64,000 nt of DNA from Pseudoalteromonas sp. NC201 (GTDB lineage: Bacteria > Pseudomonadota > Gammaproteobacteria > Enterobacterales > Alteromonadaceae), in contig NZ_CP022522.1 in assembly GCF_002850255.1 (NCBI RefSeq), positions 1,478,986 through 1,542,985 on the forward strand. The letters are read 5' to 3'. The notes under the pieces are model-generated. The model made no database searches. It worked only from the letters and a program-made list of their open reading frames with translations, and had not been told where the DNA came from. Position numbers and translations under genes: made by a program. Shown here piece by piece: positions 1 through 64,000 of the stretch. How positions within the stretch are numbered: the first letter of the stretch is position 1; each line of letters starts with the position of its first letter.

Positions 1-1
1 T

Positions 2-1705
2 GATGAGATAACAGAAGAAGAATTTGAAAATCTATTAGATGAGTTACACGGCTCTGGTAATGCGCCTGCTGTCGCACCGGCGGCTAAACCTGAAACGGTG
101 TCAACTGCAGATGACGGCGATATCACCGATGACGAGTTCGATAATCTCTTAGATGAACTCCATGGGGTTGGGAAATTTGGTGGAGCACCAAATGCAGAAG
201 ATGCGGCTACTTCTCAAGCCAGTGAGCCTGCGGCTAAAGCAACGTCATCAGGCGCTGCGAGTGTGCCCTCTGGAGATGAAGAAATTACCGATGATGAGTT
301 TGAGGCTTTGCTTGACGAACTTCATGGTAAAGGCAGTGCTCCTAAAGCGGTAGATGAATCGCCGACAGATATCTCAGAAGCTGAGCCAGCTCAACCTGAG
401 CCTGCTAAAGCTGCGCCACCTCCGAAACCTGCTCCAAAGCCTGCGCCTAAAGTTGAAGCTAAACCTGCGACTCCAGCCCCGCAAAAAGAGCCAGAGCCTG
501 CAAAAGCTTCTGCGCCAGCAGCTGCAAAGAAACCTGCTGCGCAAGCTGAGACTACAGTGCGAGTTGATACCAAACGTCTTGATGAAATCATGAATATGGT
601 TGGCGAATTAGTATTGGTGCGTAACCGCTTGGTTAGTTTAGCGAATAACACCAACAGCGAAAGCATGGGTAAAGCTATTTCGAACCTTGATGTAGTGACC
701 GCAGACTTGCAGGGCGCTGTGATGAAAACGCGGATGCAGCCGATCAAAAAGGTATTTGGTCGTTTCCCTCGAGTGGTGAGGGACCTTGCGCGTAGCTTGA
801 AAAAAGAAATCAACCTGGTTTTACAAGGTGAAGAGACAGACTTAGATAAAAACCTTGTTGAGGCGCTCGCAGATCCATTGGTTCACTTAGTGAGAAACTC
901 AGTGGATCACGGTATTGAAATGCCTGATGTGCGCGAAGCATCGGGTAAGCCAAGAATGGGGACTGTCACGTTGTCAGCATCTCAAGAGGGGGATCATATT
1001 CTTCTCACCATCCGAGATGATGGCGCCGGTATGGATCCTGAAAAACTCAAGAAAATTGCTATAAATAAAGGCGTTATTGACTCCGATCAAGCAAGCCGAT
1101 TGTCTGATACTGAAGCCTATAACTTGATCTTTGCACCTGGATTTTCAACAAAAGAACAAATTTCAGATATTTCTGGTCGCGGTGTAGGGATGGACGTTGT
1201 TAAAACGAAAATCACTCAATTGAATGGCTCGGTAAACATCCAATCAGAATTGGGTGTTGGTACCGTATTAGAGATAAAAGTGCCGCTTACATTGGCTATT
1301 TTGCCTACCTTGATGGTGGTAGTCGGAGAACAAACGTTTGCGTTACCACTTGCCGGTGTGAACGAGATCTTCCATTTAGATTTGACTAAAACGAATGTAG
1401 TTGATGGTCAATTGACTATTATAGTGAGAGAAAAGGCGATCCCGTTATTTTATCTTGAGCATTGGTTGGTAAAAGGTGCTAATAGGGGCATGAGAAAGGC
1501 TGAAGGCCATGTTGTTATTGCTCAAATCGGTACCAAGCAAGTCGGTTTTGTGGTTGATTCTCTGATAGGCCAAGAGGAAGTCGTAATCAAACCATTAGAT
1601 GCTTTGTTACAAGGTACACCAGGTATGGCCGGTGCGACCATCACATCTGATGGTGGTATTGCGCTAATCCTTGATGTCCCCAACTTATTAAAACACTACG
1701 CCTAA
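2..1705 (+). CDS. cheA: Chemotaxis histidine kinase CheA, 5'-truncated by the window edge
   Basis: This is the 3' part of the chemotaxis sensor kinase that phosphorylates CheY and CheB in polar receptor arrays. The reading frame is open from base 2, so the P1 phosphotransfer domain lies outside the window. The visible part starts with three copies of an acidic motif, (E/D)IT-DDEF-LLDELHG, at 5-52, 119-166 and 281-328. A Pro/Ala/Lys-rich linker (about 360-545) follows, then the P3 dimerisation helices, the P4 ATPase with its N box (HLVRNSVDHGIE) and G boxes (DDGAGM, GRGVGMDVV), and the CheW-like P5 domain to the end. In vibrios the linker before P3 carries the domain that ParP binds; because parP is present here, the repeats and linker may serve the same purpose (inference). 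It heads the cluster cheA-cheB-parC-parP-cheW. Confidence 0.96.
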   Translation, partial: DEITEEEFENLLDELHGSGNAPAVAPAAKPETVSTADDGDITDDEFDNLLDELHGVGKFGGAPNAEDAATSQASEPAAKATSSGAASVPSGDEEITDDEFEALLDELHGKGSAPKAVDESPTDISEAEPAQPEPAKAAPPPKPAPKPAPKVEAKPATPAPQKEPEPAKASAPAAAKKPAAQAETTVRVDTKRLDEIMNMVGELVLVRNRLVSLANNTNSESMGKAISNLDVVTADLQGAVMKTRMQPIKKVFGRFPRVVRDLARSLKKEINLVLQGEETDLDKNLVEALADPLVHLVRNSVDHGIEMPDVREASGKPRMGTVTLSASQEGDHILLTIRDDGAGMDPEKLKKIAINKGVIDSDQASRLSDTEAYNLIFAPGFSTKEQISDISGRGVGMDVVKTKITQLNGSVNIQSELGVGTVLEIKVPLTLAILPTLMVVVGEQTFALPLAGVNEIFHLDLTKTNVVDGQLTIIVREKAIPLFYLEHWLVKGANRGMRKAEGHVVIAQIGTKQVGFVVDSLIGQEEVVIKPLDALLQGTPGMAGATITSDGGIALILDVPNLLKHYA

Positions 1706-1750
1706 TTTTATTAGGCGTAGTTCGAATTCTAGAGCAGCATGTGCTGCTCT
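1695..1750 (+). promoter_or_regulatory. Two consecutive hairpins between cheA and cheB
   Basis: An 11-bp perfect stem (ACTACGCCTAA, loop TTTTA, TTAGGCGTAGT) spans 1695-1721 and contains the cheA stop codon. A second 9-bp stem (AGAGCAGCA / TGCTGCTCT) lies at 1731-1750. Neither is followed by a T tract, so they look like RNA-stability or attenuation elements rather than a full terminator. Confidence 0.55.
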
Positions 1751-1779
1751 GCTGTAGAGCAAATTAAAGAGCGTTGCCA

Positions 1780-2922
1780 ATGGCAGTTAAAGTGTTAGTC
1801 GTAGACGACTCCAGTTTTTTTCGTCGTCGAGTCAGTGAAATTTTAGAAAAAGACAGTGAAATCAAAGTTATAGATTTTGCAGTTAATGGAAAGGAGGCGG
1901 TTGAAAAGGCCGCTTCATTGCGTCCAGACGTAATTACGATGGACGTGGAAATGCCTGTGCTTGATGGGATCAGTGCGGTGAAGCAGATCATGCAGGCCAC
2001 ACCGACCCCCATCTTAATGTTTTCTTCGCTAACTCGTGAAGGCGCTAGTGCTACGTTAGATGCACTGGATGCGGGCGCAGTTGATTTCTTACCGAAAAAG
2101 TTTGAAGACATCGCTCGTAATAGCGAAGACGCAATTAAATCGTTACAAAACAAGGTAAAGGAAATTGGCCGCCGCCGAGTTAGCCGCTTTACTCGCCCTA
2201 GTATCGCGACTCCGCCAAAGCGCGTCGAGTCTAGAGCAACTCGCGCTGACACTGGAAGAGCAACGATCCCTCAACCGGATAGAAGTTTTCAGAGACCGGT
2301 ATCTGGTGGCACATCCAGTGCTGCGGGTGCTAGAGCATCAGGTAAGAAATATGGACTGGTTGCAATTGGTACATCAACAGGTGGACCCGTTGCACTGCAG
2401 ACAATATTGACGCAGTTGCCAGCAAACTTTCCTCATCCAATTTTACTTATCCAGCATATGCCAGCCGCATTTACACCTGCGTTTGCAGCAAGATTAAATA
2501 GTTTATGCCAGATTAAGGTTAAAGAAGCAGAACAGGGTGATAGATTAATGCCAGGCATGGCCTATCTAGCGCCTGGCGGCAAGCAAATGCTGGTTGAAAA
2601 TCGCGGTGGTAGTAAGACACTAAAAGTGTTTGAAGATGATAGTCCAAGGATCACCTATAAACCCAGCGTTGATGTGACATTTGCAAGTGTTGCAAAAGCC
2701 TATGGTGGCGACACGTTAGCGATTGTATTAACGGGGATGGGCGCTGATGGTCGAGATGGAGCTCGTATGCTAAAACAGGTTGGTGCCACCATTTGGGCGC
2801 AAGATGAAGCGACTTGTGTCGTTTATGGGATGCCTCAAGCAGTCGCTGGCGCTGGACTTTCGTCTGATAGTATCGCGCTACAAGACTTTGCTGCAAGAAT
2901 TAATAAAGAAGCTGGTAACTAA
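1780..2922 (+). CDS. cheB: Chemotaxis response regulator protein-glutamate methylesterase CheB
   Basis: CheB removes methyl groups from (and deamidates) glutamate residues of chemoreceptors and is activated by phosphorylation from CheA, giving adaptation. The N-terminal receiver domain (about residues 3-120) shows the acidic pair VVDDS, the phospho-acceptor aspartate in ITMDVEMP and the lysine in PKK. A basic Ser/Thr-rich linker follows. The C-terminal esterase domain has GTSTGGP with the catalytic serine, the QHMP histidine and the GMGADGRDG aspartate region. The start is placed at ATG 1780, 8 bases after AAGAG; an in-frame TTG six bases upstream is too close to that site. It is the second gene of the chemotaxis cluster. 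Confidence 0.96.
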
Positions 2923-3052
2923 TAGGCTAAGCCACGATTTGGTTATTTTGCTTGAAGCTTGTAAATATCAAACGTCTAAAAAGAATGAATAACATTGAGT
3001 TGGTATAGTATCTATTGAACGCAATCAATAGTGATAAGCAAAGGAATATAGA

Positions 3053-3823
3053 GTGAAAATTTGGACAGTAGCAAATCAAAAAGGTGGCGTGGGTAAAACC
3101 ACGACAACGGTGAGCTTAGGAGGCATTCTTGCTGAACAAGGTCATCGGGTTTTGCTTATTGATACCGATCCACATGCTTCACTTACATATTACTTTGGTA
3201 TTGATTCTGAAGAGTTGGAAGTCAGTGTGTATGATATTTTTGCACGCGGCAGCAGCATGACGAGCGAAGAAATTTTACAGTCTCTTTGCCCTTCGACTAT
3301 TGAAAATTTGGATATTCTGCCTGCTACTATGGCCATTGCTACGCTTGATCGTAGCATGGGTAATAAAACGGGCATGGGACTTATCTTAAAGAAATCGCTC
3401 GAAAAGATAGCGGATCAATATGACTATGCTATTTTAGACTGTCCACCAGTGCTCGGGGTATTGATGGTAAATGCATTAGCAGCGAGTGAGCGAATTTTGG
3501 TACCGGTTCAAACTGAATTTTTGGCGTTGAAGGGACTAGATAGAATGATGCGCACGATGGAGCTAATGCAGTCTTCACAGCAGAAACAGTACCAATATAC
3601 TATTATTCCAACTATGTATGATAAACGGACTAAAGCGTCGTTGGAGGCGTATAAAACGTTGCTGGAAACATACAAAGATGCCGTTTGGCCAGGCGTGGTT
3701 CCTGTAGATACCAAGTTTAGGGATGCAAGCCTTGCACAACAAGTCCCTGTACAATTTTGTCCTAAATCACGAGGCGTGTTCGCTTATCGTGCACTATTGG
3801 ACTATTTGAAGCAGTTAAGCTAG
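3053..3823 (+). CDS. parC: ParA-family ATPase for polar placement of chemotaxis arrays (ParC-like)
   Basis: This is a ParA/MinD-type P-loop ATPase. It has the deviant Walker A motif KGGVGKTTTT near residue 10, DTDPHAS for switch I and LDCPP for Walker B. Chromosome-partition ParA is normally next to parB, whereas this gene lies between cheB and a CheW-domain gene. That is the vibrio parC position, and vibrio ParC directs chemotaxis arrays to the cell pole and ensures their inheritance. Function is therefore assigned from context plus family. It uses a GTG start preceded by AAGGA. The next gene begins 8 bases after its stop, so the two are probably translated together. Confidence 0.88.
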   Translation: MKIWTVANQKGGVGKTTTTVSLGGILAEQGHRVLLIDTDPHASLTYYFGIDSEELEVSVYDIFARGSSMTSEEILQSLCPSTIENLDILPATMAIATLDRSMGNKTGMGLILKKSLEKIADQYDYAILDCPPVLGVLMVNALAASERILVPVQTEFLALKGLDRMMRTMELMQSSQQKQYQYTIIPTMYDKRTKASLEAYKTLLETYKDAVWPGVVPVDTKFRDASLAQQVPVQFCPKSRGVFAYRALLDYLKQLS

Positions 3824-3831
3824 AGAGCATA

Positions 3832-4593
3832 ATGAGTAAGCATTTATTTGCAAATGAGAAGGTGATGAAGCAGTATCTTGGTGCCCTGTTGCAAGAGGAG
3901 CCAGAGATTGAACAATGCGAATTATCACCAGTTGCAAAGCTACTTGAACAAGTAAAAGAACCTAAATCAGAACTTGAGGAAATAGAATCCTCAGTCGTAG
4001 TTGCAACAGAACCTCTGGAGTCAGTGAGTGAAGTTATTCAAGAACAGCCGAGTAAATTGGCTCATGATCTTGAAGTCACTGAAAATACATCTATTATCAA
4101 AGAACAGGCAACGATAGAGTCTGTTTCTGCAAGGGAAGCCTATCAAGAAGGTGAATTTCAGGCATTGTTTTTTGAAGTGGCAGGCTTAACACTGGCGGTT
4201 CCGCTGAAATCACTTGGGGGAATACACCAACTGGGCGAAGTCAATCAACTCTTTGGTAAACCTAAATGGTTTAAGGGTGTGATGCTAAATCGTGAAGAAA
4301 AACTCAATGTTGTTGATACTGCACGATGGGTGATGCCTGAAAAGTTAACGCCAGAATTAGAAGATACGCTGGATTACCAGTATTTGATTACACTTGGGGA
4401 TAGTAACTGGGGACTGTTAGCAGAAAAACTAGTCAACAACTTAACCCTCAAGCCTGAAGACATAAAGTGGCGCACAGCAGATGGTAAACGGCCTTGGTTG
4501 GCTGGAGTGATTAAAGAGAAAATGTGCGCGCTGATTGATGTAGAGAATTTAAACCGTTTGCTAGAACAAGGCCTCGATAGTCGAGAGCAGTAA
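3832..4593 (+). CDS. parP: CheW-domain protein, ParP-like partner of the ParA ATPase
   Basis: The first ~120 residues are acidic (Glu, Val and Ser rich) and probably disordered. The remainder, from about residue 125, is a CheW-like beta-barrel domain (FFEVAGLTLAVPLKSLGG, then GVMLNREEKLNVVDTARW). This layout matches vibrio ParP, whose C-terminal domain docks into arrays and binds CheA while the protein also contacts ParC, thereby tethering CheA to the pole. It lies directly after the ParA-type gene and 24 bases before cheW. The alternative reading, a second ordinary CheW, is less likely given the long N-terminal extension. The order parC-parP-cheW supports the assignment. Confidence 0.85.
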   Translation: MSKHLFANEKVMKQYLGALLQEEPEIEQCELSPVAKLLEQVKEPKSELEEIESSVVVATEPLESVSEVIQEQPSKLAHDLEVTENTSIIKEQATIESVSAREAYQEGEFQALFFEVAGLTLAVPLKSLGGIHQLGEVNQLFGKPKWFKGVMLNREEKLNVVDTARWVMPEKLTPELEDTLDYQYLITLGDSNWGLLAEKLVNNLTLKPEDIKWRTADGKRPWLAGVIKEKMCALIDVENLNRLLEQGLDSREQ

Positions 4594-4617
4594 CTAGTAT
4601 ATTGATGGAGTGAAACC

Positions 4618-5115
4618 ATGAGCCAAGATAGACTACTTTCTGCAGACAAAAATGCTGATAGTAATGATGAAGTATTGCAATGGGTTACTTACAAGCTTGA
4701 AGAGGAAACTTACGGTATCAATGTAATGCAAGTACAAGAAGTGCTGCGTTACACCGAAATTGCACCAGTCCCAGGTGCACCAAGCTACGTACTCGGGATC
4801 ATTAATCTGCGTGGTAACGTTGTAACGGTTATAGACACGCGAGCTAGGTTTGGTCTACAAAGTGCTGAAGTAACGGATAATTCAAGAATTGTGATTATCG
4901 AAGCCGAAAAGCAAGTTATTGGTATCTTAGTAGATAGCGTTGCTGAGGTGGTTTACTTACGTAGCTCGGAAATTGACAGCGCGCCAAACATAGGTACCGA
5001 AGAGAGCGCTAAGTTTATCCAAGGCGTATCAAATCGAGAAGGCGAGCTGTTGATCTTAGTCGATCTTAATAAGCTATTAAACGATGATGAATGGGATGAG
5101 CTGAGTCATATCTAG
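4618..5115 (+). CDS. cheW: Chemotaxis coupling protein CheW
   Basis: This is a single-domain adaptor linking chemoreceptors to CheA in the cytoplasmic array. The 165-residue length is normal for CheW. Family signatures are YGINVMQVQEVLRY early on, the PGAPSYVLGIINLRGNVV segment with the conserved receptor- and CheA-contacting residues, and the late ILVDSVAEVV strand. ATG 4618 is preceded by GGAG at good spacing. The next gene begins at the base following the cheW stop codon, so the two are surely co-transcribed. Confidence 0.96.
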   Translation: MSQDRLLSADKNADSNDEVLQWVTYKLEEETYGINVMQVQEVLRYTEIAPVPGAPSYVLGIINLRGNVVTVIDTRARFGLQSAEVTDNSRIVIIEAEKQVIGILVDSVAEVVYLRSSEIDSAPNIGTEESAKFIQGVSNREGELLILVDLNKLLNDDEWDELSHI

Positions 5116-5547
5116 ATGTCTGAAGTAGTAAACGCACAAACCGTTTTACTCGTTATATCAATAACCTCAAGCATACTTGCGTTAGTATGCTTGAGGTTTG
5201 TTTTTGTGCTGAGTAAAAAACTACAGAATGCGCAGGGGCAAACAGCGCAACTTTCGAGCTCACTGCAGGGGTCTGAGCAACAAATAGCAATATTACGCAG
5301 CGAAGTTGCGGAGTTACGTGCCAGTATCATGAGTATTGGTAAGCGGGTGGTCGCAACCGAGCAAGAGTTAAATGACGTTGCGAATCAGCAAGCAGCACAG
5401 AAATATGATGACCCTGACGCTAAAATGTATTCTCGCGCCGTGAAAATGGTGGAGCTTGGTGCTGATATTGAAGAGGTGATGCACGAGTGTGAGTTGCCAA
5501 GAGCTGAGGCAGAGCTGCTCATGTCTTTACATAACAAATCAAAATGA
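5116..5547 (+). CDS. DUF2802 membrane-anchored coiled-coil protein
   Basis: A 143-residue protein with one N-terminal membrane helix (about residues 9-31), a Gln/Ser/Glu-rich coiled coil (about 34-90) and a conserved C-terminal segment (YSRAVKMVELGADIEEVMHECELPRAEAELL) that resembles a helix-turn-helix. This architecture is DUF2802, commonly found at the end of polar-flagellar chemotaxis clusters in gammaproteobacteria. Its function is unknown. It abuts cheW without a spacer. Its stop is 4 bases before the left end of the 269-bp inverted-repeat element, which may serve as the 3' end of the transcript. Confidence 0.85.
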   Translation: MSEVVNAQTVLLVISITSSILALVCLRFVFVLSKKLQNAQGQTAQLSSSLQGSEQQIAILRSEVAELRASIMSIGKRVVATEQELNDVANQQAAQKYDDPDAKMYSRAVKMVELGADIEEVMHECELPRAEAELLMSLHNKSK

Positions 5548-5551
5548 TTGT

Positions 5552-5820
5552 CTAGGGCCTGTTGACCTTTCAAGTTTGTTTTTGCAGCAGTTTGATTGGT
5601 ATTTATACAAGGCAGAGCCTGCGTAGCATAGTTATTCTATGTAAGTTAGGCGATAACACAGAAGAAATTCCAATCAAGCGCTGCCCTTTGGGTTCCCCTG
5701 AGTGCGCTTTGTTCTTTGTTGCTCAACTTTTGCCTAGATTACTAGGCGGCAAGTCGAGCGTCGCGATCAAAACACACTCAGGAGAACAAAAATCAAACAG
5801 CAAAGGTCAACAGGCCCTAG
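5552..5820. repeat. 269-bp non-coding element with 19-bp perfect terminal inverted repeats (MITE-like)
   Basis: The left end CTAGGGCCTGTTGACCTTT (5552-5570) is exactly repeated in inverted orientation at 5802-5820. There are two nested internal inverted repeats: 5584-5599 with 5670-5684 (one mismatch and one gap), and 5697-5711 with 5768-5782 (13 of 15). It carries no credible gene. If the element proper starts at GGGCC, the flanking TA on each side could be a target duplication. From memory, similar elements are scattered through Pseudoalteromonas, Shewanella and Vibrio genomes, which would need a search to confirm. It separates the converging che and FliK-like transcripts. Confidence 0.85.
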
Positions 5821-5837
5821 CAAGTAGGAAATTTTGG

Positions 5838-6134
5838 CTATGCCTTAATATCTAGCTTGCCACGAAAACCTTCCCAACCAGGTGGAAACTTACCACGCAT
5901 AATGTAAGAAAAAGCGATGAGTTCAGCAATCACATAGTAGAGTTCCCTTGGGATCTCTTGGTGTAACTCAAGTGCACTGAGTGTTTGTGCTAATGATTCA
6001 TCCTCATGGATCATGATGTTTTTCTCTTTTGCCAGCGCAATAATTTCCTCTGCTAGTTCGCCATATCCTTTAAAGGTGACCTGAGGTGCGCTACCAGCTT
6101 CATATAACAGCCCGATTGCAGATTTTTGTGTCAT
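5838..6134 (-). CDS. FlhB C-terminal domain homologue (EscU/YscU/HrcU type)
   Basis: A 98-residue soluble protein resembling the cytoplasmic C-terminal domain of the flagellar export switch FlhB (GSAPQVTFKGYGELAEEIIALAKEKNI, then the ...ELYYVIAELIAFSY helix). It lacks the FlhB membrane part and also the NPTH self-cleavage motif. Stand-alone domains of this kind often pair with a FliK-type gene; here it follows one, overlapping or abutting it. The start is set at ATG 6134, which has AAGGTG upstream; an in-frame ATG at 6170 would lie inside the FliK-like gene. A role in export-substrate switching is inference. Confidence 0.8.
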   Translation of the reverse strand: MTQKSAIGLLYEAGSAPQVTFKGYGELAEEIIALAKEKNIMIHEDESLAQTLSALELHQEIPRELYYVIAELIAFSYIMRGKFPPGWEGFRGKLDIKA

Positions 6135-6138
6135 TTCT

Positions 6139-8592
6139 TTACACCTTAATGTTGATAATTGCGTGTTCATTAAAGAACTTATCTTGAAAACTGGCTTCTT
6201 CCCTAAGGCCTATCTCTGCGACTTGTAGCCCATGAGATGCTAACTTATGTCTGAGCGTTGCCAAATGTGGCTCTGCGAGCTGCTTGACCTGATTGGAGGT
6301 GGCTACTAATGCACATTCCAGGGCTTTATCCATCAGCTCGGCTTGGGCATGGATCTGACCTTTTTCTGCAAAATCAAAACAAAGACGAATAAACCACACA
6401 GACTTCTCCGGCATACCAGGTTTCGGCGACTTTTTATATTCACCTATTTGTAATTGTGTTTGCTGTTGCTCTTGTCCTACTTTGGTGGGAAAGAGTAGGT
6501 TAATAATTAACTGTGCTTCGCTGTCTTGTTTCGCAGAGTTGGTGGTTGTAGTTTGTGATTGTTGCGGTTGTAGTTGGTTATGCAATTGTCCTAATTCGTT
6601 TAACAGCTCTTTTGCTTGTGGTTGTTGTAGCGCTTCAGTTGTTTGCTTGGGTGAGGTCAACTTCAGTTGTGGTAGCAGCGCATCCAGTAAAGCTTGTATT
6701 TTTTGCGTTGCTTGCTCATTGCTCTGAGTTTGGTTTGCCACCTGACTACCTAATAGCGACACAATTAAACGGTCCAACATTTGTGTAAAGCTCGATTGAG
6801 CTAAACTTGTTGGCGTGTTAGCAAAGGTTGCCATGCCCAGTTGGCTTTCTAACTGGTTTTTAACGGTGAGCGCGTTGACTGAACGGTCATCAAGCAAGCG
6901 CGAAAATGCTTGATTGACTAATTTCTGCAATTCAGGCGTTTGTTTGAATGTATCTGCTTTGACGAGCTTTTCGATGGTTGCAGAAGCTTGGCGTAACATG
7001 TTTGGTGTGTTTTCTTTTTGTTCGGCCTTAGTCATGGGCAGAGTAAGCAGAGCTTCAATTACCCCTTTAGTTTGATTGCTGGTAGGCTGCGGTACTTGAG
7101 AAGGCGTAGCGGTTACTTTTGTGCCTTGTGAATGTGTTGTAGATTGCAACTGGAACGTTTTAGCAGAATCTACAGGCGCAGAACTCGCTTTACGATAAAG
7201 CGGCCGCTCTAAGACTTGTGTCAGCTGTTCAACTTGCTTATTGCTAAGCGACAGTTTACCCGTGAGAGTGTCCAATAATAAGGACAGGGCTTTTTGTTTC
7301 ACCTCAAAATCAACCGGTGGCGCTTGATATTTTGGTGTTTCTGCGAGCTGGTGTTGTAAGTAACGAGCAATAGAGCTGGCTAACTTTTCGCTTTGCAAGG
7401 GGAAGTGACTTTTTTGCAACGGTAATGGTTGCTTTGCCATCAGCTCTGTAAGATTAAGTTTTATTTGGTTTGTGAGCTGTTGTAGTGGTGTGCTTGGTTT
7501 ATTCTTATTGTGAGCACTTACTTTCTCACTTTGCATATACAGCACTGAGGTCGAACGACTCAAAACATGACTTTGGCCGTTCTTGACTGGGGAGTTCGCG
7601 GGCTGATCAACCTGATTTGTGAGTGGCTTCCCAAAAGGTCTTCCGATCAGTACTTGCAACGCTTTTACTACTGTTGACTTAATTTGTTGCAGATTGACTT
7701 CAAGTAACGGTTTGTCATACGCCAGCGTATGTACTGATGCTAAGCGTGACTCAAGCGGTAAGGGGGTTTCCTTATTCACTGCAGTGACTTGTTGCAGCAA
7801 AGCGCTAAGCGGCTTTATGGTCTCTACTTTTACTTGTTGTGTCGATTTTGTGATATCAATTCCATTGAAAGCCGTTTTTACTTCGCCTTTTTGCCATGTG
7901 GTTGCTGCAGGCCAGTTACTGCTTATTGGCGATAAGGTTATTGAACGGTCATGAATGTTAAGTGTTACTCCACTTGGCTGAGGCTTCACCTCAACACTGC
8001 TAAGTTGACTAGAGATAAGTTTTGCAATCATTGACTTAGGTAAAGCCGTACTAAACAGCAAGTCTTTAAATTGATTGACGACCTGCAAGGAAACATTACT
8101 TTGTTGGGCACTAAGATGCGCAATAAGTTTGTTTTCACTTGCGAGCAATTGTGCCACGGCTTGCGGAAGCGGTATTTTTAAATCAAGCACCTTGATGTGC
8201 AATGTGGCGTCTGGCAACGTGGTTGCTGAAGACTGTACTACTGGGCTTGGCGTGTGCGTCTTTAGCGTCGTTAAAATATCAAAAAGCTGTTTTGTCAGCG
8301 TTACTTGCGCTTGTAATTTGGGCGTTTGAAAGGTGACCACCTTGCCAGTTTCATCAATACTAACCTGTGCTTCTGGAAGCTGATTGGGCTGGGTTGGAGG
8401 CTTAAGCGCTAGTTGGATAGTTTGCCAGCGGCCATCAATTGCCACATCCATTTTTAGTTTATCGTTACTAATTTGGATATTCTTCGCTGCAAACGGTTGG
8501 TTTTTGGCTAAGTCTAATCTCGATACTTCGCTATTATCTGTGCTTATCACAGATGCTGTCGTCGTATTTGTTGTAATTGGCAGCTTATTCAT
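6139..8592 (-). CDS. FliK-like flagellar hook-length control protein
   Basis: A large (817 residues), Gln/Thr/Ser/Leu-rich protein with little predicted order except for the last ~150 residues. These form a FliK C-terminal (Flg_hook) domain: PEKSVWFIRLCFDFAEKG, an AQAELMDKALECALVA strand-helix, then the LRHKLASHGLQVAEIGL segment. FliK is a secreted ruler that senses hook length and signals FlhB to change export specificity. The protein is longer than the usual 350-650 residues. The adjoining downstream gene encodes an FlhB C-domain homologue, its expected partner type. Its exact role relative to a canonical fliK elsewhere in the genome is unknown. Confidence 0.82.
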   Translation of the reverse strand: MNKLPITTNTTTASVISTDNSEVSRLDLAKNQPFAAKNIQISNDKLKMDVAIDGRWQTIQLALKPPTQPNQLPEAQVSIDETGKVVTFQTPKLQAQVTLTKQLFDILTTLKTHTPSPVVQSSATTLPDATLHIKVLDLKIPLPQAVAQLLASENKLIAHLSAQQSNVSLQVVNQFKDLLFSTALPKSMIAKLISSQLSSVEVKPQPSGVTLNIHDRSITLSPISSNWPAATTWQKGEVKTAFNGIDITKSTQQVKVETIKPLSALLQQVTAVNKETPLPLESRLASVHTLAYDKPLLEVNLQQIKSTVVKALQVLIGRPFGKPLTNQVDQPANSPVKNGQSHVLSRSTSVLYMQSEKVSAHNKNKPSTPLQQLTNQIKLNLTELMAKQPLPLQKSHFPLQSEKLASSIARYLQHQLAETPKYQAPPVDFEVKQKALSLLLDTLTGKLSLSNKQVEQLTQVLERPLYRKASSAPVDSAKTFQLQSTTHSQGTKVTATPSQVPQPTSNQTKGVIEALLTLPMTKAEQKENTPNMLRQASATIEKLVKADTFKQTPELQKLVNQAFSRLLDDRSVNALTVKNQLESQLGMATFANTPTSLAQSSFTQMLDRLIVSLLGSQVANQTQSNEQATQKIQALLDALLPQLKLTSPKQTTEALQQPQAKELLNELGQLHNQLQPQQSQTTTTNSAKQDSEAQLIINLLFPTKVGQEQQQTQLQIGEYKKSPKPGMPEKSVWFIRLCFDFAEKGQIHAQAELMDKALECALVATSNQVKQLAEPHLATLRHKLASHGLQVAEIGLREEASFQDKFFNEHAIINIKV

Positions 8593-8695
8593 TATTTTAA
8601 ATCAAATTTTCGCTAATCGGTCGCATCGGATTATTCGTATTACCATACCATTATGTTAGACTAACGCCCAATTTTAGGTAAAGAGAAGCCCAAGT

Positions 8696-9319
8696 TTGCT
8701 AGAGATAGACGCCGTCACTTGTACCAAACAAGATAGATGCTTGTTTGACTCATTAAGTTTTACTCTCCATGCGGGGCAGATCATGCAAATTGAAGGCCCA
8801 AATGGTGCCGGAAAAACCTCTTTGTTGAGGATCATTGCTGGGTTCGCCAGAGCGGATGAAGGGCAGATCCGCTACAACAGCACTGATATCCGCGATGATT
8901 ATGATTCATTCGCTGCCGATTTATTATTTATTGGTCATAAGACAGGTGTCAATCAACAACTTAGTGCCTACGAAAATGTTCAACATTGGCTTATGGTTCA
9001 CGGCGCTCAGGCAGATGAAGAAGAAGTCTATACACTGCTTGCTAAGCTCGGCTTAATCGGACTTGAAGATGTACCTGTGCGGACATTGTCGGCAGGCCAA
9101 CAGCGCCGTGTTGCGTTAGTACGTTTGTGGCTGAATCAGGCCAAGCTTTGGGTGTTAGATGAACCATTTACTGCGCTGGATAAAAAAGGGGTCGCCATGT
9201 TGCAAACCCAGTTCCAGTCTCATCTCGACAAGGGGGGCGCCATTTTATTGACGACCCACCAAGATCTCACCGCACATTTTGCACAGTTACAAACCTTGGC
9301 GTTGGAGTACCGTTTGTAA
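8696..9319 (+). CDS. ccmA: Heme exporter ATP-binding subunit CcmA
   Basis: ATPase of the CcmABCD complex, which releases holo-CcmE from CcmC during cytochrome c maturation at the inner membrane. Walker A (GPNGAGKTSLLR) is near residue 34, the ABC signature is TLSAGQQRRVALVRL, Walker B is LWVLDEPF, and the switch histidine is in LLTTHQD. Its 207 residues are normal for CcmA. It appears to start with TTG at 8696, behind AGAGAAG, and the first residues (LEIDAVTC) match the usual CcmA beginning. The stop overlaps the ccmB start by one base, and it begins the nine-gene ccm operon. Confidence 0.95.
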   Translation: MLEIDAVTCTKQDRCLFDSLSFTLHAGQIMQIEGPNGAGKTSLLRIIAGFARADEGQIRYNSTDIRDDYDSFAADLLFIGHKTGVNQQLSAYENVQHWLMVHGAQADEEEVYTLLAKLGLIGLEDVPVRTLSAGQQRRVALVRLWLNQAKLWVLDEPFTALDKKGVAMLQTQFQSHLDKGGAILLTTHQDLTAHFAQLQTLALEYRL

Positions 9320-10005
9320 TGCAGACTCAACATTCTTATTGGTTAGCTTTTAAATCGGTTTATGCCAAAGATGTGACCTTGGCCTTTAGACAACGCGCTG
9401 AGATAGTCAATCCTTTGTTGTTTTTCCTTATCGTGATCACCTTATTTCCGTTAGCAATTGGGCCTGAACCTGCGCTGCTTACCAGAGTGGCTCCGGGTAT
9501 TATTTGGGTAGCGGCGCTTTTATCGACTATGTTAGGTCTAGATAAATTATTTAGGGACGATTACAACGACGGCTCATTAGAGCAATTGATTGCTTCACCT
9601 TATCCATTATCGCTATCAGTATTAGCAAAAGTAGCAGCGCATTGGACAGTCAGTGGTTTGCCTATGGTGGTGCTTGCGCCGTTGTTCGCGCTGTTAATGA
9701 ATCTCGAATCGCAGTCTCTCAATGCGACTGTACTGACCTTACTGATAGGTACACCGTTATTAAGTTTTATTGGGGCCATTGGCGCAGGACTCACCGTTGC
9801 ATTGCAAAAGGGTGGCATTTTAATGAGTTTACTCGTCCTTCCGCTTTATATCCCCGTATTGATTTTTGCAACGTCCGCCATAGATACCAGTAGCATGTCT
9901 TTAGCGTATGGTGGTCAGCTTGCAATCCTTGGTGCGATGCTTGCCGTCGCAATTGTTGCCGCACCAATTGCCATATCGTCAGCTTTAAGAGTGAGTGTAA
10001 GTTAA
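9319..10005 (+). CDS. ccmB: Heme exporter permease CcmB
   Basis: An inner-membrane protein of about six helices that forms the membrane part of the CcmAB ATPase. The length of 228 residues is typical. The N-terminal cytoplasmic segment (KSVYAKDVTLAFRQRAEI) and the conserved LLGLDKLFRDDYNDGSLEQL loop are characteristic. The start ATG overlaps the ccmA stop codon, and ccmC follows after one base. Confidence 0.95.
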   Translation: MQTQHSYWLAFKSVYAKDVTLAFRQRAEIVNPLLFFLIVITLFPLAIGPEPALLTRVAPGIIWVAALLSTMLGLDKLFRDDYNDGSLEQLIASPYPLSLSVLAKVAAHWTVSGLPMVVLAPLFALLMNLESQSLNATVLTLLIGTPLLSFIGAIGAGLTVALQKGGILMSLLVLPLYIPVLIFATSAIDTSSMSLAYGGQLAILGAMLAVAIVAAPIAISSALRVSVS

Positions 10006-10006
10006 A

Positions 10007-10744
10007 ATGTGGAAGTGGTTACATCCTTATGCCAAAGCGGAGCGTGCTTACCAACTGTGTAACACCTTGCTTCCTTACTTTGCCGTGATTGCGGTAGTGG
10101 GCTTAATTGTTGGATGGGTTTGGGGGTTAGCCTATGCGCCAGCCGACTACCAACAAAAAGACAGCTATCGTATTATCTTTATTCATGTGCCGTCGGCTAT
10201 CTGGTCAATGGGTGCATACTCGTCTATGGCTATTGCGGCTATTGTTGCCTTGGTATGGCAAATTCGTAATGCTGAACTGGCGGTTATAGCCATTGCACCT
10301 ATTGGTGCGGCAATGACTGCGATTGCGTTAATCACTGGTGCTGCTTGGGGTAAACCTATGTGGGGCGCTTGGTGGGTCTGGGATGCAAGATTGACATCAG
10401 AGCTTATCCTATTGTTTTTGTACTTCGGTGTTTTGTCTCTATATCATGCCTTTGAAGATAAAAAATCAGGTGGTCGAGCTGCCTGTATTCTTGCCATTGT
10501 CGGGGTCGTTAATCTGCCTATTATTCATTTCTCGGTAGAGTGGTGGAATACGCTGCATCAGGGATCAACTATCACCAAATTTGATACTTCAGCGATTGAT
10601 CCTTCCATGTTGTGGCCTTTGTTGATCAACATAGTGGCGTTTGCTGGTGTGCTTGGCGTGGTTACGCTAATTCGTTTGAAAAATGAAATTTTACGAAGCG
10701 AACAACACCGTCCTTGGGTCCGCGAATTAGTGAATAGGGGTTAA
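10007..10744 (+). CDS. ccmC: Heme lyase and export protein CcmC
   Basis: CcmC attaches heme to the chaperone CcmE in the periplasm. The sequence has six membrane helices and the tryptophan-rich WWD signature (GAAWGKPMWGAWWVWDARL), with conserved periplasmic histidines flanking it (FIHVPSA and HFSVEWWNTLHQGS). Length is 245 residues, normal for the family. It is placed between ccmB and ccmD with near-zero spacing. Confidence 0.96.
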   Translation: MWKWLHPYAKAERAYQLCNTLLPYFAVIAVVGLIVGWVWGLAYAPADYQQKDSYRIIFIHVPSAIWSMGAYSSMAIAAIVALVWQIRNAELAVIAIAPIGAAMTAIALITGAAWGKPMWGAWWVWDARLTSELILLFLYFGVLSLYHAFEDKKSGGRAACILAIVGVVNLPIIHFSVEWWNTLHQGSTITKFDTSAIDPSMLWPLLINIVAFAGVLGVVTLIRLKNEILRSEQHRPWVRELVNRG

Positions 10745-10746
10745 TC

Positions 10747-10950
10747 ATGCAGTTTGAATCCTTCAGTGAATTTTTAGCCATGGGTGGCTATGGCTTTTAT
10801 GTTTGGCTCTCATTCGGCTCATGTGCATTAATACTGGCTGGTATGTTAGTCGGCTCTATCTTGGATGGTAAGAAGCTAAAGCAAGCAGTTAAAGCGCAAA
10901 TGGCAAGAGAAGCACGGATTAAAAAAGCAAAAGAGGAGTCGCAAGCATGA
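10747..10950 (+). CDS. ccmD: Heme exporter small subunit CcmD
   Basis: A 67-residue protein with one membrane helix (about residues 17-40) and a basic, helical cytoplasmic tail ([23 protein letters not shown]). The motif [16 protein letters not shown] is typical of CcmD, which stabilises the CcmC-CcmE complex with CcmAB. Its stop overlaps the ccmE start by 4 bases. Confidence 0.93.
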
Positions 10951-11426
10951 ATCCTAGACGCAAAAAGAGATTATTCACCGTTGCTGCCGTAATCTTTGGT
11001 ATTGGCGCAGCGGTTGGGCTTACGCTTTATGCACTACAAGAAAATATTAATTTGTTTTACACGCCGAGCGAGCTTGTTGAAGGTAAAGGTGAGTTAAAAG
11101 AAATCCCGCAAATTGGCCAGAAGCTGCGTATTGGCGGTATGGTTGTGCCAGGTTCAGTGGTGCGTGATGAAACGTCTTTAGATGTGTCATTTAAACTTAT
11201 CGACACCGGTCCTATGGTTACTATTCGTTACAAAGGCATCCTTCCTGACCTATTCCGTGAAGGCCAAGGTATTGTAGCGCAAGGGACGTTAGTTGAGTCT
11301 AATGTAGTTGAAGCGTTTGAAGTACTTGCCAAGCATGATGAAGAGTATATGCCATCAGAAGTGGCTGAAGCCGTGAAAGGCATTAAACACGAAAAGCCAA
11401 AATATAATTTAAACAGCGAGAACTAA
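10947..11426 (+). CDS. ccmE: Cytochrome c maturation heme chaperone CcmE
   Basis: A periplasmic, membrane-tethered heme chaperone. It has an N-terminal membrane anchor after the basic MNPRRKKR start, then an OB-fold ([34 protein letters not shown]). The heme-binding histidine lies in [11 protein letters not shown], with the conserved downstream tyrosine. Length is 159 residues. It overlaps ccmD by 4 bases and ends one base before ccmF. Confidence 0.96.
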
Positions 11427-11427
11427 A

Positions 11428-13386
11428 ATGGTCCCAGAAATAGGTTACTTCGCCTTAGTTCTGGCGATGGCATTGAGCTTATTACTGTGTATTTTCCCAT
11501 TGTGGGGTGCTTATACGGGTAATTTGAGGCTGATGAAAGCCGCTCCTTCACTGGCCGTTGGTCAGTGTATTCTAGTTGTTTTCTCATTTATGGTACTGAT
11601 CTACATCACGTTAATGGATGACTTTACGGTTGCGTATGTGGCGCATCATTCGAGCAGTACTTTACCTTGGTATTATAAAATCACCTCAACATGGGGTGGA
11701 CACGAAGGCGCAATTTTACTGTGGTTGGTAATGCAATCCATGTGGACCATGCTGGTTGCTGTGATGTCAAAGTCGCTACCGTGGGTATTGCGAGCGCGTG
11801 TGTTAGGTGTCCTTGGCTTTTTAGGGGTGGGTTTTATGCTCTATACCCTGTGGATGTCGAGCCCGTTTGAGCGTTTGCTTCCTTACTTCCCTGTTGAAGG
11901 GCGTGATTTGAATCCATTATTGCAAGACCCAGGTATGATCATTCACCCGCCGCTCCTTTATATGGGTTATGTTGGCTTATCTGTGTCTTTCTCTTTTGCA
12001 ATTGCTGCGCTTTTAACCGGTAAACTTGATAATACTTGGGCTAAATGGTCTCGTCCTTGGACAATGGCCGCATGGGGCTTTCTTACTCTAGGCATTACAA
12101 TTGGTAGTTGGTGGGCGTACTCAGAGCTTGGCTGGGGCGGTTGGTGGTTCTGGGATCCGGTGGAAAACGCTTCACTGATGCCTTGGCTTGTTGCAACCGC
12201 TTTATTGCATTCACTCGCAGTAACGGAAAAACGTGGTGTGTTTAAGTCTTGGACAGTACTACTTGCTATCACCGCGTTTAGTTTATGTTTACTGGGTACT
12301 TTTATCGTTCGCTCAGGCATTATCGTATCGGTGCATGCGTTTGCAACCGATCCTGACCGTGGTTTATATATCCTGTCATTCTTAGCTGTGGTTGTGGGTG
12401 GCAGCTTAGCGCTTTACGCACTGCGCGTAGCTCAAGTATATAGCGAAGGGCGTTATCAATTCATTTCGCGTGAAGTGGCGCTGTGGATCAACAATATCTT
12501 CTTAGTGGTTGCGACCTTGATTGTATTATTGGGCACGCTATTGCCTATGATCCACAAAGAGTTGGGCTTAGGCTCTATTTCTATTGGCGTACCTTTCTTT
12601 AACCAAATGTTTGCGATATTAATCGTGCCGTTCGCGATTTTGCTGGGTTTAGCCCCTATGCTGCGCTGGAAACAAAATAAAATGCCGCCACTAGTGAAAA
12701 AATGGGCTGTATTGATTGCGGTGAGTTTAGTGCTCACCGCGACGTGGTTGTACTCGAGCTACGAAGTGGTGGCACCACTAACGTTTGTTGCGACAGCGCT
12801 GGCTGTGTGGATAAGTGTGGCTACTGCTGCTGACTTATTTAATAAAGTGACTGTTCACCCAAGTGTTGCGATCGGCTTTAAAAAGCTAGGATTGAGCTAT
12901 TGGGCAATGGTACTTGGGCACATTGGTATTGCCTTTGTTATCGCGTCGGTGACGCTAACTTCAGCATACTCAGTTGAGCGCTCCGTGAGCATGAAACCCG
13001 GTGAAACGGCGATGCTAAACGAGTACGAATATCGCTTTGATGGCGTAAAAGAAATTCGAGGCCCGAACTACGGTGGTCATGCTGGCGTAGTGACGGTATT
13101 CAAAAATGGTAAAAAAGTAACCGAGCTGCATGCAGAAAAACGCCGTTATGATGTAGGGATGCAGTTTATGACCGAAGCCGCTATTGATGATGGTTTCTTC
13201 CGTGATTTATATTTAGCACTCGGCGAGCCGCTTTCTGCAGGCGCGTGGTCGCTTAGGATCTATCACAAACCATACGTACGCTGGATGTGGCTAGGTGGGC
13301 TACTTATCTCTTTTGCCGGCTTCATTGTGCTTGCGGATAAACGCTACCGCAACCGCGTTAAAAAATCATCCCAAGTGGAGGCTTAA
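11428..13386 (+). CDS. ccmF: Heme lyase subunit CcmF
   Basis: A large inner-membrane protein (652 residues, about 15 helices) that ligates heme to apocytochrome c together with CcmH and CcmI. The WWD motif is seen as GWGGWWFWDPVENASLMPWL. Four conserved histidines appear in the expected contexts (HHSSSTLPWYYK, HEGAILLW, IIHPPLLYMGY, HAFATDP). It lies in the middle of the ccm operon, with a two-base gap from ccmE and one base before ccmG. Confidence 0.96.
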   Translation: MVPEIGYFALVLAMALSLLLCIFPLWGAYTGNLRLMKAAPSLAVGQCILVVFSFMVLIYITLMDDFTVAYVAHHSSSTLPWYYKITSTWGGHEGAILLWLVMQSMWTMLVAVMSKSLPWVLRARVLGVLGFLGVGFMLYTLWMSSPFERLLPYFPVEGRDLNPLLQDPGMIIHPPLLYMGYVGLSVSFSFAIAALLTGKLDNTWAKWSRPWTMAAWGFLTLGITIGSWWAYSELGWGGWWFWDPVENASLMPWLVATALLHSLAVTEKRGVFKSWTVLLAITAFSLCLLGTFIVRSGIIVSVHAFATDPDRGLYILSFLAVVVGGSLALYALRVAQVYSEGRYQFISREVALWINNIFLVVATLIVLLGTLLPMIHKELGLGSISIGVPFFNQMFAILIVPFAILLGLAPMLRWKQNKMPPLVKKWAVLIAVSLVLTATWLYSSYEVVAPLTFVATALAVWISVATAADLFNKVTVHPSVAIGFKKLGLSYWAMVLGHIGIAFVIASVTLTSAYSVERSVSMKPGETAMLNEYEYRFDGVKEIRGPNYGGHAGVVTVFKNGKKVTELHAEKRRYDVGMQFMTEAAIDDGFFRDLYLALGEPLSAGAWSLRIYHKPYVRWMWLGGLLISFAGFIVLADKRYRNRVKKSSQVEA

Positions 13387-13387
13387 C

Positions 13388-13960
13388 ATGAACCGCAAGT
13401 TATTAGGTTTAGTGCCTTTTTTGATATTTATTTTCCTTTGTGTGTTTTTGTACCAAGGACTATTTGGTAATCCAAGAGAACTTCAGACAGGCCGTTTAGG
13501 ACACACTATGCCTGAGTTTTCTTTACCCGATCTAATGGATAGTGATAAAACTTGGACCGCCGACTCGCTTAGGGGTGAAGTCTACTTGATGAACGTATGG
13601 GGCACTTGGTGCCCAACGTGTATCGCTGAGCTAGGTTATTTAACTGAGCTTAGAGAGCGTGGCGTGAAAATAATAGGCCTGTATTACGAGCAGGCTTATG
13701 ACCCTGATTTTGGCGACCAGTTTGATATCAATGCACTAAGACAAGATGTCAATAACATGCTGAGTCGTGCTGGTAACCCATACCAATTTAACATTCTTGA
13801 TTTGGAGCGTACACTAGCACTGGATCTAGGAGTTTCAGGCGCGCCAGAGACTTTTTTGGTAGATAAGCAAGGTAAGATTTTGTTGCATCATACTGGCGAC
13901 ATCAATGAACGCGTGTGGCGCACTAAGTTTGCGGCAATCTATCAGGAGTTAACGCAATGA
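13388..13960 (+). CDS. ccmG: Thiol:disulfide interchange protein CcmG (DsbE)
   Basis: A membrane-anchored periplasmic thioredoxin-fold protein that keeps apocytochrome CxxCH cysteines or CcmH reduced. There is an N-terminal anchor (residues 5-25), the redox motif GTWCPTC near residue 75, and the cis-proline segment VSGAPETFLVD. Start is ATG 13388, one codon spacing after the ccmF stop. The protein is 190 residues, the usual size. Its stop overlaps the start of ccmH by 4 bases. Confidence 0.95.
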   Translation: MNRKLLGLVPFLIFIFLCVFLYQGLFGNPRELQTGRLGHTMPEFSLPDLMDSDKTWTADSLRGEVYLMNVWGTWCPTCIAELGYLTELRERGVKIIGLYYEQAYDPDFGDQFDINALRQDVNNMLSRAGNPYQFNILDLERTLALDLGVSGAPETFLVDKQGKILLHHTGDINERVWRTKFAAIYQELTQ

Positions 13961-14421
13961 AATATGTAATTGTTTTGCTTTTAATGATGATTACTGCAGC
14001 GGCGCAAGCAACGGAAGATAAGTATAACTTTGCCACGGCGGAACGTGAGCAAACTTTCCGAGAGCTGACTCATGAGCTACGTTGCCCTAAATGCCAGAAC
14101 CAAAACATTGCAGATTCAGATGCCGTCGTTGCCAAAGACCTGCGTGACAAAGTCATCGCATTGGTTAATGAAGGTCAGTCTAAGCAAGAGGTCATTGATT
14201 ATATGATCGACCGCTATGGCTATTTCGTTCATTATCAACCACCTGTTACGCCTGCAACAATCGTACTTTGGGTGCTGCCAGTGGCAATCATTATTTTAGG
14301 TTTCGGCTTTATTATATTTCGTCAAAAACGCGCTGCGAAAAAACAAGATTGGAATGCCGCAGACGAACAAAAGCTAGCTGAGCTCATTAATCAATATCAA
14401 CGTCAGGAGCGTGAGCAGTGA
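13957..14421 (+). CDS. ccmH: Cytochrome c maturation protein CcmH (CcmL-type, N-terminal module)
   Basis: Periplasmic thiol oxidoreductase that presents reduced apocytochrome for heme attachment. A signal peptide (about residues 1-18) is followed by the redox motif LRCPKCQNQNIADSDA, and a C-terminal membrane helix (about 105-127) anchors it. Here the E. coli CcmH is split into two genes, this one and ccmI, as in most gammaproteobacteria. The start overlaps ccmG and the stop overlaps ccmI. Confidence 0.95.
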   Translation: MKYVIVLLLMMITAAAQATEDKYNFATAEREQTFRELTHELRCPKCQNQNIADSDAVVAKDLRDKVIALVNEGQSKQEVIDYMIDRYGYFVHYQPPVTPATIVLWVLPVAIIILGFGFIIFRQKRAAKKQDWNAADEQKLAELINQYQRQEREQ

Positions 14422-15701
14422 GCGAATTCTCGACAGATTTAACTCAAATGTGGTTTTTGTTTCTTCTGCTAGGCATATTTGCCGGTCTGTTTGTGGTTTT
14501 TCCGTTTATTAAAAAGGAAAAGCGCGTCACGGTTGATCACGATGCGAACGCCGAGCGTATCGATATTTTTCATCAGCGTTTGGAAGAGTTAAAAGAAGAG
14601 CTTGCTAATCAGCGTATCGAAAAAGACAGTTATAATGAATCTGTGGTTGAACTCAAGCGTCGCTTATTGAACGAGTTATCGCCTGAACAATCATTGACGA
14701 GTCGTGGTGACAACCGTGTATTAGCGCTGACAGGTATTGCTTTTATGGTGCTGGTGACAGGTGTCTTTTATTACTATACGGGTAGCCACAGGCAAATAGC
14801 TAGCTGGCATGAAGCCGTTGAAAAGTTACCTGAGTATGGTGAGCGTGCAGTAATGCAATCTGGAGAGCCGCTAAATGCCAACGAGCTACAAGCATTTGCG
14901 CTGGGACTAAGAACTAAACTAGCAACCGCTGGCGACGATGCAGTTGCATGGATGTTACTTGGTCGTGTTGCAATGTCACTTAGTGACTTTGAGATGGCGA
15001 TGCAGGCATTTGATAAAGCACTCGTGATGCAACCTAATAACAATAATGTTTTGGTGAATTATAGCCAAGCATTATTGATAGAGGGCTCAGAGCCAAGTAT
15101 GAATCGCGCGGCCAGAATGTTGTCAAAAGTGCTCAAGAATGATCCAACGAATATTGATGCGATTAGCTTGCTGGCGTTAATTGCCTATGAACGTCAAGAT
15201 TGGAAAGAGTCAAAAGCCGCTTTTGAAGTCTTGTTGTCACAATTAACCAAAGATGATCCGCGTTATGAGATGATCGCAGGGCGGATTGCTGAAATCGAGC
15301 AAAAGTTGGGTCAACAAACAGATGAACCAGTAGCTGTAAAAGCTGGTATTGTCGCTACTGTAACCATTTCAGCTGAGTTACAGAACAAGATTCCAAAGGA
15401 CAGCACGTTGTTCGTTTTTGCAAAAGCGGCTGAAGGCCCAGCCATGCCATTGGCGGTCGCCAAAATTACAAACTTTAACTTGCCAATGACGGTAAACCTA
15501 GATGATAGTATGGCAATGATGCCTGAATTAACCTTGTCGAAATTTTCTCAAGTTACGGTCACCGCACGTATTTCTAATGATGGTTCAGTAATGCCTTCAG
15601 ATGGAGAACTAGAGGGTGCTTCAAGCGTAATTGAACTTCAACAAGGCGAAAATCAGCTCACTGTCGAGATTAGTCGTGTCTTAACAAATACAGGGAAATA
15701 A
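14418..15701 (+). CDS. ccmI: Cytochrome c maturation TPR protein CcmI
   Basis: CcmI binds the C-terminal helix of apocytochrome c and hands it to the heme lyase. It has two membrane helices (residues 10-31 and around 98-118) joined by a coiled cytoplasmic segment, then a periplasmic TPR region (about 165-290: WMLLGRVAMSLSDFEMAMQA, NVLVNYSQALL) and a C-terminal beta-rich domain. It starts with GTG at 14418, overlapping the ccmH stop. It is the last ccm gene, and the ATG of mlaA immediately follows its stop codon. Confidence 0.93.
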   Translation: MSEFSTDLTQMWFLFLLLGIFAGLFVVFPFIKKEKRVTVDHDANAERIDIFHQRLEELKEELANQRIEKDSYNESVVELKRRLLNELSPEQSLTSRGDNRVLALTGIAFMVLVTGVFYYYTGSHRQIASWHEAVEKLPEYGERAVMQSGEPLNANELQAFALGLRTKLATAGDDAVAWMLLGRVAMSLSDFEMAMQAFDKALVMQPNNNNVLVNYSQALLIEGSEPSMNRAARMLSKVLKNDPTNIDAISLLALIAYERQDWKESKAAFEVLLSQLTKDDPRYEMIAGRIAEIEQKLGQQTDEPVAVKAGIVATVTISAELQNKIPKDSTLFVFAKAAEGPAMPLAVAKITNFNLPMTVNLDDSMAMMPELTLSKFSQVTVTARISNDGSVMPSDGELEGASSVIELQQGENQLTVEISRVLTNTGK

Positions 15702-16433
15702 ATGCTTAAAGCTGTGCTCACAGGTTTACTTGTGCTGACCGTTGTCGGTTGTGCGCAAGTACCCGAAGAGAAAAAGGATCCACGAGATCCATTTCAATCA
15801 CTTAACCGTCCACTTTATGACTTCAATATGGATGTGTTGGACGCCTATATCTTACGGCCTGTTGCTAAAGGATATGTTGCGGTGACTCCCGCTCCTGTGC
15901 GCAGTAGTGTGGTTAATTTCACCACCAACATCGCCGCGCCGACCGATGCAGTAAACGCGGCATTGCAGGGCAAGCCTGATCATATGGCAATCAATGTTGC
16001 TCGCTTTTTAGTTAATTCTACGGTCGGTATTTTTGGCTTGTTTGATGTTGCGAAAACACTTGGCCTTGAGCTTAAAGACGAAGATTTTGGCCAAACCCTT
16101 GGGGTGTGGGGCGTTGGTGATGGTGCGTATATTATGATCCCAGGTATGGGACCGACGACCGCGAGAAACTTAACGGGTGATGTAGTCGATAACTTTGTCT
16201 TGCCAGAAATTGCACTCACCACGCCACAAACAGTATTAGTGTTTGCGCTGCGTGCGGTTGAGGCAAGAGCGGCTTTGATGTCACAAGAAAAGCTGCTAAA
16301 TGAGTCGCTTGATCCATACACTTTCTTAAAGGATGTATACTATCAACGTCAATTGTACGAGCTATTTGATGGCAACCCGCCAATGGAAGAAGAGCCGGAT
16401 GATTTTGACGAGAACTTTTTAGAGAACCTGTAA
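15702..16433 (+). CDS. mlaA: Outer-membrane lipid asymmetry lipoprotein MlaA (VacJ)
   Basis: MlaA sits in the outer membrane and extracts mislocalised phospholipids for return to the inner membrane through the Mla system. A lipoprotein signal ends at VVGCAQ (Cys 17). The body shows family motifs DPFQSLNRPLYDFN, RFLVNSTVGIFGLFDVA, EDFGQTLGVWGVGDGAYIMIP and the PGMGPTTARN segment. Length (243) is typical. It begins directly after the ccmI stop, so it may be transcribed with the ccm operon, and a strong terminator follows. Confidence 0.95.
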   Translation: MLKAVLTGLLVLTVVGCAQVPEEKKDPRDPFQSLNRPLYDFNMDVLDAYILRPVAKGYVAVTPAPVRSSVVNFTTNIAAPTDAVNAALQGKPDHMAINVARFLVNSTVGIFGLFDVAKTLGLELKDEDFGQTLGVWGVGDGAYIMIPGMGPTTARNLTGDVVDNFVLPEIALTTPQTVLVFALRAVEARAALMSQEKLLNESLDPYTFLKDVYYQRQLYELFDGNPPMEEEPDDFDENFLENL

Positions 16434-16437
16434 AAAT

Positions 16438-16462
16438 AAAGGTCGGCAATCGCCGACCTTTT
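16438..16462. terminator. Bidirectional terminator between mlaA and the copper receptor gene
   Basis: A 10-bp perfect stem, AAAGGTCGGC / GCCGACCTTT, with loop AATC and T/A tracts on both sides. It serves the converging mlaA and TonB-receptor transcripts. Confidence 0.9.
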
Positions 16463-16480
16463 CGTTATCTTTGCGAAAAC

Positions 16481-18499
16481 TTAAAAGCGCCAGTTGAGAT
16501 TTGCCCAAAGCGTCCTTCCCGGCTCATTGACTCGATCAATTTGGTCAAAGCCACTTACTGCGGCGCCTGAACGACTTAAATGCTCGGCATAGGTTTTATC
16601 GAGCACATTATCTACTCCTGCACTGAGTTGTAATGCATCGCTATATTGATAATTGGTGTTGAGTGCAAGTGTACCAAATCCAGTCGTTGCAGCGATATCC
16701 TGACCTGCAATATTCCCTTGTCCAATCGCCACTCTATGCTGGTGTTGTACTAATCTTACCAATCCGCCTAGTTGCCACTTATCGCTTAATTGGTAATTGC
16801 TTGCAATACGCAGTTGCAAAGGTGGTTGCTGAGCTAATGCGAGATTGTCAGTAAGGTTATTACCCTTTACATAGTTGATACTTCCGGTGAGTTGTAGCGC
16901 TTTGCTCGCTTGCCACATTACTTCACCCTCAAAACCGAAGGTTTCCGCGTCAATATTTCTGGTCACTTTTGACGTCATATTCATCTTTTCAAACATATTG
17001 TCGACTAATAAATAGTCGTCAATTTGGTTATAGAACACCGAGAAATTGACGTTAATGGCCTTGAACTGTTTTACCAATCCAGCATCTAATTGCAAGGTCT
17101 TTTCAGTATCGACATTAAAGGCAGAAATAGACGTTTCACTTCCTCGACTACCACCGACAACTTCCCAGTAATCGGGAAAACGCTCTGTAACGCCGAAACC
17201 GACAAAATAGCTGCTGTTTTCAGACTGTGCTTGATAACGGCTAAATCCGCTGAATAACGTATCGTCTCTTGTTTGTAGGGCGGTTGGGTTTGGTTTCATT
17301 GACATCATTGCGTTTATCATGGTGCGATGATCTTCACTCTGCCAATCATCAATGCGTAATCCGCTAACCCATTGGCTGGAGCGACCCAATTGATATTCGA
17401 ACTCGGCAAATACACCGAGCTGTCTAAATTCAGCATCTATTTGGCGCGGCATCGTTTCTACCGGATTGTTGAATTGATCTCGGCTGACTCGATTGCGGTG
17501 CTCATTTGCTTGATAATCGACACCGTAGACAAAAGTATGTTGGGCATTGATTTCTGAAGTCAACGTAAGCTTTGCGCCATAAGTTTTACGGTCAGGATTG
17601 GAGGAGGTTGGTGTTTTCATCATCATGTTAGCAACAAAAGGACGTAAGCTATGATTGTCCATGATGTGGTCGACGTAGTTATAGTATGCGTTGAATGTTA
17701 ACTCTTCAATCAGAGATGAAAGGGAGGATAATTTGATATTCAGGCCAATATTTTCTCGGTCGAAGAGGCTACCATCCATCATGCGGTCGGCATAGGCAAC
17801 TTCACCATCGCTCACCCCGTAAGTGATAGAGTAAAAGGCGTCATCGCTTGGGGTATAGGCAAACTCTGTGTCTATATTCCAGCGCTCGTAAGCCGAGTGA
17901 ACTTTGGTACCATTGCCATCTTCATAATCATCAGCATCGCTGTAATTTGCAGCGATCCGAGCGTATCCGCGTTCATTACCAGCCTTGATATCACTGTTAA
18001 CACTGTGGCGGCCTTGGCTCGACAGCACCGCATTGGTAAAGCCAATCACTTCTGACTTAGCTAGGCGTTCATTTTCACGCTCAAATACCACAGTGGCAGC
18101 ACTGTTGCCTGGCCCATACAACACAGTTTGTGGGCCTTTGATGACTTTTAAGGTGTCGTAGGATTGTGGCGTAATATATGCCGTTGGCGGATCCATGCGG
18201 CTACCGCAACCACCCAGCGTTTGACCATTATTGGCGATAATCGCAATTCTAGAGCCTGCCATACCGCGAAACACAGGGTCAGCGCTTGCGCCGCCTTTTT
18301 TAATTAGTGAGAACCCGGCGATTGAAGAGAGTAAATCCGCGCCATCTTGTGCTGGTAGTGGTTGGCGTACTGCTTTGGTATCCGTTGTTAGCGTAATTGG
18401 TGTTTGCATCGGTGCAATAACAACGATTTTTTCAATTTCATCGGCATGAGTTATGGGGGATAAGGAAACAATAGCAAGAGAGAGTAGGGTGCGTTTCAT
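16481..18499 (-). CDS. TonB-dependent outer-membrane copper receptor (OprC/NosA type)
   Basis: A 672-residue outer-membrane beta-barrel receptor. It has a signal peptide (cleavage after ITHA), a TonB-box-like IEKIVVIAP, a plug domain (PVFRGMAGSRIAIIANNGQ, then LGGCGSRMDPPTAYI, VIKGPQTVLYGP) and a barrel ending in a terminal aromatic residue (NLNWRF). The CGSRMDPPTAY stretch and methionine-rich barrel loops (NMMMKTP, NAMMSMKPN, MFEKMNM) are typical of the TonB-copper family, which imports copper or loads copper enzymes. Energy could come from the TonB2-like system at 37-42 kb (inference). It is monocistronic and converges with mlaA. Confidence 0.87.
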   Translation of the reverse strand: MKRTLLSLAIVSLSPITHADEIEKIVVIAPMQTPITLTTDTKAVRQPLPAQDGADLLSSIAGFSLIKKGGASADPVFRGMAGSRIAIIANNGQTLGGCGSRMDPPTAYITPQSYDTLKVIKGPQTVLYGPGNSAATVVFERENERLAKSEVIGFTNAVLSSQGRHSVNSDIKAGNERGYARIAANYSDADDYEDGNGTKVHSAYERWNIDTEFAYTPSDDAFYSITYGVSDGEVAYADRMMDGSLFDRENIGLNIKLSSLSSLIEELTFNAYYNYVDHIMDNHSLRPFVANMMMKTPTSSNPDRKTYGAKLTLTSEINAQHTFVYGVDYQANEHRNRVSRDQFNNPVETMPRQIDAEFRQLGVFAEFEYQLGRSSQWVSGLRIDDWQSEDHRTMINAMMSMKPNPTALQTRDDTLFSGFSRYQAQSENSSYFVGFGVTERFPDYWEVVGGSRGSETSISAFNVDTEKTLQLDAGLVKQFKAINVNFSVFYNQIDDYLLVDNMFEKMNMTSKVTRNIDAETFGFEGEVMWQASKALQLTGSINYVKGNNLTDNLALAQQPPLQLRIASNYQLSDKWQLGGLVRLVQHQHRVAIGQGNIAGQDIAATTGFGTLALNTNYQYSDALQLSAGVDNVLDKTYAEHLSRSGAAVSGFDQIDRVNEPGRTLWANLNWRF

Positions 18500-18556
18500 A
18501 AGTTCACTTTGAAGTTGTTTTGGTGAACTTATTTTATCGCTATCAGGTGCTTAGCG

Positions 18557-18579
18557 GGATGCGACAGATTGTCGCATCC
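18557..18579. terminator. Hairpin downstream of the EAL/HDOD gene
   Basis: Perfect 10-bp stem GGATGCGACA / TGTCGCATCC with a 3-base loop, plus an outer CTATCA / TGATAG pairing (18540-18545 with 18582-18587). It lies between the stop of the minus-strand EAL/HDOD gene and the start of the copper receptor. There is no T tract on the minus strand, so it may be only a weak terminator. Confidence 0.5.
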
Positions 18580-18588
18580 TTTGATAGG

Positions 18589-19809
18589 TTACTCTATCGC
18601 TTTTATTTGAGTGTCACTCCAAACTTGCGACTTTTGATATAGCTCTGCGATATTTTGGCTGGTTACGCCAAGAGATTTTGATATGGTTTCAACACTATCC
18701 CAATCACCTTTTTCCAGAGATTCTGCAAGGTCTAGATAGATACCAAAAGCACTCGGTTTCTTCAGTAAAGTTGATTTAATTTCTTGAGATAAGGGTAACT
18801 TCGTCAATAAACTGGCCATATCGTCATCAAGAATGGCGTCCATCAGTGACATCATACCAACCAAAAATGTACTCCCAGTATCGGAGACTTTGTTGGCCTT
18901 AGTTGCTATTGCTTCCATAAAGTGTGCACGCAATAATGAGAGTGAAAGCAGTTCTTTGGGCTTTTCTGTATTAAGCTGTGAAGCAAACAATAATGAGATC
19001 AGACGCTTAAGCTCATCACTACCGAGTACAACCAAGGCTTGTTTAATCGTCGATATCTCTGCTCGGCGTTTAAATACGGCACTATTTGCATAACGAAGAA
19101 GTTTGTAGCTTAGGTTTACATCACGCTCGAAGACCTGAGTGATCCTAGCAAGGTCGGGCTCAACGCTTGAAGTCTCATAAAGCAATTCAGCCATGGCTAA
19201 TTCCGAGGGGGCTAGTGCTTTGGTTTTGACCATCTCGGGTTTGGCAAAAAAGAAGCCTTGAAAATATTTGAATCCAAGCGACTTGGCGAGTTCAAACTGC
19301 TCGTAGGTTTCTACTTTTTCTGCCACTAAATCAATGTTAGGAAAATCCTGTATCGCGCCTTTAATGGCATGAATTTGGTCAAGGTTAGTCGCCAAAAAGT
19401 CGACTTTTATTTGGTCGATATAAGGAAAAAAATGGCGCCACACATTTTGGTGATGGTAATCGTCAAGCGCTAGTGTATAACCTTGCTCTTTTAGCTCTTT
19501 GACACAGGCTAAGAGCCGTTTGCCCGGTTGTACTGTTTCTAATATTTCTACAACAACTTGCTCGGGGGCGAGCATTTGTACATAACCTTTAGCAAGTGTT
19601 TCTAGGGTGAAGTTAATGTAGGCTGGCTGTTGATTGGTTAAATCATCTAGGCCAAAGGTAAACTGGCTGCCCTCAACTAACCGGCTTGTCGCTTCATCGC
19701 CGTCAATTTCGGGAAATACGTTACTTAATCCATCACGAAATAAAAGTTCGTAGCCAATCAATTCCCTTTGGACATCAAAAATTGGCTGACGAGCCGCGTA
19801 AAAGTACAT
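18589..19809 (-). CDS. EAL-HDOD signalling protein (YuxH type)
   Basis: A 406-residue protein with an N-terminal EAL-like domain (about residues 3-200) and a C-terminal HDOD domain (about 205-395). The EAL signature reads IGYELLFRDG, i.e. ELL rather than EAL. The downstream metal and catalytic positions are partly retained (LDDY, KVDFL, VAEKVET), but the family is frequently inactive as a phosphodiesterase. HDOD proteins of this kind act in c-di-GMP or chemotaxis-linked regulation. Whether this one cleaves c-di-GMP cannot be decided from sequence. It is transcribed alone, upstream of the copper receptor on the same strand. Confidence 0.85.
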   Translation of the reverse strand: MYFYAARQPIFDVQRELIGYELLFRDGLSNVFPEIDGDEATSRLVEGSQFTFGLDDLTNQQPAYINFTLETLAKGYVQMLAPEQVVVEILETVQPGKRLLACVKELKEQGYTLALDDYHHQNVWRHFFPYIDQIKVDFLATNLDQIHAIKGAIQDFPNIDLVAEKVETYEQFELAKSLGFKYFQGFFFAKPEMVKTKALAPSELAMAELLYETSSVEPDLARITQVFERDVNLSYKLLRYANSAVFKRRAEISTIKQALVVLGSDELKRLISLLFASQLNTEKPKELLSLSLLRAHFMEAIATKANKVSDTGSTFLVGMMSLMDAILDDDMASLLTKLPLSQEIKSTLLKKPSAFGIYLDLAESLEKGDWDSVETISKSLGVTSQNIAELYQKSQVWSDTQIKAIE

Positions 19810-20128
19810 AGATACTACCGTCCAAACAAAATGCTATTGGCTTTAATATAAGGTAAAAGCGCAGTCAGGTCACGCTGGGAAATTGAGTTTACAGAATATG
19901 GGTAAATACAGAGCATAGGGTGAATGATAATTAACCAGTTGAATTAGGTACAAATAAAATACTATTTTGGTCAATAGTCTCAGGTGGTTGGGTGTATGGT
20001 TTGTGCGTGTTATAGTGAGGTCTTTATGTTTTTGGCTTTTATTCAAAGTGAGTTAGAAATCGAATAATTAAGTGATAGAAAAAGCTCACATTTGGAGAAG
20101 AGCCCAACTAACAATTTAGGAGGCTAAT
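19810..20128. other. Intergenic region, divergent promoters for the EAL/HDOD gene and putP
   Basis: An AT-rich, 319-base non-coding stretch between diverging genes. The only confident element is the strong ribosome site TTAGGAGG at 20116-20123 that fixes the putP TTG start. No RNA gene or repeat is evident. Confidence 0.6.
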
Positions 20129-21610
20129 TTGGAGATTGGTACGATAATCTCTCTCGCACTGTATTTTATTGCGATGCTGGGAATTGGGTTATATGCATAT
20201 AAAAAGTCGACCAGTGATGTGTCTGGCTACATGTTGGGTGGCCGTAGTCTGCCACCAAGTGTAGCAGCTCTTTCAGCAGGTGCATCCGACATGAGTGGTT
20301 GGATCTTGATGGGTCTACCTGGCGCAATGTTCCTCTATGGTTTTAGCAGTACATGGATTGCAATTGGCCTTGTGATTGGTGCTTGGCTCAACTATTTATT
20401 GGTCGCTCCGCGCCTGCGTGTTTACACAGAGTATGCAAATGATGCGATCACCATTCCTGACTATTTTGCCAATCGTTTCGAAGATAAAGGAAATGCGTTA
20501 AGAATAGTCTCTGCGTTAGTGATCATTGTTTTCTTCACGCTATATACCTCTTCTGGCGTGGTTGCCGGTGGCAAGCTGTTCGAAAGTTCATTTGGCATGA
20601 GTTATGAGAGCGGCTTATATATCACAACTAGTGTTGTTGTGCTTTATACTTTATTCGGTGGCTTTTTAGCGGTAAGTCTGACTGACTTTGTCCAAGGCTG
20701 TATCATGTTTATCGCTTTGATTTTAGTGCCTGTAGTTACCTTCTCATTACTCGATAATCCACTTTCTCAAACACTGAACGAGTTAAATCCGTCGATGTTA
20801 ACTTGGGTGGGATCAGCTGGCGCAATAGGCATTATTTCTGCAATGTCTTGGGGTCTTGGATATTTTGGTCAACCCCATATTATCGTGCGCTTTATGTCTG
20901 TTCGAAGTGTTAAAGATATGCCAACAGCGCGCCGTATAGGTATGAGCTGGATGATAGTCGCAGCTCTCGGTGCCGTGGGCACTGGTTTGTTTGGTGCTGC
21001 TTATGCACATGAGCAGGGGATTGTTGTAGACGATGCTGAGACCATTTTCTTGATTTTATCCCAGTTATTGTTTCACCCATTGATTGCGGGATTCTTACTT
21101 GCAGCTATTCTTGCCGCAATTATGAGTACCATTTCTTCGCAGTTATTAGTGAGTTCGAGCTCGTTAACTGAAGACTTTTATAAGATATTCTTGAACAAAA
21201 ATGCTTCGGATAAAGAACTTGTGCTTGTTGGTCGTATCAGTGTACTAGTTGTAGCGCTTGCTGCCATTTATCTTGCGTACGACAGAGATAGCTCGATTCT
21301 AGATCTTGTGAGTAATGCTTGGGCTGGTTTTGGTGCGGCATTTGGCCCGCTAGTATTGATAAGCTTATTCTGGTCTCGTATGAACTTTGCTGGAGCACTC
21401 GCCGGCATGGTATCTGGTGCGGTGACTGTGTTGGTATGGATCTACGGTCCGTTTACTTATAATGGCGAGCCGCTTAGTGCGACATTATATGAAATTGTCC
21501 CAGGATTTATTGTTGCGACAGTCGCTATCTTTGCTGTTAGCCTACTGACCAAGGAACCAAGTAAAGAGATCACTACCTTATTTAATAAAGTAGAAAACGC
21601 GCTTGATTAA
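20129..21610 (+). CDS. putP: Sodium/proline symporter PutP
   Basis: A sodium:solute symporter family (SSS) transporter with about 13 membrane helices, importing proline with Na+. Diagnostic segments include YMLGGRSLPPSVAALSAGASDMSGW (helix 2, Na+/proline site), FGQPHIIVRFMSVRS and AIMSTISSQLLVSSSSLTEDFY (helix 8 with the Na+-binding serine/threonines). Length (493) matches PutP. Translation starts at TTG 20129, preceded by an excellent Shine-Dalgarno 5 bases upstream; there is no nearby in-frame ATG that would keep helix 1. A strong terminator follows. No putA is in the window. Confidence 0.94.
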   Translation: MEIGTIISLALYFIAMLGIGLYAYKKSTSDVSGYMLGGRSLPPSVAALSAGASDMSGWILMGLPGAMFLYGFSSTWIAIGLVIGAWLNYLLVAPRLRVYTEYANDAITIPDYFANRFEDKGNALRIVSALVIIVFFTLYTSSGVVAGGKLFESSFGMSYESGLYITTSVVVLYTLFGGFLAVSLTDFVQGCIMFIALILVPVVTFSLLDNPLSQTLNELNPSMLTWVGSAGAIGIISAMSWGLGYFGQPHIIVRFMSVRSVKDMPTARRIGMSWMIVAALGAVGTGLFGAAYAHEQGIVVDDAETIFLILSQLLFHPLIAGFLLAAILAAIMSTISSQLLVSSSSLTEDFYKIFLNKNASDKELVLVGRISVLVVALAAIYLAYDRDSSILDLVSNAWAGFGAAFGPLVLISLFWSRMNFAGALAGMVSGAVTVLVWIYGPFTYNGEPLSATLYEIVPGFIVATVAIFAVSLLTKEPSKEITTLFNKVENALD

Positions 21611-21627
21611 AGTCGGTTGAAGCGGAC

Positions 21628-21656
21628 AAAAAACGGAGCATTCAGCTCCGTTTTTT
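21628..21656. terminator. Bidirectional terminator between putP and bcp
   Basis: A 12-bp stem AAAAAACGGAGC / GCTCCGTTTTTT with loop ATTCA. The A and T tracts make it work for both converging genes. Confidence 0.93.
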
Positions 21657-21695
21657 ATTTCTCAAATATACGTATATACGGCTTAACGAGTCACT

Positions 21696-22169
21696 TTAAG
21701 CGTGTTCTTTCAAGTGGTTAATCACGACTTCATGGTGGTCTTTGGTTTTAAACTTATTGAACACGTGCTTGATGGTACCGTCTTGACCGACTAAGAAAGA
21801 TAGGCGATGAATACCGTCATACTCTTTACCCATGAATTTCTTTAAGCCCCACACACCAAACTCATCGGCTACCGTGTGGTCTTCATCCGAAAGTAAGTCA
21901 AAGTTAAGCTCTTTTTTGTTTTCAAAGTTCTTTAACTTTTTCACAGCATCTGGACTAATGCCAACGGCTACGGTGTTTAATTCAGCCAGTTCAGTTTTGT
22001 GGTCACGCAGATTTTCAGCTTGAACGGTACAGCCTGGGGTCAATGCTTTAGGGTAAAAATAGACTAAAACTTGATGTGACTTTAATAAAGTAGCAAGCTC
22101 AACGGTCTCGTCGTTTTGGTTTTGCAGTGAGAATAATGGTGCTTTATCACCGACTTTCAAAGTATTCAT
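21696..22169 (-). CDS. bcp: Peroxiredoxin Bcp (thioredoxin-dependent thiol peroxidase), single-cysteine form
   Basis: A 157-residue AhpC/TSA-family peroxidase that reduces hydrogen and organic peroxides. The peroxidatic cysteine is Cys47 in KALTPGCTVQ. The resolving cysteine found five residues later in E. coli Bcp is replaced (AENLRD instead of ACGLRD), and no other cysteine occurs, so this enzyme must use an external thiol for resolution. It is the second gene after gcvR, starting 9 bases after the gcvR stop, the same gcvR-bcp pairing as in many gammaproteobacteria. Confidence 0.93.
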   Translation of the reverse strand: MNTLKVGDKAPLFSLQNQNDETVELATLLKSHQVLVYFYPKALTPGCTVQAENLRDHKTELAELNTVAVGISPDAVKKLKNFENKKELNFDLLSDEDHTVADEFGVWGLKKFMGKEYDGIHRLSFLVGQDGTIKHVFNKFKTKDHHEVVINHLKEHA

Positions 22170-22178
22170 AGTAAATCC

Positions 22179-22712
22179 TTAGCGAATGCGTCTGAATATA
22201 TAGTCTACGTTTAAGGAGTGTGAAAGATCTTCGAACTGAACTTTAAAGTTATCGATATCCACATCTACAGGAATATTAAACTCGAGCTCGCAGCGCATAT
22301 GTAGCTCGTCTTCTTGCTCAAAGGTATCTGACTTCAGTGAACAAATATTCACCCCTTGCGCTGCGAAATAGCGTGTTACTTTACTTAACGTACCAGGAGT
22401 ATCTAACCCTTCATATTCCAAAGTATAACCTGCACTGTATTCGCCTTGTTGATGGCTTGCGGTGCGTTTCATCATCGTTAAAAGGCCAAGCTCCATCCCT
22501 TTGGCAGGTAAAGTGTGCTCGACACGACTGATAGACGCCATGTCACCGGCAAGTAGCATGATAAAGGTAAACTCATTGCCCAATATTGCAATTCGACTGT
22601 CAATAATATTACAGTTGCAGTCACTCACAAGCTGTGTCAATTCGCCAACAATACCAGATCTGTCTTCTCCAATGGCGGTTAAGACAAGTTGATGGTTTGC
22701 ATGCATGGTCAT
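22179..22712 (-). CDS. gcvR: Glycine cleavage system regulator GcvR (two ACT domains)
   Basis: A 177-residue protein with two ACT-like domains: about residues 6-75 (LVLTAIGEDRSGIVGELTQLV) and about 88-165 (TLEYEGLDTPGTLSKVTRYF). GcvR interacts with GcvA to repress the gcv operon when glycine is low. ATG 22712 has AGAGG at 7 bases and is preferred to an upstream in-frame TTG (22745). It is followed by bcp. dapA, which normally diverges from gcvR, is absent here. Confidence 0.9.
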   Translation of the reverse strand: MTMHANHQLVLTAIGEDRSGIVGELTQLVSDCNCNIIDSRIAILGNEFTFIMLLAGDMASISRVEHTLPAKGMELGLLTMMKRTASHQQGEYSAGYTLEYEGLDTPGTLSKVTRYFAAQGVNICSLKSDTFEQEDELHMRCELEFNIPVDVDIDNFKVQFEDLSHSLNVDYIFRRIR

Positions 22713-23044
22713 TTTGGAACCTCTGATTTCACGTAATGCGCTCAAGGTTAATAATTAACGCGAAATACTACCATATCTGAGTTTTAGCGCTAGCGGGTTG
22801 TAATAAAAAATAGAATTGTGCTTGCTGGACATGGTTGCTTGTTTTTCTAATGTATGACAAGTAACATAGGGCAAAATTTTGGCTATGAAATACGTGTTCC
22901 CAATATATTTGATGGGACATTCGATGTCATAGCACTAACAATTCAGAGATTGTCAATTTTTGGCAACTTTGTGTGAACCAATTCGGCAATCCTAAATCAT
23001 AACTTTGATTCGAATAATAATAGGGTTTGCTAAGGAGTAAATGA
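22713..23044. other. Intergenic region between gcvR and bamC where dapA is expected
   Basis: 332 non-coding, AT-rich bases between divergent genes. It contains only the bamC ribosome site AAGGAG (23032-23037). No recognisable dapA fragment was seen. Confidence 0.55.
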
Positions 23045-24103
23045 GTGCAGTATTGGATCCCAAAATCACTGGTTCTTGGAATTGCCGTGAGTCTAAGCGG
23101 CTGTAGTATTTTCACAAATGATGCACATCATGAAAGAAATTATCGTGCAAATGCTCCGGTGAAAGCCCCTGAAGGCTTGTCTCAACCTTACCGAGATCCT
23201 GAGTTTGCCATGCCAGTTGGTCAATACGAGAACACGGCCGAGCCGGTAAGTTATCGTGCACCGCAGCAAGTATTGACGGTTGCGCAAGGTAGTTGGGTCG
23301 AGCAGGGTGAAGACGCCGCAAGGATTTATTTTGATAAAAATGATGGGATAGAGGATTTACCAGCATTTATTTGGCGCGCCGTGGACGGCGTCGTCGCAAT
23401 GCATAACGCTGGGTTTGAAAGTGATAACAAGGCACAAGGGACAGTGACGACAACTTGGTATTCACTGATCCAACCAAAAGACGGCTGGTTTTGGGAAGAA
23501 AGTGTAGAGCCGTCTAAGCAAAAATTTAAATTTACCCTTGAACAGAAAGAGCACCAGCGTACCGCATCAATTCGTGCAGAGTTGATAGATTATCAAGGCG
23601 ATGACGAGTTAACTGCGCTTCAAAAGAACCACTTAGAGGTACGAGCGCTTAATGAAGTTGTGACCGAATTTGACTATCAATATCGTTTACTACAAGTTGA
23701 AATGCGTAAGCGCCAAGGTGTACTGGCACTTGAACTTGGGTTTGACAAGAATGGTGATTCGGCGCTGCTGACTGAAAAAGGTCAAGAAGCGGTACTTGAT
23801 CGCTTCTCTAACTTCCTAGAAAGAAGTAACTTTACGGTTGTTCGTGTCGATAGGGAAAAGCAGGAAGTTTTGGTTCGTTACGAAGCGCCTGAAAGCAGTG
23901 TTTGGGATTCTATTTGGGGTGAAGAAGCGGTTGTATTACCGATTGATAATGGTGATTACACGATAAAGATCGCTCAAGCGCAGGACACGCGTACTTCCAT
24001 TACCTGGAAGGATAGCGAGGGGAATGTACTTGATGCAAACACCATGAATAACCTGCATCAAGCCTTGATCACTTTGCTAAGGCAAAAAGGTCTAACGATT
24101 TAA
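23045..24103 (+). CDS. bamC: Outer-membrane assembly lipoprotein BamC (NlpB)
   Basis: A lipoprotein of the BAM complex that inserts beta-barrel proteins. The signal peptide ends in the lipobox SLSGCS (Cys 18). A long unstructured N-terminal segment follows, as in E. coli BamC, then two helix-grip domains (WVEQGEDAARIYFDKNDGIEDLPAFIWRAVDG and the C-terminal ...NMNNLHQALITLLRQKGL region). GTG 23045 is the start, 7 bases after AAGGAG; an overlapping ATG at 23041 is in another frame. Usually bamC is co-transcribed with dapA, but here it has its own leader. Confidence 0.9.
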   Translation: MQYWIPKSLVLGIAVSLSGCSIFTNDAHHERNYRANAPVKAPEGLSQPYRDPEFAMPVGQYENTAEPVSYRAPQQVLTVAQGSWVEQGEDAARIYFDKNDGIEDLPAFIWRAVDGVVAMHNAGFESDNKAQGTVTTTWYSLIQPKDGWFWEESVEPSKQKFKFTLEQKEHQRTASIRAELIDYQGDDELTALQKNHLEVRALNEVVTEFDYQYRLLQVEMRKRQGVLALELGFDKNGDSALLTEKGQEAVLDRFSNFLERSNFTVVRVDREKQEVLVRYEAPESSVWDSIWGEEAVVLPIDNGDYTIKIAQAQDTRTSITWKDSEGNVLDANTMNNLHQALITLLRQKGLTI

Positions 24104-24124
24104 TAAATATAATAATTTAAAAAC

Positions 24125-24156
24125 GAAAAGAGCTTCGGCTCTTTTCTTTGTTTTTG
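24125..24156 (+). terminator. bamC terminator
   Basis: A 9-bp stem GAAAAGAGC / GCTCTTTTC closed by a TTCG tetraloop and followed by a T-rich run. Confidence 0.92.
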
Positions 24157-24168
24157 TGGAAGTAAAAA

Positions 24169-25539
24169 ATGACAGAGAGCACTATGACACCACGCTCCAC
24201 TTTACAAACGTGGTTTGCGTTTATCGTACCGTCATTGATTGGTATTTTTTTGTTTATGACGCCAGTAGCGGTCGGGGAGGCAATGACTATCCCGATTGCA
24301 GTGATGGCAAAATGGTTGCAAGCGCAACTAGCCCCTTTTATGAAAGACATGATCGTTGCAATAGTATGTATTACTGGGATCATGAGTCTGGTGGTTAAAC
24401 TCCTAAGACCCCAAGCGCTATTAAAAATAACCATAATAAGACACCTATTCGATGTAAGCTGGATTTGGTTAATAACCCGACTAGTTGGTATGGTGTTTAT
24501 TGTGCTTACCTTCAATGGTGTTGGTCCAGAAGCGATCCATTCGGAAAATACAGGGGCGTTAGTGCTCAATGATCTTTTGCCCGTGCTATTTTGTGTATTC
24601 ATTTTAGCCGGACTATTGCTGCCACTCCTGCTTAACTTTGGCTTGCTTGAGATGGTTGGTACGCTTCTGACCAAAGTGATGCGCCCTTTATTCGGGGTGC
24701 CAGGACGTAGTGCAGTAAACTGTGTTGCATCTTGGCTTGGTGATGGCAGTGTCGGTATTTTGATGACCGCTCGCCAATACGAAGATAAGCATTACACACA
24801 ACGAGAAGCGGCAATCATTGGTACTACATTCTCTGCGGTTTCAATCACTTTTTGCTTAGTCGTTATTGGCCAAGTCAAACTTGAACACCTGTTTGCTCCA
24901 TTTTATCTTACCGTATGCGCAGCTGGCTTTGTTGCCGCGATTATTGTGCCGCGTTTACCACCGCTCAGATTTAAAAAAGATATTTATGTTGATGGTAGTG
25001 ATCATAATGAAGATTCTGAAGCTGTGCCTAAAGGGAAGGGGTTGTTTAGCCACTCCCTAGATATAGCGCTTACCAAGGCTAAAACGGCTCCTGGGGTGAA
25101 AGGAACACTAGAAGAAGGCCTGCACAACGCATTAGATATGGTGTTTGCTGTGTTACCTGTAGTGATGGCTGTAGGTACTTTTGCGTTGATTATTGCTGAG
25201 CATACGCCAGTATTTCAATATTTAGGCACACCTTTCGTTCCTTACCTCGAGCTACTCAATGTGGCAGAGGCAGAAAAGGCCGCGCAGACAATAGTTGTCG
25301 GCTTTGCGGATATGTTTATTCCGTCAATTCTTGCCGCAGGTTCCATTGAAAGCGATACCACCCGATTTATCGTTGCTGCCATGAGCGTAACTCAGCTTAT
25401 TTATATGTCAGAAGTTGGCGCGTTGCTGCTTGGCAGCAAAATCCCGGTGAACTTATGGGAGCTATTCCTAATCTTTATCTTGAGAACACTTGTTACTCTG
25501 CCTGTCATCGTCTTCATGGCCAAGTGGTTAGTTGGCTAA
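24169..25539 (+). CDS. YjiH-family membrane protein with nucleoside-recognition (Gate) domains
   Basis: A 456-residue inner-membrane protein with about ten helices. It contains the Gate/nucleoside-recognition fold seen in spore maturation and nucleoside transport proteins (LLTKVMRPLFGVPGRSAVNCVASWLGDGSVGILMT, and a second repeat near the C-terminus FADMFIPSILAAGSI). Similarity is to YjiH/YjiG-type proteins, whose substrate is not known. ATG 24169 has GGAAG upstream. It stands alone between a terminator and a 450-base gap. Confidence 0.8.
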   Translation: MTESTMTPRSTLQTWFAFIVPSLIGIFLFMTPVAVGEAMTIPIAVMAKWLQAQLAPFMKDMIVAIVCITGIMSLVVKLLRPQALLKITIIRHLFDVSWIWLITRLVGMVFIVLTFNGVGPEAIHSENTGALVLNDLLPVLFCVFILAGLLLPLLLNFGLLEMVGTLLTKVMRPLFGVPGRSAVNCVASWLGDGSVGILMTARQYEDKHYTQREAAIIGTTFSAVSITFCLVVIGQVKLEHLFAPFYLTVCAAGFVAAIIVPRLPPLRFKKDIYVDGSDHNEDSEAVPKGKGLFSHSLDIALTKAKTAPGVKGTLEEGLHNALDMVFAVLPVVMAVGTFALIIAEHTPVFQYLGTPFVPYLELLNVAEAEKAAQTIVVGFADMFIPSILAAGSIESDTTRFIVAAMSVTQLIYMSEVGALLLGSKIPVNLWELFLIFILRTLVTLPVIVFMAKWLVG

Positions 25540-25932
25540 AACAGGACACTCAGTAACAGAGTATACTGATAACCCACAATATTTACCCGCCTAAATATTG
25601 TGGGTCAGTTGACTAACTTCATACAGATATTCATTATTCTATTTCTCCCCATAACCAATTGGTACTAAAAATAAGCTATTAAATTCCCTCCTCGAGCAAT
25701 CATCGCTAAAGCTATAGCCTAAGGCACGGGGCCTAAATTGGTATAACTTAAGTTTCAGCCAATGCTTGTATTTTTAATAGGCAATTTTATAAAGAATAGT
25801 AAGTATACGAGTTTAGGTTAGTTATAAAATAATGGATTTCAAAATACGGAGGTCACTTTTGATCTAGCCATATCTGAGGTTTTAGGGGGTAGCAGAAAAT
25901 ATAGTCATCAGTGTATTAGGCTTTTGAAGCGT
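25540..25932. other. Intergenic region with an isolated 13-bp stem
   Basis: Nearly 400 AT-rich bases without a gene. It holds a perfect inverted repeat, CCCACAATATTTA / TAAATATTGTGGG (25573-25604, 6-base loop, no T tract), probably the 3' end of the YjiH transcript. It also holds the 14-mer TAAATTGGTATAAC (25734-25747), which recurs after htpG. Confidence 0.5.
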
Positions 25933-25959
25933 AAAAAAGCCCCATTCTAAATGAGGCTT
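25933..25959 (-). terminator. Terminator of the subtilase/chaperone operon
   Basis: On the minus strand, AAGCCTCATT / AATGGGGCTT (one G-T pair) with a 3-base loop and a run of T. It lies 28 bases after the stop codon of the small exported protein. Confidence 0.85.
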
Positions 25960-25986
25960 GAGAAAAATTAGTGTTTGACAGGAAAA

Positions 25987-26511
25987 TTATCTAGATGTGT
26001 ATAAAGTACCTAACACTTCAATTCTAGCTTCAACTACCTTTCCTGATTGCTTCAGTTCAGCAAGTTTACCTAGTAAATCTTGGTTGCTGTTTACACTAAC
26101 AACAGCAATTCGGCCACCGTCATACGTATTTTCAACAGCAACGCCGTACTCACTTGCTAATTCGCGTGCAGACGCATTGTCTTTCATAAGCAGGTTGATG
26201 TTACCAGATACTGGAGCAATCTCACCATTGAATATATTTTTAACTAAAGAGCCTTTAGTAAATAACTGGCTGATAGACGTCGACTTGACTAGCGCTTTTT
26301 CACCTTTTTGGCTAATTACAGCACTAGGATCTGCAATGGCTAACGGAACTAATGCATAGTCAGACATAATCTTATAAGCACCAAAATCAGGCTTTTCAAA
26401 ATTTGCCACTTTGTTTGCTTTCTCCAGTTTAGGAGTCAAGTTGTCTCGAGCCTCTGCTTGAGTTAAGAATAGTGAAGTTGTAATTAATGCCGCGATTTTT
26501 AACTTGTTCAT
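25987..26511 (-). CDS. Small exported protein, probable dedicated chaperone/inhibitor of the adjacent subtilase (ORF2-like)
   Basis: A 174-residue protein with a Sec signal peptide (about residues 1-21, ...LTQAEA|RD). The C-terminal ~75 residues form a small alpha/beta unit (ASELASEYGVAVENTYDGG-like segment, then LAELKQSGKVVEARIEVLG) reminiscent of subtilase propeptide/inhibitor folds. The gene begins 14 bases after the stop of the kexin-like protease and shares its terminator. In Aeromonas sobria the kexin-like protease ASP needs the neighbouring secreted ORF2 as an external chaperone; the same arrangement here suggests that role (inference). ATG 26511 is preferred over an upstream GTG because GGAG lies 8 bases ahead. 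Confidence 0.65.
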   Translation of the reverse strand: MNKLKIAALITTSLFLTQAEARDNLTPKLEKANKVANFEKPDFGAYKIMSDYALVPLAIADPSAVISQKGEKALVKSTSISQLFTKGSLVKNIFNGEIAPVSGNINLLMKDNASARELASEYGVAVENTYDGGRIAVVSVNSNQDLLGKLAELKQSGKVVEARIEVLGTLYTSR

Positions 26512-26525
26512 AGTATACACTCCAA

Positions 26526-28868
26526 TTACTCAGCAGATTGATGGCCAAAGATACGTACAGCTGCACCCATCAGTTTTGATGGCGTTGAATTGTTTACGTA
26601 TCCATCGTAGACAATATCACCTGTGCTAGTCGTCGCAAACGACTTGTTTGACACGTCGAACAAGCGAATTGTCCACTCTCCTTTAGCTGACTCACCATAG
26701 AAGCTGTTTGATAAAAATACGCCATTTTTTAGGATATAGCCAACCTGGAAGCCAGCACCGCTAAAATCATATGCAGGGCGTATCAGTGCTTGTCTAGATG
26801 ATAATAAAACGCTTCTCGTACCGCTCGGAGAGATAACTTCAATTGCCAAGTCAGAACCAGCTGTAGACTGTATAACAGCTTCATCATTTTGAATTCCCAT
26901 ACCAAACTCATCGTTAAATACATCCAGTTTGAATTGGATAGCTTCAACGTTGATGTCCTCTGAGACAGTCACTTTGTAAGTGGCACCAACTTCACTGTTA
27001 TCAGGGATTGCCATCTCTAGAGAATCTTGACCCATTACGGAGCCTTGGCCAATCCAATCTGTAATAACTTCTTCACCAAGTTTAGTTGAGTAAGACTTGG
27101 CCATTTTAACTGCTGCACCGGCATCTACACGGCCAAAACCATAAAGGTTATTATGGCTATAGCCAGCTGCGTTTTCTACCCAGCCATCATGCGCGATAAA
27201 TTCACCAGCGCCTACTGGCACCGTTACTGGCGCATTTTCGGCGTCATTTTTGGTGCTTGTTGACACAATGATATGACGTACATCTCTCCAAGTCAGCTCA
27301 CTGTTCGCTGATAGGATCAGAGAGATCACGCCTGAAGCGTTTGGTGCTGCAGAAGAGGTTCCATTCATGGTTGAACGGTAATTACAGTTAGGGTTTTCTG
27401 GATGTCCAGGGTAATCGAATGGGTATTGGCTTGCAGCGAACTCCTCTCCATAAGCTCCTGTCCAACTGGCGATTGCGCGACCAGTATAACCAGAACTACC
27501 ACTTAAACATGTCATTGGATCAGTCGTAACCATTGCAGGAGCCCAACGGCCATATTCCCCAGCAGGAGCTGCTGCTAACAGGTTTGCCCCAGCGCTTGAG
27601 TAACTAGTATGTTTACCATTTGAGTTAACGGCACCAATAGAGAAATAGTAAGGGTGCCCTTGGCTACTTTCACTGTTGCTATTGTAGCAGGTTAATCCTA
27701 AGTCATTTGCACCATTGTCATCACAAAATGAGCCTTCTAAGTCTTCACTTACAAAACTATTACCACTTGATTTTACGTTAGTAGCACCTTTGCCTGAACG
27801 AAGCTTCCTGTTTGGATAAGATTCAATTGCTTCATCAAGTTCCGAATAACTAAATTGAACAGGGTAGGTAAGGCCATAGCTGCGGTTGAATACAGAAATA
27901 GACTCACTTTCTGTTATCCCAGAGCCAGGAAAGCCATGAACTAAAAGATCTTGCTTCGGTGTCTTGTCACCGCTAGCTAGTAAATTCATTCCGATAAGAC
28001 CAGTATCAGGCGAAACACCACGGCCGCCTAGGCCGTTCCAGCCTTTAGATGCAATCAGACCTGCAACACTAGTCCCGTGGTCACCATTAGTCGCTGTGCT
28101 CGTAGGGTCAGTTTTATCAAGCGCATTGTCAAGTAGGTTAAGAGAGCGGTTTGGCAAAACGTTAGGAGCCAAATCTTCATGTCTAATTTCTAGGCCTGAG
28201 TCAACGACAACGGCTGTCACACCTTCGCCCGTTACACCCTGGGCAAATGCTGCTGGTACATTCATATCTTCACCAGCGACTAAGATGTTTGATTCTGCAT
28301 CCGCAAATTCACTATTCCAGTACTCAATCGCTTGTTCTTCAGTCATAATGCCACGACCGACGTAAAGGTCGACCAAGCCTTTTTTCATCGCATCACTCAG
28401 TGCGTAAGCCTTTTGACCCGTATTATTTAGGTGCCATTGCTGGTAAGCAAGAGGGTCAGTTAGTGATGCTGGGATCTCAATACTACCGTTGGCTGACTTT
28501 CCTTTTGCAGTAACAGTGTACTTAATAGTTGCCGCTTCGCCAGATATTGGCAAGTAATCAAAAGCGGTTAGACTTTTTAGCGTTAAAATACCATGAGGAA
28601 AAGTGTAAACATTATCTACAGGCGAAATCTCTGTCTCACCGTCAAATATTGTAATTGATAGATTGTCACTATCTGCGTCGGAGGCTTGAATTGAGCCCGA
28701 AATGGTCTGCCAATGTTTTACATTTTCTAGCTGGGTAACACCAGCCTGAGGTGCATGATCTAGCTCTTGAGCTGAACTATTATTGTTGTTATCGCTTCCA
28801 CCACAAGCTGATAGTGCTACTACTATCGCTGCGGATAAAGCGGTGTATTTGAATTTATTGTTATTCAT
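26526..28868 (-). CDS. Lipid-anchored subtilisin/kexin-like serine protease (S8) with P/Homo B domain
   Basis: A 780-residue secreted protease. The lipobox is LSACGG (Cys22), followed by a Ser/Asn linker and a beta-rich N-terminal domain (about 40-135). The catalytic triad of the S8 domain is Asp223 (AVVVDSGL), His264 (GDHGTSVAG) and Ser505 (NGTSSAAP), with the oxyanion Asn370. A C-terminal P (Homo B) domain of about 150 residues contains AIEVISPSGTRSVLLSSR and ends in GEWTIRLFDVS, as in kexin/furin-type proteases. No classical N-terminal inhibitor propeptide is obvious, consistent with an external chaperone. ATG 28868 (AAAGG upstream) is preferred to an upstream frame extension lacking a signal. 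Confidence 0.9.
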   Translation of the reverse strand: MNNNKFKYTALSAAIVVALSACGGSDNNNNSSAQELDHAPQAGVTQLENVKHWQTISGSIQASDADSDNLSITIFDGETEISPVDNVYTFPHGILTLKSLTAFDYLPISGEAATIKYTVTAKGKSANGSIEIPASLTDPLAYQQWHLNNTGQKAYALSDAMKKGLVDLYVGRGIMTEEQAIEYWNSEFADAESNILVAGEDMNVPAAFAQGVTGEGVTAVVVDSGLEIRHEDLAPNVLPNRSLNLLDNALDKTDPTSTATNGDHGTSVAGLIASKGWNGLGGRGVSPDTGLIGMNLLASGDKTPKQDLLVHGFPGSGITESESISVFNRSYGLTYPVQFSYSELDEAIESYPNRKLRSGKGATNVKSSGNSFVSEDLEGSFCDDNGANDLGLTCYNSNSESSQGHPYYFSIGAVNSNGKHTSYSSAGANLLAAAPAGEYGRWAPAMVTTDPMTCLSGSSGYTGRAIASWTGAYGEEFAASQYPFDYPGHPENPNCNYRSTMNGTSSAAPNASGVISLILSANSELTWRDVRHIIVSTSTKNDAENAPVTVPVGAGEFIAHDGWVENAAGYSHNNLYGFGRVDAGAAVKMAKSYSTKLGEEVITDWIGQGSVMGQDSLEMAIPDNSEVGATYKVTVSEDINVEAIQFKLDVFNDEFGMGIQNDEAVIQSTAGSDLAIEVISPSGTRSVLLSSRQALIRPAYDFSGAGFQVGYILKNGVFLSNSFYGESAKGEWTIRLFDVSNKSFATTSTGDIVYDGYVNNSTPSKLMGAAVRIFGHQSAE

Positions 28869-29097
28869 ATTATTTACCTTTGTACACTTTGCAGTAACGA
28901 ATGTACTCAAGTAAATTAATGTTAGCAATTATATAATTTTAAGTTTTGTAAATAAAGTGTAATCAAAGGTGTTTTTTTATCATTTAATTCAATTGGTTAT
29001 CTTCTTTGAAAACAAATGTAAACAGTAACAAGAGATGAAAAAATTAACCAGAAAGGACTCCTTTCCTTTGCCTAGTAGCGTTATTAGCCGTATTCTT

Positions 29098-29328
29098 TTA
29101 TAAGTTATTTATATCTTTTTTAACTTGATAACCTTCATCGGTAACAATTTGCTCCAGTGTTGCCACTCTTGCTTTTAATGCAGTAATCTCTGAGTGTAGC
29201 TCATCATGCACCTTTGTTCTTTGTGCGTCTATTTTTTTAAATTCCAAGCGGCGTTTATAGATTTCGCTAATTATTCCTCCACCAACACTAATAAGTACAA
29301 TCAAAAAAACCATTGTAGTGCCTGACAT
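29098..29328 (-). CDS. Small membrane protein with coiled-coil tail (PspB-like)
   Basis: A 76-residue protein: one N-terminal membrane helix (TTMVFLIVLISVGGGIISEIY) followed by a charged coiled coil ending in RVATLEQIVTDEGYQVKKDI. The LE-(A/Q)IVTDxGYxVKxxI ending resembles PspB and many small envelope-stress proteins of gammaproteobacteria. The real partner is unknown, and no pspA or pspC is adjacent. The start is ambiguous: TTG 29334 lies 4 and ATG 29328 lies 10 bases after AAGGAG; ATG is chosen here. Confidence 0.7.
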   Translation of the reverse strand: MSGTTMVFLIVLISVGGGIISEIYKRRLEFKKIDAQRTKVHDELHSEITALKARVATLEQIVTDEGYQVKKDINNL

Positions 29329-29458
29329 AGCCAATTTACTCCTTTTTGTTGATAAGTAATATCATGACGAATTCATTGTAGTGACGATAAAAAATGGCAT
29401 CATGATTTACCATCATGATGCCATTAAGTCATCTGTAAAGTGAACTGACAATTGTCAA

Positions 29459-30835
29459 CTAGCACTCAATAATGTTTACCGCCAATCCACCGCGCGCGGT
29501 TTCCTTGTATTTAGTTTTCATATCGTTACCGGTATCAAGCATCGTTTTAATCACTTTATCTAGTGATACTTTTTGATCGCCCGTTCCGCGCAAAGCAAGA
29601 CGAGAAGCATTAATGGCTTTAATAGAACCCATTGCATTGCGCTCAATACACGGAACTTGCACAAGCCCACCGACAGGATCGCAGGTTAGGCCTAGATTAT
29701 GCTCCATACCAATCTCAGCGGCGTTCTCAACGTGTACTACGTTACCACCCATGATTTCGGTAAGAGCGCCAGCAGCCATTGAACACGCAACACCTACTTC
29801 ACCTTGGCATCCAACTTCAGCGCCAGATATAGAGGCATTCTTCTTATATAAGATCCCAATCGCCGCTGCGGTAAGTAGATAACGTGTGGCAATCTCTATA
29901 TCCACTTCTTTGATAAAAGTGTGATAGTACATTAACACCGCTGGAAGAATACCGGCTGCACCATTGGTTGGTGCGGTTACTACGCGGCCGCCCGCTGCAT
30001 TTTCTTCATTAACTGCAAGTGCAAACAAATCCACCCAATCCATTGCGCGCAGTGGATCTTGGTGCGTTTCTACACTGAGTTTTAAATACAGGCTAGGTGC
30101 ACGACGACGAACCTTTAAACCGCCCGGTAAAATACCTTCGGTTTTCATACCACGTTCAATACAAGCTTTCATTACTTGCCAGATGTGGAATAGCGTTTCT
30201 TTGATTTCAGATTCTTTACGTAGCGTTTTCTCGTTGGCCATCATTAACGAAGACACACTGAGACCAGACTCTTTACACATTTCCAGTAGTTCGGCGGCTG
30301 AATTGAATGGGTAAGGTGCCGGGTTTTCTGTTCTGATATCTAGCGCAGCTTGCTTTTCAGCTTCAAAATTCTGATCGGTAACGATAAAGCCACCACCAAT
30401 CGAATAGTAAATTTGGCTATGAGCAAGCTCTTCGCCTTTATACGCTTTGATTTCCATCGCATTGGAGTGCTTAGGCAGCGTTTTTCGACGGTGAAAAACA
30501 ATCGCGCCTTGCTTAGGAAATTTTACTTTATGTTGCTTGTCGAGATAGATAACCTGTTCATTTTCTATGGTTTCTAAGATCTCTGGTACTAGATCTGCAT
30601 CTATGGTCTCAGGATCGTAACCCGCAAGTCCCAAAATAACAGCTTTGCCAGAGCCGTGGCCAATACCTGTTTGGCCTAAAGAACCGAACAGTTCCACTTT
30701 CACCGAAGTGATATCATCAACGATGCCTTGTGCCTGAAGGTCTTGTACGAATAACCTAGAAGCACGCATTGGTCCCACTGTATGAGAGGAAGAAGGTCCA
30801 ATACCGATACTAAACATATCGAATGCACTGATCAT
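29459..30835 (-). CDS. sdaA: L-serine ammonia-lyase (L-serine dehydratase)
   Basis: An oxygen-sensitive [4Fe-4S] enzyme converting L-serine to pyruvate and ammonia. The N-terminal beta domain starts with [25 protein letters not shown]. Cluster cysteines lie in [17 protein letters not shown] and [21 protein letters not shown]. Length 458 matches the single-polypeptide gammaproteobacterial form (SdaA/SdaB). It is transcribed alone. The symbol could equally be sdaB, as the paralogues cannot be told apart here. Confidence 0.95.
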
Positions 30836-31003
30836 AAATTTTACTCACATTGCCTTTAAAACGGACGCCATCATAACGTGTCTACTTAGGGAAGTAACCC
30901 ATAATCGGCAAAAGTATATGCCAGTTTTGCAGTAAGCATGATAGAAAGGTCTCTAATCTGCAAGGTGGAGGTGGATTTTAAAAAAGGTCTTACCAGTTAA
31001 GGG

Positions 31004-31564
31004 CTAAAATAGGGCGGTGAACTGTTTGACGATTTTTGCCGTTGCGCCCCACAGTAAGCCATGTGGTGTCATAAATCCGTCGAGTGAAACGGGTTTGCCT
31101 TTATTGGTAAAATGGAAGGTTCGCCAATTCTTGGCCGTGCTTAATTGGTTTAATGGCACTGTAAAGGTTTGTTGTACTTCGTCGCTTTGATTCACCCAAG
31201 TCGCATCTTGTTGTACAGAAGCAACAACGGGGGTGATTTGGTAACCGGTGAGCGTTTGCATAAACGGCAATATGCCCAGTACTTGAGACTCAGAGATTGT
31301 CAGACCTATCTCTTCTTCGGTTTCGCGCAGTGCTGTGTTGATGATATTGCTATCTTGTTGTTCGACTTTGCCGCCAGGAAAGCAAATTTGACTCGGGTGG
31401 CTCGGCAATTCGCTGCTGCGTTTGCAAAACAACAGGTGGGCTCGAGCGTTTACATCAACAATGGGAATAAGCACCGCACTTTGCTTTAGAGTATGCAGTG
31501 AGGTTGGTGTTTGCGCCATGATGGGCGCCAACATAAATTGCGATATTACCTGATCAATCTTCAT
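31004..31564 (-). CDS. nudL: CoA pyrophosphatase, Nudix hydrolase NudL type
   Basis: A 186-residue Nudix hydrolase predicted to cleave coenzyme A to 3',5'-ADP and phosphopantetheine. The Nudix box is clear (GGKVEQQDSNIINTALRETEEEIGL), and the upstream LPSHPSQICFPGG stretch is the UPF0035/CoA-specific signature. The first 11 bases overlap the end of pabB, the usual pabB-nudL pair of enterobacteria, implying co-transcription. Confidence 0.9.
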   Translation of the reverse strand: MKIDQVISQFMLAPIMAQTPTSLHTLKQSAVLIPIVDVNARAHLLFCKRSSELPSHPSQICFPGGKVEQQDSNIINTALRETEEEIGLTISESQVLGILPFMQTLTGYQITPVVASVQQDATWVNQSDEVQQTFTVPLNQLSTAKNWRTFHFTNKGKPVSLDGFMTPHGLLWGATAKIVKQFTALF

Positions 31565-32903
31565 TTAATACCGGGAGAATTTTATTCACTTTGTGGTAAG
31601 TCTCTTCAAATTCCAACTGTACTTGAGAGTCTCTGACTATACCACCACCTGCCCAGCAATGTATCTTATTTTGATGACAAACTAGGGTTCTGATAGTGAT
31701 AGAGGTATCCATATTACCACAGGCGCTAAGGTAGCCGATTGAGCCGCAATAAACGCTGCGTCTGTGCGGCTCTAGCTCTTCGATGATCTCCATGGCGCGG
31801 ATCTTAGGTGCACCTGTTATGGAGCCACCGGGGAAGGCGGCTTCGAGTTGATCAACAGCACATTTTCCTTCTGCCAGTTTAGACGTTACCGTGCTTACTA
31901 GATGGTGAACCGCAGGAAAACTTTCGATTGCGAAGAGTGATGGAACCGCGACAGAACCTGGCTTGGCCACTTTACCCAAGTCGTTACGTAGTAGGTCTAC
32001 TATCATGACATTCTCGGCTCGGTCTTTGCTGCTGTTTCTCAGTTTCTCAGCTTGCGCTTTATCGGCGTCAGTATTTGGTAATCTTGGCAAGGTGCCTTTG
32101 ATCGGCTTAGTTTCTACAATATTGTTTTTAACTTGGATGAAGCGCTCTGGTGACACAGAAACAATAGCACTATTGCCTAAGTTAAAAAATGCTGAGAAAG
32201 GCGCTTGGTTGTGGTTTCGAAGCTTTTTATACGCGAGCCACGGAGTTCCTTCAAAGTTAGCACTGAATCGCTGTGCTAGGTTTATTTGATAACAGTCGCC
32301 ACTTAACAAATAAGATTGAATGCGCTCAAAGTTTTGCTCGTATTGTGCTCTAGTCATGTTTGACTGCCACTGTGACGTCAGCCTAAATGGCTCGAACGCT
32401 GAGGTGTCCTCGAGCCGCTGCAAATACATCTCTAGCCTTTGTGTATTAGGTTGCGACACATAAAACCAAGCTTTGTGTACTTTGTCATAAATTAACGCGT
32501 CTGGATACAAGCCAACACAGGCGTCGGGTAGCTTAATATCATGTTCCGCACAATGTGGTATGTGTTCAATATAACGGCCGAGATCATAGCCAAAATAACC
32601 AAGCCAACCGCCGTTAAAAGGTAAATCATAAGGAGCACTGCAATTACTATACTGGGTAAGCTTATCTTTCATCACAGTGAATATAGATTCACTCTGCAGC
32701 TTGCCGTCTAAAAATACATTTCCGTCTTTAGCTTCAAGTAAATTAATTGGTGCAATCGCAATGATATCGTAGCGGCTATTGATGTGATCAGAATCGCTTG
32801 AATCTAACAGGATAGCCTGAGATTCGTTTGCAAAGTGTTCAAATAATTCTAGTGCATTGTGCCTAATGTCTAATTTCGTACAGTTTATTCGCTCGTTTAT
32901 CAT
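31554..32903 (-). CDS. pabB: Aminodeoxychorismate synthase component I PabB
   Basis: With PabA it converts chorismate and glutamine to 4-amino-4-deoxychorismate for folate synthesis. The chorismate-binding domain occupies about residues 180-445 and shows DCYQINLAQRF, KPIKGTLPR (the lysine typical of ADC synthase), the RAENVMIVDLLRNDLGKV helix, PGGSITGAPKIRAMEII and GSIGYL. The N-terminal ~150 residues are the anthranilate-synthase-I-like domain. 449 residues is the E. coli size. No pabA is adjacent. nudL overlaps its 3' end. Confidence 0.93.
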   Translation of the reverse strand: MINERINCTKLDIRHNALELFEHFANESQAILLDSSDSDHINSRYDIIAIAPINLLEAKDGNVFLDGKLQSESIFTVMKDKLTQYSNCSAPYDLPFNGGWLGYFGYDLGRYIEHIPHCAEHDIKLPDACVGLYPDALIYDKVHKAWFYVSQPNTQRLEMYLQRLEDTSAFEPFRLTSQWQSNMTRAQYEQNFERIQSYLLSGDCYQINLAQRFSANFEGTPWLAYKKLRNHNQAPFSAFFNLGNSAIVSVSPERFIQVKNNIVETKPIKGTLPRLPNTDADKAQAEKLRNSSKDRAENVMIVDLLRNDLGKVAKPGSVAVPSLFAIESFPAVHHLVSTVTSKLAEGKCAVDQLEAAFPGGSITGAPKIRAMEIIEELEPHRRSVYCGSIGYLSACGNMDTSITIRTLVCHQNKIHCWAGGGIVRDSQVQLEFEETYHKVNKILPVLNED

Positions 32904-32975
32904 TTACTTGACCTGCAAAGCTAGCCCCAAACGGGCGGGGAGGTTATCATAGTTACCTGCTATTCCATAGTTTAA

Positions 32976-33036
32976 GGTATTGAAATTGACTTTCTGACGC
33001 TGAATAACAACAATTGCCAGCGAAAGTTTCAATACC
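32976..33036 (+). promoter_or_regulatory. Bulged inverted repeat in the fumarase leader
   Basis: GGTATTGAAA (32976-32985) pairs exactly with TTTCAATACC (33027-33036). The pairing continues inward as CTTTC/GAAAG and GCTG/CAGC, interrupted on the left arm by two 4-base insertions, and encloses a loop of about 15 bases. It ends 31 bases before the fumarase ATG, so it could be a leader RNA structure or a protein operator. Confidence 0.55.
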
Positions 33037-33067
33037 AAAAAATACCGTCGAAAATTGAGGAACCGTC

Positions 33068-34594
33068 ATGAGTACAATCCGTCAGCAAGACTTTATTGAT
33101 AGCATTGAAGATGCGCTTCAATATATCTCATTTTACCACCCACTTGATTTTGTCCAAGCATTAGAAAAAGCCTACGAAAAAGAAGAAAGTAAGGCCGCGA
33201 AAGATGCAATTGCACAGATCTTAATTAACTCACGCATGTCAGCAGAAGGTAAGCGCCCGCTGTGTCAAGACACTGGGATAGTAACCTGCTTTGTTAAAGT
33301 CGGTATGGACGTTAAGTGGGATAAAACTGACTTGACGGTACAACAAATGGTAGATGAGGGAACTCGTCGTGCCTATATGAACCCAGATAACCCGCTACGT
33401 GCATCAATCGTTGCCGATCCGGCAGGTAGCCGTAAAAACACCAAAGACAATACGCCTTCGGTAGTACACATTGACTTAGTACCTGGTGCTGAAGTTGAAG
33501 TGATGATTGCAGCGAAGGGGGGCGGCTCTGAAAACAAAACTAAAATGGTGATGCTAAATCCATCAGATGATGTTGCAGAGTGGGTAGAAAAAACATTACC
33601 GACAATGGGGGCTGGTTGGTGTCCTCCGGGCATGCTAGGTATAGGTATCGGTGGTACAGCAGAGAAAGCGGCTGTACTGGCAAAAGAATCCTTAATGGAT
33701 CCGGTTGATATCCATGAGCTGATGGAACGCGGTGCCGAAACTGCAGAAGAAAAACTGCGTCTAGAAATTTTTGAACGTGCAAATAAGCTAGGCATTGGCG
33801 CACAAGGCCTTGGTGGTTTAACAACCGTTGTTGACGTTAAAATCAAAACAGCACCAACACACGCAGCGTCTAAGCCAGTGGTAATGATCCCTAACTGTGC
33901 CGCTACACGCCACGTACATTTCACACTAGATGGTTCAGGTCCTGCAGATCTAAAAGCACCAAAGCTCGAAGATTGGCCAGAAGTGACTTGGGAAGTAGGT
34001 GAAGATACGCGTCGTGTCAATTTAGATACTTTGATCAAAGCAGATATCCAAGAATGGAAAATGGGTGAAACTGTCCTGCTTTCTGGCAAGATCTTAACTG
34101 GTCGAGATGCAGCGCATAAACGTCTGCAAGAAATGATGAATTCTGGTCAAGGCTTGCCAGAAGGTGTCGATTTCACTAATAAGTTCATCTATTACGTGGG
34201 TCCTGTGGATGCTGTTGGCGATGAAGTCGTGGGACCTGCAGGTCCTACCACATCTACACGTATGGATAAGTTTACTGATCTAATGTTAGAGAAAACGGGT
34301 CTTATCGGCATGATCGGTAAAGCCGAGCGCGGTCCAGCAACTGTCGAGTCAATCAAACAGAATAAAGCCGTATACCTTATGGCTGTAGGTGGCGCAGCGT
34401 ACTTAGTGGCTAAGGCAATTAAGAAATCTCGTGTTGTGGCGTTTGAAGACTTAGGTATGGAAGCTATTTATGAATTTGAAGTAGAAGACATGCCGGTGAC
34501 GGTTGCCGTTGATAGCAATGGTGAGAATGCGCATACCCAAGGCCCTGCAATTTGGAAAGCACGAATTGAAGAGTTAGATAGCAAACTTAGTTGA
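33068..34594 (+). CDS. fumA: Fumarate hydratase, class I (iron-sulfur)
   Basis: Single-polypeptide class I fumarase (508 residues) that interconverts fumarate and malate in the TCA cycle using an oxygen-labile [4Fe-4S] cluster. The N-terminal alpha domain has the cluster cysteine in RPLCQDTGIVTCF, with further cysteines in GAGWCPPGMLGIGIGG and VMIPNCAATRHVHF. The C-terminal beta domain contains YYVGPVDAVGDEVVGPAGPTTSTRMDKF, the tartrate-dehydratase/fumarase swivelling domain. GAGGAA lies 6 bases before ATG 33068. The paralogue letter is not certain. Confidence 0.93.
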   Translation: MSTIRQQDFIDSIEDALQYISFYHPLDFVQALEKAYEKEESKAAKDAIAQILINSRMSAEGKRPLCQDTGIVTCFVKVGMDVKWDKTDLTVQQMVDEGTRRAYMNPDNPLRASIVADPAGSRKNTKDNTPSVVHIDLVPGAEVEVMIAAKGGGSENKTKMVMLNPSDDVAEWVEKTLPTMGAGWCPPGMLGIGIGGTAEKAAVLAKESLMDPVDIHELMERGAETAEEKLRLEIFERANKLGIGAQGLGGLTTVVDVKIKTAPTHAASKPVVMIPNCAATRHVHFTLDGSGPADLKAPKLEDWPEVTWEVGEDTRRVNLDTLIKADIQEWKMGETVLLSGKILTGRDAAHKRLQEMMNSGQGLPEGVDFTNKFIYYVGPVDAVGDEVVGPAGPTTSTRMDKFTDLMLEKTGLIGMIGKAERGPATVESIKQNKAVYLMAVGGAAYLVAKAIKKSRVVAFEDLGMEAIYEFEVEDMPVTVAVDSNGENAHTQGPAIWKARIEELDSKLS

Positions 34595-34681
34595 TCAGTT
34601 TTGCGTTAGTGGAGAGCATATAGGTACTTTCCACTTAAATATTTGTCTTCGGTGTTAAAGTGACGATCCGAAGCATTATTG

Positions 34682-34705
34682 AGGAGGCTAGCAGCCTCCT
34701 TTTTT
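34682..34705 (+). terminator. Fumarase terminator
   Basis: Perfect 8-bp stem AGGAGGCT / AGCCTCCT with loop AGC and a run of six T. Confidence 0.9.
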
Positions 34706-35022
34706 GTACTGATATGTTTACAATGCTTACTAGCCTTCCGTTTACGTAAACAGTAACTTCAGAAAAGCTCAATAAGTTAAATTAAAATTCCTTTAAGTTT
34801 TTTATTTTTGGTTTGTTTTTTCTTTCTTTTCTTTCCTTTTGAATTAAATATTTGTATTTGCTTTGAATTGGGTTTATATCATCTCAATTTGTGGAATGGT
34901 GCTAGAGTTAGTGATAGAGTCTTGCCAATTTCAGCGCTATTTGCCCTTAGTGTGGTATTGAACGCAAAGTCACACCTAAGAGCTTACCCGTATGGGATAG
35001 ATAATTTTTGGAGAAGAAGAAA
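34706..35022. other. Leader/promoter region of leucine dehydrogenase, with a 12-bp palindrome
   Basis: A T-rich non-coding region of about 317 bases. It contains the perfect palindrome GTTTACGTAAAC at 34740-34751, a likely binding site for a dimeric repressor of amino- or fatty-acid catabolism (inference). The ribosome site GGAG lies at 35010-35013. Confidence 0.5.
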
Positions 35023-36063
35023 GTGGCTGTATTTAACCAAGTTGAATTTGATAACCATGAACAAGTCGTATTCTGTTCAGACGAAGCATCAGGCCTTAAA
35101 GCTATTATCGCGGTACATAACACTAAGCTAGGTCCAGCTGTAGGTGGCTGTCGTCTATGGAATTATGCCTCTGATGAAGACGCAGTATATGATGTACTGC
35201 GTCTGTCTAAAGGGATGACATATAAGAATGCGGTTGCACGTTTACCATTTGGTGGTGGCAAATCTGTCATTATTGGCGATGCTAAGACTATCAAGTCAGA
35301 AGCGCTATTCAGAGCATTTGGTAAACACCTAGACCGCCTAGGTGGTAGTTACTATTCAGCTGAAGATGTAAACATCACAACCGGTGATGTAATGGTAATG
35401 CATAAAGAAACTAACTACGTAATGGGCCTCGAAGGTAAAAGCGGTAACCCTTCTCCATATACTGCGTTAGGCACATTCCTTGGAATTAAAGCAGCTTACC
35501 AACACAAGTATGGTCATCAAGATTTGGCTGGTATCAAAGTTGCCGTGCAGGGCTTGGGTGCAGTTGCTTACACTTTATGTAAGCACCTCCATGAAGCGGG
35601 TGCAGAGCTATTTGTTACTGATATCAACGAAGAGTCAGTACAAAGAGTGGTCAATGATTTCAATGCTACTGCTGTTGGTATTGATGAAATCTATGATCTA
35701 GATGTTGATGTATATGCGCCGTGTGCACTAGGTGCTACGGTAAATGACGATACTATTCCACGTATCAAAGCCACAATTATTGCAGGATGTGCAAACAACC
35801 AGCTTGCAGAGTCTCGTCATGGTGAGATTATTCGTGAAAAAGGTGTTCTTTATGCGCCAGATTACGTGATCAACGCTGGTGGAATCATCAATGTTTACTA
35901 TGAAACAAAACCTGAAGGTTATGATGAGGCTGCAGCGACTAAACACGTAGAAGGCATCTACGACACGCTAACTGAAATCTTTAAGCGTTCTGAAGATGAG
36001 AAAGTTTCAACGCATATTATTGCTGATAAATTAGCTCAAGAGATTATTGAAAACGGTCTATAA
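35023..36063 (+). CDS. ldh: Leucine dehydrogenase (Glu/Leu/Phe/Val dehydrogenase)
   Basis: NAD-dependent oxidative deamination of leucine, valine and isoleucine to their 2-oxo acids. The N-terminal domain shows GPAVGGCRLW and the catalytic lysine region KGMTYKNAVARLPFGGGKSVI. The Rossmann domain has VAVQGLGAVAYTLCKHL, and YAPCALGATVNDD and CANNQLAE are also characteristic. GTG 35023 (protein beginning MAVFNQVEFDN) fits both the family start and the GGAG site; an upstream TTG (35008) lies on the ribosome site itself. Length 346. It probably feeds branched-chain amino-acid breakdown. Confidence 0.92.
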   Translation: MAVFNQVEFDNHEQVVFCSDEASGLKAIIAVHNTKLGPAVGGCRLWNYASDEDAVYDVLRLSKGMTYKNAVARLPFGGGKSVIIGDAKTIKSEALFRAFGKHLDRLGGSYYSAEDVNITTGDVMVMHKETNYVMGLEGKSGNPSPYTALGTFLGIKAAYQHKYGHQDLAGIKVAVQGLGAVAYTLCKHLHEAGAELFVTDINEESVQRVVNDFNATAVGIDEIYDLDVDVYAPCALGATVNDDTIPRIKATIIAGCANNQLAESRHGEIIREKGVLYAPDYVINAGGIINVYYETKPEGYDEAAATKHVEGIYDTLTEIFKRSEDEKVSTHIIADKLAQEIIENGL

Positions 36064-36088
36064 TAAAAGCGCCGTTTAATTACCAGAG

Positions 36089-36110
36089 AGGGGCATGAGC
36101 CCCTTTTTTT
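36089..36110 (+). terminator. Leucine dehydrogenase terminator
   Basis: AGGGGC / GCCCCT stem with loop ATGA and seven T. It ends two bases before the start codon of the downstream CAT-like gene, so that gene is translated from read-through or from a promoter overlapping the hairpin. Confidence 0.88.
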
Positions 36111-36112
36111 GT

Positions 36113-36757
36113 ATGAAAAAGAAATTATCTCTTGATACTTGGCCCCGCCAAGAACATTTTTCCTTCTTCAATGATTTTACCCAGCCATATTTTACAGTCA
36201 CCGTCAGCTTACAAATGGAAAGAGTTTATGAAATGAGTAAGCGTAATACAGTGCCGTTTTCTCTTAGCTGCCTGTATGCACTGCAGTTGGCTTTGCAAAG
36301 CTATGCGCCCATTCGTTACCGAATCGAAGCGGGGACAGTAGTCGAATATGATGTGGTAGAAATTAGCAGTGTTTTTCTGCGGAAGGATGAAACCTTCAGA
36401 TTTGTAAGGCTTGCCCCTGAAACCGATTTCAAGCGCTTTATTAGTGCCAATTTGCATAGTAAAACTGAGCAATTAAATGGGCCGCTTGTCAGCGAGCAAT
36501 TTTTAACGGAAAGTCAGGTGCCAAATTGCGTTCATGTATCTATACTTCCATGGCTATCTTTTTCCAGTTTTGGTCATGCAAGGCACAGTAGAGATGACTT
36601 CGGTATCCCAAAATTTGTGTTCGGAAAATACAATAAAGCAGATGGTACGATGCCATTTTGTATCGAAGTCCACCACGCCTTAATGGATGGCCTACACGTC
36701 GCTGAATTCGTTCAAATTCTACAGGAAAAAATAGATCAAGCGATTTGGGACAGATAA
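36113..36757 (+). CDS. Chloramphenicol acetyltransferase-family protein (CatA type)
   Basis: A 214-residue CAT-fold acyltransferase. The N-terminus LDTWPRQEHFSFF corresponds to the family's WxRKEHF motif, VSILPWLSFSSFGHA to the substrate-site strand, and HHALMDG (His188 catalytic) to the HHxxxDG motif. Chromosomal CAT-like genes of marine bacteria need not confer resistance, and the native substrate is unknown. ATG 36113 is chosen because it gives the usual family beginning; ATG 36095 lies inside the terminator stem. No good ribosome site is visible, so expression may be low. Confidence 0.85.
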   Translation: MKKKLSLDTWPRQEHFSFFNDFTQPYFTVTVSLQMERVYEMSKRNTVPFSLSCLYALQLALQSYAPIRYRIEAGTVVEYDVVEISSVFLRKDETFRFVRLAPETDFKRFISANLHSKTEQLNGPLVSEQFLTESQVPNCVHVSILPWLSFSSFGHARHSRDDFGIPKFVFGKYNKADGTMPFCIEVHHALMDGLHVAEFVQILQEKIDQAIWDR

Positions 36758-37160
36758 ACAAATTTTGCGTTAGTTCGCAGAAGATGAAATAATTTGCGTT
36801 CTGTGCAATGAGTAATTTTGACTATACTACTGTTTTTATAGATTATTCATAAGTTCTATTTGGAATATCTATTCAATTTATTGGAATAAATCCGATGTAA
36901 AATATTGTAAACAGCGTATGCAAAAGGTTGGTTTTGCGAGGGTTGTGTATATTTTGCTGTGTTTTTGATGTTAATTTTTTGTTTTGTATATAATTATTAC
37001 TTATTTATAGACAAAAAATGTTTTCACAGTGAAGTTGACACATCGTGTTGCATTTAGCATTATTGGACAGTTGATATCTGTCAAATGATATCAGGGTTGC
37101 TCTTACGTTGGTGAGAGCGCGAAAATTATAAAAGTAACATTACTTAATTGGTTGGGAACT
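36758..37160. other. AT-rich promoter region of the TonB2-like cluster
   Basis: 403 bases without a gene, strongly AT-rich. One sigma-70-like promoter is annotated separately. No clear Fur box or RNA gene was found by eye. Confidence 0.55.
36965..36994 (+). promoter_or_regulatory. Candidate sigma-70 promoter for the TonB2-like operon
   Basis: TTGATG at 36965-36970 and a perfect TATAAT at 36989-36994, separated by 18 bases. It lies about 165 bases upstream of the DUF3450 gene. Confidence 0.4.
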
Positions 37161-37931
37161 ATGTCTGTTAAAATCAGAAAGAGCCTTGTAGCTACGGCGC
37201 TTTTAGGCGCGACAGCTTTTGCAAGCAGCAATGTGATTGCAGATCCTTTGAATGACATACAAAAAGTAGGTCAACAAACTCAAACGGCTGCTAAAAAGTC
37301 TCAAGAAAAGATTGATAACCTTTACGGTCAGTCTCAAGAAATGATCGCGGAATACCGTGGTCTAGTTGAAGAAGCAGAACTGCTTAAAGTGTATAACGAT
37401 CACGTTGCACGTCTTGTAGCGGATCAAAATGCAAGTATTGAGTCTCTTGAGCGTCAAATTGGTACTATTGACAAGACAAAACAGGACGTTGTGCCTTTGA
37501 TGTATCGCATGATCGATACGCTTGAGCAATTCATCAAAGCGGACGTTCCGTTTAATCAAGAAACACGTCTAGATCGCGTTGAGAAACTTCGCAGCATCAT
37601 GACTAACTCATCTGTAACTACTTCTGAGAAGTTCCGTCAAGTGCTTGAAGCTTACACGATTGAAACTGACTACAGTGCAACAATGATTGCGAGCCAAGGT
37701 TCTCTTGAACAAAACGGCAAAAACATCAATGTTGACTTCGCACGCCTTGGCCGTATCGCATACGTAGCTCAGTCGTTCGACCAAAAACATGCTTGGGTTT
37801 GGAACAACAACACTAAGCAGTGGGATCAACTTGGCGAAGAATATCTTAAGCCAGTTAAGAGCATGATCCGTATTGCACGTAAGCAAGCGGCTCCTGAACT
37901 TGTAAACCTACCTATCTTTGGCGCGGAGTAA
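37161..37931 (+). CDS. DUF3450 periplasmic coiled-coil protein of the TonB2-type system
   Basis: A 256-residue protein with a signal peptide (cleavage near NVIA|DP) and a long coiled coil (about residues 25-100: KSQEKIDNLYGQSQEMIAEYRG). A compact C-terminal region follows (RLGRIAYVAQSFDQKHAWVWNNNTKQW). DUF3450 genes regularly precede ttpC-exbB-exbD-tonB in Alteromonadales and vibrios. The molecular role is not known; it may link the periplasmic side of the motor to the cell wall or to TonB. ATG 37161 is chosen; an upstream in-frame TTG has no signal-peptide advantage. Three bases separate it from the next gene. Confidence 0.85.
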   Translation: MSVKIRKSLVATALLGATAFASSNVIADPLNDIQKVGQQTQTAAKKSQEKIDNLYGQSQEMIAEYRGLVEEAELLKVYNDHVARLVADQNASIESLERQIGTIDKTKQDVVPLMYRMIDTLEQFIKADVPFNQETRLDRVEKLRSIMTNSSVTTSEKFRQVLEAYTIETDYSATMIASQGSLEQNGKNINVDFARLGRIAYVAQSFDQKHAWVWNNNTKQWDQLGEEYLKPVKSMIRIARKQAAPELVNLPIFGAE

Positions 37932-37934
37932 TTA

Positions 37935-39299
37935 ATGATGAAGAAACTATTTAAAGGTTTTGCAGTTGCTGCAGCGTTAACAGTTTCTGCTGGTGCCGCG
38001 CTAAATGCACACGCAAACACTGAAGCCTTAGACAAAATCCTAGAACAGGTTAAACAAAACCGTATCTCTGAAGGCAAAATCAACAAACAACGTGAGCAAG
38101 AGTTTTTAAACGACCGTGCTGACAAACAAGCATTGTTGAACAAAGCGAAGCGTGAATTGGCTGCTGAGAAAGCACGTGGTGAGCGTTTAAATGAACAATT
38201 CAAGCAAAATGAAATCACACTTGCTGAAAAAGAAGTTGAGCTTGAAAATGCCAAAGGTACACTCGGTGAAATGTTCGGTGTTGTACGTCGTTCAGCTGCT
38301 GATGCCATCGGTTCAATCGAAGCTTCACTTGTAAGTGCTGAAAAGCCAGGACGTGCTGAAGTTCTTCGTTCACTAGCTGAAGCGAAAGAGCTGCCAACTA
38401 CTCGTGAACTTGAAGATCTTTGGATTGCTTTCCAAACTGAAATGACTGAATCAGCTAAAGTAACTAAGTTTGAAGCTGAAGTTGCTGAGCTAAACGGTGA
38501 CGTAAACGTTAAAGAAGTAACACGTGTTGGTAACTTCAACCTAGTCACTAAAGACGGCTACGTTATTTACGATCCTGAGAACAAGCAAATTGTTCCTCTT
38601 GGTAAGCAGCCAAGCGGTGAACTAGGTGGTGTTGAGCGTCTAATCGGTGCATCTGCTGATAAGTTTGTTATGTTTGCAGTTGACCCAACTCGTGGTTCAT
38701 TATTACGACTTAATACTCAACGTGCAACGATGGAAGAGCGCTGGCACCAAGGTGATACGGTTGGTTACATCATTACAGCACTACTTATCTTAGGTGCATT
38801 GATTGCAATCGTTCGTATGCTAGACCTATTCATTGTTAGTGGTAAAATCAAAGCGCAAATCAAAAATGCAAATAACCCTAACACTAACAACCCACTTGGT
38901 CGTATCTTGAAAGTTTATCACGACAACAAAGACCAAGACGTTGAAAACCTAGAGCTTAAGCTTGATGAAGCTATCCTACGTGAAACTCCGCGTATCGAGA
39001 TGGGCGTAAACATCATCAAGATCCTAGCGGCCATCGCGCCACTACTAGGTCTACTAGGTACGGTTGTTGGTATGATCATGACATTCGAATCAATCACACT
39101 ACATGGTACTGGTGATCCGAAGATCATGGCAGGTAACATCTCTCTAGCGCTAGTAACAACAGCACTAGGTCTTATTGCAGCTCTACCTCTGATTCTACTT
39201 CATGCTGTTGTACATGGTCGTAGTAAAGCGGTTCTACACATCCTAGATGAGCAAAGCGCAGGTATTGTTGCTACTCACGCGGAGAAGGAGAAAGCCTAA
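37935..39299 (+). CDS. ttpC: TtpC-like MotA/TolQ/ExbB proton channel protein with periplasmic coiled-coil extension
   Basis: A 454-residue protein. A signal peptide (cleavage near LNAHA|NT) and a ~240-residue periplasmic region (coiled coil KQNRISEGKINKQREQEF...) precede a MotA/TolQ/ExbB domain with three membrane helices (about 275-440: TVGYIITALLILGALIAIVRM, IAPLLGLLGTVVGMIMTFESI, GNISLALVTTALGLIAALPLIL). This two-part layout is that of TtpC, the extra component needed by Vibrio TonB2 systems. The next gene, exbB, overlaps its stop by one base. Confidence 0.9.
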   Translation: MMKKLFKGFAVAAALTVSAGAALNAHANTEALDKILEQVKQNRISEGKINKQREQEFLNDRADKQALLNKAKRELAAEKARGERLNEQFKQNEITLAEKEVELENAKGTLGEMFGVVRRSAADAIGSIEASLVSAEKPGRAEVLRSLAEAKELPTTRELEDLWIAFQTEMTESAKVTKFEAEVAELNGDVNVKEVTRVGNFNLVTKDGYVIYDPENKQIVPLGKQPSGELGGVERLIGASADKFVMFAVDPTRGSLLRLNTQRATMEERWHQGDTVGYIITALLILGALIAIVRMLDLFIVSGKIKAQIKNANNPNTNNPLGRILKVYHDNKDQDVENLELKLDEAILRETPRIEMGVNIIKILAAIAPLLGLLGTVVGMIMTFESITLHGTGDPKIMAGNISLALVTTALGLIAALPLILLHAVVHGRSKAVLHILDEQSAGIVATHAEKEKA

Positions 39300-39823
39300 T
39301 GTTAGTCCTGATGGAGATATGGGAATCTATCAGGGATTTTGTTGCTACAGGCGGCGATGTATTGTACGTGGTCGCAATGGCACTCTTTCTAATGTGGGTT
39401 TTAATGATTGAGCGCTATTGGTTCCTACTCGGCGAATTTCCTAAAATGCATAAGGAAATCGTCGCTAAGTGGGACGCCCGGCAAGATACTACGTCTTGGT
39501 ACGCACACAGAATCCGCGATGCTTGGATTTCTGAAGTGTCTGAAAAATTAGATGAGCGCATGTTGATTATCAAAACATTGGTTGCAATGTGTCCATTAAT
39601 CGGTCTTTTAGGTACAGTGACAGGTATGATCACCGTATTTGAAACAATGGCTACTCAAGGTACGGGTAACGCGCGATTAATGGCTTCAGGCATTTCAATG
39701 GCTACGGTACCAACAATGGCTGGAATGGTTGCGGCACTATCAGGTGTTTTCTTTAGCACGCGTCTAGAAGCACGTGCGAAAATGGCTAAAGAGAAGCTAG
39801 TTGATAGCTTGCCTCATCACTAG
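39299..39823 (+). CDS. exbB: ExbB2-type proton channel subunit
   Basis: A 174-residue, three-helix MotA/TolQ/ExbB protein that conducts protons to energise TonB. Helix 1 is at about residues 20-40, and the conserved PLIGLLGTVTGMITVFE segment and SGISMATVPTMAGMVAAL helix contain the threonine/alanine-lined channel. Compared with ExbB1 it lacks an N-terminal extension, as expected for TonB2 clusters. It is the third gene of the operon and overlaps ttpC. Confidence 0.92.
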   Translation: MLVLMEIWESIRDFVATGGDVLYVVAMALFLMWVLMIERYWFLLGEFPKMHKEIVAKWDARQDTTSWYAHRIRDAWISEVSEKLDERMLIIKTLVAMCPLIGLLGTVTGMITVFETMATQGTGNARLMASGISMATVPTMAGMVAALSGVFFSTRLEARAKMAKEKLVDSLPHH

Positions 39824-39837
39824 AGAGAGATTGAACT

Positions 39838-40242
39838 ATGGCACGTAAACAACGTTTTCGTGAAGAGGAAGATGCAGCAGTAGATATGACGCCGATGCTA
39901 GACATCGTATTCATTATGCTTATCTTCTTCATCGTAACCACTTCTTTTGTTAAAGAAGCTGGTATTGAGGTTAACAAGCCAAAAGCGGCACAAGCACAAA
40001 AAACCAAAAACGCGAACATCTTTATCGCAATCCGTGAAAACGGTGAGATTTGGATGGATAAGCGCCAGGTTGATGTTGAGCGTGTAAGTGCAAACCTTGA
40101 AAGTCTAATGGCTGAACAGCCTACTGACGTGATTATTATTCAAGCCGACAAAGGTGCGAAACACGGCGTAGTTGTTAAGGTTATGGACCAAATTAAAGCG
40201 ACTGGCGACAACTTGAAGATTTCAATAGCTGGAGATCAGTAA
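39838..40242 (+). CDS. exbD: ExbD-type proton channel subunit
   Basis: A 134-residue protein with one membrane helix carrying the essential aspartate (MTPMLDIVFIMLIFFIVTT) after a basic cytoplasmic start, and a periplasmic domain (ANIFIAIRENGEIWMDKRQV). It forms the dimeric axle of the ExbBD motor. The stop codon overlaps the tonB ATG by one base. Confidence 0.94.
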   Translation: MARKQRFREEEDAAVDMTPMLDIVFIMLIFFIVTTSFVKEAGIEVNKPKAAQAQKTKNANIFIAIRENGEIWMDKRQVDVERVSANLESLMAEQPTDVIIIQADKGAKHGVVVKVMDQIKATGDNLKISIAGDQ

Positions 40243-40856
40243 TGATTCGACTTCTGTTTTCACTTCTAGCAGGTGGGGCAGTAACTCTCGGCTTGTTCTT
40301 TTTCATGTCATATCTTATCTCCGGAGGAGCAGATAGGGCAGATGTACAAAAGGAACAAATCGTAGTCGAGATTATGTCGAATCCGCCTGAATCAAAGGTG
40401 CAGCAGCGGAAGCGTGTCCCGCCTCCGCCGCCGCCACCGCCAAAGCAGCCGCCTAAACCGCAGCCGCCTCAGCCTGACACGGCTGATCCGACTGCAGGAA
40501 ATATCGGCTTTAATATGCCTAGTATTGATCTAGGTGGAACCGCAGGTGGTTTATCTGGACCTGGTGAGTTTGGTCGTGACGGTGATGCAACACCAATCGT
40601 TCGAATCGAGCCAAAATATCCACCTCAAGCTGCTCGTGATGGCAAAGAAGGTTGGGTACGTTTATCATTCACAATCAATGAGCTTGGTGGAGTTGACGAT
40701 ATTGAAGTTATCGACGCTGAACCGAAGCGCATCTTTGACCGCGAAGCAAAACGTGCACTACGCAAGTGGAAATACCGTCCTAAGGTTGTTGACGGTAAGC
40801 CACAAAAGCAACCTGGCATCACAGTTCAGCTTGACTTTAAGTTAAACCAAGATTAA
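40242..40856 (+). CDS. tonB: TonB energy-transducing protein (TonB2 type)
   Basis: A 204-residue TonB: an N-terminal membrane anchor (residues 3-27) and a short proline-rich rod with eight consecutive prolines (VPPPPPPPPKQPPKPQ). The C-terminal domain contains IEPKYPPQAARDGKEGWVRL and ...ALRKWKYRPKVVDG, the YP and W-KY motifs that contact receptor TonB boxes. The short rod is typical of TonB2, compared with about 240 residues for TonB1. The only TonB-dependent receptor gene in the window is the copper receptor. Confidence 0.95.
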   Translation: MIRLLFSLLAGGAVTLGLFFFMSYLISGGADRADVQKEQIVVEIMSNPPESKVQQRKRVPPPPPPPPKQPPKPQPPQPDTADPTAGNIGFNMPSIDLGGTAGGLSGPGEFGRDGDATPIVRIEPKYPPQAARDGKEGWVRLSFTINELGGVDDIEVIDAEPKRIFDREAKRALRKWKYRPKVVDGKPQKQPGITVQLDFKLNQD

Positions 40857-40867
40857 GGAGGCAGGAC

Positions 40868-42127
40868 ATGAAAAGTTTACCTAAATTTACAGCTCTTGCT
40901 CTCTTGATAGCGTTAACTGGTGGTATTTACTCAAGCTCAGTTTCTGCAGCGCCTAACTATGAAGAAATAGAAAAGCGCAAAGCGGCAAAAACTAAGATCA
41001 TGGGTGAGCGTGTAGGTAAAAAAGTTGCTAAAGCGTTCGAACTCTATAATGAAGAAAAGGTCGATGAAGCAATTGCAATGCTTCGCGAACTTGATCCTTC
41101 AGATGATTTCGATAAAGCGACAGTCAACCGTTACCTCGGCCAGCTTTATGCTCAAAAGGAAAACTACGCCGAAGCGATTAAATACTCACGTCTAGCCATT
41201 GCGCCTGACGCGCTTAACTTCAAAGAGCAAGGCGATTTGATGAAGCTGTTAGGTGACCTTTTGCTTGGTACTGAAAAGTACGCAGAAGGCATTAAGGCTT
41301 ATGAAGCGTGGATGGACTTTACTGGTGAAAATGACGCCAAAGTATATGGTCGTATCGCTCAAGCTTATTATGAGTTAAAGCAATATACGAATGTGATTGC
41401 TCCAGCTGATAAAGCGATTGCGGGTGTAGAAGAGCCTAATAAGCAATACTACCTGATGAAAGTTGCGGCGTACTTTGAATTAAAACAGTTCAAAAAGGCT
41501 GTAGAGGTTGGTGAAGAGTTAGTACGTGTTTTCCCTGAAGACCCGAAAGCTTGGACACAGCTGGGTGGTTTTTATTTGCAAACCGAAGATTACAGCAAAG
41601 GTATGACTGTAATGAAGGTGGCGTATAAAAAAGGTTATTTTGAAAAAGAGAATGATTATAAGATTCTTGGAAGCTTATACTCTTTAACAGAAGATCCTTG
41701 GCGTGCAGCTCAAACGTTCGAAAAAGCGATCAAAGATGGCAAAATTGAACGAACAAAGCAGAACGTAACAGCGCTTGCAAGTTACTACCACCAAGCTAAA
41801 CATATCAGCGATGCTGCTAAATATTACGAAGAAGCTGCGAAGTTTGACAATGACGCAGAACTTTATGGTAAAGCAGGTAGTCTTTTACTTCAGGATCAGC
41901 AGTTTAGTGCAGCTATTGTGAGACTAAACAAGGCGTTAGAGCTCGGTACTGATAAAAAAGGCAATACCTATACAGACTTGGCTGAAGCTTATTTCTATCA
42001 GGATAAGTTTAAGCAAGCTTACTCTGCAATTTTGAAAGCGCAGGAAGATCCTCGCACTAGAAAATTTGCGAAAAGTTGGTCTGGTTTTATCAAAGATAAA
42101 GCACAGCGTAGAGGCGTAAGTCTCTAG
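40868..42127 (+). CDS. TPR protein of the TonB2-like operon
   Basis: A 419-residue exported protein: signal peptide (about residues 1-27, SSVSAA|PN) followed by at least eight tetratricopeptide-like repeats (e.g. NRYLGQLYAQKENYAEAIKYSRLAI, DAKVYGRIAQAYYELKQYTNVI). TPR proteins at the end of ttpC-exbB-exbD-tonB clusters are common in this order, and one in a marine vibrio relative has been linked to TonB2 function. The precise partner is unknown. A ribosome site AAGGAGG sits 7 bases upstream, and a strong terminator follows the stop. Confidence 0.88.
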   Translation: MKSLPKFTALALLIALTGGIYSSSVSAAPNYEEIEKRKAAKTKIMGERVGKKVAKAFELYNEEKVDEAIAMLRELDPSDDFDKATVNRYLGQLYAQKENYAEAIKYSRLAIAPDALNFKEQGDLMKLLGDLLLGTEKYAEGIKAYEAWMDFTGENDAKVYGRIAQAYYELKQYTNVIAPADKAIAGVEEPNKQYYLMKVAAYFELKQFKKAVEVGEELVRVFPEDPKAWTQLGGFYLQTEDYSKGMTVMKVAYKKGYFEKENDYKILGSLYSLTEDPWRAAQTFEKAIKDGKIERTKQNVTALASYYHQAKHISDAAKYYEEAAKFDNDAELYGKAGSLLLQDQQFSAAIVRLNKALELGTDKKGNTYTDLAEAYFYQDKFKQAYSAILKAQEDPRTRKFAKSWSGFIKDKAQRRGVSL

Positions 42128-42128
42128 T

Positions 42129-42154
42129 AAAAAAGCCCCGAAAGGGGCTTTTTT
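42129..42154. terminator. Terminator of the TonB2-like operon
   Basis: 11-bp stem AAAAAAGCCCC / GGGGCTTTTTT closed by a GAAA tetraloop. Confidence 0.95.
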
Positions 42155-42178
42155 GATTCTAAATTTTAATGTGGAACT

Positions 42179-43183
42179 ATGAAAAAGCATTTACTGATCT
42201 GTTTTACTTTGGCTACGCTTATATTCCTTTTTGGCTGTACTGAACAGAAGCAAACTGTAAGTTACCAAGAGCTCAGAACTTCACTACTTTCTCTTAATAA
42301 TGGTTTAAGCAAGCCCTCCGACGATGAAATTAGTGTATTACCATTCACAGAAGCTTACTTACAACTAAGGCATGCCTTATTATCTAGTGAGTTGAATGAA
42401 CCAGATGTTATGGCTCATAAAGAGTTAGATTATTTAAGAATTCAGGAAAGATATCCTGAACGCTACTTGCCTTGGCCTGCTTACATATCAGTGCTGGAAA
42501 ATGTTAAAAATAAAGTAAGTAGCAATGAACTTGGAAAGTGGCTTGCGTTTGTAGAAGTAAAGCTAAAAGAGGCCGATGAAAGTAATATTCGCTTGAACAG
42601 GTTAGAGCGAGATACTTTAATGCTCCAACTTGAAAGTTCGGATATTGACGCACCATCACGTTCGGCCTTGTTAGCTTATCTGAGTAATTATAAACCAAGA
42701 GCTATGCTTGGACTCCATCAACTACCCAATGGAAAAGAATGGTATCAATCAAAGCTCAATTTTTATGGGGCTATTCAAGATTCACCTACTAAAGTTTTGG
42801 CGATGTTATCAAAGTTTGATGATCAAAATAGCAAAGCGAGTGTGCTCAAGGTAATGCCTGATACTCAACAACCTTATATTCTGGAATTATTGCCGGCTAA
42901 CTGCCAAAGAATTGCAGGGCTCAACTGGCGAGATGGGTTTATTAATGTGCCTTCGACCGTAGCAAAATGTACAAAGGCAATAGAGCAACATAAGGCGCTA
43001 ATCGTGACTTTGATGGCGGTGGATTTGGGAATTCATTATCAAGGGTGGTCACAAAAGCAAGCATTTGTTGCGCTTAACTCAAAACTAGCGCTGAATGAAC
43101 AACAAGCACAACAATTGATTGCTAATCTTGTCTATTTCCCAGCGACTATTTTTGCTGCATATCCCCACTTTTTAAAGCCTTAG
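42179..43183 (+). CDS. Hypothetical lipoprotein
   Basis: A 334-residue protein with a lipoprotein signal ending in FLFGCTEQ (Cys 20). The rest is predicted mostly helical, with one tight motif-like stretch, LPANCQRIAGLNWRDGFINVP, which contains one of only two other cysteines (the second is in VAKC). I do not recognise the family. It is preceded by the TonB-operon terminator and so has its own promoter. Its last 38 bases overlap the 3' end of the opposite-strand zinc-finger gene, a convergent overlap. Confidence 0.7.
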   Translation: MKKHLLICFTLATLIFLFGCTEQKQTVSYQELRTSLLSLNNGLSKPSDDEISVLPFTEAYLQLRHALLSSELNEPDVMAHKELDYLRIQERYPERYLPWPAYISVLENVKNKVSSNELGKWLAFVEVKLKEADESNIRLNRLERDTLMLQLESSDIDAPSRSALLAYLSNYKPRAMLGLHQLPNGKEWYQSKLNFYGAIQDSPTKVLAMLSKFDDQNSKASVLKVMPDTQQPYILELLPANCQRIAGLNWRDGFINVPSTVAKCTKAIEQHKALIVTLMAVDLGIHYQGWSQKQAFVALNSKLALNEQQAQQLIANLVYFPATIFAAYPHFLKP

Positions 43184-43520
43184 TCTTACAACTGCGACAG
43201 CGTTGGGTTGCTGGATCGTGTTCTAGCAACTCAAGTTCTATTGTCTGCTCGCAATCACAGCAATACCCGAACTGACCGATTTCCATTTGGCATAATGCCG
43301 CTTCGACTTTCATCAATCTATCATAGAGTGGAAATTGCTCAGGATTTATCTTCTCCATCACAATATCAAGCCACTTATTAGGTGGGTTAAGCTCTAAGGT
43401 ATTGGCAAGATTATGAGTAAACTCATTGGGTGAAGCTTTTAACTCTCCCAAGAAGTCGCTTCTAAGTGTGGTAAGTTCTGCTTGTAGGCTTTGTTCGTAG
43501 TGTTGTGTGTTTTCATTCAT
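43146..43520 (-). CDS. DksA/TraR-type C4 zinc-finger protein
   Basis: A 124-residue protein: an N-terminal helical pair (EQSLQAELTTLRSDFLGELK, ...LYDRLMKVEAALCQME) and a C-terminal zinc finger CCDC...CRSC. This is the DksA/TraR/YbiI architecture; such proteins bind the RNA polymerase secondary channel. DksA itself is about 150 residues and has DxxDxA at the coiled-coil tip; this one lacks an obvious tip motif, so its target is uncertain. ATG 43520 has AGGAG 7 bases upstream. It lies 37 bases after dusC on the same strand and may be co-transcribed with it. Confidence 0.85.
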   Translation of the reverse strand: MNENTQHYEQSLQAELTTLRSDFLGELKASPNEFTHNLANTLELNPPNKWLDIVMEKINPEQFPLYDRLMKVEAALCQMEIGQFGYCCDCEQTIELELLEHDPATQRCRSCKTKALKSGDMQQK

Positions 43521-43557
43521 GGGCGCTCTCCTATCCGACACCCCATTATCATTTCAG

Positions 43558-44544
43558 TCAAACTTCACTGTTATGATTTGAATCAATGTCTGGAGACATT
43601 GCATATTTCTGCAACACCTTCATGACGTCATCTTTGCTTTTAAGCGTTTTGATTTCATCAAAAAGAACATGTGCGCCGTCATACTGACGTTTCAGATAAC
43701 TGAGCCATTGTTTTGTTCTAGCCGAAAAGTACTTTTCACTCATATTCTCATCTTGATGCATGGAAGAGTGGAGGATATGGTAGACCACGTTTTCCCATGT
43801 AAGCGGAGTATAATGAGTTCCGCTAACATGCGCTTTGATTTTTGCTGCCAAATCGGGGGTGGCTAGCGCACCGCGACCAAGCATCAAATCTTGGCATTGG
43901 CTACGTGTTTGGCAGAGTAGTGCATCTTCAACTTGCCAAATTTCACCGTTAGCAACGACAGGAATGGTTAACCTTGATAATAAAGAGGGGATCTTTTCCC
44001 AGTACGCTGGCGGTTTGTAGCCATCTCGCTTGGTCCGTGCATGTATTGCCAAACTCGACGCACCACCTTGCTGGACCGCATCGACAATTTCAGTGCTATT
44101 GGCATCATCATCAAAGCCAAGGCGTATTTTGGCACTTACTTGATGCTTTTCTGGTACCGCATCTCTAACCGCTTTAATGATTTGATAGATTTGCTCAGGC
44201 TCTTTCAGTAAAACCGCGCCGCCACGGCTTTTATTCACGGTTTTTGCAGGACAACCAAAGTTCAAATCAACACCATGAGAGCCAAGCTTTACGGCCTTTC
44301 GTGCATTTGCAGCAAGCGCATGGGGAACCTGACCTAGAAGCTGTACTCTAACCGGTGTTCCGGCTCTGGTATAACCACCATTTAATAGTTCAGGACAGTA
44401 TCTAGTAAATACCCTACGTGGAAAGGTGAGATCAACGACGCGAATAAATTCAGTGACACAAAGATCAAAGCCGCCGAGATCTGTGAGTAATTCGCGCATT
44501 TTAAAATCAACTACACCTTCCATCGGCGCCAGAACAAGCTTCAT
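43558..44544 (-). CDS. dusC: tRNA-dihydrouridine(16) synthase DusC
   Basis: FMN-dependent reduction of uridine 16 in the tRNA D-loop. The TIM barrel starts with LVLAPMEGVVDFKMRELLTDLGG; the catalytic cysteine is in GVDLNFGCPAKTVNKSRGGAVLL, and FMN-binding contexts are KIRLGFDD, HARTKRDGY, PVVANGEI and MLGRGAL. The opening LAPMEGVxD and length (328) fit DusC rather than DusA or DusB. GAAGG precedes ATG 44544. Confidence 0.93.
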   Translation of the reverse strand: MKLVLAPMEGVVDFKMRELLTDLGGFDLCVTEFIRVVDLTFPRRVFTRYCPELLNGGYTRAGTPVRVQLLGQVPHALAANARKAVKLGSHGVDLNFGCPAKTVNKSRGGAVLLKEPEQIYQIIKAVRDAVPEKHQVSAKIRLGFDDDANSTEIVDAVQQGGASSLAIHARTKRDGYKPPAYWEKIPSLLSRLTIPVVANGEIWQVEDALLCQTRSQCQDLMLGRGALATPDLAAKIKAHVSGTHYTPLTWENVVYHILHSSMHQDENMSEKYFSARTKQWLSYLKRQYDGAHVLFDEIKTLKSKDDVMKVLQKYAMSPDIDSNHNSEV

Positions 44545-44734
44545 GTGTTAACCTTCAGATACAACAAAAATAAAATGAGTCACTGATGACTCATCGAAAA
44601 GCGCGACATTTTAGCTAATTGTTTGCTGCAAGTCATCAGCAGCCCCTAGTTATCCGCAAATAGCAAAAAGACAACAGATGGACTATAACTGGATGTAAAC
44701 CAAAACTTAGCGAATTGGTATTACAGCTAAAATT

Positions 44735-44771
44735 TTTAAACGTTTAGCGAAATAAATATTTAGACGTTTGG
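44735..44771 (+). promoter_or_regulatory. Direct repeat upstream of the EGKCG peptide gene
   Basis: TTTAAACGTTTAG (44735-44747) and TTTAGACGTTTGG (44759-44771) share 11 of 13 bases and begin 24 bases apart, ending 42 bases before the start codon. They could be a regulator's paired operators or part of an alternative-sigma promoter. Confidence 0.4.
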
Positions 44772-44812
44772 GTCTACTTATTGAATCTACTATTTCTGAG
44801 AGAGCAAACATT

Positions 44813-45352
44813 ATGAATACCGTTAAAAAGAACTCTATTGCCCTTACTTTAAGCGCTGTTGTTGCGGGTACCGCGGGGTTAACCGCGACGGACGCAAGTG
44901 CTAATCCATTTAGTTTTGAAACAATGACTGCCGGTTATCAACTTGACGCTGGTGAAGGCAAATGCGGCGAAGGCAAATGTGGTGGCGACGCTAAAGGCAA
45001 AAAAGAAGGTAAGTGCGGCGAAGGCAAATGCGGTGGCGATGCTAAAGGCAAAAAAGAAGGTAAGTGCGGCGAAGGCAAATGCGGTGGCGATGCTAAAGGC
45101 AAAAAAGAAGGTAAGTGCGGCGAAGGCAAATGCGGTGGTGACGCCAAAGGTAAGAAAGAAGGTAAGTGCGGCGAAGGCAAATGTGGTGGCGACGCTAAAG
45201 GTAAAAAAGAAGGTAAGTGCGGCGAAGGCAAATGCGGTGGCGACGCCAAAGGCAAAAAAGAAGGTAAGTGCGGCGAAGGTAAATGTGGTGGCGACGCCAA
45301 AGGCAAAAAAGAAGGTAAGTGCGGAGAAGGTAAATGCGGTGGTAACCACTAA
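44813..45352 (+). CDS. Bufferin/HvfA-type RiPP precursor with 16 EGKCG motifs
   Basis: A 179-residue secreted precursor. A Sec signal peptide (cleavage after DASA, residue 30) precedes a short spacer (NPFSFETMTAGYQLDAG). The rest is eight tandem 17-residue units EGKCGEGKCGG-DAKGKK, the last ending GGNH. All 16 cysteines sit in EGKCG pentapeptides. Such motifs are the substrates of DUF692/MNIO enzymes, which convert the cysteines to copper-binding heterocycles (bufferins of Caulobacter; HvfA of Haemophilus). The DUF692 and DUF2063 genes follow directly. Known precursors carry far fewer motifs. ATG 44813 is preceded by GAGAG and gives a clean signal peptide. Copper as the ligand is inferred from the family. 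Confidence 0.9.
   Translation: MNTVKKNSIALTLSAVVAGTAGLTATDASANPFSFETMTAGYQLDAGEGKCGEGKCGGDAKGKKEGKCGEGKCGGDAKGKKEGKCGEGKCGGDAKGKKEGKCGEGKCGGDAKGKKEGKCGEGKCGGDAKGKKEGKCGEGKCGGDAKGKKEGKCGEGKCGGDAKGKKEGKCGEGKCGGNH
44954..45343 (+). repeat. 51-bp coding minisatellite, 7 full units plus a 33-bp partial unit
   Basis: Exact 51-base periodicity starting at 44954 (units at 44954, 45005, 45056, 45107, 45158, 45209, 45260, 45311). Units 2 and 3 are identical. All base differences among the full units are at third codon positions and are synonymous (e.g. TGT/TGC, GAC/GAT, GCT/GCC), so the peptide sequence is held constant while the DNA drifts. Confidence 0.96.
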
Positions 45353-45373
45353 ATAGGAATACCATTGTATTCG

Positions 45374-45420
45374 ACCCAATAGCGCAGCTAGTTATGTTAA
45401 GGTAAGCGGCGCTATTGGGT
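45374..45420 (+). promoter_or_regulatory. Hairpin between precursor and modifying-enzyme genes (attenuator candidate)
   Basis: ACCCAATAGCGC (45374-45385) pairs perfectly with GCGCTATTGGGT (45409-45420); GGAAT/ATTCC may extend the stem. No T tract follows. In many RiPP operons such a structure keeps the precursor transcript more abundant than the enzyme message; that use here is inference. Confidence 0.6.
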
Positions 45421-45507
45421 AATTCCAAAGTGAAGCCGTGCATACAGTAAAGCCTTTGTGATGCGAGCTTCTGATTATTTCAAAATAATGTCTAAAGTGA
45501 GAGAAGT

Positions 45508-46344
45508 ATGACAGTGCAGTTAGGCAACTTAGGACTTGGTTTACGCCGTGAAATGGTCGATGATGTGCTTAATACACCACCAAAGCAAGTAGACTTTTAT
45601 GAGGTTGCACCAGAAAACTGGCTAAAATTTGGCGGTAAGCTTGCAAAGCAATTTCAAGCATTGACGCAACAACATACCTTTATCTGTCATGGCTTATCGT
45701 TATCGCTAGGTTCACCTGCACCGCTTGATCGTGAATTTTTATCACAACTAAAAACATTTTTTAAACAGCATAATATCGCTACGTACAGTGAGCATCTGAG
45801 TTATTGTTCGGGAGAGGGTCATATGTACGATCTGATGCCAATCCCTTTTACGGAAGAAGCAATCCATCATACAGCTAAGCGGATCCGAGCGGTCCAAGAA
45901 CATCTAGAACGTCGAATTGCTGTAGAAAATGTGTCTTACTATGCGGCTCCTGGACAACAAATGTCGGAGTTAGAATTTACCCTTGGGGTATTGGCTGAGG
46001 CCGATTGCGATTTGCTACTCGATGTCAACAACATCTATGTCAACGCTATTAACCATGGCTACGATGCTGAACAATTCTTAGCGGCTATGCCAAGCGAGCG
46101 TATTGTATATGGCCATATCGCAGGCCATTATGTGGAAGCCGAAGATTTACTCGTTGATACTCACGGCGCTGAGGTATCTTCGCCAGTATGGGACTTGTTA
46201 GATAAAGCCTATGAGCTTCATGGGGTATTCCCGACGTTACTAGAGCGAGATTTTAATATTCCTCCTATGGCAGAATTACTGGCAGAAGCGGGGCAAATTT
46301 CTTCAATACAGGCCAAATACGCCAAGCGCTTGGAGCAGGTATAG
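45508..46344 (+). CDS. bufB: DUF692 multinuclear non-heme iron oxidase (MNIO), RiPP-modifying enzyme
   Basis: A 278-residue TIM-barrel enzyme of the DUF692/MNIO family (the family of MbnB, BufB and HvfB), which uses a multi-iron centre and oxygen to convert cysteines in precursor peptides. Iron-ligand contexts are visible: ICHGLSLSLGS (His), TYSEHLSYC (Glu/His), VENVSYYA (Glu-Asn), LLLDVNNIYVNA (Asp-Asn), YGHIAGHY (His), DTHGAEV (Asp/His) and LLERDFNIP (Glu). The start of the DUF2063 partner gene lies 2 bases after its stop, and the precursor gene lies 155 bases upstream. The symbol follows the bufferin nomenclature; hvfB would be equivalent. Confidence 0.9.
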   Translation: MTVQLGNLGLGLRREMVDDVLNTPPKQVDFYEVAPENWLKFGGKLAKQFQALTQQHTFICHGLSLSLGSPAPLDREFLSQLKTFFKQHNIATYSEHLSYCSGEGHMYDLMPIPFTEEAIHHTAKRIRAVQEHLERRIAVENVSYYAAPGQQMSELEFTLGVLAEADCDLLLDVNNIYVNAINHGYDAEQFLAAMPSERIVYGHIAGHYVEAEDLLVDTHGAEVSSPVWDLLDKAYELHGVFPTLLERDFNIPPMAELLAEAGQISSIQAKYAKRLEQV

Positions 46345-46346
46345 TT

Positions 46347-47096
46347 ATGTCTTTTGTAGAAACTCAGCGGCAGTTTATGGCGCATATTAGAGATCCAGAC
46401 AACCAACCTGCGCCTGATGGCGTAGAAGCTCGGCGATTAAAAATCTATCAAGAGCTGTTTTTTAATAATGTTGAAGGCTTCGTGAGCAGTGCGTTTCCTG
46501 TACTTAAAAGCTTGTATACTAATGAAGATTGGTTGACGTTAATTAGGCTATTTTTTGTTAAGCACGATTGTCATTCGCCATACTTTTTAGAGATTAGCAA
46601 AGAGTTCTTGCAGTTTTTACAAACAGAATACGAGCCCTCTGAAGCTGATCCTGAGTTCTTGTTAGAGCTTGCTCACTATGAATGGCTAGAGCTAGATGTA
46701 GCAACGACCGTTGAAGCAGAGCATGAGCTTTCGATTAAGGTACAAGCGCTTGCAGATGTTGAAATTAGCTTGGCAAGTACAGCCAGAGTTGCACATTATC
46801 AATATCCGGTTCATCAGATCAGTGAAACCTTTAGGCCAACTAAAACAGCAGGGCAAACGTTTAGCTTTGCATTGTATAGAGACGAAGAGGACGAAGTTCA
46901 GTTTGTCGCACTAAATCCGATGACGGCCTTAATGTTGTCGGTGATTGAAGCCAATGATGGTATGCAACTCACTGACACTGTGGATGTTATAGCGCAGCAA
47001 GTGCCTCAGTTTACCGTTGAACAGCTGCAGCAAGGGGCACGGCATACACTAGCTGAATTCGCAGATCTTGGCATTATCAAAACAAAAAACCTTTAA
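46347..47096 (+). CDS. bufC: DUF2063 partner protein of the MNIO enzyme (BufC/HvfC type)
   Basis: A 249-residue protein with an N-terminal DUF2063 domain (about residues 1-95: FVETQRQFMAHIRDP..., RRLKIYQELFFNNVEGFVSSAFPVLKSLY). The C-terminal region is alpha/beta, with ALNPMTALMLSVIEAN near the end. DUF2063 was originally called DNA-binding, but in bufferin and HvfA systems this protein is the precursor-recognition partner that delivers the peptide to the MNIO enzyme. It is translationally linked to bufB. No DoxX-type membrane gene, common in such operons, follows. Confidence 0.88.
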   Translation: MSFVETQRQFMAHIRDPDNQPAPDGVEARRLKIYQELFFNNVEGFVSSAFPVLKSLYTNEDWLTLIRLFFVKHDCHSPYFLEISKEFLQFLQTEYEPSEADPEFLLELAHYEWLELDVATTVEAEHELSIKVQALADVEISLASTARVAHYQYPVHQISETFRPTKTAGQTFSFALYRDEEDEVQFVALNPMTALMLSVIEANDGMQLTDTVDVIAQQVPQFTVEQLQQGARHTLAEFADLGIIKTKNL

Positions 47097-47220
47097 GCTA
47101 TTGGCAACATCGACTATTATACGGCCTGTTTTTGTCGTGCTTAAACTCGGACTAGGGCGCTAGTCAATGCTTTCTGCTGCTATGCAGTTGGCGCGAGTTG
47201 TAAAATTAAAGGTAGTATCT

Positions 47221-47340
47221 ATGTCTAAAGGTGACTTTAAAGATCCGTTCAATGCAAAGTATTTCCTTGCATTTGTTGCTGTATTCGCTGGAATTGGTTG
47301 TTTAAACGCGATTCTAGGCTGGGCAACAGCGCTTGCATAA
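47221..47340 (+). CDS. 39-residue single-helix membrane peptide
   Basis: ATG at 47221 preceded by AAAGGTAG. The peptide begins with a charged stretch (MSKGDFKDPFNAKY) and continues with one membrane helix (FLAFVAVFAGIGCLNAILGWA). A Rho-independent terminator lies 25 bases after the stop, and the peptide has a coherent composition, so it is likely a real small gene. It starts 124 bases after bufC. I do not recognise it; it could be a small subunit of a membrane complex or an accessory of the RiPP operon. Confidence 0.6.
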   Translation: MSKGDFKDPFNAKYFLAFVAVFAGIGCLNAILGWATALA

Positions 47341-47364
47341 GTCAAGCTGAACGTATTTACCTAG

Positions 47365-47387
47365 AGGCTGCTTTTCGCAGCCTTTTT
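47365..47387 (+). terminator. Terminator after the 39-residue peptide gene
   Basis: GGCTGC / GCAGCC stem with loop TTTTC and five T. Confidence 0.88.
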
Positions 47388-47403
47388 CGATTCTATACAG
47401 ATA

Positions 47404-47615
47404 TATACCAATTAGTCTTAATACTTGCTCAATTTGAAGGAGCAAATCTGACGCTAACTGCGTTAAAAATTTCTCATTTAGAACAACTAAATCGCAAAAC
47501 TTTCGCCTTGCCTATATGGATGTAGGTACCTTGGCGTGAGCAGGATGCGGAAGCGGTGTTATCGACAAGATTTTCTCGCCTCAAAATAGATCACTTAATT
47601 AAGCTAATTGGTATA
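47404..47615. repeat. ~212-bp non-coding element with TATACCAATTAG terminal inverted repeats
   Basis: TATACCAATTAG (47404-47415) is inverted as CTAATTGGTATA (47604-47615), and the match extends inward with one gap (cttaat). The interior has no real gene. It lies between the terminator of the small peptide gene and the apt promoter. Such ATTGGTAT-ended elements are, from memory, abundant in Pseudoalteromonas genomes; counting copies would confirm this. Confidence 0.7.
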
Positions 47616-47696
47616 AAATACTCACTAAATTGTTCGCTTTTCCCCCATCCTGACACACAAAGTCACTCAGTCGGTTTCAACCGGATAGAAAATTGT

Positions 47697-47702
47697 TATA
47701 AT
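47697..47702 (+). promoter_or_regulatory. Candidate -10 box of the apt-dnaX transcript
   Basis: Perfect TATAAT, 36 bases upstream of the apt ATG; the -35 region is poor. It is preceded by the small inverted repeat CGGTTTCAACCG. Confidence 0.4.
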
Positions 47703-47738
47703 CTCACTCTTTTGTAATAAACTTAAAGCAAAGCAATT

Positions 47739-48284
47739 ATGACGACAGAGAATATGTCATTGATCAAAAATAGTATCGCGACGGTTCCTAATTACCCAAA
47801 ACCAGGGATCATGTTCCGTGACGTGACTTCACTTCTAGCAAATCCAGCTGCGTTTAAGGCAACAATTGATGCATTCGTTGCGGCTTATAAAGATGGCGGC
47901 TTCACTAAAATCATCGGTACTGAATCGCGTGGTTTTATCTTCGGTGCACCATTGGCGTATGAGTTAGGTATTCCTTTTATTCCAGTAAGAAAGCCGGGTA
48001 AATTACCGCGTGAGGTGATCAGCCAGTCTTACCAGCTTGAATATGGTGAAGATACGCTTGAATTACACTCAGATGCAATTGAAACAGGTGATAAAGTGCT
48101 ACTTGTTGATGATTTACTTGCAACAGGTGGTACTATTGAAGCAACAGCAAAACTGGTTAAGCGCTTAGGCGGTGAAGCCACTGATGCTGCGTTTGTTATT
48201 TCATTGCCTGAGCTTGGTGGTGAAAAGAAAATCAACGATCTTGGGATCAAAATCCTTTCACTTGTAGAGTTCGAAGGCGAATAA
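47739..48284 (+). CDS. apt: Adenine phosphoribosyltransferase
   Basis: Salvages adenine to AMP using PRPP. A 181-residue protein with the family start [31 protein letters not shown], the flexible-loop region [11 protein letters not shown], and the PRPP motif [13 protein letters not shown]. It ends two bases before dnaX, the apt-dnaX-ybaB-recR order of many gammaproteobacteria. Confidence 0.95.
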
Positions 48285-48286
48285 GC

Positions 48287-50614
48287 ATGAGCTATCAGGT
48301 TCTGGCGCGAAAATGGCGTCCGCAAAACTTCCATGAATTAATGGGGCAAGAGCATGTTAAACAAGCTCTGGTTAACGCACTCAATGAAAAGCGTTTACAC
48401 CATGCCTATTTATTCACCGGAACACGTGGTGTGGGCAAAACAACCATTGCTAGGATCTTTGCCAAAAGCCTTAACTGCGAACAAGGCGTTACTTCAACGC
48501 CTTGTGGTCAGTGTAGTGCCTGTACTGAGATTGAAACTGGTAAGTTTATCGATTTAATCGAAATTGATGCGGCTTCTCGCACAAAAGTTGAAGACACGCG
48601 AGAAATCTTAGACAACGTACAATATGCACCAACCCGTGGTCGCTACAAGGTTTATCTCATCGATGAAGTGCATATGTTGTCGAAGCACAGTTTTAATGCG
48701 CTCCTTAAAACCTTAGAAGAGCCGCCAGAGCACGTAAAATTTTTGCTCGCCACAACCGATCCACAGAAGTTGCCTGTGACTATTCTGTCTCGCTGTTTAC
48801 AGTTCAACCTGAACGCAATGACACAAGGGCAAATAGTTGAACAGCTAGAAAAAATTCTGCCGCTAGAGCAAGTTGCCTTTGATCCGGTAGCGCTACAAAC
48901 GTTAGCTAAAGCCGCTGATGGCAGTATGCGTGACGCTCTAAGTTTGACCGATCAGGCTATTGCACAAACAAATGGCAATTTAACGGTGCCTGCAGTGCAA
49001 TCTATGCTGGGACTGATGGATAGTGCGCATGCGGTCATTTTGCTGTCTGCAATTTTATGTCACGACGGTGATGCCTTACTCAATGCGATTGAAAAAATAG
49101 CACTACAAAACGGTAATTTTGTCAGTGTGCTGGACGATTTAATTGCGTTATTGCATGTTATTCAGCTTACTCAACTTGTGCCTAGTGCTGCGCGGTTATC
49201 AAATTTTGATAACAACGACATTAAGCTATTTGCCGAGCAATTAGCACCGCAACAGGGTCAGTTGTTGTATCAACTGCTGTTAAATGGCAAAAAAGACCTA
49301 AAGTGGGCACCCGAGCCTAAACTTGGGTTTGAGATGGTAATGCTGCGCTTAATGGCGTTCGAAAAAGAAAGTCATAGTGTAGTGCCTAGCGCTCCTGTGA
49401 GCCAAGAGACTTCTGAAAAGCAAAGCAAAGTAGGGGATTTACGAGCGCTGTTAAAAAAGCCAACAGAAGATAATGCTACGGTAGCGGCATCACCTCAGGT
49501 ACAGCCGACAGCAACACCTACATATGCACCAGAAGCAACGACATCAACCACGCAACAAACAACACAGTATGAGCCGGTGTCGCCAACGCCTGCTGCGCAA
49601 AGCCAAGCACCAGTCGCCTCTGTGTCATCTGAGGCGGAGATGGCCAACCAATACGACAGCATCATGTCACAGGCGGTAGAGCAGGGGTTCCAAGAACAAG
49701 TTCCTGCACATCATCATGAAAGTGCGCCAGTTGATGATGCTGCATACGCGCAAATGGCATCACAAAACCAAGAGGATTGGTCTCGACCTGAGGTGCAAAA
49801 CCAAAACGCTTCAGAACCTGCTGCTACAGCAAGTGTTACCGAGCAGCAAAATCAAGCCCAGTCAGCAATAGCACGAATTTTAAAAAATCGTAATATCTCT
49901 GGGGCGGGTCGATTGGTGGGAGCCAATGGTGAGGTAAAAAAGTCTGAGGCGCCTAGTGCGCCAATGCCAATAGAGCAAGCGCCAGCCACCACGGTAACCA
50001 CACCTGAGTATCAGCCTGAACCGCAACGCGCACAGCCGGCAGCACCTCGCTTGGCACCAAAAAAGCAAAAGAAAGAAGCGTTTCAAGAGCGCCATAAACC
50101 TATTACGGAAAATTTAGCGCCAGAATTGCTAGAGCAGTTATCACCGGTAAAACAAGATGATAACGAGCAAAGTATTCAAGTGGAGATCCCCGCACCGGAA
50201 AACTTTGTTAGTCCAATCAGTGGCATTAAGTTTGCTCACCAGAGCGACGATTGGGCAAACATGATTGAAAAGATGCAATTAGGTGGCCGAATTCGCCAGT
50301 ATGCATTACACAGTGTGATAACGCAGCAAGGCGCGCAGGTACAATTGCAAGTAGATGCGAGTCAACAGCACTTGGATTCAGCAGTGCTGAGAGAGAAACT
50401 AACTGAAAGCCTAAGCGCATTACTTGAGCAGCCAATCGCGCTTGAGATTAACTATATCGACACGGTAAATAACACGCCGTTTTTGGTACAGCAACAGTTA
50501 GATGAACATAGGCTTGTCCAAGCTAAAGCGGCGATGCGTGACGATCCTCTCGTCAGCGCGTTTGTCCAAGAATTTGACGCAATGCTTGACGAAAATAGTG
50601 TTCAGGCATTGTAA
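48287..50614 (+). CDS. dnaX: DNA polymerase III subunits tau and gamma
   Basis: Clamp-loader ATPase. AAA+ domain: Walker A GTRGVGKTT near residue 45, a zinc module CGQCSACTEIE, Walker B LIDEVHMLS and sensor 1 LLATTDPQKLPV. Domain III ends near residue 365, followed by a Pro/Gln/Ala-rich linker and the C-terminal tau domain that binds the polymerase (about 650-775). Full-length tau is 775 residues. A slippery heptamer at 49453-49459 should yield a shorter gamma form (separate entry). It is coupled to apt upstream and followed by ybaB. Confidence 0.95.
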   Translation: MSYQVLARKWRPQNFHELMGQEHVKQALVNALNEKRLHHAYLFTGTRGVGKTTIARIFAKSLNCEQGVTSTPCGQCSACTEIETGKFIDLIEIDAASRTKVEDTREILDNVQYAPTRGRYKVYLIDEVHMLSKHSFNALLKTLEEPPEHVKFLLATTDPQKLPVTILSRCLQFNLNAMTQGQIVEQLEKILPLEQVAFDPVALQTLAKAADGSMRDALSLTDQAIAQTNGNLTVPAVQSMLGLMDSAHAVILLSAILCHDGDALLNAIEKIALQNGNFVSVLDDLIALLHVIQLTQLVPSAARLSNFDNNDIKLFAEQLAPQQGQLLYQLLLNGKKDLKWAPEPKLGFEMVMLRLMAFEKESHSVVPSAPVSQETSEKQSKVGDLRALLKKPTEDNATVAASPQVQPTATPTYAPEATTSTTQQTTQYEPVSPTPAAQSQAPVASVSSEAEMANQYDSIMSQAVEQGFQEQVPAHHHESAPVDDAAYAQMASQNQEDWSRPEVQNQNASEPAATASVTEQQNQAQSAIARILKNRNISGAGRLVGANGEVKKSEAPSAPMPIEQAPATTVTTPEYQPEPQRAQPAAPRLAPKKQKKEAFQERHKPITENLAPELLEQLSPVKQDDNEQSIQVEIPAPENFVSPISGIKFAHQSDDWANMIEKMQLGGRIRQYALHSVITQQGAQVQLQVDASQQHLDSAVLREKLTESLSALLEQPIALEINYIDTVNNTPFLVQQQLDEHRLVQAKAAMRDDPLVSAFVQEFDAMLDENSVQAL
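49453..49459 (+). other. dnaX: Programmed -1 frameshift site in dnaX (A AAA AAG)
   Basis: The heptamer A AAA AAG lies in phase (codons TTA AAA AAG, residues 389-391). A -1 slip continues as GCC AAC AGA AGA TAA, ending gamma at 395 residues just after domain III, as in E. coli dnaX. A purine-rich AGGGGA (49432-49437) precedes it, about 15 bases away, and a small GCTAC/GTAGC dyad follows. Frameshifting is inferred from the match to the known E. coli signal. Confidence 0.8.
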
Positions 50615-50615
50615 T

Positions 50616-50638
50616 TAAGGGCGTTAGCCCTTATCTTT
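50616..50638 (+). terminator. Weak hairpin between dnaX and ybaB
   Basis: TAAGGGC / GCCCTTA stem with loop GTTA followed by TCTTTT. It probably attenuates rather than ends transcription, as ybaB follows 40 bases later. Confidence 0.55.
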
Positions 50639-50677
50639 TATCACAGTAAACCAAATTGAAGTATAAGAGAGCAGAAT

Positions 50678-51004
50678 ATGTTTAAAGGCGGAATGGGCAA
50701 CATCATGAAGCAGGCGCAGCAAATGCAAGAGCGCATGGAAAAAGCCCAAGAAGAGATCAAGAGCCTAGAAGTAACAGGTGAAGCAGGCGCAGGTTTAGTT
50801 AAAGTAACTATGCTTGGTAGCCACAACGTACGTCGCGTAGAAATCGATGAAAGCCTAATGGAAGACGACAAAGACATGATCGAAGACCTACTAGCCGCTG
50901 CGGTAAACGACGCAGTGCGCCGTGTAGGTGAAGAAACGCAAAAGCGCATGTCAGAAGTCACCGGCGGCATGCAAATGCCTCCAGGCTTCAAAATGCCGTT
51001 TTAA
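50678..51004 (+). CDS. ybaB: Nucleoid-associated protein YbaB/EbfC
   Basis: A 108-residue dimeric DNA-binding protein with the typical Met-rich ends ([39 protein letters not shown]) and the central [22 protein letters not shown] strands. It normally precedes recR directly; here a terminator follows, and recR lies 4.9 kb away. Confidence 0.95.
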
Positions 51005-51016
51005 TAAGAATCCTAT

Positions 51017-51046
51017 AAAAATAGCGCCTAAAGGCGCTATTTTTTT
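51017..51046 (+). terminator. ybaB terminator
   Basis: AAAAATAGCGCC / GGCGCTATTTTTTT stem, loop TAAA. It closes the apt-dnaX-ybaB unit before the inserted region. Confidence 0.93.
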
Positions 51047-51313
51047 GTCTGAAATTTAGGGATACCTAATAGATACCACGGATTCGGTGAGGGCTGTTAC
51101 TTTATCTGATCCCTTAAAATTATCATCGTAATCTACTTTTTTGAAAAAAGAGGGTTCTAAATGGATTTAAACCGATTCTATAGCACGAGATTTTAGCATT
51201 TTCACACTAAAAGTTAGTTTTATCTATTTGAATAATAAAGCTTTTATTTTCTGTGGAAATGTTCTAACTTAAGTGTGTCAGTATCGAACGATTCTAAATA
51301 TGGAGGTGGATTT
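51047..51313. other. Intergenic region at the left edge of the ybaB-recR insertion
   Basis: AT-rich, about 267 bases without a gene apart from the ribosome site GGAGG at its end. No direct repeat or attachment-site-like sequence was noticed. Confidence 0.5.
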
Positions 51314-51856
51314 ATGAAGTTTCAAAATCAACTTGACCAGCTAAAAAGTGGCAGTTTAACGCGAGCTCAAATGGCCGTTTTACAGGAAAATGCGCTACGC
51401 ATTTTCAACAAAGGAGATAAAGACGCAAAGTTAATACTTGATGCGATCCCATATAGTAAGCCTGCAGATACATCAATTTTATTTATGGGCTTTTGTCCCG
51501 AAGCTGATTTTTCAAATAGATTAGATATTTTTTGGAAAGAAAATGGGATTTGTCGTTTTGACTATCTAGAGAGTGAAGTTCAGATAAATCGATGGTATGA
51601 AGTGTGTGCAGGTGACCTTCTTGTCCTTAAAAAGCGTGAACAATTTGGTAAAACCATGAAGCTATACGGTTTCGGTAGAGTAACTAAGATATGCCATGAT
51701 GATGAAAATGTTCGTTACTTTGAAGTTAGCTGGGCTGAGCAATCAAGAGAAATTGAAGTACCTCTGATGGGTTGTAACAGTACTGTCGATATCAAAGCCA
51801 TGGAAATGGTAGAGCAAGAAATGCCCGAAGCGTTTTGGCATTGGCTTAACCTGTAA
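51314..51856 (+). CDS. Uncharacterised protein with a PUA/EVE-like domain, partner of the Mrr-type nuclease
   Basis: A 180-residue soluble protein. Residues ~90-150 (INRWYEVCAGDLLVLKKREQFGKTMKLYGFGRV, ...VRYFEVSWAEQSREIEVP) look like a PUA/EVE-type beta-barrel, the kind of domain that reads modified bases. The same AGD(L/I)(L/V)V pattern appears in the next protein. No catalytic motif is visible. The start ATG 51314 follows GGAGG; an upstream in-frame extension begins at a non-ATG codon with no ribosome site. It is 12 bases from the nuclease gene, so the two form an operon. Function in base recognition is inference. Confidence 0.65.
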   Translation: MKFQNQLDQLKSGSLTRAQMAVLQENALRIFNKGDKDAKLILDAIPYSKPADTSILFMGFCPEADFSNRLDIFWKENGICRFDYLESEVQINRWYEVCAGDLLVLKKREQFGKTMKLYGFGRVTKICHDDENVRYFEVSWAEQSREIEVPLMGCNSTVDIKAMEMVEQEMPEAFWHWLNL

Positions 51857-51868
51857 AGGACGAACAAA

Positions 51869-52849
51869 ATGAAAAACATAATATTAGTTAGAGGCCCAGA
51901 GTACTTAGCCGAGCAGGCTTTAGTTGGTTATGGTTGGCGTGAAATTAATTTGAGTAAATTTAATTCTTTTTTTGAAATTGATGAGTTTATTAAAGAGAGG
52001 GGAATCGATGTCGGCAGACAAAGAAATCAAATCAAACGATTTTTTGAAATTTCAGCAGGCGATATCGTAGTAGTTCCGATAAATAGGGCTGTGTTAATAG
52101 GGGTTGCAGTTGGTGAAAAATCATTCGCTGAAACACCTTGGAATGGAGCTAATAGAGTCGCGGTCAATTTTTTTAAAAAGTCTAATGGTAATTTGGTTAA
52201 GATCCCAAGGTATCAATTAACCGAGGGCTTACAAAGCAGATTAAAGATAAGGATGTCGATTGCCAACCTTAATGAATTTAAAGAAGAAATTGCCGGCTAT
52301 ATTGAAAAACTACAGCAAAACCTAGAGATAAAATTTGACTCAGAATTTCAGACTCGAGTAGAAATTGAATTAAAACATATTGAACGTAGTTTGCTAGATA
52401 GATTGATAACAGGGCAATCTAGACTAGAAAGTGGTGGGTATGGTCTAGAAAAGTTAATTGCTGAACTCTTAGAAATTGAAGGTTATCGAACGCATATTAT
52501 GTCAAAAAGTCAGACAAATGATCATTCTGATATTGATATTAGGGCGGAAAAAAGTGATGACTTTTCTGGGACAAATATCGTGTATGTTCAGTGTAAGCAT
52601 CACTCAGGTACAACTAGTAATTGGGGAGTTGATCAGTTAATTGAATTTGAAAAAGAAGCACCGAATGTAAGTTTATGGTTGATTACCACAGGTGTTGTTT
52701 CAGATGAAGTTAAAGAATATGCAAGTGAACATGGGGTAAGTGTTATGGAAGGAGAAGCATTAGCTGCAAAAATAATCTCTCAAGTTGATAAGTTGTCTGT
52801 TTCAACTAAAGAAAAGCTAGGGTTATCTGTACTTCCTAAGTTACTCTAA
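51869..52849 (+). CDS. Mrr-type restriction endonuclease with N-terminal PUA-like domain
   Basis: A 326-residue protein. The N-terminal ~145 residues resemble a PUA/EVE-like reader (FFEISAGDIVVVPINRAVLIGVAVGE). A helical linker follows, and then an Mrr_cat domain of the PD-(D/E)xK superfamily (about 185-310). This has GYGLEKLIAELLEIEGY, the metal-binding aspartate in SDIDIRAE, and the QCKHH motif with the catalytic lysine. Mrr enzymes cut DNA with modified bases. With the preceding gene it forms a compact restriction/defence module without a methyltransferase, suggesting type IV (modification-dependent) action. Confidence 0.85.
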   Translation: MKNIILVRGPEYLAEQALVGYGWREINLSKFNSFFEIDEFIKERGIDVGRQRNQIKRFFEISAGDIVVVPINRAVLIGVAVGEKSFAETPWNGANRVAVNFFKKSNGNLVKIPRYQLTEGLQSRLKIRMSIANLNEFKEEIAGYIEKLQQNLEIKFDSEFQTRVEIELKHIERSLLDRLITGQSRLESGGYGLEKLIAELLEIEGYRTHIMSKSQTNDHSDIDIRAEKSDDFSGTNIVYVQCKHHSGTTSNWGVDQLIEFEKEAPNVSLWLITTGVVSDEVKEYASEHGVSVMEGEALAAKIISQVDKLSVSTKEKLGLSVLPKLL

Positions 52850-52953
52850 TCGACCTTAGCCAAGATGTTGTGACATGCCCTTGGCTTTAACAGGTTAATA
52901 AAATTTAGCCACCTTATCAGCGGTGTGCCATTAGCGGGGATGTGGACAATAAG

Positions 52954-53529
52954 ATGAGTAAACGTGCACTAGTTTTTCCGCCCAATTTTAAGCTGGTTTT
53001 GTACGCGATGGCAGTGATGTGCCTCGTACAGGTGTTGGGTGGTATTTTTGGCTTACCCGTCTACCGTTTTGGGATTGTACCGCATAATGTACATCATTTG
53101 AGTGGTGTGTTAACCGCGCCTTTTGTACACGGTAGCTGGGGACATTTGCTGAGTAATTTGCTCGGCTTAAGTATTAGCGGCTATTTGGCAGCGAGATTAC
53201 CGAGGTTTAAGCGAGCAACTTTTTTTATTGTGGTTGCTACAGGGCTGTTGGTGTGGCTGTTTGCTGGACATGCTAATCACATTGGCGCATCAGGTATTGT
53301 AATGGGTTACTTTGGCTTACTGCTGGGTGCTGCGCTATTCAATCGCGATGTGCTTGGCATTGTTAGTTTTGTAGCTCTGCTGGTATTGACTTACTATGCC
53401 AATATTAGCTTTTTAGCGACATTATTTGATTTTTCGGCACAGACGAGTAGTTCAAGTCATATTTTTGGCTTTTTAAGCGGATTATGCGGGGCATACTTAA
53501 CCAAGCAAAAGCGTATTGCTCGGCGTTAA
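52954..53529 (+). CDS. Rhomboid-family intramembrane serine protease
   Basis: A 191-residue, six-helix membrane protease. The catalytic serine is Ser113 in GASGIVMGYFG, the catalytic histidine His169 in SSHIFGFLSG, and the helix-2 HGSWGHLLSNLLGL supplies the conserved His and Asn. Size is near that of rhombosortases, though substrates with GlyGly-CTERM tails were not seen in the window. ATG 52954 is chosen; a GTG 12 bases upstream is too near the GGGGA sequence. Confidence 0.85.
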   Translation: MSKRALVFPPNFKLVLYAMAVMCLVQVLGGIFGLPVYRFGIVPHNVHHLSGVLTAPFVHGSWGHLLSNLLGLSISGYLAARLPRFKRATFFIVVATGLLVWLFAGHANHIGASGIVMGYFGLLLGAALFNRDVLGIVSFVALLVLTYYANISFLATLFDFSAQTSSSSHIFGFLSGLCGAYLTKQKRIARR

Positions 53530-53579
53530 AGCAGCATAACCTACCAGTGACGGCAGGTTATGCTTTGGGATTTAAGTTA

Positions 53580-55655
53580 TTACCAAATACGCACGCGTTC
53601 TTCAGGTGCTAGGTACAGTTTGTCGCCCGGTTTAACGTCAAACGCTTTATACCATGCATCATGGTTGCGAGGCGCAAGGGCTCTAAATTGACCCGGTGCG
53701 TGTGTACCTGCGCGTAGTTGGTTTAGCATGCTTTGCTCAGTACGCTTTTCTTTCCATACTTGTGCCCAGGCAAGGAAGAAACGTTGGTCGCCAGTCAAGC
53801 CATCAATCACAGGTGCTTCTTTGCCGTTTAGGCTCAGTTTATAAGCATGGTAAGCCATTGCAAGGCCACCTACGTCACCGATGTTTTCGCCAAGGCTGTT
53901 ACGACCGTTTACGAAGTTACCTTCAATAGGCTCATATTTGTTGTATTGTGCCGCGAGCTTGTCTGCTTTTTCTTCGAAAGCAGCGCGGTCAGCATCGGTC
54001 CACCAGTTACGCTGAATACCATTGGCATCGGATTTTGAGCCTTGGTCGTCAAAGCCGTGGCCCATTTCGTGGCCTATCACCGCGCCAATACCGCCGTAGT
54101 TTACTGCAGGATCTGCATTTGGGTCGAAGAATGGCGGTTGTAAAATTGCCGCAGGGAAAACGATTTCATTAAACGAGCTGTTGTAGTAGGCGTTTACGCG
54201 TTGCGGTGTCATACCCCAGCGGTTACGATCGGTTTTTTCAAGCTCTTTGGCGATACTGTCATTGCGGAAAAACTCACGTAGGTTTTTCACATTCGTCATT
54301 AAGTTATTGCGGGTTAAGGTTAACCCATCAAATGATTGCCATTTATCAGGGTAGCCAATCTTAGGCGTAAATGCGGCAAGTTTTGCTTGAGCATTTACTT
54401 TTGTTTCTTCCCCCATCCAGTCTAAGCTTTCAATCCTTTCACCAAGCGCGGTGCGTAGGTTTTCAACCAATTCTGACATTTGTTTTTTAGAAGACTCTGG
54501 GAAGTAACGGGCAACGTAAACTTTACCAATTGCAAAGCCAAGCGACGTAGTGCCAGACATTTCGCTTATTGCGCGTTTCCAACGAGCACGTGGTTCTTGT
54601 TGACCACTTAAATGTTTGCCATAAAATTCAAAGTTAGTATTGAAGATATCTTCAGACAACAGCGACGCATTGCCGCTAATTGCATGATAAGTTAGATAGT
54701 CTTTCCAGACGGCCAAGTCTTCAGAGTTGATAAGCGCAATCATTGCTTTAATCGGCTCTGGCTGAGACATATTTAGCTGAGGCACTTTGTAGCCTGTTTC
54801 AGCAAAATATAAATCCCAATTAAAGCCTGGGTACTGTGTTGCTAGTTCGTCACGTTTGACTTGATTTAATGTCAGGTCGCGATTTCTGCGTTTTTCACGT
54901 GGCCAGTGTCCCTCAGCAATTTTAGTTTCAAGTGCAAGAATGGCCTCTGCGCGCTCAGTCGGCTTGTCTTTACCCGCAAATTTAAGCATATCTGCAATAT
55001 GCGTAACGTATGCTTCTCGAGTTTTAACAAAACGCTCAGCCTCTTCTAAATAGTAAGAGCGATCTGGTAGTCCAAGTCCGCCAGCACCCATCGACATCTC
55101 ATATTTATTTGGGTCTAGACGGTTAAACCACATACCGCCGCCGATCGGCGCATTTACGCCAGTTAACCAAGATTGTCCGAATGCTTTGGTGAGGCCGTCA
55201 GTGTTGTTAATGGCGTCAATGTCAGCAAGTAGTGGCTGAATAGGTTTAATACCAAGCTTATTTAGGGTTTCAACATCCATATAAGCATTGTAAAAATCGG
55301 CAATTAGCTGCTCTTCGGCGTTTAGGTTTTTACCGTTAGCAATCTCTTCGATAATGGTTTTTACTTGCTCTTCACTGCGTTCAGCAAGTGCAGAGAATGC
55401 ACCAAAACGCGTTTTGTCTGCTGGCATCTCGTAGTTTTTGTACCAAGTGCCGCTGGCGTACATAAAGAAATCATCGCCTGGTTTTACACTTTCATCGCGT
55501 GCACTGAGGTCAACACCAAAGTTGCCAAGTTCGGCCTTACCAGTGGCTACCGCTGCGTTTTCTGTTTTTTGGGTTTCACTTGTTGTGACTTGTGGCTCAG
55601 AGCAAGCCGTCAGCATAACGGCTGCAAGTGCACTTGCTATTATCGTTTTTTTCAT
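53580..55655 (-). CDS. M13 family metallopeptidase (neprilysin/PepO-like lipoprotein)
   Basis: A 691-residue zinc endopeptidase. The lipoprotein signal ends in VMLTACSEP (Cys 19). The M13 N-terminal domain is followed by NAYYNSSFNEIVFPAAILQPPFF, the zinc motif HEMGHGFDDQGS and the distal ENIGDVGGLAMAY glutamate/aspartate, ending in APEERVRIW, the conserved M13 tail. It cleaves oligopeptides at the cell envelope. ATG 55655 gives the signal peptide; a 62-codon in-frame extension upstream lacks one. Transcribed alone, divergent from recR. Confidence 0.92.
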   Translation of the reverse strand: MKKTIIASALAAVMLTACSEPQVTTSETQKTENAAVATGKAELGNFGVDLSARDESVKPGDDFFMYASGTWYKNYEMPADKTRFGAFSALAERSEEQVKTIIEEIANGKNLNAEEQLIADFYNAYMDVETLNKLGIKPIQPLLADIDAINNTDGLTKAFGQSWLTGVNAPIGGGMWFNRLDPNKYEMSMGAGGLGLPDRSYYLEEAERFVKTREAYVTHIADMLKFAGKDKPTERAEAILALETKIAEGHWPREKRRNRDLTLNQVKRDELATQYPGFNWDLYFAETGYKVPQLNMSQPEPIKAMIALINSEDLAVWKDYLTYHAISGNASLLSEDIFNTNFEFYGKHLSGQQEPRARWKRAISEMSGTTSLGFAIGKVYVARYFPESSKKQMSELVENLRTALGERIESLDWMGEETKVNAQAKLAAFTPKIGYPDKWQSFDGLTLTRNNLMTNVKNLREFFRNDSIAKELEKTDRNRWGMTPQRVNAYYNSSFNEIVFPAAILQPPFFDPNADPAVNYGGIGAVIGHEMGHGFDDQGSKSDANGIQRNWWTDADRAAFEEKADKLAAQYNKYEPIEGNFVNGRNSLGENIGDVGGLAMAYHAYKLSLNGKEAPVIDGLTGDQRFFLAWAQVWKEKRTEQSMLNQLRAGTHAPGQFRALAPRNHDAWYKAFDVKPGDKLYLAPEERVRIW

Positions 55656-55925
55656 TATGTAGTCTCTATCTAGTTCGAGAAGTGAGCCCGACAGTCGTCC
55701 TATTGTATTTACTATCGGGAATGGAACCATTGTCGAGCGAATACCTGTTTGCTGCAAGCATTTGAGTCGAATTGTTGAAAAATTCATGGTAAATGCGTTT
55801 TTAAACTTCACAATGCGTGAAGGGAATTGAAATTGCTTCAAGCTTTAAATCAATAGAAATATCCCTTATCATTTCGGCATTGTTATCGGTGCGTTTGCAC
55901 TGCATGGGCCACAAGAAACGAATTT

Positions 55926-56525
55926 ATGCAATTATCACCAAGTTTAACGGCGCTTATTGAAGCGCTGCGTTGTTTACCTGGCATTGGGCCTAAGTCTGCG
56001 CAACGTATTGCCTTTCATTTATTAGAGCGAGACAGAGAGGGCGGCAGCCAACTGGGGCAAAGCCTTACTCATGCGATGCAAGCCATCGGTCATTGCTCAA
56101 GCTGCCGAACATTTAGTGAGGTTGAGGTGTGTGATATTTGCCAAAGTATCAAGCGCCAAGACACAGGGCTGCTTTGTGTGGTTGAATCACCAACGGACGT
56201 ATTGGCGATAGAGCAAACGGGCCAATTTAATGGCTTGTATTTTGTGCTGATGGGGCATTTATCGCCTCTGGATGGAATTGGCCCTAATGAAATCGGCCTT
56301 GATGTCCTTGAGCGTAAGCTAAGTGCTGGCAATATTAATGAAGTTATCTTAGCGACAAACCCAACGGTGGAAGGCGAGGCAACGGCACATTATATTTCTG
56401 AGTTATGTCATAAGTATCAGGTTGAAGCGTCACGTATTGCCCATGGTATGCCTGTCGGCGGTGAGCTTGACCTTGTAGACGGTATGACGTTAATGCATGC
56501 GTTTAGCGGGCGTAAGAAGCTCTAA
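55926..56525 (+). CDS. recR: Recombination mediator RecR
   Basis: With RecF and RecO it loads RecA on gapped DNA. 199 residues: helix-hairpin-helix [20 protein letters not shown], the zinc finger CSSCRTF...CDIC, and the Toprim domain ([38 protein letters not shown]) with the Walker-like [17 protein letters not shown] ending. It is separated from its usual neighbour ybaB but still precedes htpG. Confidence 0.95.
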
Positions 56526-56610
56526 TCTTAACGCTTCTTGCTAAAAGCCCTGTTTTTGGAGCAATTGAATCTAAAAAATAGGGCGATTTGTTAAAAATTT
56601 TGTTCAGTCT

Positions 56611-56638
56611 CTTGAAAGTTTTTTCTCCTCCCCCATAT
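56611..56638 (+). promoter_or_regulatory. Sigma-32 heat-shock promoter of htpG
   Basis: CTTGAAA (56611-56617), 13-base spacer, CCCCATAT (56631-56638): an essentially perfect RpoH promoter, 54 bases upstream of the htpG start. Confidence 0.9.
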
Positions 56639-56691
56639 ACCTAGCATATTGATAAAGAACACTGCATTAATTGCTTATATTGGAGAGAACA

Positions 56692-58605
56692 ATGTCCGCA
56701 GCTCAAAAAGAAACATTAGGCTTTCAAACAGAAGTCAAACAATTATTAAACCTAATGATCCACTCTTTGTACTCAAACAAAGAGATCTTTTTACGCGAAT
56801 TAGTATCTAACGCTTCAGACGCGGCTGACAAACTACGTTATTTAGCTTTGCAAAATGGTGACCTTTACGAAGGTGACGCGGAGCTACGTGTTCGCTTAAG
56901 CGTAAACAAAGATGCAAAAACCATTACCATTTCTGACAATGGTATTGGTATGACGCGTGACGAAGTGATCAGCTCATTAGGTACCATCGCAAAATCAGGT
57001 ACAGCTGATTTCTTTAAAAACCTAACTGGCGACCAAGCAAAAGATTCACAGCTGATTGGTCAGTTCGGTGTTGGTTTCTATTCTGCATTCATTGTTGCTG
57101 ATAAAGTAACGGTTCGTACGCGTAAAGCGGGTGAGTCAGAGGCGGTTGAATGGGAATCGCAAGGTGAAGGCGACTTCACGATTGCTGAAATCGAAAAAGC
57201 AGAGCGTGGTACAGAGATCACACTACATCTTCGTGAAGAAGAGAGTGAGTTCCTTGAAACTTATCGCCTTCGCGGTATTGTGACTAAATACTCAGATCAC
57301 ATTTCAATTCCTGTTGAACTTTATAAAGACCCAGTTCCTGAATCTGAAGGCCCAGATGGCGAGAAAATTGAAGCGCAACCTGGCGAGTGGGAAGCGATCA
57401 ACAAAGCCACAGCACTTTGGACTCGTGATAAATCAGAGATCAGCGAAGAAGAATATAAAGAGTTCTACAAGCATGTTGGTCATGATTGGGAAGAGCCACT
57501 CACTTGGGCACACAATAAAGTAGAAGGTAAAACTGAATACACCAGCCTACTTTATATCCCTAAAAAGGCACCTTTCGATTTATACAATCGTGAGCGTCAA
57601 GCTGGCCTTAAGCTTTATGTACAACGCGTGTTCATCATGGATGACGCCGAGCAGTTTATGCCAAGCTACCTGCGCTTTGTTAAAGGCTTACTAGATTCTA
57701 ACGATTTACCGCTTAACGTATCTCGTGAGATCCTACAAGACAACAAGATCACTCAAGCTATTCGTAAAGGCTGTACATCTCGTGTACTTAAAATGCTTGA
57801 GCGTATGGGCAAAAACAAACCAGAAGATTACCAAGCATTCTGGAATGAATTTGGTAATGTGATCAAAGAAGGTCCTGCTGAAGATTTCGCAAACAAAGAT
57901 GCTATTGCAAAACTATTGCGCTTTAGCTCTACACATACTGACGAGAAAACGCAAAATGTTTCTCTTGAGCAGTACATTGAGCGCATGAAAGAAGGCCAAG
58001 ATAAGATTTACTATGTTGTGGCTGATAGCTTTGAAGCAGCAAAGAGTTCACCGCATCTTGAAATCTTCCGTAAGAAAGGCATTGAAGTTTTACTGTTGTC
58101 GGATCGTGTTGACGAGTGGATGATGAGCCACCTCACTGAATTCAACGAGAAGCCACTTCAGTCAATCACGCGTGGTGATCTTGACTTAGGTGATATGGAT
58201 GACGAAGAGACGAAAAAAGCACACGAAGAAAGTGAGAAAGAAGTTGAAGGCCTAGTTGAGCGCGTGAAAACAGCACTTGGCGATAAAGTGAAAGAAGTAC
58301 GCTTTACGCACCGCTTAACAGATTCTCCTGCGTGTGTGGTTGCAGACGATCACGACATGAGCTCTCAGATGCAAAAGCTAATGGAGCAGGTGGGTCAAGC
58401 CGTGCCTGAGTCTAAGCCGGTATTTGAACTTAACCCTGAGCACCAATTGGTTAAGCACTTGAATAACGAACAAGACGAAGACAAGTTTGGACAATGGGCA
58501 GAAGTACTGCTAGACCAAGCAATGCTTGCAGAGCGTGGTAGCCTGAAAGATCCAGCGGGCTTTGTAAGCCGTCTTAATAAGCTAATGCTAGATCTACAAA
58601 AGTAA
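56692..58605 (+). CDS. htpG: Molecular chaperone HtpG (Hsp90)
   Basis: Bacterial Hsp90, 637 residues. The GHKL ATPase domain shows [32 protein letters not shown] and [17 protein letters not shown]; the middle domain has [15 protein letters not shown] with the catalytic arginine, and the C-terminal dimerisation domain follows. GGAGAG lies just before ATG 56692. A sigma-32 promoter is 54 bases upstream, and a hairpin terminator follows. Confidence 0.97.
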
Positions 58606-58638
58606 AATTAATGAAGTAAATTGGTATAACGAATTGAA

Positions 58639-58668
58639 AAAGCCGGTCGTTGTTAAGTGACCGGCTTT
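58639..58668. terminator. Bidirectional terminator between htpG and tpx
   Basis: Perfect 10-bp stem AAAGCCGGTC / GACCGGCTTT with a 10-base loop, between the converging genes. Confidence 0.88.
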
Positions 58669-58700
58669 GTTGTATTTATTGATGAGAGTATATAGTGAGG

Positions 58701-59282
58701 CTATAGACTCTTCAGTGCGCCAACGACTTCTTCGTAGTTTGGCTCTTTTGCTAAATTTTCTACCAGCTGCTTGTAAACAACCTTGTGTTCCTTGTCTAGC
58801 ACAAAAATCGCGCGACTGAGCAGGCCCATATCTTTAATCAACAAACCATAATTTTCACCAAAAGAATGCCATACGGCGTCTGATAATGTTTTAACCTTGT
58901 CGATATTTTCTGCTTTGCAAAAGCGCTTTTGCGCAAACGGCAAGTCCGCACTAATCGTCAACATGGCAACATCAGGAAATTGGCTTGCTACTTTCTCATT
59001 AAAATGTTTTGTTTGTAGGCTACAAGTACCAGTATCTAGGCTTGGAACAACGCTAATTAAAATTGCACGACTTTCAAAGTCTTTCAGGGTAACTGGGCTG
59101 AAGTCAGCATCGGCAACCTTAAAATCCGGTGCAGCCTGACCTTGCTTTACACCATTACCAAGTAATACCACCGCTTTACCTTGTGCTTTTACCTTGCCCA
59201 TATCTACCGAGTTTTCAGGTAAATCATAAGCCAATGATACCGCACTAAACAGACCACTCGCTAAAACTAACGCTTTCAGCAT
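58701..59282 (-). CDS. tpx: Thiol peroxidase Tpx with N-terminal signal peptide
   Basis: An atypical 2-Cys peroxiredoxin reducing lipid and hydrogen peroxides. The peroxidatic cysteine is Cys87 (DTGTCSLQTKHFN), the resolving one Cys122 (KRFCKAENI), separated by the usual ~34 residues. At 193 residues it is ~25 longer than cytosolic Tpx, and the extra N-terminus (LKALVLASGLFSAVSLA|YD) is a clear signal peptide. The ATG has AAGGA upstream, so the extension is translated. It is probably periplasmic; its electron donor there is unknown. Confidence 0.9.
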   Translation of the reverse strand: MLKALVLASGLFSAVSLAYDLPENSVDMGKVKAQGKAVVLLGNGVKQGQAAPDFKVADADFSPVTLKDFESRAILISVVPSLDTGTCSLQTKHFNEKVASQFPDVAMLTISADLPFAQKRFCKAENIDKVKTLSDAVWHSFGENYGLLIKDMGLLSRAIFVLDKEHKVVYKQLVENLAKEPNYEEVVGALKSL

Positions 59283-59483
59283 AAAGTATTCCTTTTGAAG
59301 TTAACTTAATTGATTTGAGTGTATTATACTGACAGTAACTAACCAAGCTTAAGTGACATTTAGATTGTCAAGATGGCGTCGTTTTATTAACATATGTCGC
59401 AATTTTAAGCTTTAATCTCATAATTATAACTAAAACTTCCCGACATCGTGCCGATACGCATGGGAAACAGAAAGAGAGCTTGT

Positions 59484-60488
59484 ATGTCAACACTAGTCCT
59501 AATTTGTGACGATTCAAAACTTGCCCGTCGGCAGCTGGCGCGTTCATTGCCAGACGACTGGGATATTAAAGTAGAATTTGCAGAGAATGGACTCGACTGT
59601 ATTAAACAAATAAAAGCACTTTCTCCAGAGATTCTATTCCTTGATCTAAATATGCCGCAGATGGATGGCTATGAAGTGCTACAGGCCATTACCGAGCAAG
59701 ATTTATCTGTGCTTACTGTCGTTGTTTCCGGCGACATCCAGCCTAATGCGCACCAACGAGTGATAGAACTTGGCGCTATTGATTTTATCCGTAAGCCCTG
59801 TGATGCAGCTAAGCTTGCTGAAATTATTGAGCATCATGGAATAAAAGACAAAGCAATCAGAGAAAGCTTGGTTCATAAACTTGGTGAGCAGCTAGACCCT
59901 GAGATCCGTGATATCTATCAAGAGCTTACCAACGTTGCTATGGGGCAGGCGGGGGATTTGTTGGCGCGATTGCTAAACGTATTCGTTGAATTACCTATTC
60001 CAAACGTCAACGTGCTCGAAGTCAATGAGCTGCATATGGCACTGCAAGCAATTGATGCTAGCGCAACTACGTCGGGCGTTTGCCAAGGCTTTATTGGCGG
60101 TGGTGTTTCCGGAGAAGCGCTACTACTGCTCAATGATTCTAGTTTCAAAGAGATCGCATCTTTGATGAATTATCATGGCGATCTTAATACCAAAGTTGAG
60201 CTCGAGCTCCTAATGGATATTAGCAATATCTTGATTGGCGCAATTTTAACGGGACTATCTAAGCAGCTCGATATGTCTTTCAGTCAAGGCCACCCCGTGG
60301 TGCTTGGTCAACATTGTGATGTTGCTGAGCTTGTGAAAGCCAACAAGGCGAGATGGCAAAGAACGCTAGCTATAGAGATTAGCTATGGCATTGAGCATCA
60401 CAACATTAACTGTGACCTTATGCTGTTATTCACAGAAGACTCACTTAAAACATTAAAATACAAAGTAGCCTATTTATTGGATGATTAA
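59484..60488 (+). CDS. Response regulator with CheC-type phosphatase domain
   Basis: A 334-residue fusion: receiver domain (about 1-125: LICDDSKLARRQL, phospho-acceptor LFLDLNMPQMDGY, VVSGD, RKPCD) and a CheC/CheX-like domain (about 140-330). Two CheC-type active-site helices are visible: DIYQELTN with Pro 23 residues after the Asn, and LLMDISN with Pro 23 residues after the Asn, the second with Asp in place of Glu. CheC proteins dephosphorylate CheY-P. The PAS-GGDEF gene starts 2 bases after its stop, so the pair may link a phospho-signal to c-di-GMP synthesis. ATG 59484 follows AGAGAG. Confidence 0.88.
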   Translation: MSTLVLICDDSKLARRQLARSLPDDWDIKVEFAENGLDCIKQIKALSPEILFLDLNMPQMDGYEVLQAITEQDLSVLTVVVSGDIQPNAHQRVIELGAIDFIRKPCDAAKLAEIIEHHGIKDKAIRESLVHKLGEQLDPEIRDIYQELTNVAMGQAGDLLARLLNVFVELPIPNVNVLEVNELHMALQAIDASATTSGVCQGFIGGGVSGEALLLLNDSSFKEIASLMNYHGDLNTKVELELLMDISNILIGAILTGLSKQLDMSFSQGHPVVLGQHCDVAELVKANKARWQRTLAIEISYGIEHHNINCDLMLLFTEDSLKTLKYKVAYLLDD

Positions 60489-60490
60489 CT

Positions 60491-61465
60491 ATGCCTGCAG
60501 CCGATTTTGATATGAATGAAATCCATTGGTTAATGGATATGTTTAACACCGTAGATGTTGGCTTGGTGGTACTCGATCGCGACTACAAGGTATGTATATG
60601 GAATGGTTTTATGGAAAATCATTCTGGTTTGTTACCGAGTGCGGTTAAAGATAAAGACATTTTTGATTTGTTCCCAAGTATTGATGAGCAATGGTTTAGA
60701 TCAAAAGCTGAGCCTGTATTCGTGCTAAAAAATCGGTCGTTTACCATTTGGGAGCAGCAGCCGTATATTTTCCGATTCAAAAATTATCGACCTATCACAG
60801 GCAAAGCGGATTATATGTATCAGAATGCAACTTTCATCCCATTGACCACAGTGACGGGGGATGTAGGGCATATTTGTGTGATCATATACGATGTAACCGA
60901 CGAAGCAATCAACAAGTTAGAGCTTGAGTCGTTGAATAAACAATTAGAAAAAATTAGCCGAACAGACAGTTTAACGCAGTTGCATAATCGCGGCTTTTGG
61001 GAAGAAAGCCTAAAGCAAGAGTTTAAACGCTTGAAACGTAATCAAGGCCAAAGTGCATTGCTTATGTTTGATATTGACCACTTTAAGCGTATCAATGACG
61101 AATACGGGCACAGTGGTGGAGATGAGGCAATCCGCCATATCTCTGACTTACTACGCAAAACACTACGCGAAACGGACACTGCAGGCCGCTACGGCGGTGA
61201 AGAGTTTGCAGTGACTTTGCTCGACACAGACGTAAAGGGTGCAATCACTTTCGCCGAAAGACTGCGCTCGTTAATAGAAAACTCATCTATTTACTACGAT
61301 GAACAACAAATAAAGATTACGGTTAGCCTTGGTGTTGCCGTGTACGAAGAGTCTTTTGAAAAACATGAGCAATGGATTGAAGCCGCGGACAGCGCTTTGT
61401 ATGTTTCTAAAGAGGGCGGAAGAAATCGGGTAACTGTATACTCTGAAGACATGGCCAGCGAGTAA
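60491..61465 (+). CDS. PAS-GGDEF diguanylate cyclase
   Basis: A 324-residue cytoplasmic cyclase making c-di-GMP. The PAS domain (about 10-145: NTVDVGLVVLDRDYKVCIWNGFMENHSG) is followed by a short coiled coil and a GGDEF domain (about 160-318) with the intact catalytic GGEEF, metal site DIDHFKRINDEYGHSGGDEA, and an I-site RETD five residues before GGEEF, so product inhibition is expected. It is in one operon with the receiver-CheC protein, which is probably its regulator or phosphorelay partner. Confidence 0.93.
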   Translation: MPAADFDMNEIHWLMDMFNTVDVGLVVLDRDYKVCIWNGFMENHSGLLPSAVKDKDIFDLFPSIDEQWFRSKAEPVFVLKNRSFTIWEQQPYIFRFKNYRPITGKADYMYQNATFIPLTTVTGDVGHICVIIYDVTDEAINKLELESLNKQLEKISRTDSLTQLHNRGFWEESLKQEFKRLKRNQGQSALLMFDIDHFKRINDEYGHSGGDEAIRHISDLLRKTLRETDTAGRYGGEEFAVTLLDTDVKGAITFAERLRSLIENSSIYYDEQQIKITVSLGVAVYEESFEKHEQWIEAADSALYVSKEGGRNRVTVYSEDMASE

Positions 61466-61613
61466 ATTTATCTTTATATGGTGACTTTAGCGCGATGCGG
61501 TTCTATTCATATTGCCACTTTATAATTCTTACCCCACTAACTTTTTAGTATCGGTGTGGAATGAACAGCGGTCTGTTAGACAAATCAACAGTATCGTTCG
61601 GTTATTCCGCGAA

Positions 61614-62099
61614 TTAAAGTGATAAAAGTGGCATCTTACTCACCGCTAAATACATCACGATAACGACTGAAACCGGTATGGTTAAGAGTGCAAGTTTAGT
61701 AAAAGGGCCGTGGTAGAGCGCTAACCAACGCCGTTGCTGAGCGCTTGCAATGCCCAAGTGGACACTTTTAGATGCCTTTGCTGCTAACCAATTTCCCAAG
61801 AAAATATCCACAATCTCTAACGGGATAATCACGAGACCGACCACAAGTAGCTTTTGCTGGAGCCATGGAGATGTAAACCATCCAGCTAAAAAAGCCATAG
61901 AAAAGCCTGTTAATAAGAGGACAATAAATGCTACATGTTCCAGTGTGACCATAAGAAAAAATACATGAGCCACCTTCGCGGTCACCGGTCCTATATTTTC
62001 ATTTTCTATTGCTTTTAACACAAGCCAAGCACCAAGAGCTGGGCCGAGCCAAAAAATCAAGGCGCCTATGTGCACTAATTTTAAGATTGCGTATTCCAT
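61614..62099 (-). CDS. DUF2269/CopD-like integral membrane protein
   Basis: A 161-residue protein of four membrane helices. The first helix has HIGALIFWLGPALGAW, which matches the heme/histidine helix of DUF2269/CopD-like proteins; a second histidine is in LEHVAFIVLLLTG. A role in metal or redox chemistry is possible, but there is no direct evidence. Its start overlaps the end of the upstream membrane gene by 19 bases, so they form an operon. Confidence 0.65.
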   Translation of the reverse strand: MEYAILKLVHIGALIFWLGPALGAWLVLKAIENENIGPVTAKVAHVFFLMVTLEHVAFIVLLLTGFSMAFLAGWFTSPWLQQKLLVVGLVIIPLEIVDIFLGNWLAAKASKSVHLGIASAQQRRWLALYHGPFTKLALLTIPVSVVIVMYLAVSKMPLLSL

Positions 62100-62740
62100 C
62101 TAGGCCTCAAAACTTGATGTGCAAAGATAATCATCCAAAGTGTACTAAGAGTCATGCTTGATGCAGTAAATATCTCAGCAGCTTTAAGTTGACCAGCAGC
62201 GATAGATACAGACAGCAATAAACCTAAAATCCAAGCGGTGACCCCCCACACTGACACCCATGTTTTAAATATACCTTGCTTAATGGCTAGACAGGTTAAC
62301 GTAAGCCCTCCTAAATTATAAAGGCCATTACCTAAGTAACCGGTTAGATGGGTTGCAATATGCTCAAACAGTAAAAATACAGATTCGCCCATGGCTAAAT
62401 GAACTACTTTTGGTAAAACAAAGGCATAAATCACTTCAGCAATGAGATCTGGGGCCACACCCAATGCGACTAATAGCAGGGCAACACGCTTTCTAAAGTC
62501 TGCTTTGAGCTCATCTGCTAAAATAACACTAAATACTAAAAGACCTAGTGCAGAGAACATCCAAGCTATCCAAGACCACTGCCACAATACTAAGTTTTCG
62601 GCAATAAACTCCATACGCATTATTACCGTATTATCAAGAGGCAAGCCAGGACGCATCGGTCCATTCATTAAAAGGCATGCCGCAGTAATTATTGCAGCAA
62701 TTAGATAAACAACAACAAATTTGGTTTTGTATTGATCCAT
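62081..62740 (-). CDS. Hypothetical polytopic membrane protein
   Basis: A 219-residue protein with about six to seven membrane helices and short loops. Motif-like stretches are NLVLWQWSWIAWMFSALGLLVF and FEHIATHLTGYLGNGLYNLGGL. It resembles DUF4386-type small membrane proteins, but the assignment is weak. It overlaps the DUF2269-like gene. The ribosome site upstream of ATG 62740 is poor. Confidence 0.6.
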   Translation of the reverse strand: MDQYKTKFVVVYLIAAIITAACLLMNGPMRPGLPLDNTVIMRMEFIAENLVLWQWSWIAWMFSALGLLVFSVILADELKADFRKRVALLLVALGVAPDLIAEVIYAFVLPKVVHLAMGESVFLLFEHIATHLTGYLGNGLYNLGGLTLTCLAIKQGIFKTWVSVWGVTAWILGLLLSVSIAAGQLKAAEIFTASSMTLSTLWMIIFAHQVLRPRWNTQS

Positions 62741-63129
62741 TGGTTTTATGTCTGGATTAGAGTCCTTTGGTTCATCTTAAATCTATACCCAAAATTGGTA
62801 AAGTCTTAGTCTGAATAGACATTATTTACTCGGTGAAAATTGAATAACCCTTTTCTTTAAACTATAGCGGTTAACCGGAGTTGTGATGTCTACGCTCATG
62901 CTCTCGATATCAAAAGACTTGTAAATCATGGCTTATCTAGCTTTAATGGAGGAGTGGAGAGTTGAGTTCTCAATTAGAGGTCTTTAGCCATTGATTTTAA
63001 GATGAGGCAGGTGAATAGTAGTTCCTTAAATGATTTTAACTCATTAGGAATGAATTCCATAGACTTCAGTCAATATGAAACACTTGCTTGAAATGCGTAA
63101 TCACTTACAACAATAAAAGGGAATGAAAA
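62741..63129. other. Gene-poor stretch beside the IS66 element
   Basis: 389 AT-rich bases. It contains only very short open frames, the longest being 29 codons at 63002-63091 without a ribosome site. It is probably a mixture of a promoter for the membrane genes and decayed sequence. Confidence 0.5.
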
Positions 63130-63195
63130 ATGAACGATAATGATGAATACTGGGGGATGCCGCTAAATACATACTGTATGTTATTACATTTGAGC
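63130..63195 (+). pseudogene. 5' fragment of a small gene interrupted by IS66
   Basis: ATG 63130 has AAAGGGA upstream. The frame reads MNDNDEYWGMPLNTYCMLLHL and then crosses into the IS66 left end, stopping at 63210. This suggests that the element landed in a gene whose remainder is beyond the window. The alternative, chance, remains open. Confidence 0.35.
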
Positions 63196-63277
63196 GTAAG
63201 CGTCGCCTGAACCACACCTAGCTACTGAATACGCTCAGCCTATAAAGTACAACTCTGACCTCAATTCGGAGCTGACC

Positions 63278-63580
63278 ATGCCTAAACACAAAACCGCAGA
63301 GCAATGGCTGCAACTTATCGAACAACAGGAACTCAGTGGTTTGTCTGTCACTGACTTCTGCACGCAGCACAACCTTAGTACCAAGTCTTTTTATAATCGC
63401 CGAAGTAAACTTCGCACTAAAAAACCACCTGAGTCATCTTTTATTGCCGCTAAGCCTGCTGCATCTGAGTCCGTTTCTCTGCCTGAGTTGTTACAGCTCA
63501 AGCATGGTCAGAATACGGTGTTGTTGCCATCAAACACAGATGCTCTGTGGTTGGCTGCACTGCTCAGGGCGCTGTCTTGA
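63278..63580 (+). CDS. tnpA: IS66 accessory protein TnpA
   Basis: A 100-residue protein with a helix-turn-helix of the IS66 OrfA type (QQELSGLSVTDFCTQHNLSTKSFYNRRSKLR), binding the IS ends. GGAG lies 7 bases before ATG 63278. It overlaps tnpB by 4 bases. Confidence 0.92.
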   Translation: MPKHKTAEQWLQLIEQQELSGLSVTDFCTQHNLSTKSFYNRRSKLRTKKPPESSFIAAKPAASESVSLPELLQLKHGQNTVLLPSNTDALWLAALLRALS

Positions 63581-63921
63581 TCTGCTGGCACAATGAGTCT
63601 GTTTACTTGCACCGCCAGCCAGTAGACTTTCGTAAATCCATCAATGGCCTCTCGGCGATTGTTGAGCAAGAAATGGCAGCACACGCGATGAGCGGTCAGG
63701 TGTTTGCGTTTTGCAATAAAAACAAGGACAAGCTGAAGGTGTTATATTGGGATAAAACCGGCTTTGCCTTGTGGTACAAGCGCCTTGAAAAAGACAAGTT
63801 TAAATGGCCCGACAAAGAAGACGATGACGTCATTACACTCAGCGCCGAACAATGGCAGTGGTTATTGTCTGGCTTATCGGTCATTGCCCACAAGCCGCTC
63901 AGCTATGGTTATAACGTATGA
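63577..63921 (+). CDS. tnpB: IS66 accessory protein TnpB
   Basis: A 114-residue protein with the IS66 OrfB signature (VYLHRQPVDFRKSINGLSAIVEQEM, FAFCNKNKDKLKVLYWDKTGFALWYKRLE, LSAEQWQWLLSGL). The start is taken as TTG 63577, overlapping the tnpA stop (TTGA), which is the usual coupling in this family. An upstream in-frame extension would run through tnpA. Required with TnpA and TnpC for transposition. Confidence 0.92.
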   Translation: MICWHNESVYLHRQPVDFRKSINGLSAIVEQEMAAHAMSGQVFAFCNKNKDKLKVLYWDKTGFALWYKRLEKDKFKWPDKEDDDVITLSAEQWQWLLSGLSVIAHKPLSYGYNV

Positions 63922-64000
63922 TCATAACAGGGGTTTTTAGATCACGAATTAATCTAAGCTATTAATTTAAAAACAGTTACTCTGTTGATACAGTAGACTG

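Follow-up and report, generated by a model that had tools for sequence, protein, structure and literature searches.

A repeat-type HvfA precursor operon in Pseudoalteromonas sp. NC201 and a candidate split stress regulon with an unlinked hvfX

We suggest that the chromosomal hvfABC operon of Pseudoalteromonas sp. NC201, which lies in the 64,000-nucleotide stretch of DNA analyzed here (the window), quite probably directs the synthesis of a repeat-type HvfA metallophore of the Buf_EGKCG/oxazolin ('captophorin') family, with 5-thiooxazoles made by HvfBC, an exported Cu(I)-binding chain and a split stress regulon that includes hvfX. In this model, HvfC would attach to the signal-peptide/leader region and keep the precursor on HvfB, while HvfB would oxidize the EGKCG cysteines one after another to 5-thiooxazoles with the loss of 4 H each. 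The modified HvfA would leave by Sec and, once in the periplasm or further out, bind several Cu(I). hvfABC and the unlinked hvfX, both preceded by the same ECF-type element, would act as one split stress regulon.

The hvfABC operon and the HvfA repeat array

hvfA (44813..45352, + strand) runs from an ATG at 44813 to a stop codon at 45350-45352 and encodes a repeat-type HvfA-family precursor of 179 aa with 16 cysteines and 16 EGKCG motifs. No further EGKCG was found in the six frames of the window, and shuffling the residues of HvfA gave at most two EGKCG in 20,000 trials against the 16 present. The segment at 44813..44953 (+) encodes a putative Sec-type signal peptide and leader (MNTVKKNSIALTLSAVVAGTAGLTATDASANPFSFETMTAGYQLDAG), recognized from sequence and hydropathy. 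By eye and by hydropathy, the N-terminus has a basic n-region, a hydrophobic core and an ASA-like site, and N31, P32 and F33 as well as G41 and Y42 of the leader are invariant in a 22-row alignment. The array itself (44954..45349, +) consists of seven full 51-bp units and one short unit with two EGKCG per unit; Tandem Repeats Finder reports a period of 51, 7.6 copies, 94% matches and a score of 659. The preliminary description of a precursor with eight units and 16 EGKCG directly upstream of MNIO and DUF2063 genes was exact in coordinates and counts. Its "perfect 17-residue repeat" holds for the seven full units, which are identical at the protein level, but not for the eighth unit, which is short (EGKCGEGKCGGNH), nor for the DNA, in which the full units differ in 9 of 51 columns, all of them at third codon positions. 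None of the 74 pairwise nucleotide differences among the full units alters an amino acid, and the protein repeat is under selection. Because the units differ solely at synonymous third positions, the array is not newly made; with eight units comprising seven distinct DNA sequences (the short last unit being one of them), a fresh expansion is ruled out.

HvfA scores 110.4 bits against the KCGExKCG_twice domain model NF050137 (cut-off 19.5) and 75.8 bits against the NCBIfam HvfA equivalog NF050188, which is under the curated cut-off of 95; in none of the 108 genus genomes was this cut-off exceeded. We file the precursor under the HvfA family and not under this equivalog. The AlphaFold2 model of HvfA was unusable (pLDDT 38.6), and the published beta-helix was therefore not reproduced.

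hvfB (45508..46344, +) encodes an MNIO (PF05114) peptide maturase that scores 435.9 bits against NF003818 (cut-off 360) and 350.1 bits against PF05114, with 3bww as its best match among solved structures; against the BufB model it reaches 271.3 bits, under the cut-off of 310. N174, N175, D217 and H219 are invariant in the 89 genus HvfB, and are paired by motif only with N175, D242 and H244 of H. influenzae HvfB, whose loss is reported to abolish activity (PMC13419390). Judged from its sequence, both the curated score and the iron-site residues assign the protein as an HvfB-type MNIO. hvfC (46347..47096, +) encodes the DUF2063/RRE partner protein (NF050145, 289.6 bits, cut-off 142; PF09836 and PF22106), whose sole match among solved structures is 3dee. 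Thus, with HvfB, HvfC and the KCGExKCG_twice domain all scoring above curated cut-offs, the family assignment and the gene roles proposed earlier (MNIO, DUF2063 partner) stand. hvfB and hvfC adjoin hvfA in 73 of the 74 long genus loci, the one exception being cut by a contig end, and the block dusC/hvfABC/small ORF/apt is shared by 69 of the 74 genus loci of at least 6 kb.

Between hvfA and hvfB lies a hairpin (45374..45420, +; ACCCAATAGCGC...GCGCTATTGGGT) without a T tract, supported by its fold z-score and its recurrence in the genus. The 158-nt intergenic region has a fold z of -3.25, and 61 of the 89 genus loci have a stem here of 8 bp or more that includes 4 or more GC pairs (average over 20 shuffles 3.6, maximum 8). 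The hairpin may yield precursor in excess of enzyme. The 91-bp stretch here is single-copy in the genome, ruling out a repeated-element origin of the hairpin.

Repeat number in the genus

The preliminary description regarded the precursor as "greatly expanded" and exceptional in length, and proposed a survey of homologues for repeat number, in which a commonplace length would speak against the expansion. From 96 hvf loci of a first set, seven were dropped (cut by a contig end, masked or broken), leaving 89 complete precursors with the window's included; in two of these the start codon was left untrimmed, making their lengths a few residues too high. A further 11 genus loci, with six complete precursors (4-14 KCG) and five cut ones, stand outside this set. 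The 89 precursors have 8-58 cysteines with a median of 14; in 21 of them the count is 16 or more. As a precursor of this length is commonplace, the claim of exceptional length is rejected: the HvfA of the window is an ordinary repeat-type member, with a length normal for the genus. Almost all cysteines of the 89 precursors are in KCG (1271 of 1272) and 1255 of 1272 are in EGKCG. Repeat number differs even among species with near-identical HvfB. In contrast to the window's array, the 58-cysteine array of one genus genome (G045) has 20 consecutive identical units.

The published HvfA/Buf_EGKCG/oxazolin family has a 17-residue double-EGKCG repeat, spans 31-506 aa and includes a 58-cysteine Pseudoalteromonas member (PMC12452194). 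The window's precursor shares its repeat length, its two EGKCG per repeat, the adjoining MNIO and DUF2063 genes and, putatively, its signal peptide, and both the longest published member (P. piscicida, 58 cysteines) and the modelled one (P. byunsanensis) belong to the same genus. There is no essential difference between the two, and 16 cysteines is mid-size. Since such precursors are already in print, the locus adds little as a new case of expansion. Across the genus, precursors with 8 to 58 sites are paired with related enzymes, which makes a natural series for probing how MNIOs act on long substrates.

The upstream element and the unlinked HvfX

A candidate ECF-sigma-type promoter, CGAAAT-N16-GGGTCTA (44748..44776, +), ends 36 nt upstream of the hvfA ATG, a gap that differs between clades. 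Ahead of hvfA, GAAA-N17/18-GGTC occurs in 88 of the 89 genus loci (average over 50 shuffles 0.20, maximum 2). It also occurs at hvfX in 53 of 76 loci among the matches listed (open frames of 227-267 aa), both counts being over related species that are not independent. A relaxed form was found at 88/89 hvfA and, among the matches listed, 74/76 hvfX loci versus 1/78 and 0/102 for two control genes. Genome-wide, the element is not enriched (41 matches versus 49 for a reversed-pattern control, and likewise 8 versus 9). A sigma-70 promoter scan was uninformative (3 matches versus 6.5 expected). The conserved bipartite element marks hvfABC, at the level of sequence, as a candidate ECF-sigma-controlled operon. 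In H. influenzae, the doxX/COG3767/COG3220/DUF2063 cluster is reported to be induced by HOCl in dependence on the ECF sigma factor RpoE2 (PMC7907618).

The preliminary description noted the lack of a DoxX gene and suggested that this might be a variant architecture. DoxX is indeed absent from the operon, but an HvfX-family DoxX, the sole DoxX match in the genome, is encoded about 0.66 Mb from hvfABC (G000:C1:2181137-2181841(-)) and scores 215.7 bits against NF050144 (cut-off 80). Because tblastn found HvfX at none of 107 genus hvf loci and the surrounding block is shared by 69 of 74 long loci, an operon without DoxX is normal for the genus and not a variant. One hvfABC-bearing genome (G058) had no DoxX or HvfX match. 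The DoxX partner HvfX is thus retained and apparently co-regulated though unlinked, which supports a function shared with hvfABC.

A thioredoxin-like gene has a match in 84 of 108 genus genomes. The relaxed element occurs at 21 of 30 loci examined, and the strict form at none of the 30. Of the other nine loci, eight, including that of G052, show 61-65% identity and no longer have the GGTC, and the ninth, at 97% identity, has an altered -35. This gene was rejected as a full regulon member and stands as a partial candidate.

We speculate, with about equal weight for and against, that the copper-peptide system of Pseudoalteromonas is a split ECF-sigma regulon. One promoter type would serve hvfABC, the unlinked HvfX and, to some extent, a thioredoxin-like protein anchored in the membrane; HvfX and a periplasmic thiol/redox step would serve maturation or use of the peptide; and the number of repeats would vary freely as a setting of dose. 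On this view, the actual inducer would be oxidative or thiol stress in the envelope and not copper alone, which might account for the apparent silence of marine relatives under copper. After the negative expression data from Microbulbifer, the hvfA/hvfX element offers a concrete candidate promoter for seeking the true inducing signal.

Possible roles of the product and related systems

We infer modification and copper binding from relatives that share the motif and the enzymes and are reported to be modified and to bind copper (PMC13097082, PMC12538549); the earlier suggestion of a copper peptide modified at many sites thus draws its support from analogy. A relative with seven sites is reported to take up to 4 Cu (PMC13097082), and the window's HvfA would accordingly be expected to bind fewer than 16. 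The Microbulbifer homologues reportedly escaped detection in the proteome, whether or not copper was added, and improved the growth of E. coli only slightly at 2 mM CuSO4; the authors are hesitant to assign copper protection (PMC12538549). We count these results against our model, together with the NF050188 score, the element's lack of genome-wide enrichment, the genome without DoxX and the failed AlphaFold2 model.

The ECF-type element at hvfA, hvfX and partly the thioredoxin-like gene would also fit a product that is mainly an envelope oxidant or electrophile sink or sensor, with copper binding secondary, and not a copper buffer, as would the HOCl induction in H. influenzae (PMC7907618) and the reported lack of a copper response in Microbulbifer (PMC12538549). 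The promoter cannot separate the two readings because copper stress itself could trigger the ECF factor. However, relatives are reported to bind Cu(I) (PMC13097082, PMC12538549) and bufferin Buf1 to improve growth in copper excess (PMC12452194), and we regard a primary role as sink or sensor as rather unlikely. Slightly less probable still is a multi-core RiPP, in which the chain would be cut in its Lys-rich linkers (GDAKGKK) into many identical small two-thiooxazole peptides, such that repeats multiply the dose instead of building one multi-copper molecule. The cores are identical with basic linkers, repeat number is free to vary among close species, as expected if copies set yield alone, and for captophorins it is reported to be unclear whether the mature product is a single polypeptide or digested (PMC13097082). 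By contrast, reading the ORF list of the window revealed no recognizable protease gene in the interval from dusC to apt, and for Microbulbifer neither a protease near mmr nor such peptides in extracts are reported (PMC12538549). Finally, 16 cysteines in Lys/Glu-rich repeats could bind metal through free thiols as in an unmodified metallothionein-like protein, leaving HvfBC idle at most sites, and 16 modified sites would demand iterative processing; but it is EGKCG and not cysteine alone that is conserved (1255/1272), hvfB and hvfC stand beside hvfA in 73/74 long loci, and shorter relatives are reported to be fully or near-fully modified (PMC13097082, PMC13419390), making this reading very improbable.

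As a modified Cu(I)-binding metallophore, HvfA would have several counterparts. HvfABC with HvfX (oxazolin) of H. influenzae is reported to share the HvfA, HvfB and HvfC roles and EGKCGEGKCG cores (PMC13419390, PMC7907618). However, its HvfA has 6 modifiable cysteines versus 16 (PMC13419390), its ECF control is demonstrated whereas the window has an ECF-like element only (PMC7907618), its HvfX is described inside the operon and not unlinked, and NF050188 is not reached by the window's HvfA. In the captophorins fontiphorin (FonABC) and gonophorin, MNIO and PME1 (DUF2063) reportedly act on EGKCG, as predicted here; FonA has seven sites versus 16 and a known product chemistry, which for the window is predicted (PMC13097082). 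MmrABC/bulbicupramide of Microbulbifer shares two-cysteine cassettes, a marine gammaproteobacterial host and an hvfABC-like gene set, but is reported with five to eight cysteines versus 16, and with no expression seen (PMC12538549). BufA2 bufferins are likewise MNIO-modified periplasmic metallophores but have another precursor family and a BufB-type enzyme; the window's genome also encodes one of these, on contig 2 (L001).

The hvf operon and its precursor as members of a described family

In the window, hvfA (44813-45352, 179 aa) encodes the EGKCG-repeat precursor and is followed by hvfB (45508-46344, plus strand) for the MNIO maturase and hvfC (46347-47096, plus strand) for the DUF2063 partner; the genome comprises 5.38 Mb in two contigs. 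The precursor scores 110.4 against the NCBIfam model KCGExKCG_twice (NF050137, cut-off 19.5) and 75.8, below the cut-off of 95, against the HvfA equivalog NF050188, and had no match in the Pfam search. HvfB (NF003818, 435.9, cut-off 360; PF05114) and HvfC (NF050145, 289.6, cut-off 142; PF09836 and PF22106) are assigned by both collections, and their top matches among solved structures are 3bww and 3dee, respectively. Among 89 HvfB sequences of the genus, read as tblastn segments, 98 positions are invariant, including N174, N175, D217 and H219, which correspond by motif to the site-3 residues N175, D242 and H244 whose loss is reported to inactivate HvfB of H. influenzae (PMC13419390).

A putative Sec-type signal and a leader extend to 44953 and are followed by an array of seven 17-residue units of identical sequence, EGKCGEGKCGGDAKGKK, plus a shortened eighth. 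Together, these contain 16 EGKCG motifs and all 16 Cys of the protein, while residue shuffling gave at most two motifs in 20,000 trials and a six-frame scan of the whole window found no EGKCG outside hvfA. At the DNA level, the seven full units have a mean identity of 93%, and the 9 of 51 columns that vary are all third positions without a single amino acid change. Because the differences are silent and confined to third positions, the repeat is maintained by selection at the protein level, and the same silent divergence means that the array is not a recent creation.

To place this array in the genus, we used 108 Pseudoalteromonas genomes, 105 of which, including that of the window, match the HvfA model. 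An HvfB search of the other three was positive in two (G042 and G083), each with a precursor fragment at a contig end, and gave no match in G006. Precursors were read in 107 loci, i.e. a first set of 96 (89 complete and 7 cut, masked or broken) and a second set of 11 (6 complete). The 89 complete precursors have a median length of 162 aa (110-536) and a median of 14 Cys (8-58), and 1271 of their 1272 Cys are in KCG; 21 have at least 16 Cys and 10 more than 16, while none of the six additional precursors has as many as 16 KCG. Repeat number is labile: where the HvfB proteins of two species share at least 98% identity, only 5 of 19 pairs have equal Cys counts, and at 95-98% identity 14 of 65 do; six near relatives of the window's system (HvfB 96-99% identical) have 10, 13, 16, 16, 17 and 58 Cys. 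The precursor with 58 Cys, in genome G045, contains a run of 20 identical consecutive 51-bp units and is a fresh tandem expansion, in contrast to the eight units in the window, which are present in seven DNA versions. Among 394 genomes sampled from the order as a whole, 110 contain the KCGExKCG domain, with four from Pseudoalteromonas among the matches listed.

Coordinates, motif count and family models thus confirm the operon of hvfA with 16 EGKCG motifs, hvfB and hvfC that the preliminary description had recognized. Its view of the precursor as greatly expanded does not hold, and the survey of repeat number in homologues that it proposed, run here on the genus, shows that 16 Cys are not exceptional. 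In published work, the longest precursor of the family is that of P. piscicida with 58 Cys, the authors consider how long precursors could be threaded through the enzyme, and precursor, MNIO, DUF2063 and DoxX genes are described as occurring "in various combinations" (PMC12452194); Microbulbifer precursors have five to eight Cys (PMC12538549), and the class has been assigned 5-thiooxazole and named captophorins (PMC13097082). These reports already cover the kind of system, the repeat and its variable length; the system in the window is a normal member of an already described family.

Between hvfA and hvfB, a hairpin stem is present at 45374-45420 (intergenic fold z -3.25). Stems that are 8 bp or longer and include 4 or more GC pairs occur in 61 of the 89 corresponding intergenic stretches (3.6 in 20 shuffles, maximum 8); their sequences are clade-specific, and T runs follow some of them, though not that in the window. 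The hairpin likely acts as a partial terminator or protects an mRNA end, and would thereby raise precursor over enzyme.

An unlinked HvfX and a shared upstream element

In tblastn searches of the 107 loci, the hvfA leader and dusC were each found in 102, hvfB and hvfC each in 101, a 39-aa ORF in 85 and apt in 78, with early-ending loci among the misses. The 39-aa ORF, MSKGDFKDPFNAKYFLAFVAVFAGIGCLNAILGWATALA, is hydrophobic and lies between hvfC and apt (47221-47340, plus strand). Among the 74 loci that span 6 kb or more, 69 have the whole order, i.e. divergent dusC, hvfA, hvfB, hvfC, small ORF and apt; four of the exceptions lack apt at that place and one is cut by a contig end. Since this block is conserved and no HvfX match was found within any of the 107 loci, hvfABC without DoxX in the operon is the norm for the genus and not, as had been proposed, a variant architecture.

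The genome instead encodes HvfX about 0.66 Mb away, outside the window (G000:C1:2181137-2181841, minus strand; fetched locus L041:1156-1863, minus strand). It is the sole DoxX match in the genome and belongs to the HvfX family (NF050144, 215.7, cut-off 80). A DoxX match was found in 107 of 108 genomes, though some of these matches may be other than HvfX; among those listed, 76 loci with an open frame of 227-267 aa were compared with the HvfX of the window's genome, and each of them matches it. G006, the sole genome without hvfA and hvfB matches, also lacks an HvfX match, and in G058 hvfABC is present but HvfX gave no match; a single co-loss and a single exception prove little.

A candidate ECF-type element lies at 44748-44776 and ends 36 nt before the hvfA start codon. 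Counted as TGAAAGT-N16-GTCT, its geometry is that of ECF-sigma promoters. Its strict form, GAAA-N17/18-GGTC, was derived from hvfA loci and is present in 88 of 89 of them (50 shuffles: mean 0.20, maximum 2), and also upstream of hvfX in 53 of the 76 listed loci (mean 0.50, maximum 2). A relaxed form, fixed after viewing hvfX, is found at 74 of these 76 loci (mean 0.76, maximum 4) and at 88 of 89 hvfA loci (mean 0.66, maximum 3), as opposed to 1 of 78 apt and 0 of 102 dusC control genes. In the window's genome, 34 nt separate the hvfX copy from the start codon. The genus loci counted are from related species and not independent, and genome-wide the element is not enriched (41 versus 49 and 8 versus 9 in the reversed-pattern control); the case therefore rests on place and conservation. 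Judged from these sequences, hvfX, although split from hvfABC, is apparently co-regulated with it.

Beyond the genus, the strict motif was found in 8 of 29 order loci (spacing of 16-19 allowed, without shuffle control) and, among 80 loci, in three from outside Pseudoalteromonas (L353, L362 and L392), of which L362 also contains a match to HvfX. Within Pseudoalteromonas, a variant also ends 34 nt before the start codon of a redoxin/thioredoxin-like gene outside the window (L308:1501-2046, plus strand; PF08534, 64.8, cut-off 26.6), which has CGVC, an N-terminal hydrophobic stretch and matches in 84 of 108 genomes of the genus; of 30 loci examined, 21 retain the relaxed form (shuffle mean 0.36, maximum 2), and none has the strict one.

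Oxidant or copper

A parallel exists in H. influenzae, in which a DoxX/COG3767/COG3220/DUF2063 cluster is reported to be induced by HOCl with strong dependence on the ECF factor RpoE2, and to resemble the Neisseria SigE regulon with trx-msrAB (PMC7907618). In the open-licence literature, we found no prior report of such an element at Pseudoalteromonas hvf genes. The unlinked and apparently co-regulated HvfX is the part of the system worth testing.

By analogy with relatives, HvfC would dock the HvfA leader, HvfB would oxidize each Cys to 5-thiooxazole, and the modified chain would be exported and then bind Cu(I); in H. influenzae, HvfA that lacked the signal sequence was reportedly hardly modified (PMC13419390). 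A relative with seven sites bound up to four Cu (PMC13097082) and, therefore, 16 sites need not mean 16 Cu. AlphaFold2 gave no usable model of HvfA (pLDDT 38.6, 22 sequences) and so neither supports nor contradicts the published beta-helix.

The main role may lie with copper or with oxidant defence. The Microbulbifer proteins were reported as not detected with or without added copper, their co-expression in E. coli gave a slight growth gain only, at 2 mM CuSO4, and the authors are hesitant on copper protection (PMC12538549). In our reading, these results are no less compatible with ECF-type control than with a copper-only switch.

Other MNIO clusters and relatives

Close HvfB relatives are present in methanotrophs (57 loci, L334-L390, mostly Methylococcales). 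Because KCG counts of the fetched stretches, some of them truncated, found no EGKCG-type precursor in 30 of the 57, these enzymes may have a different substrate.

The window's genome has a second MNIO cluster (L001; G000:C2, around 934400-936561), with a BufA2 bufferin as precursor (NF050166, 125.3, cut-off 60) that has duplicated Cys-rich domains and, by eye, a lipobox-like LVGC; next come a BufB-type MNIO (377.4, cut-off 310) and a protein with weak similarity to HvfC (31.5, below the cut-off of 142). At a third locus (L003:527-3748; G000:C2, around 839427-840221), a 457-aa ORF without Pfam or NCBIfam match precedes a third MNIO, again of BufB type (345.7, cut-off 310), and a partner that weakly resembles HvfC. 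By eye, the Cys pattern in the later part of this ORF is similar to that of BufA2, and the ORF may be a large fused precursor.
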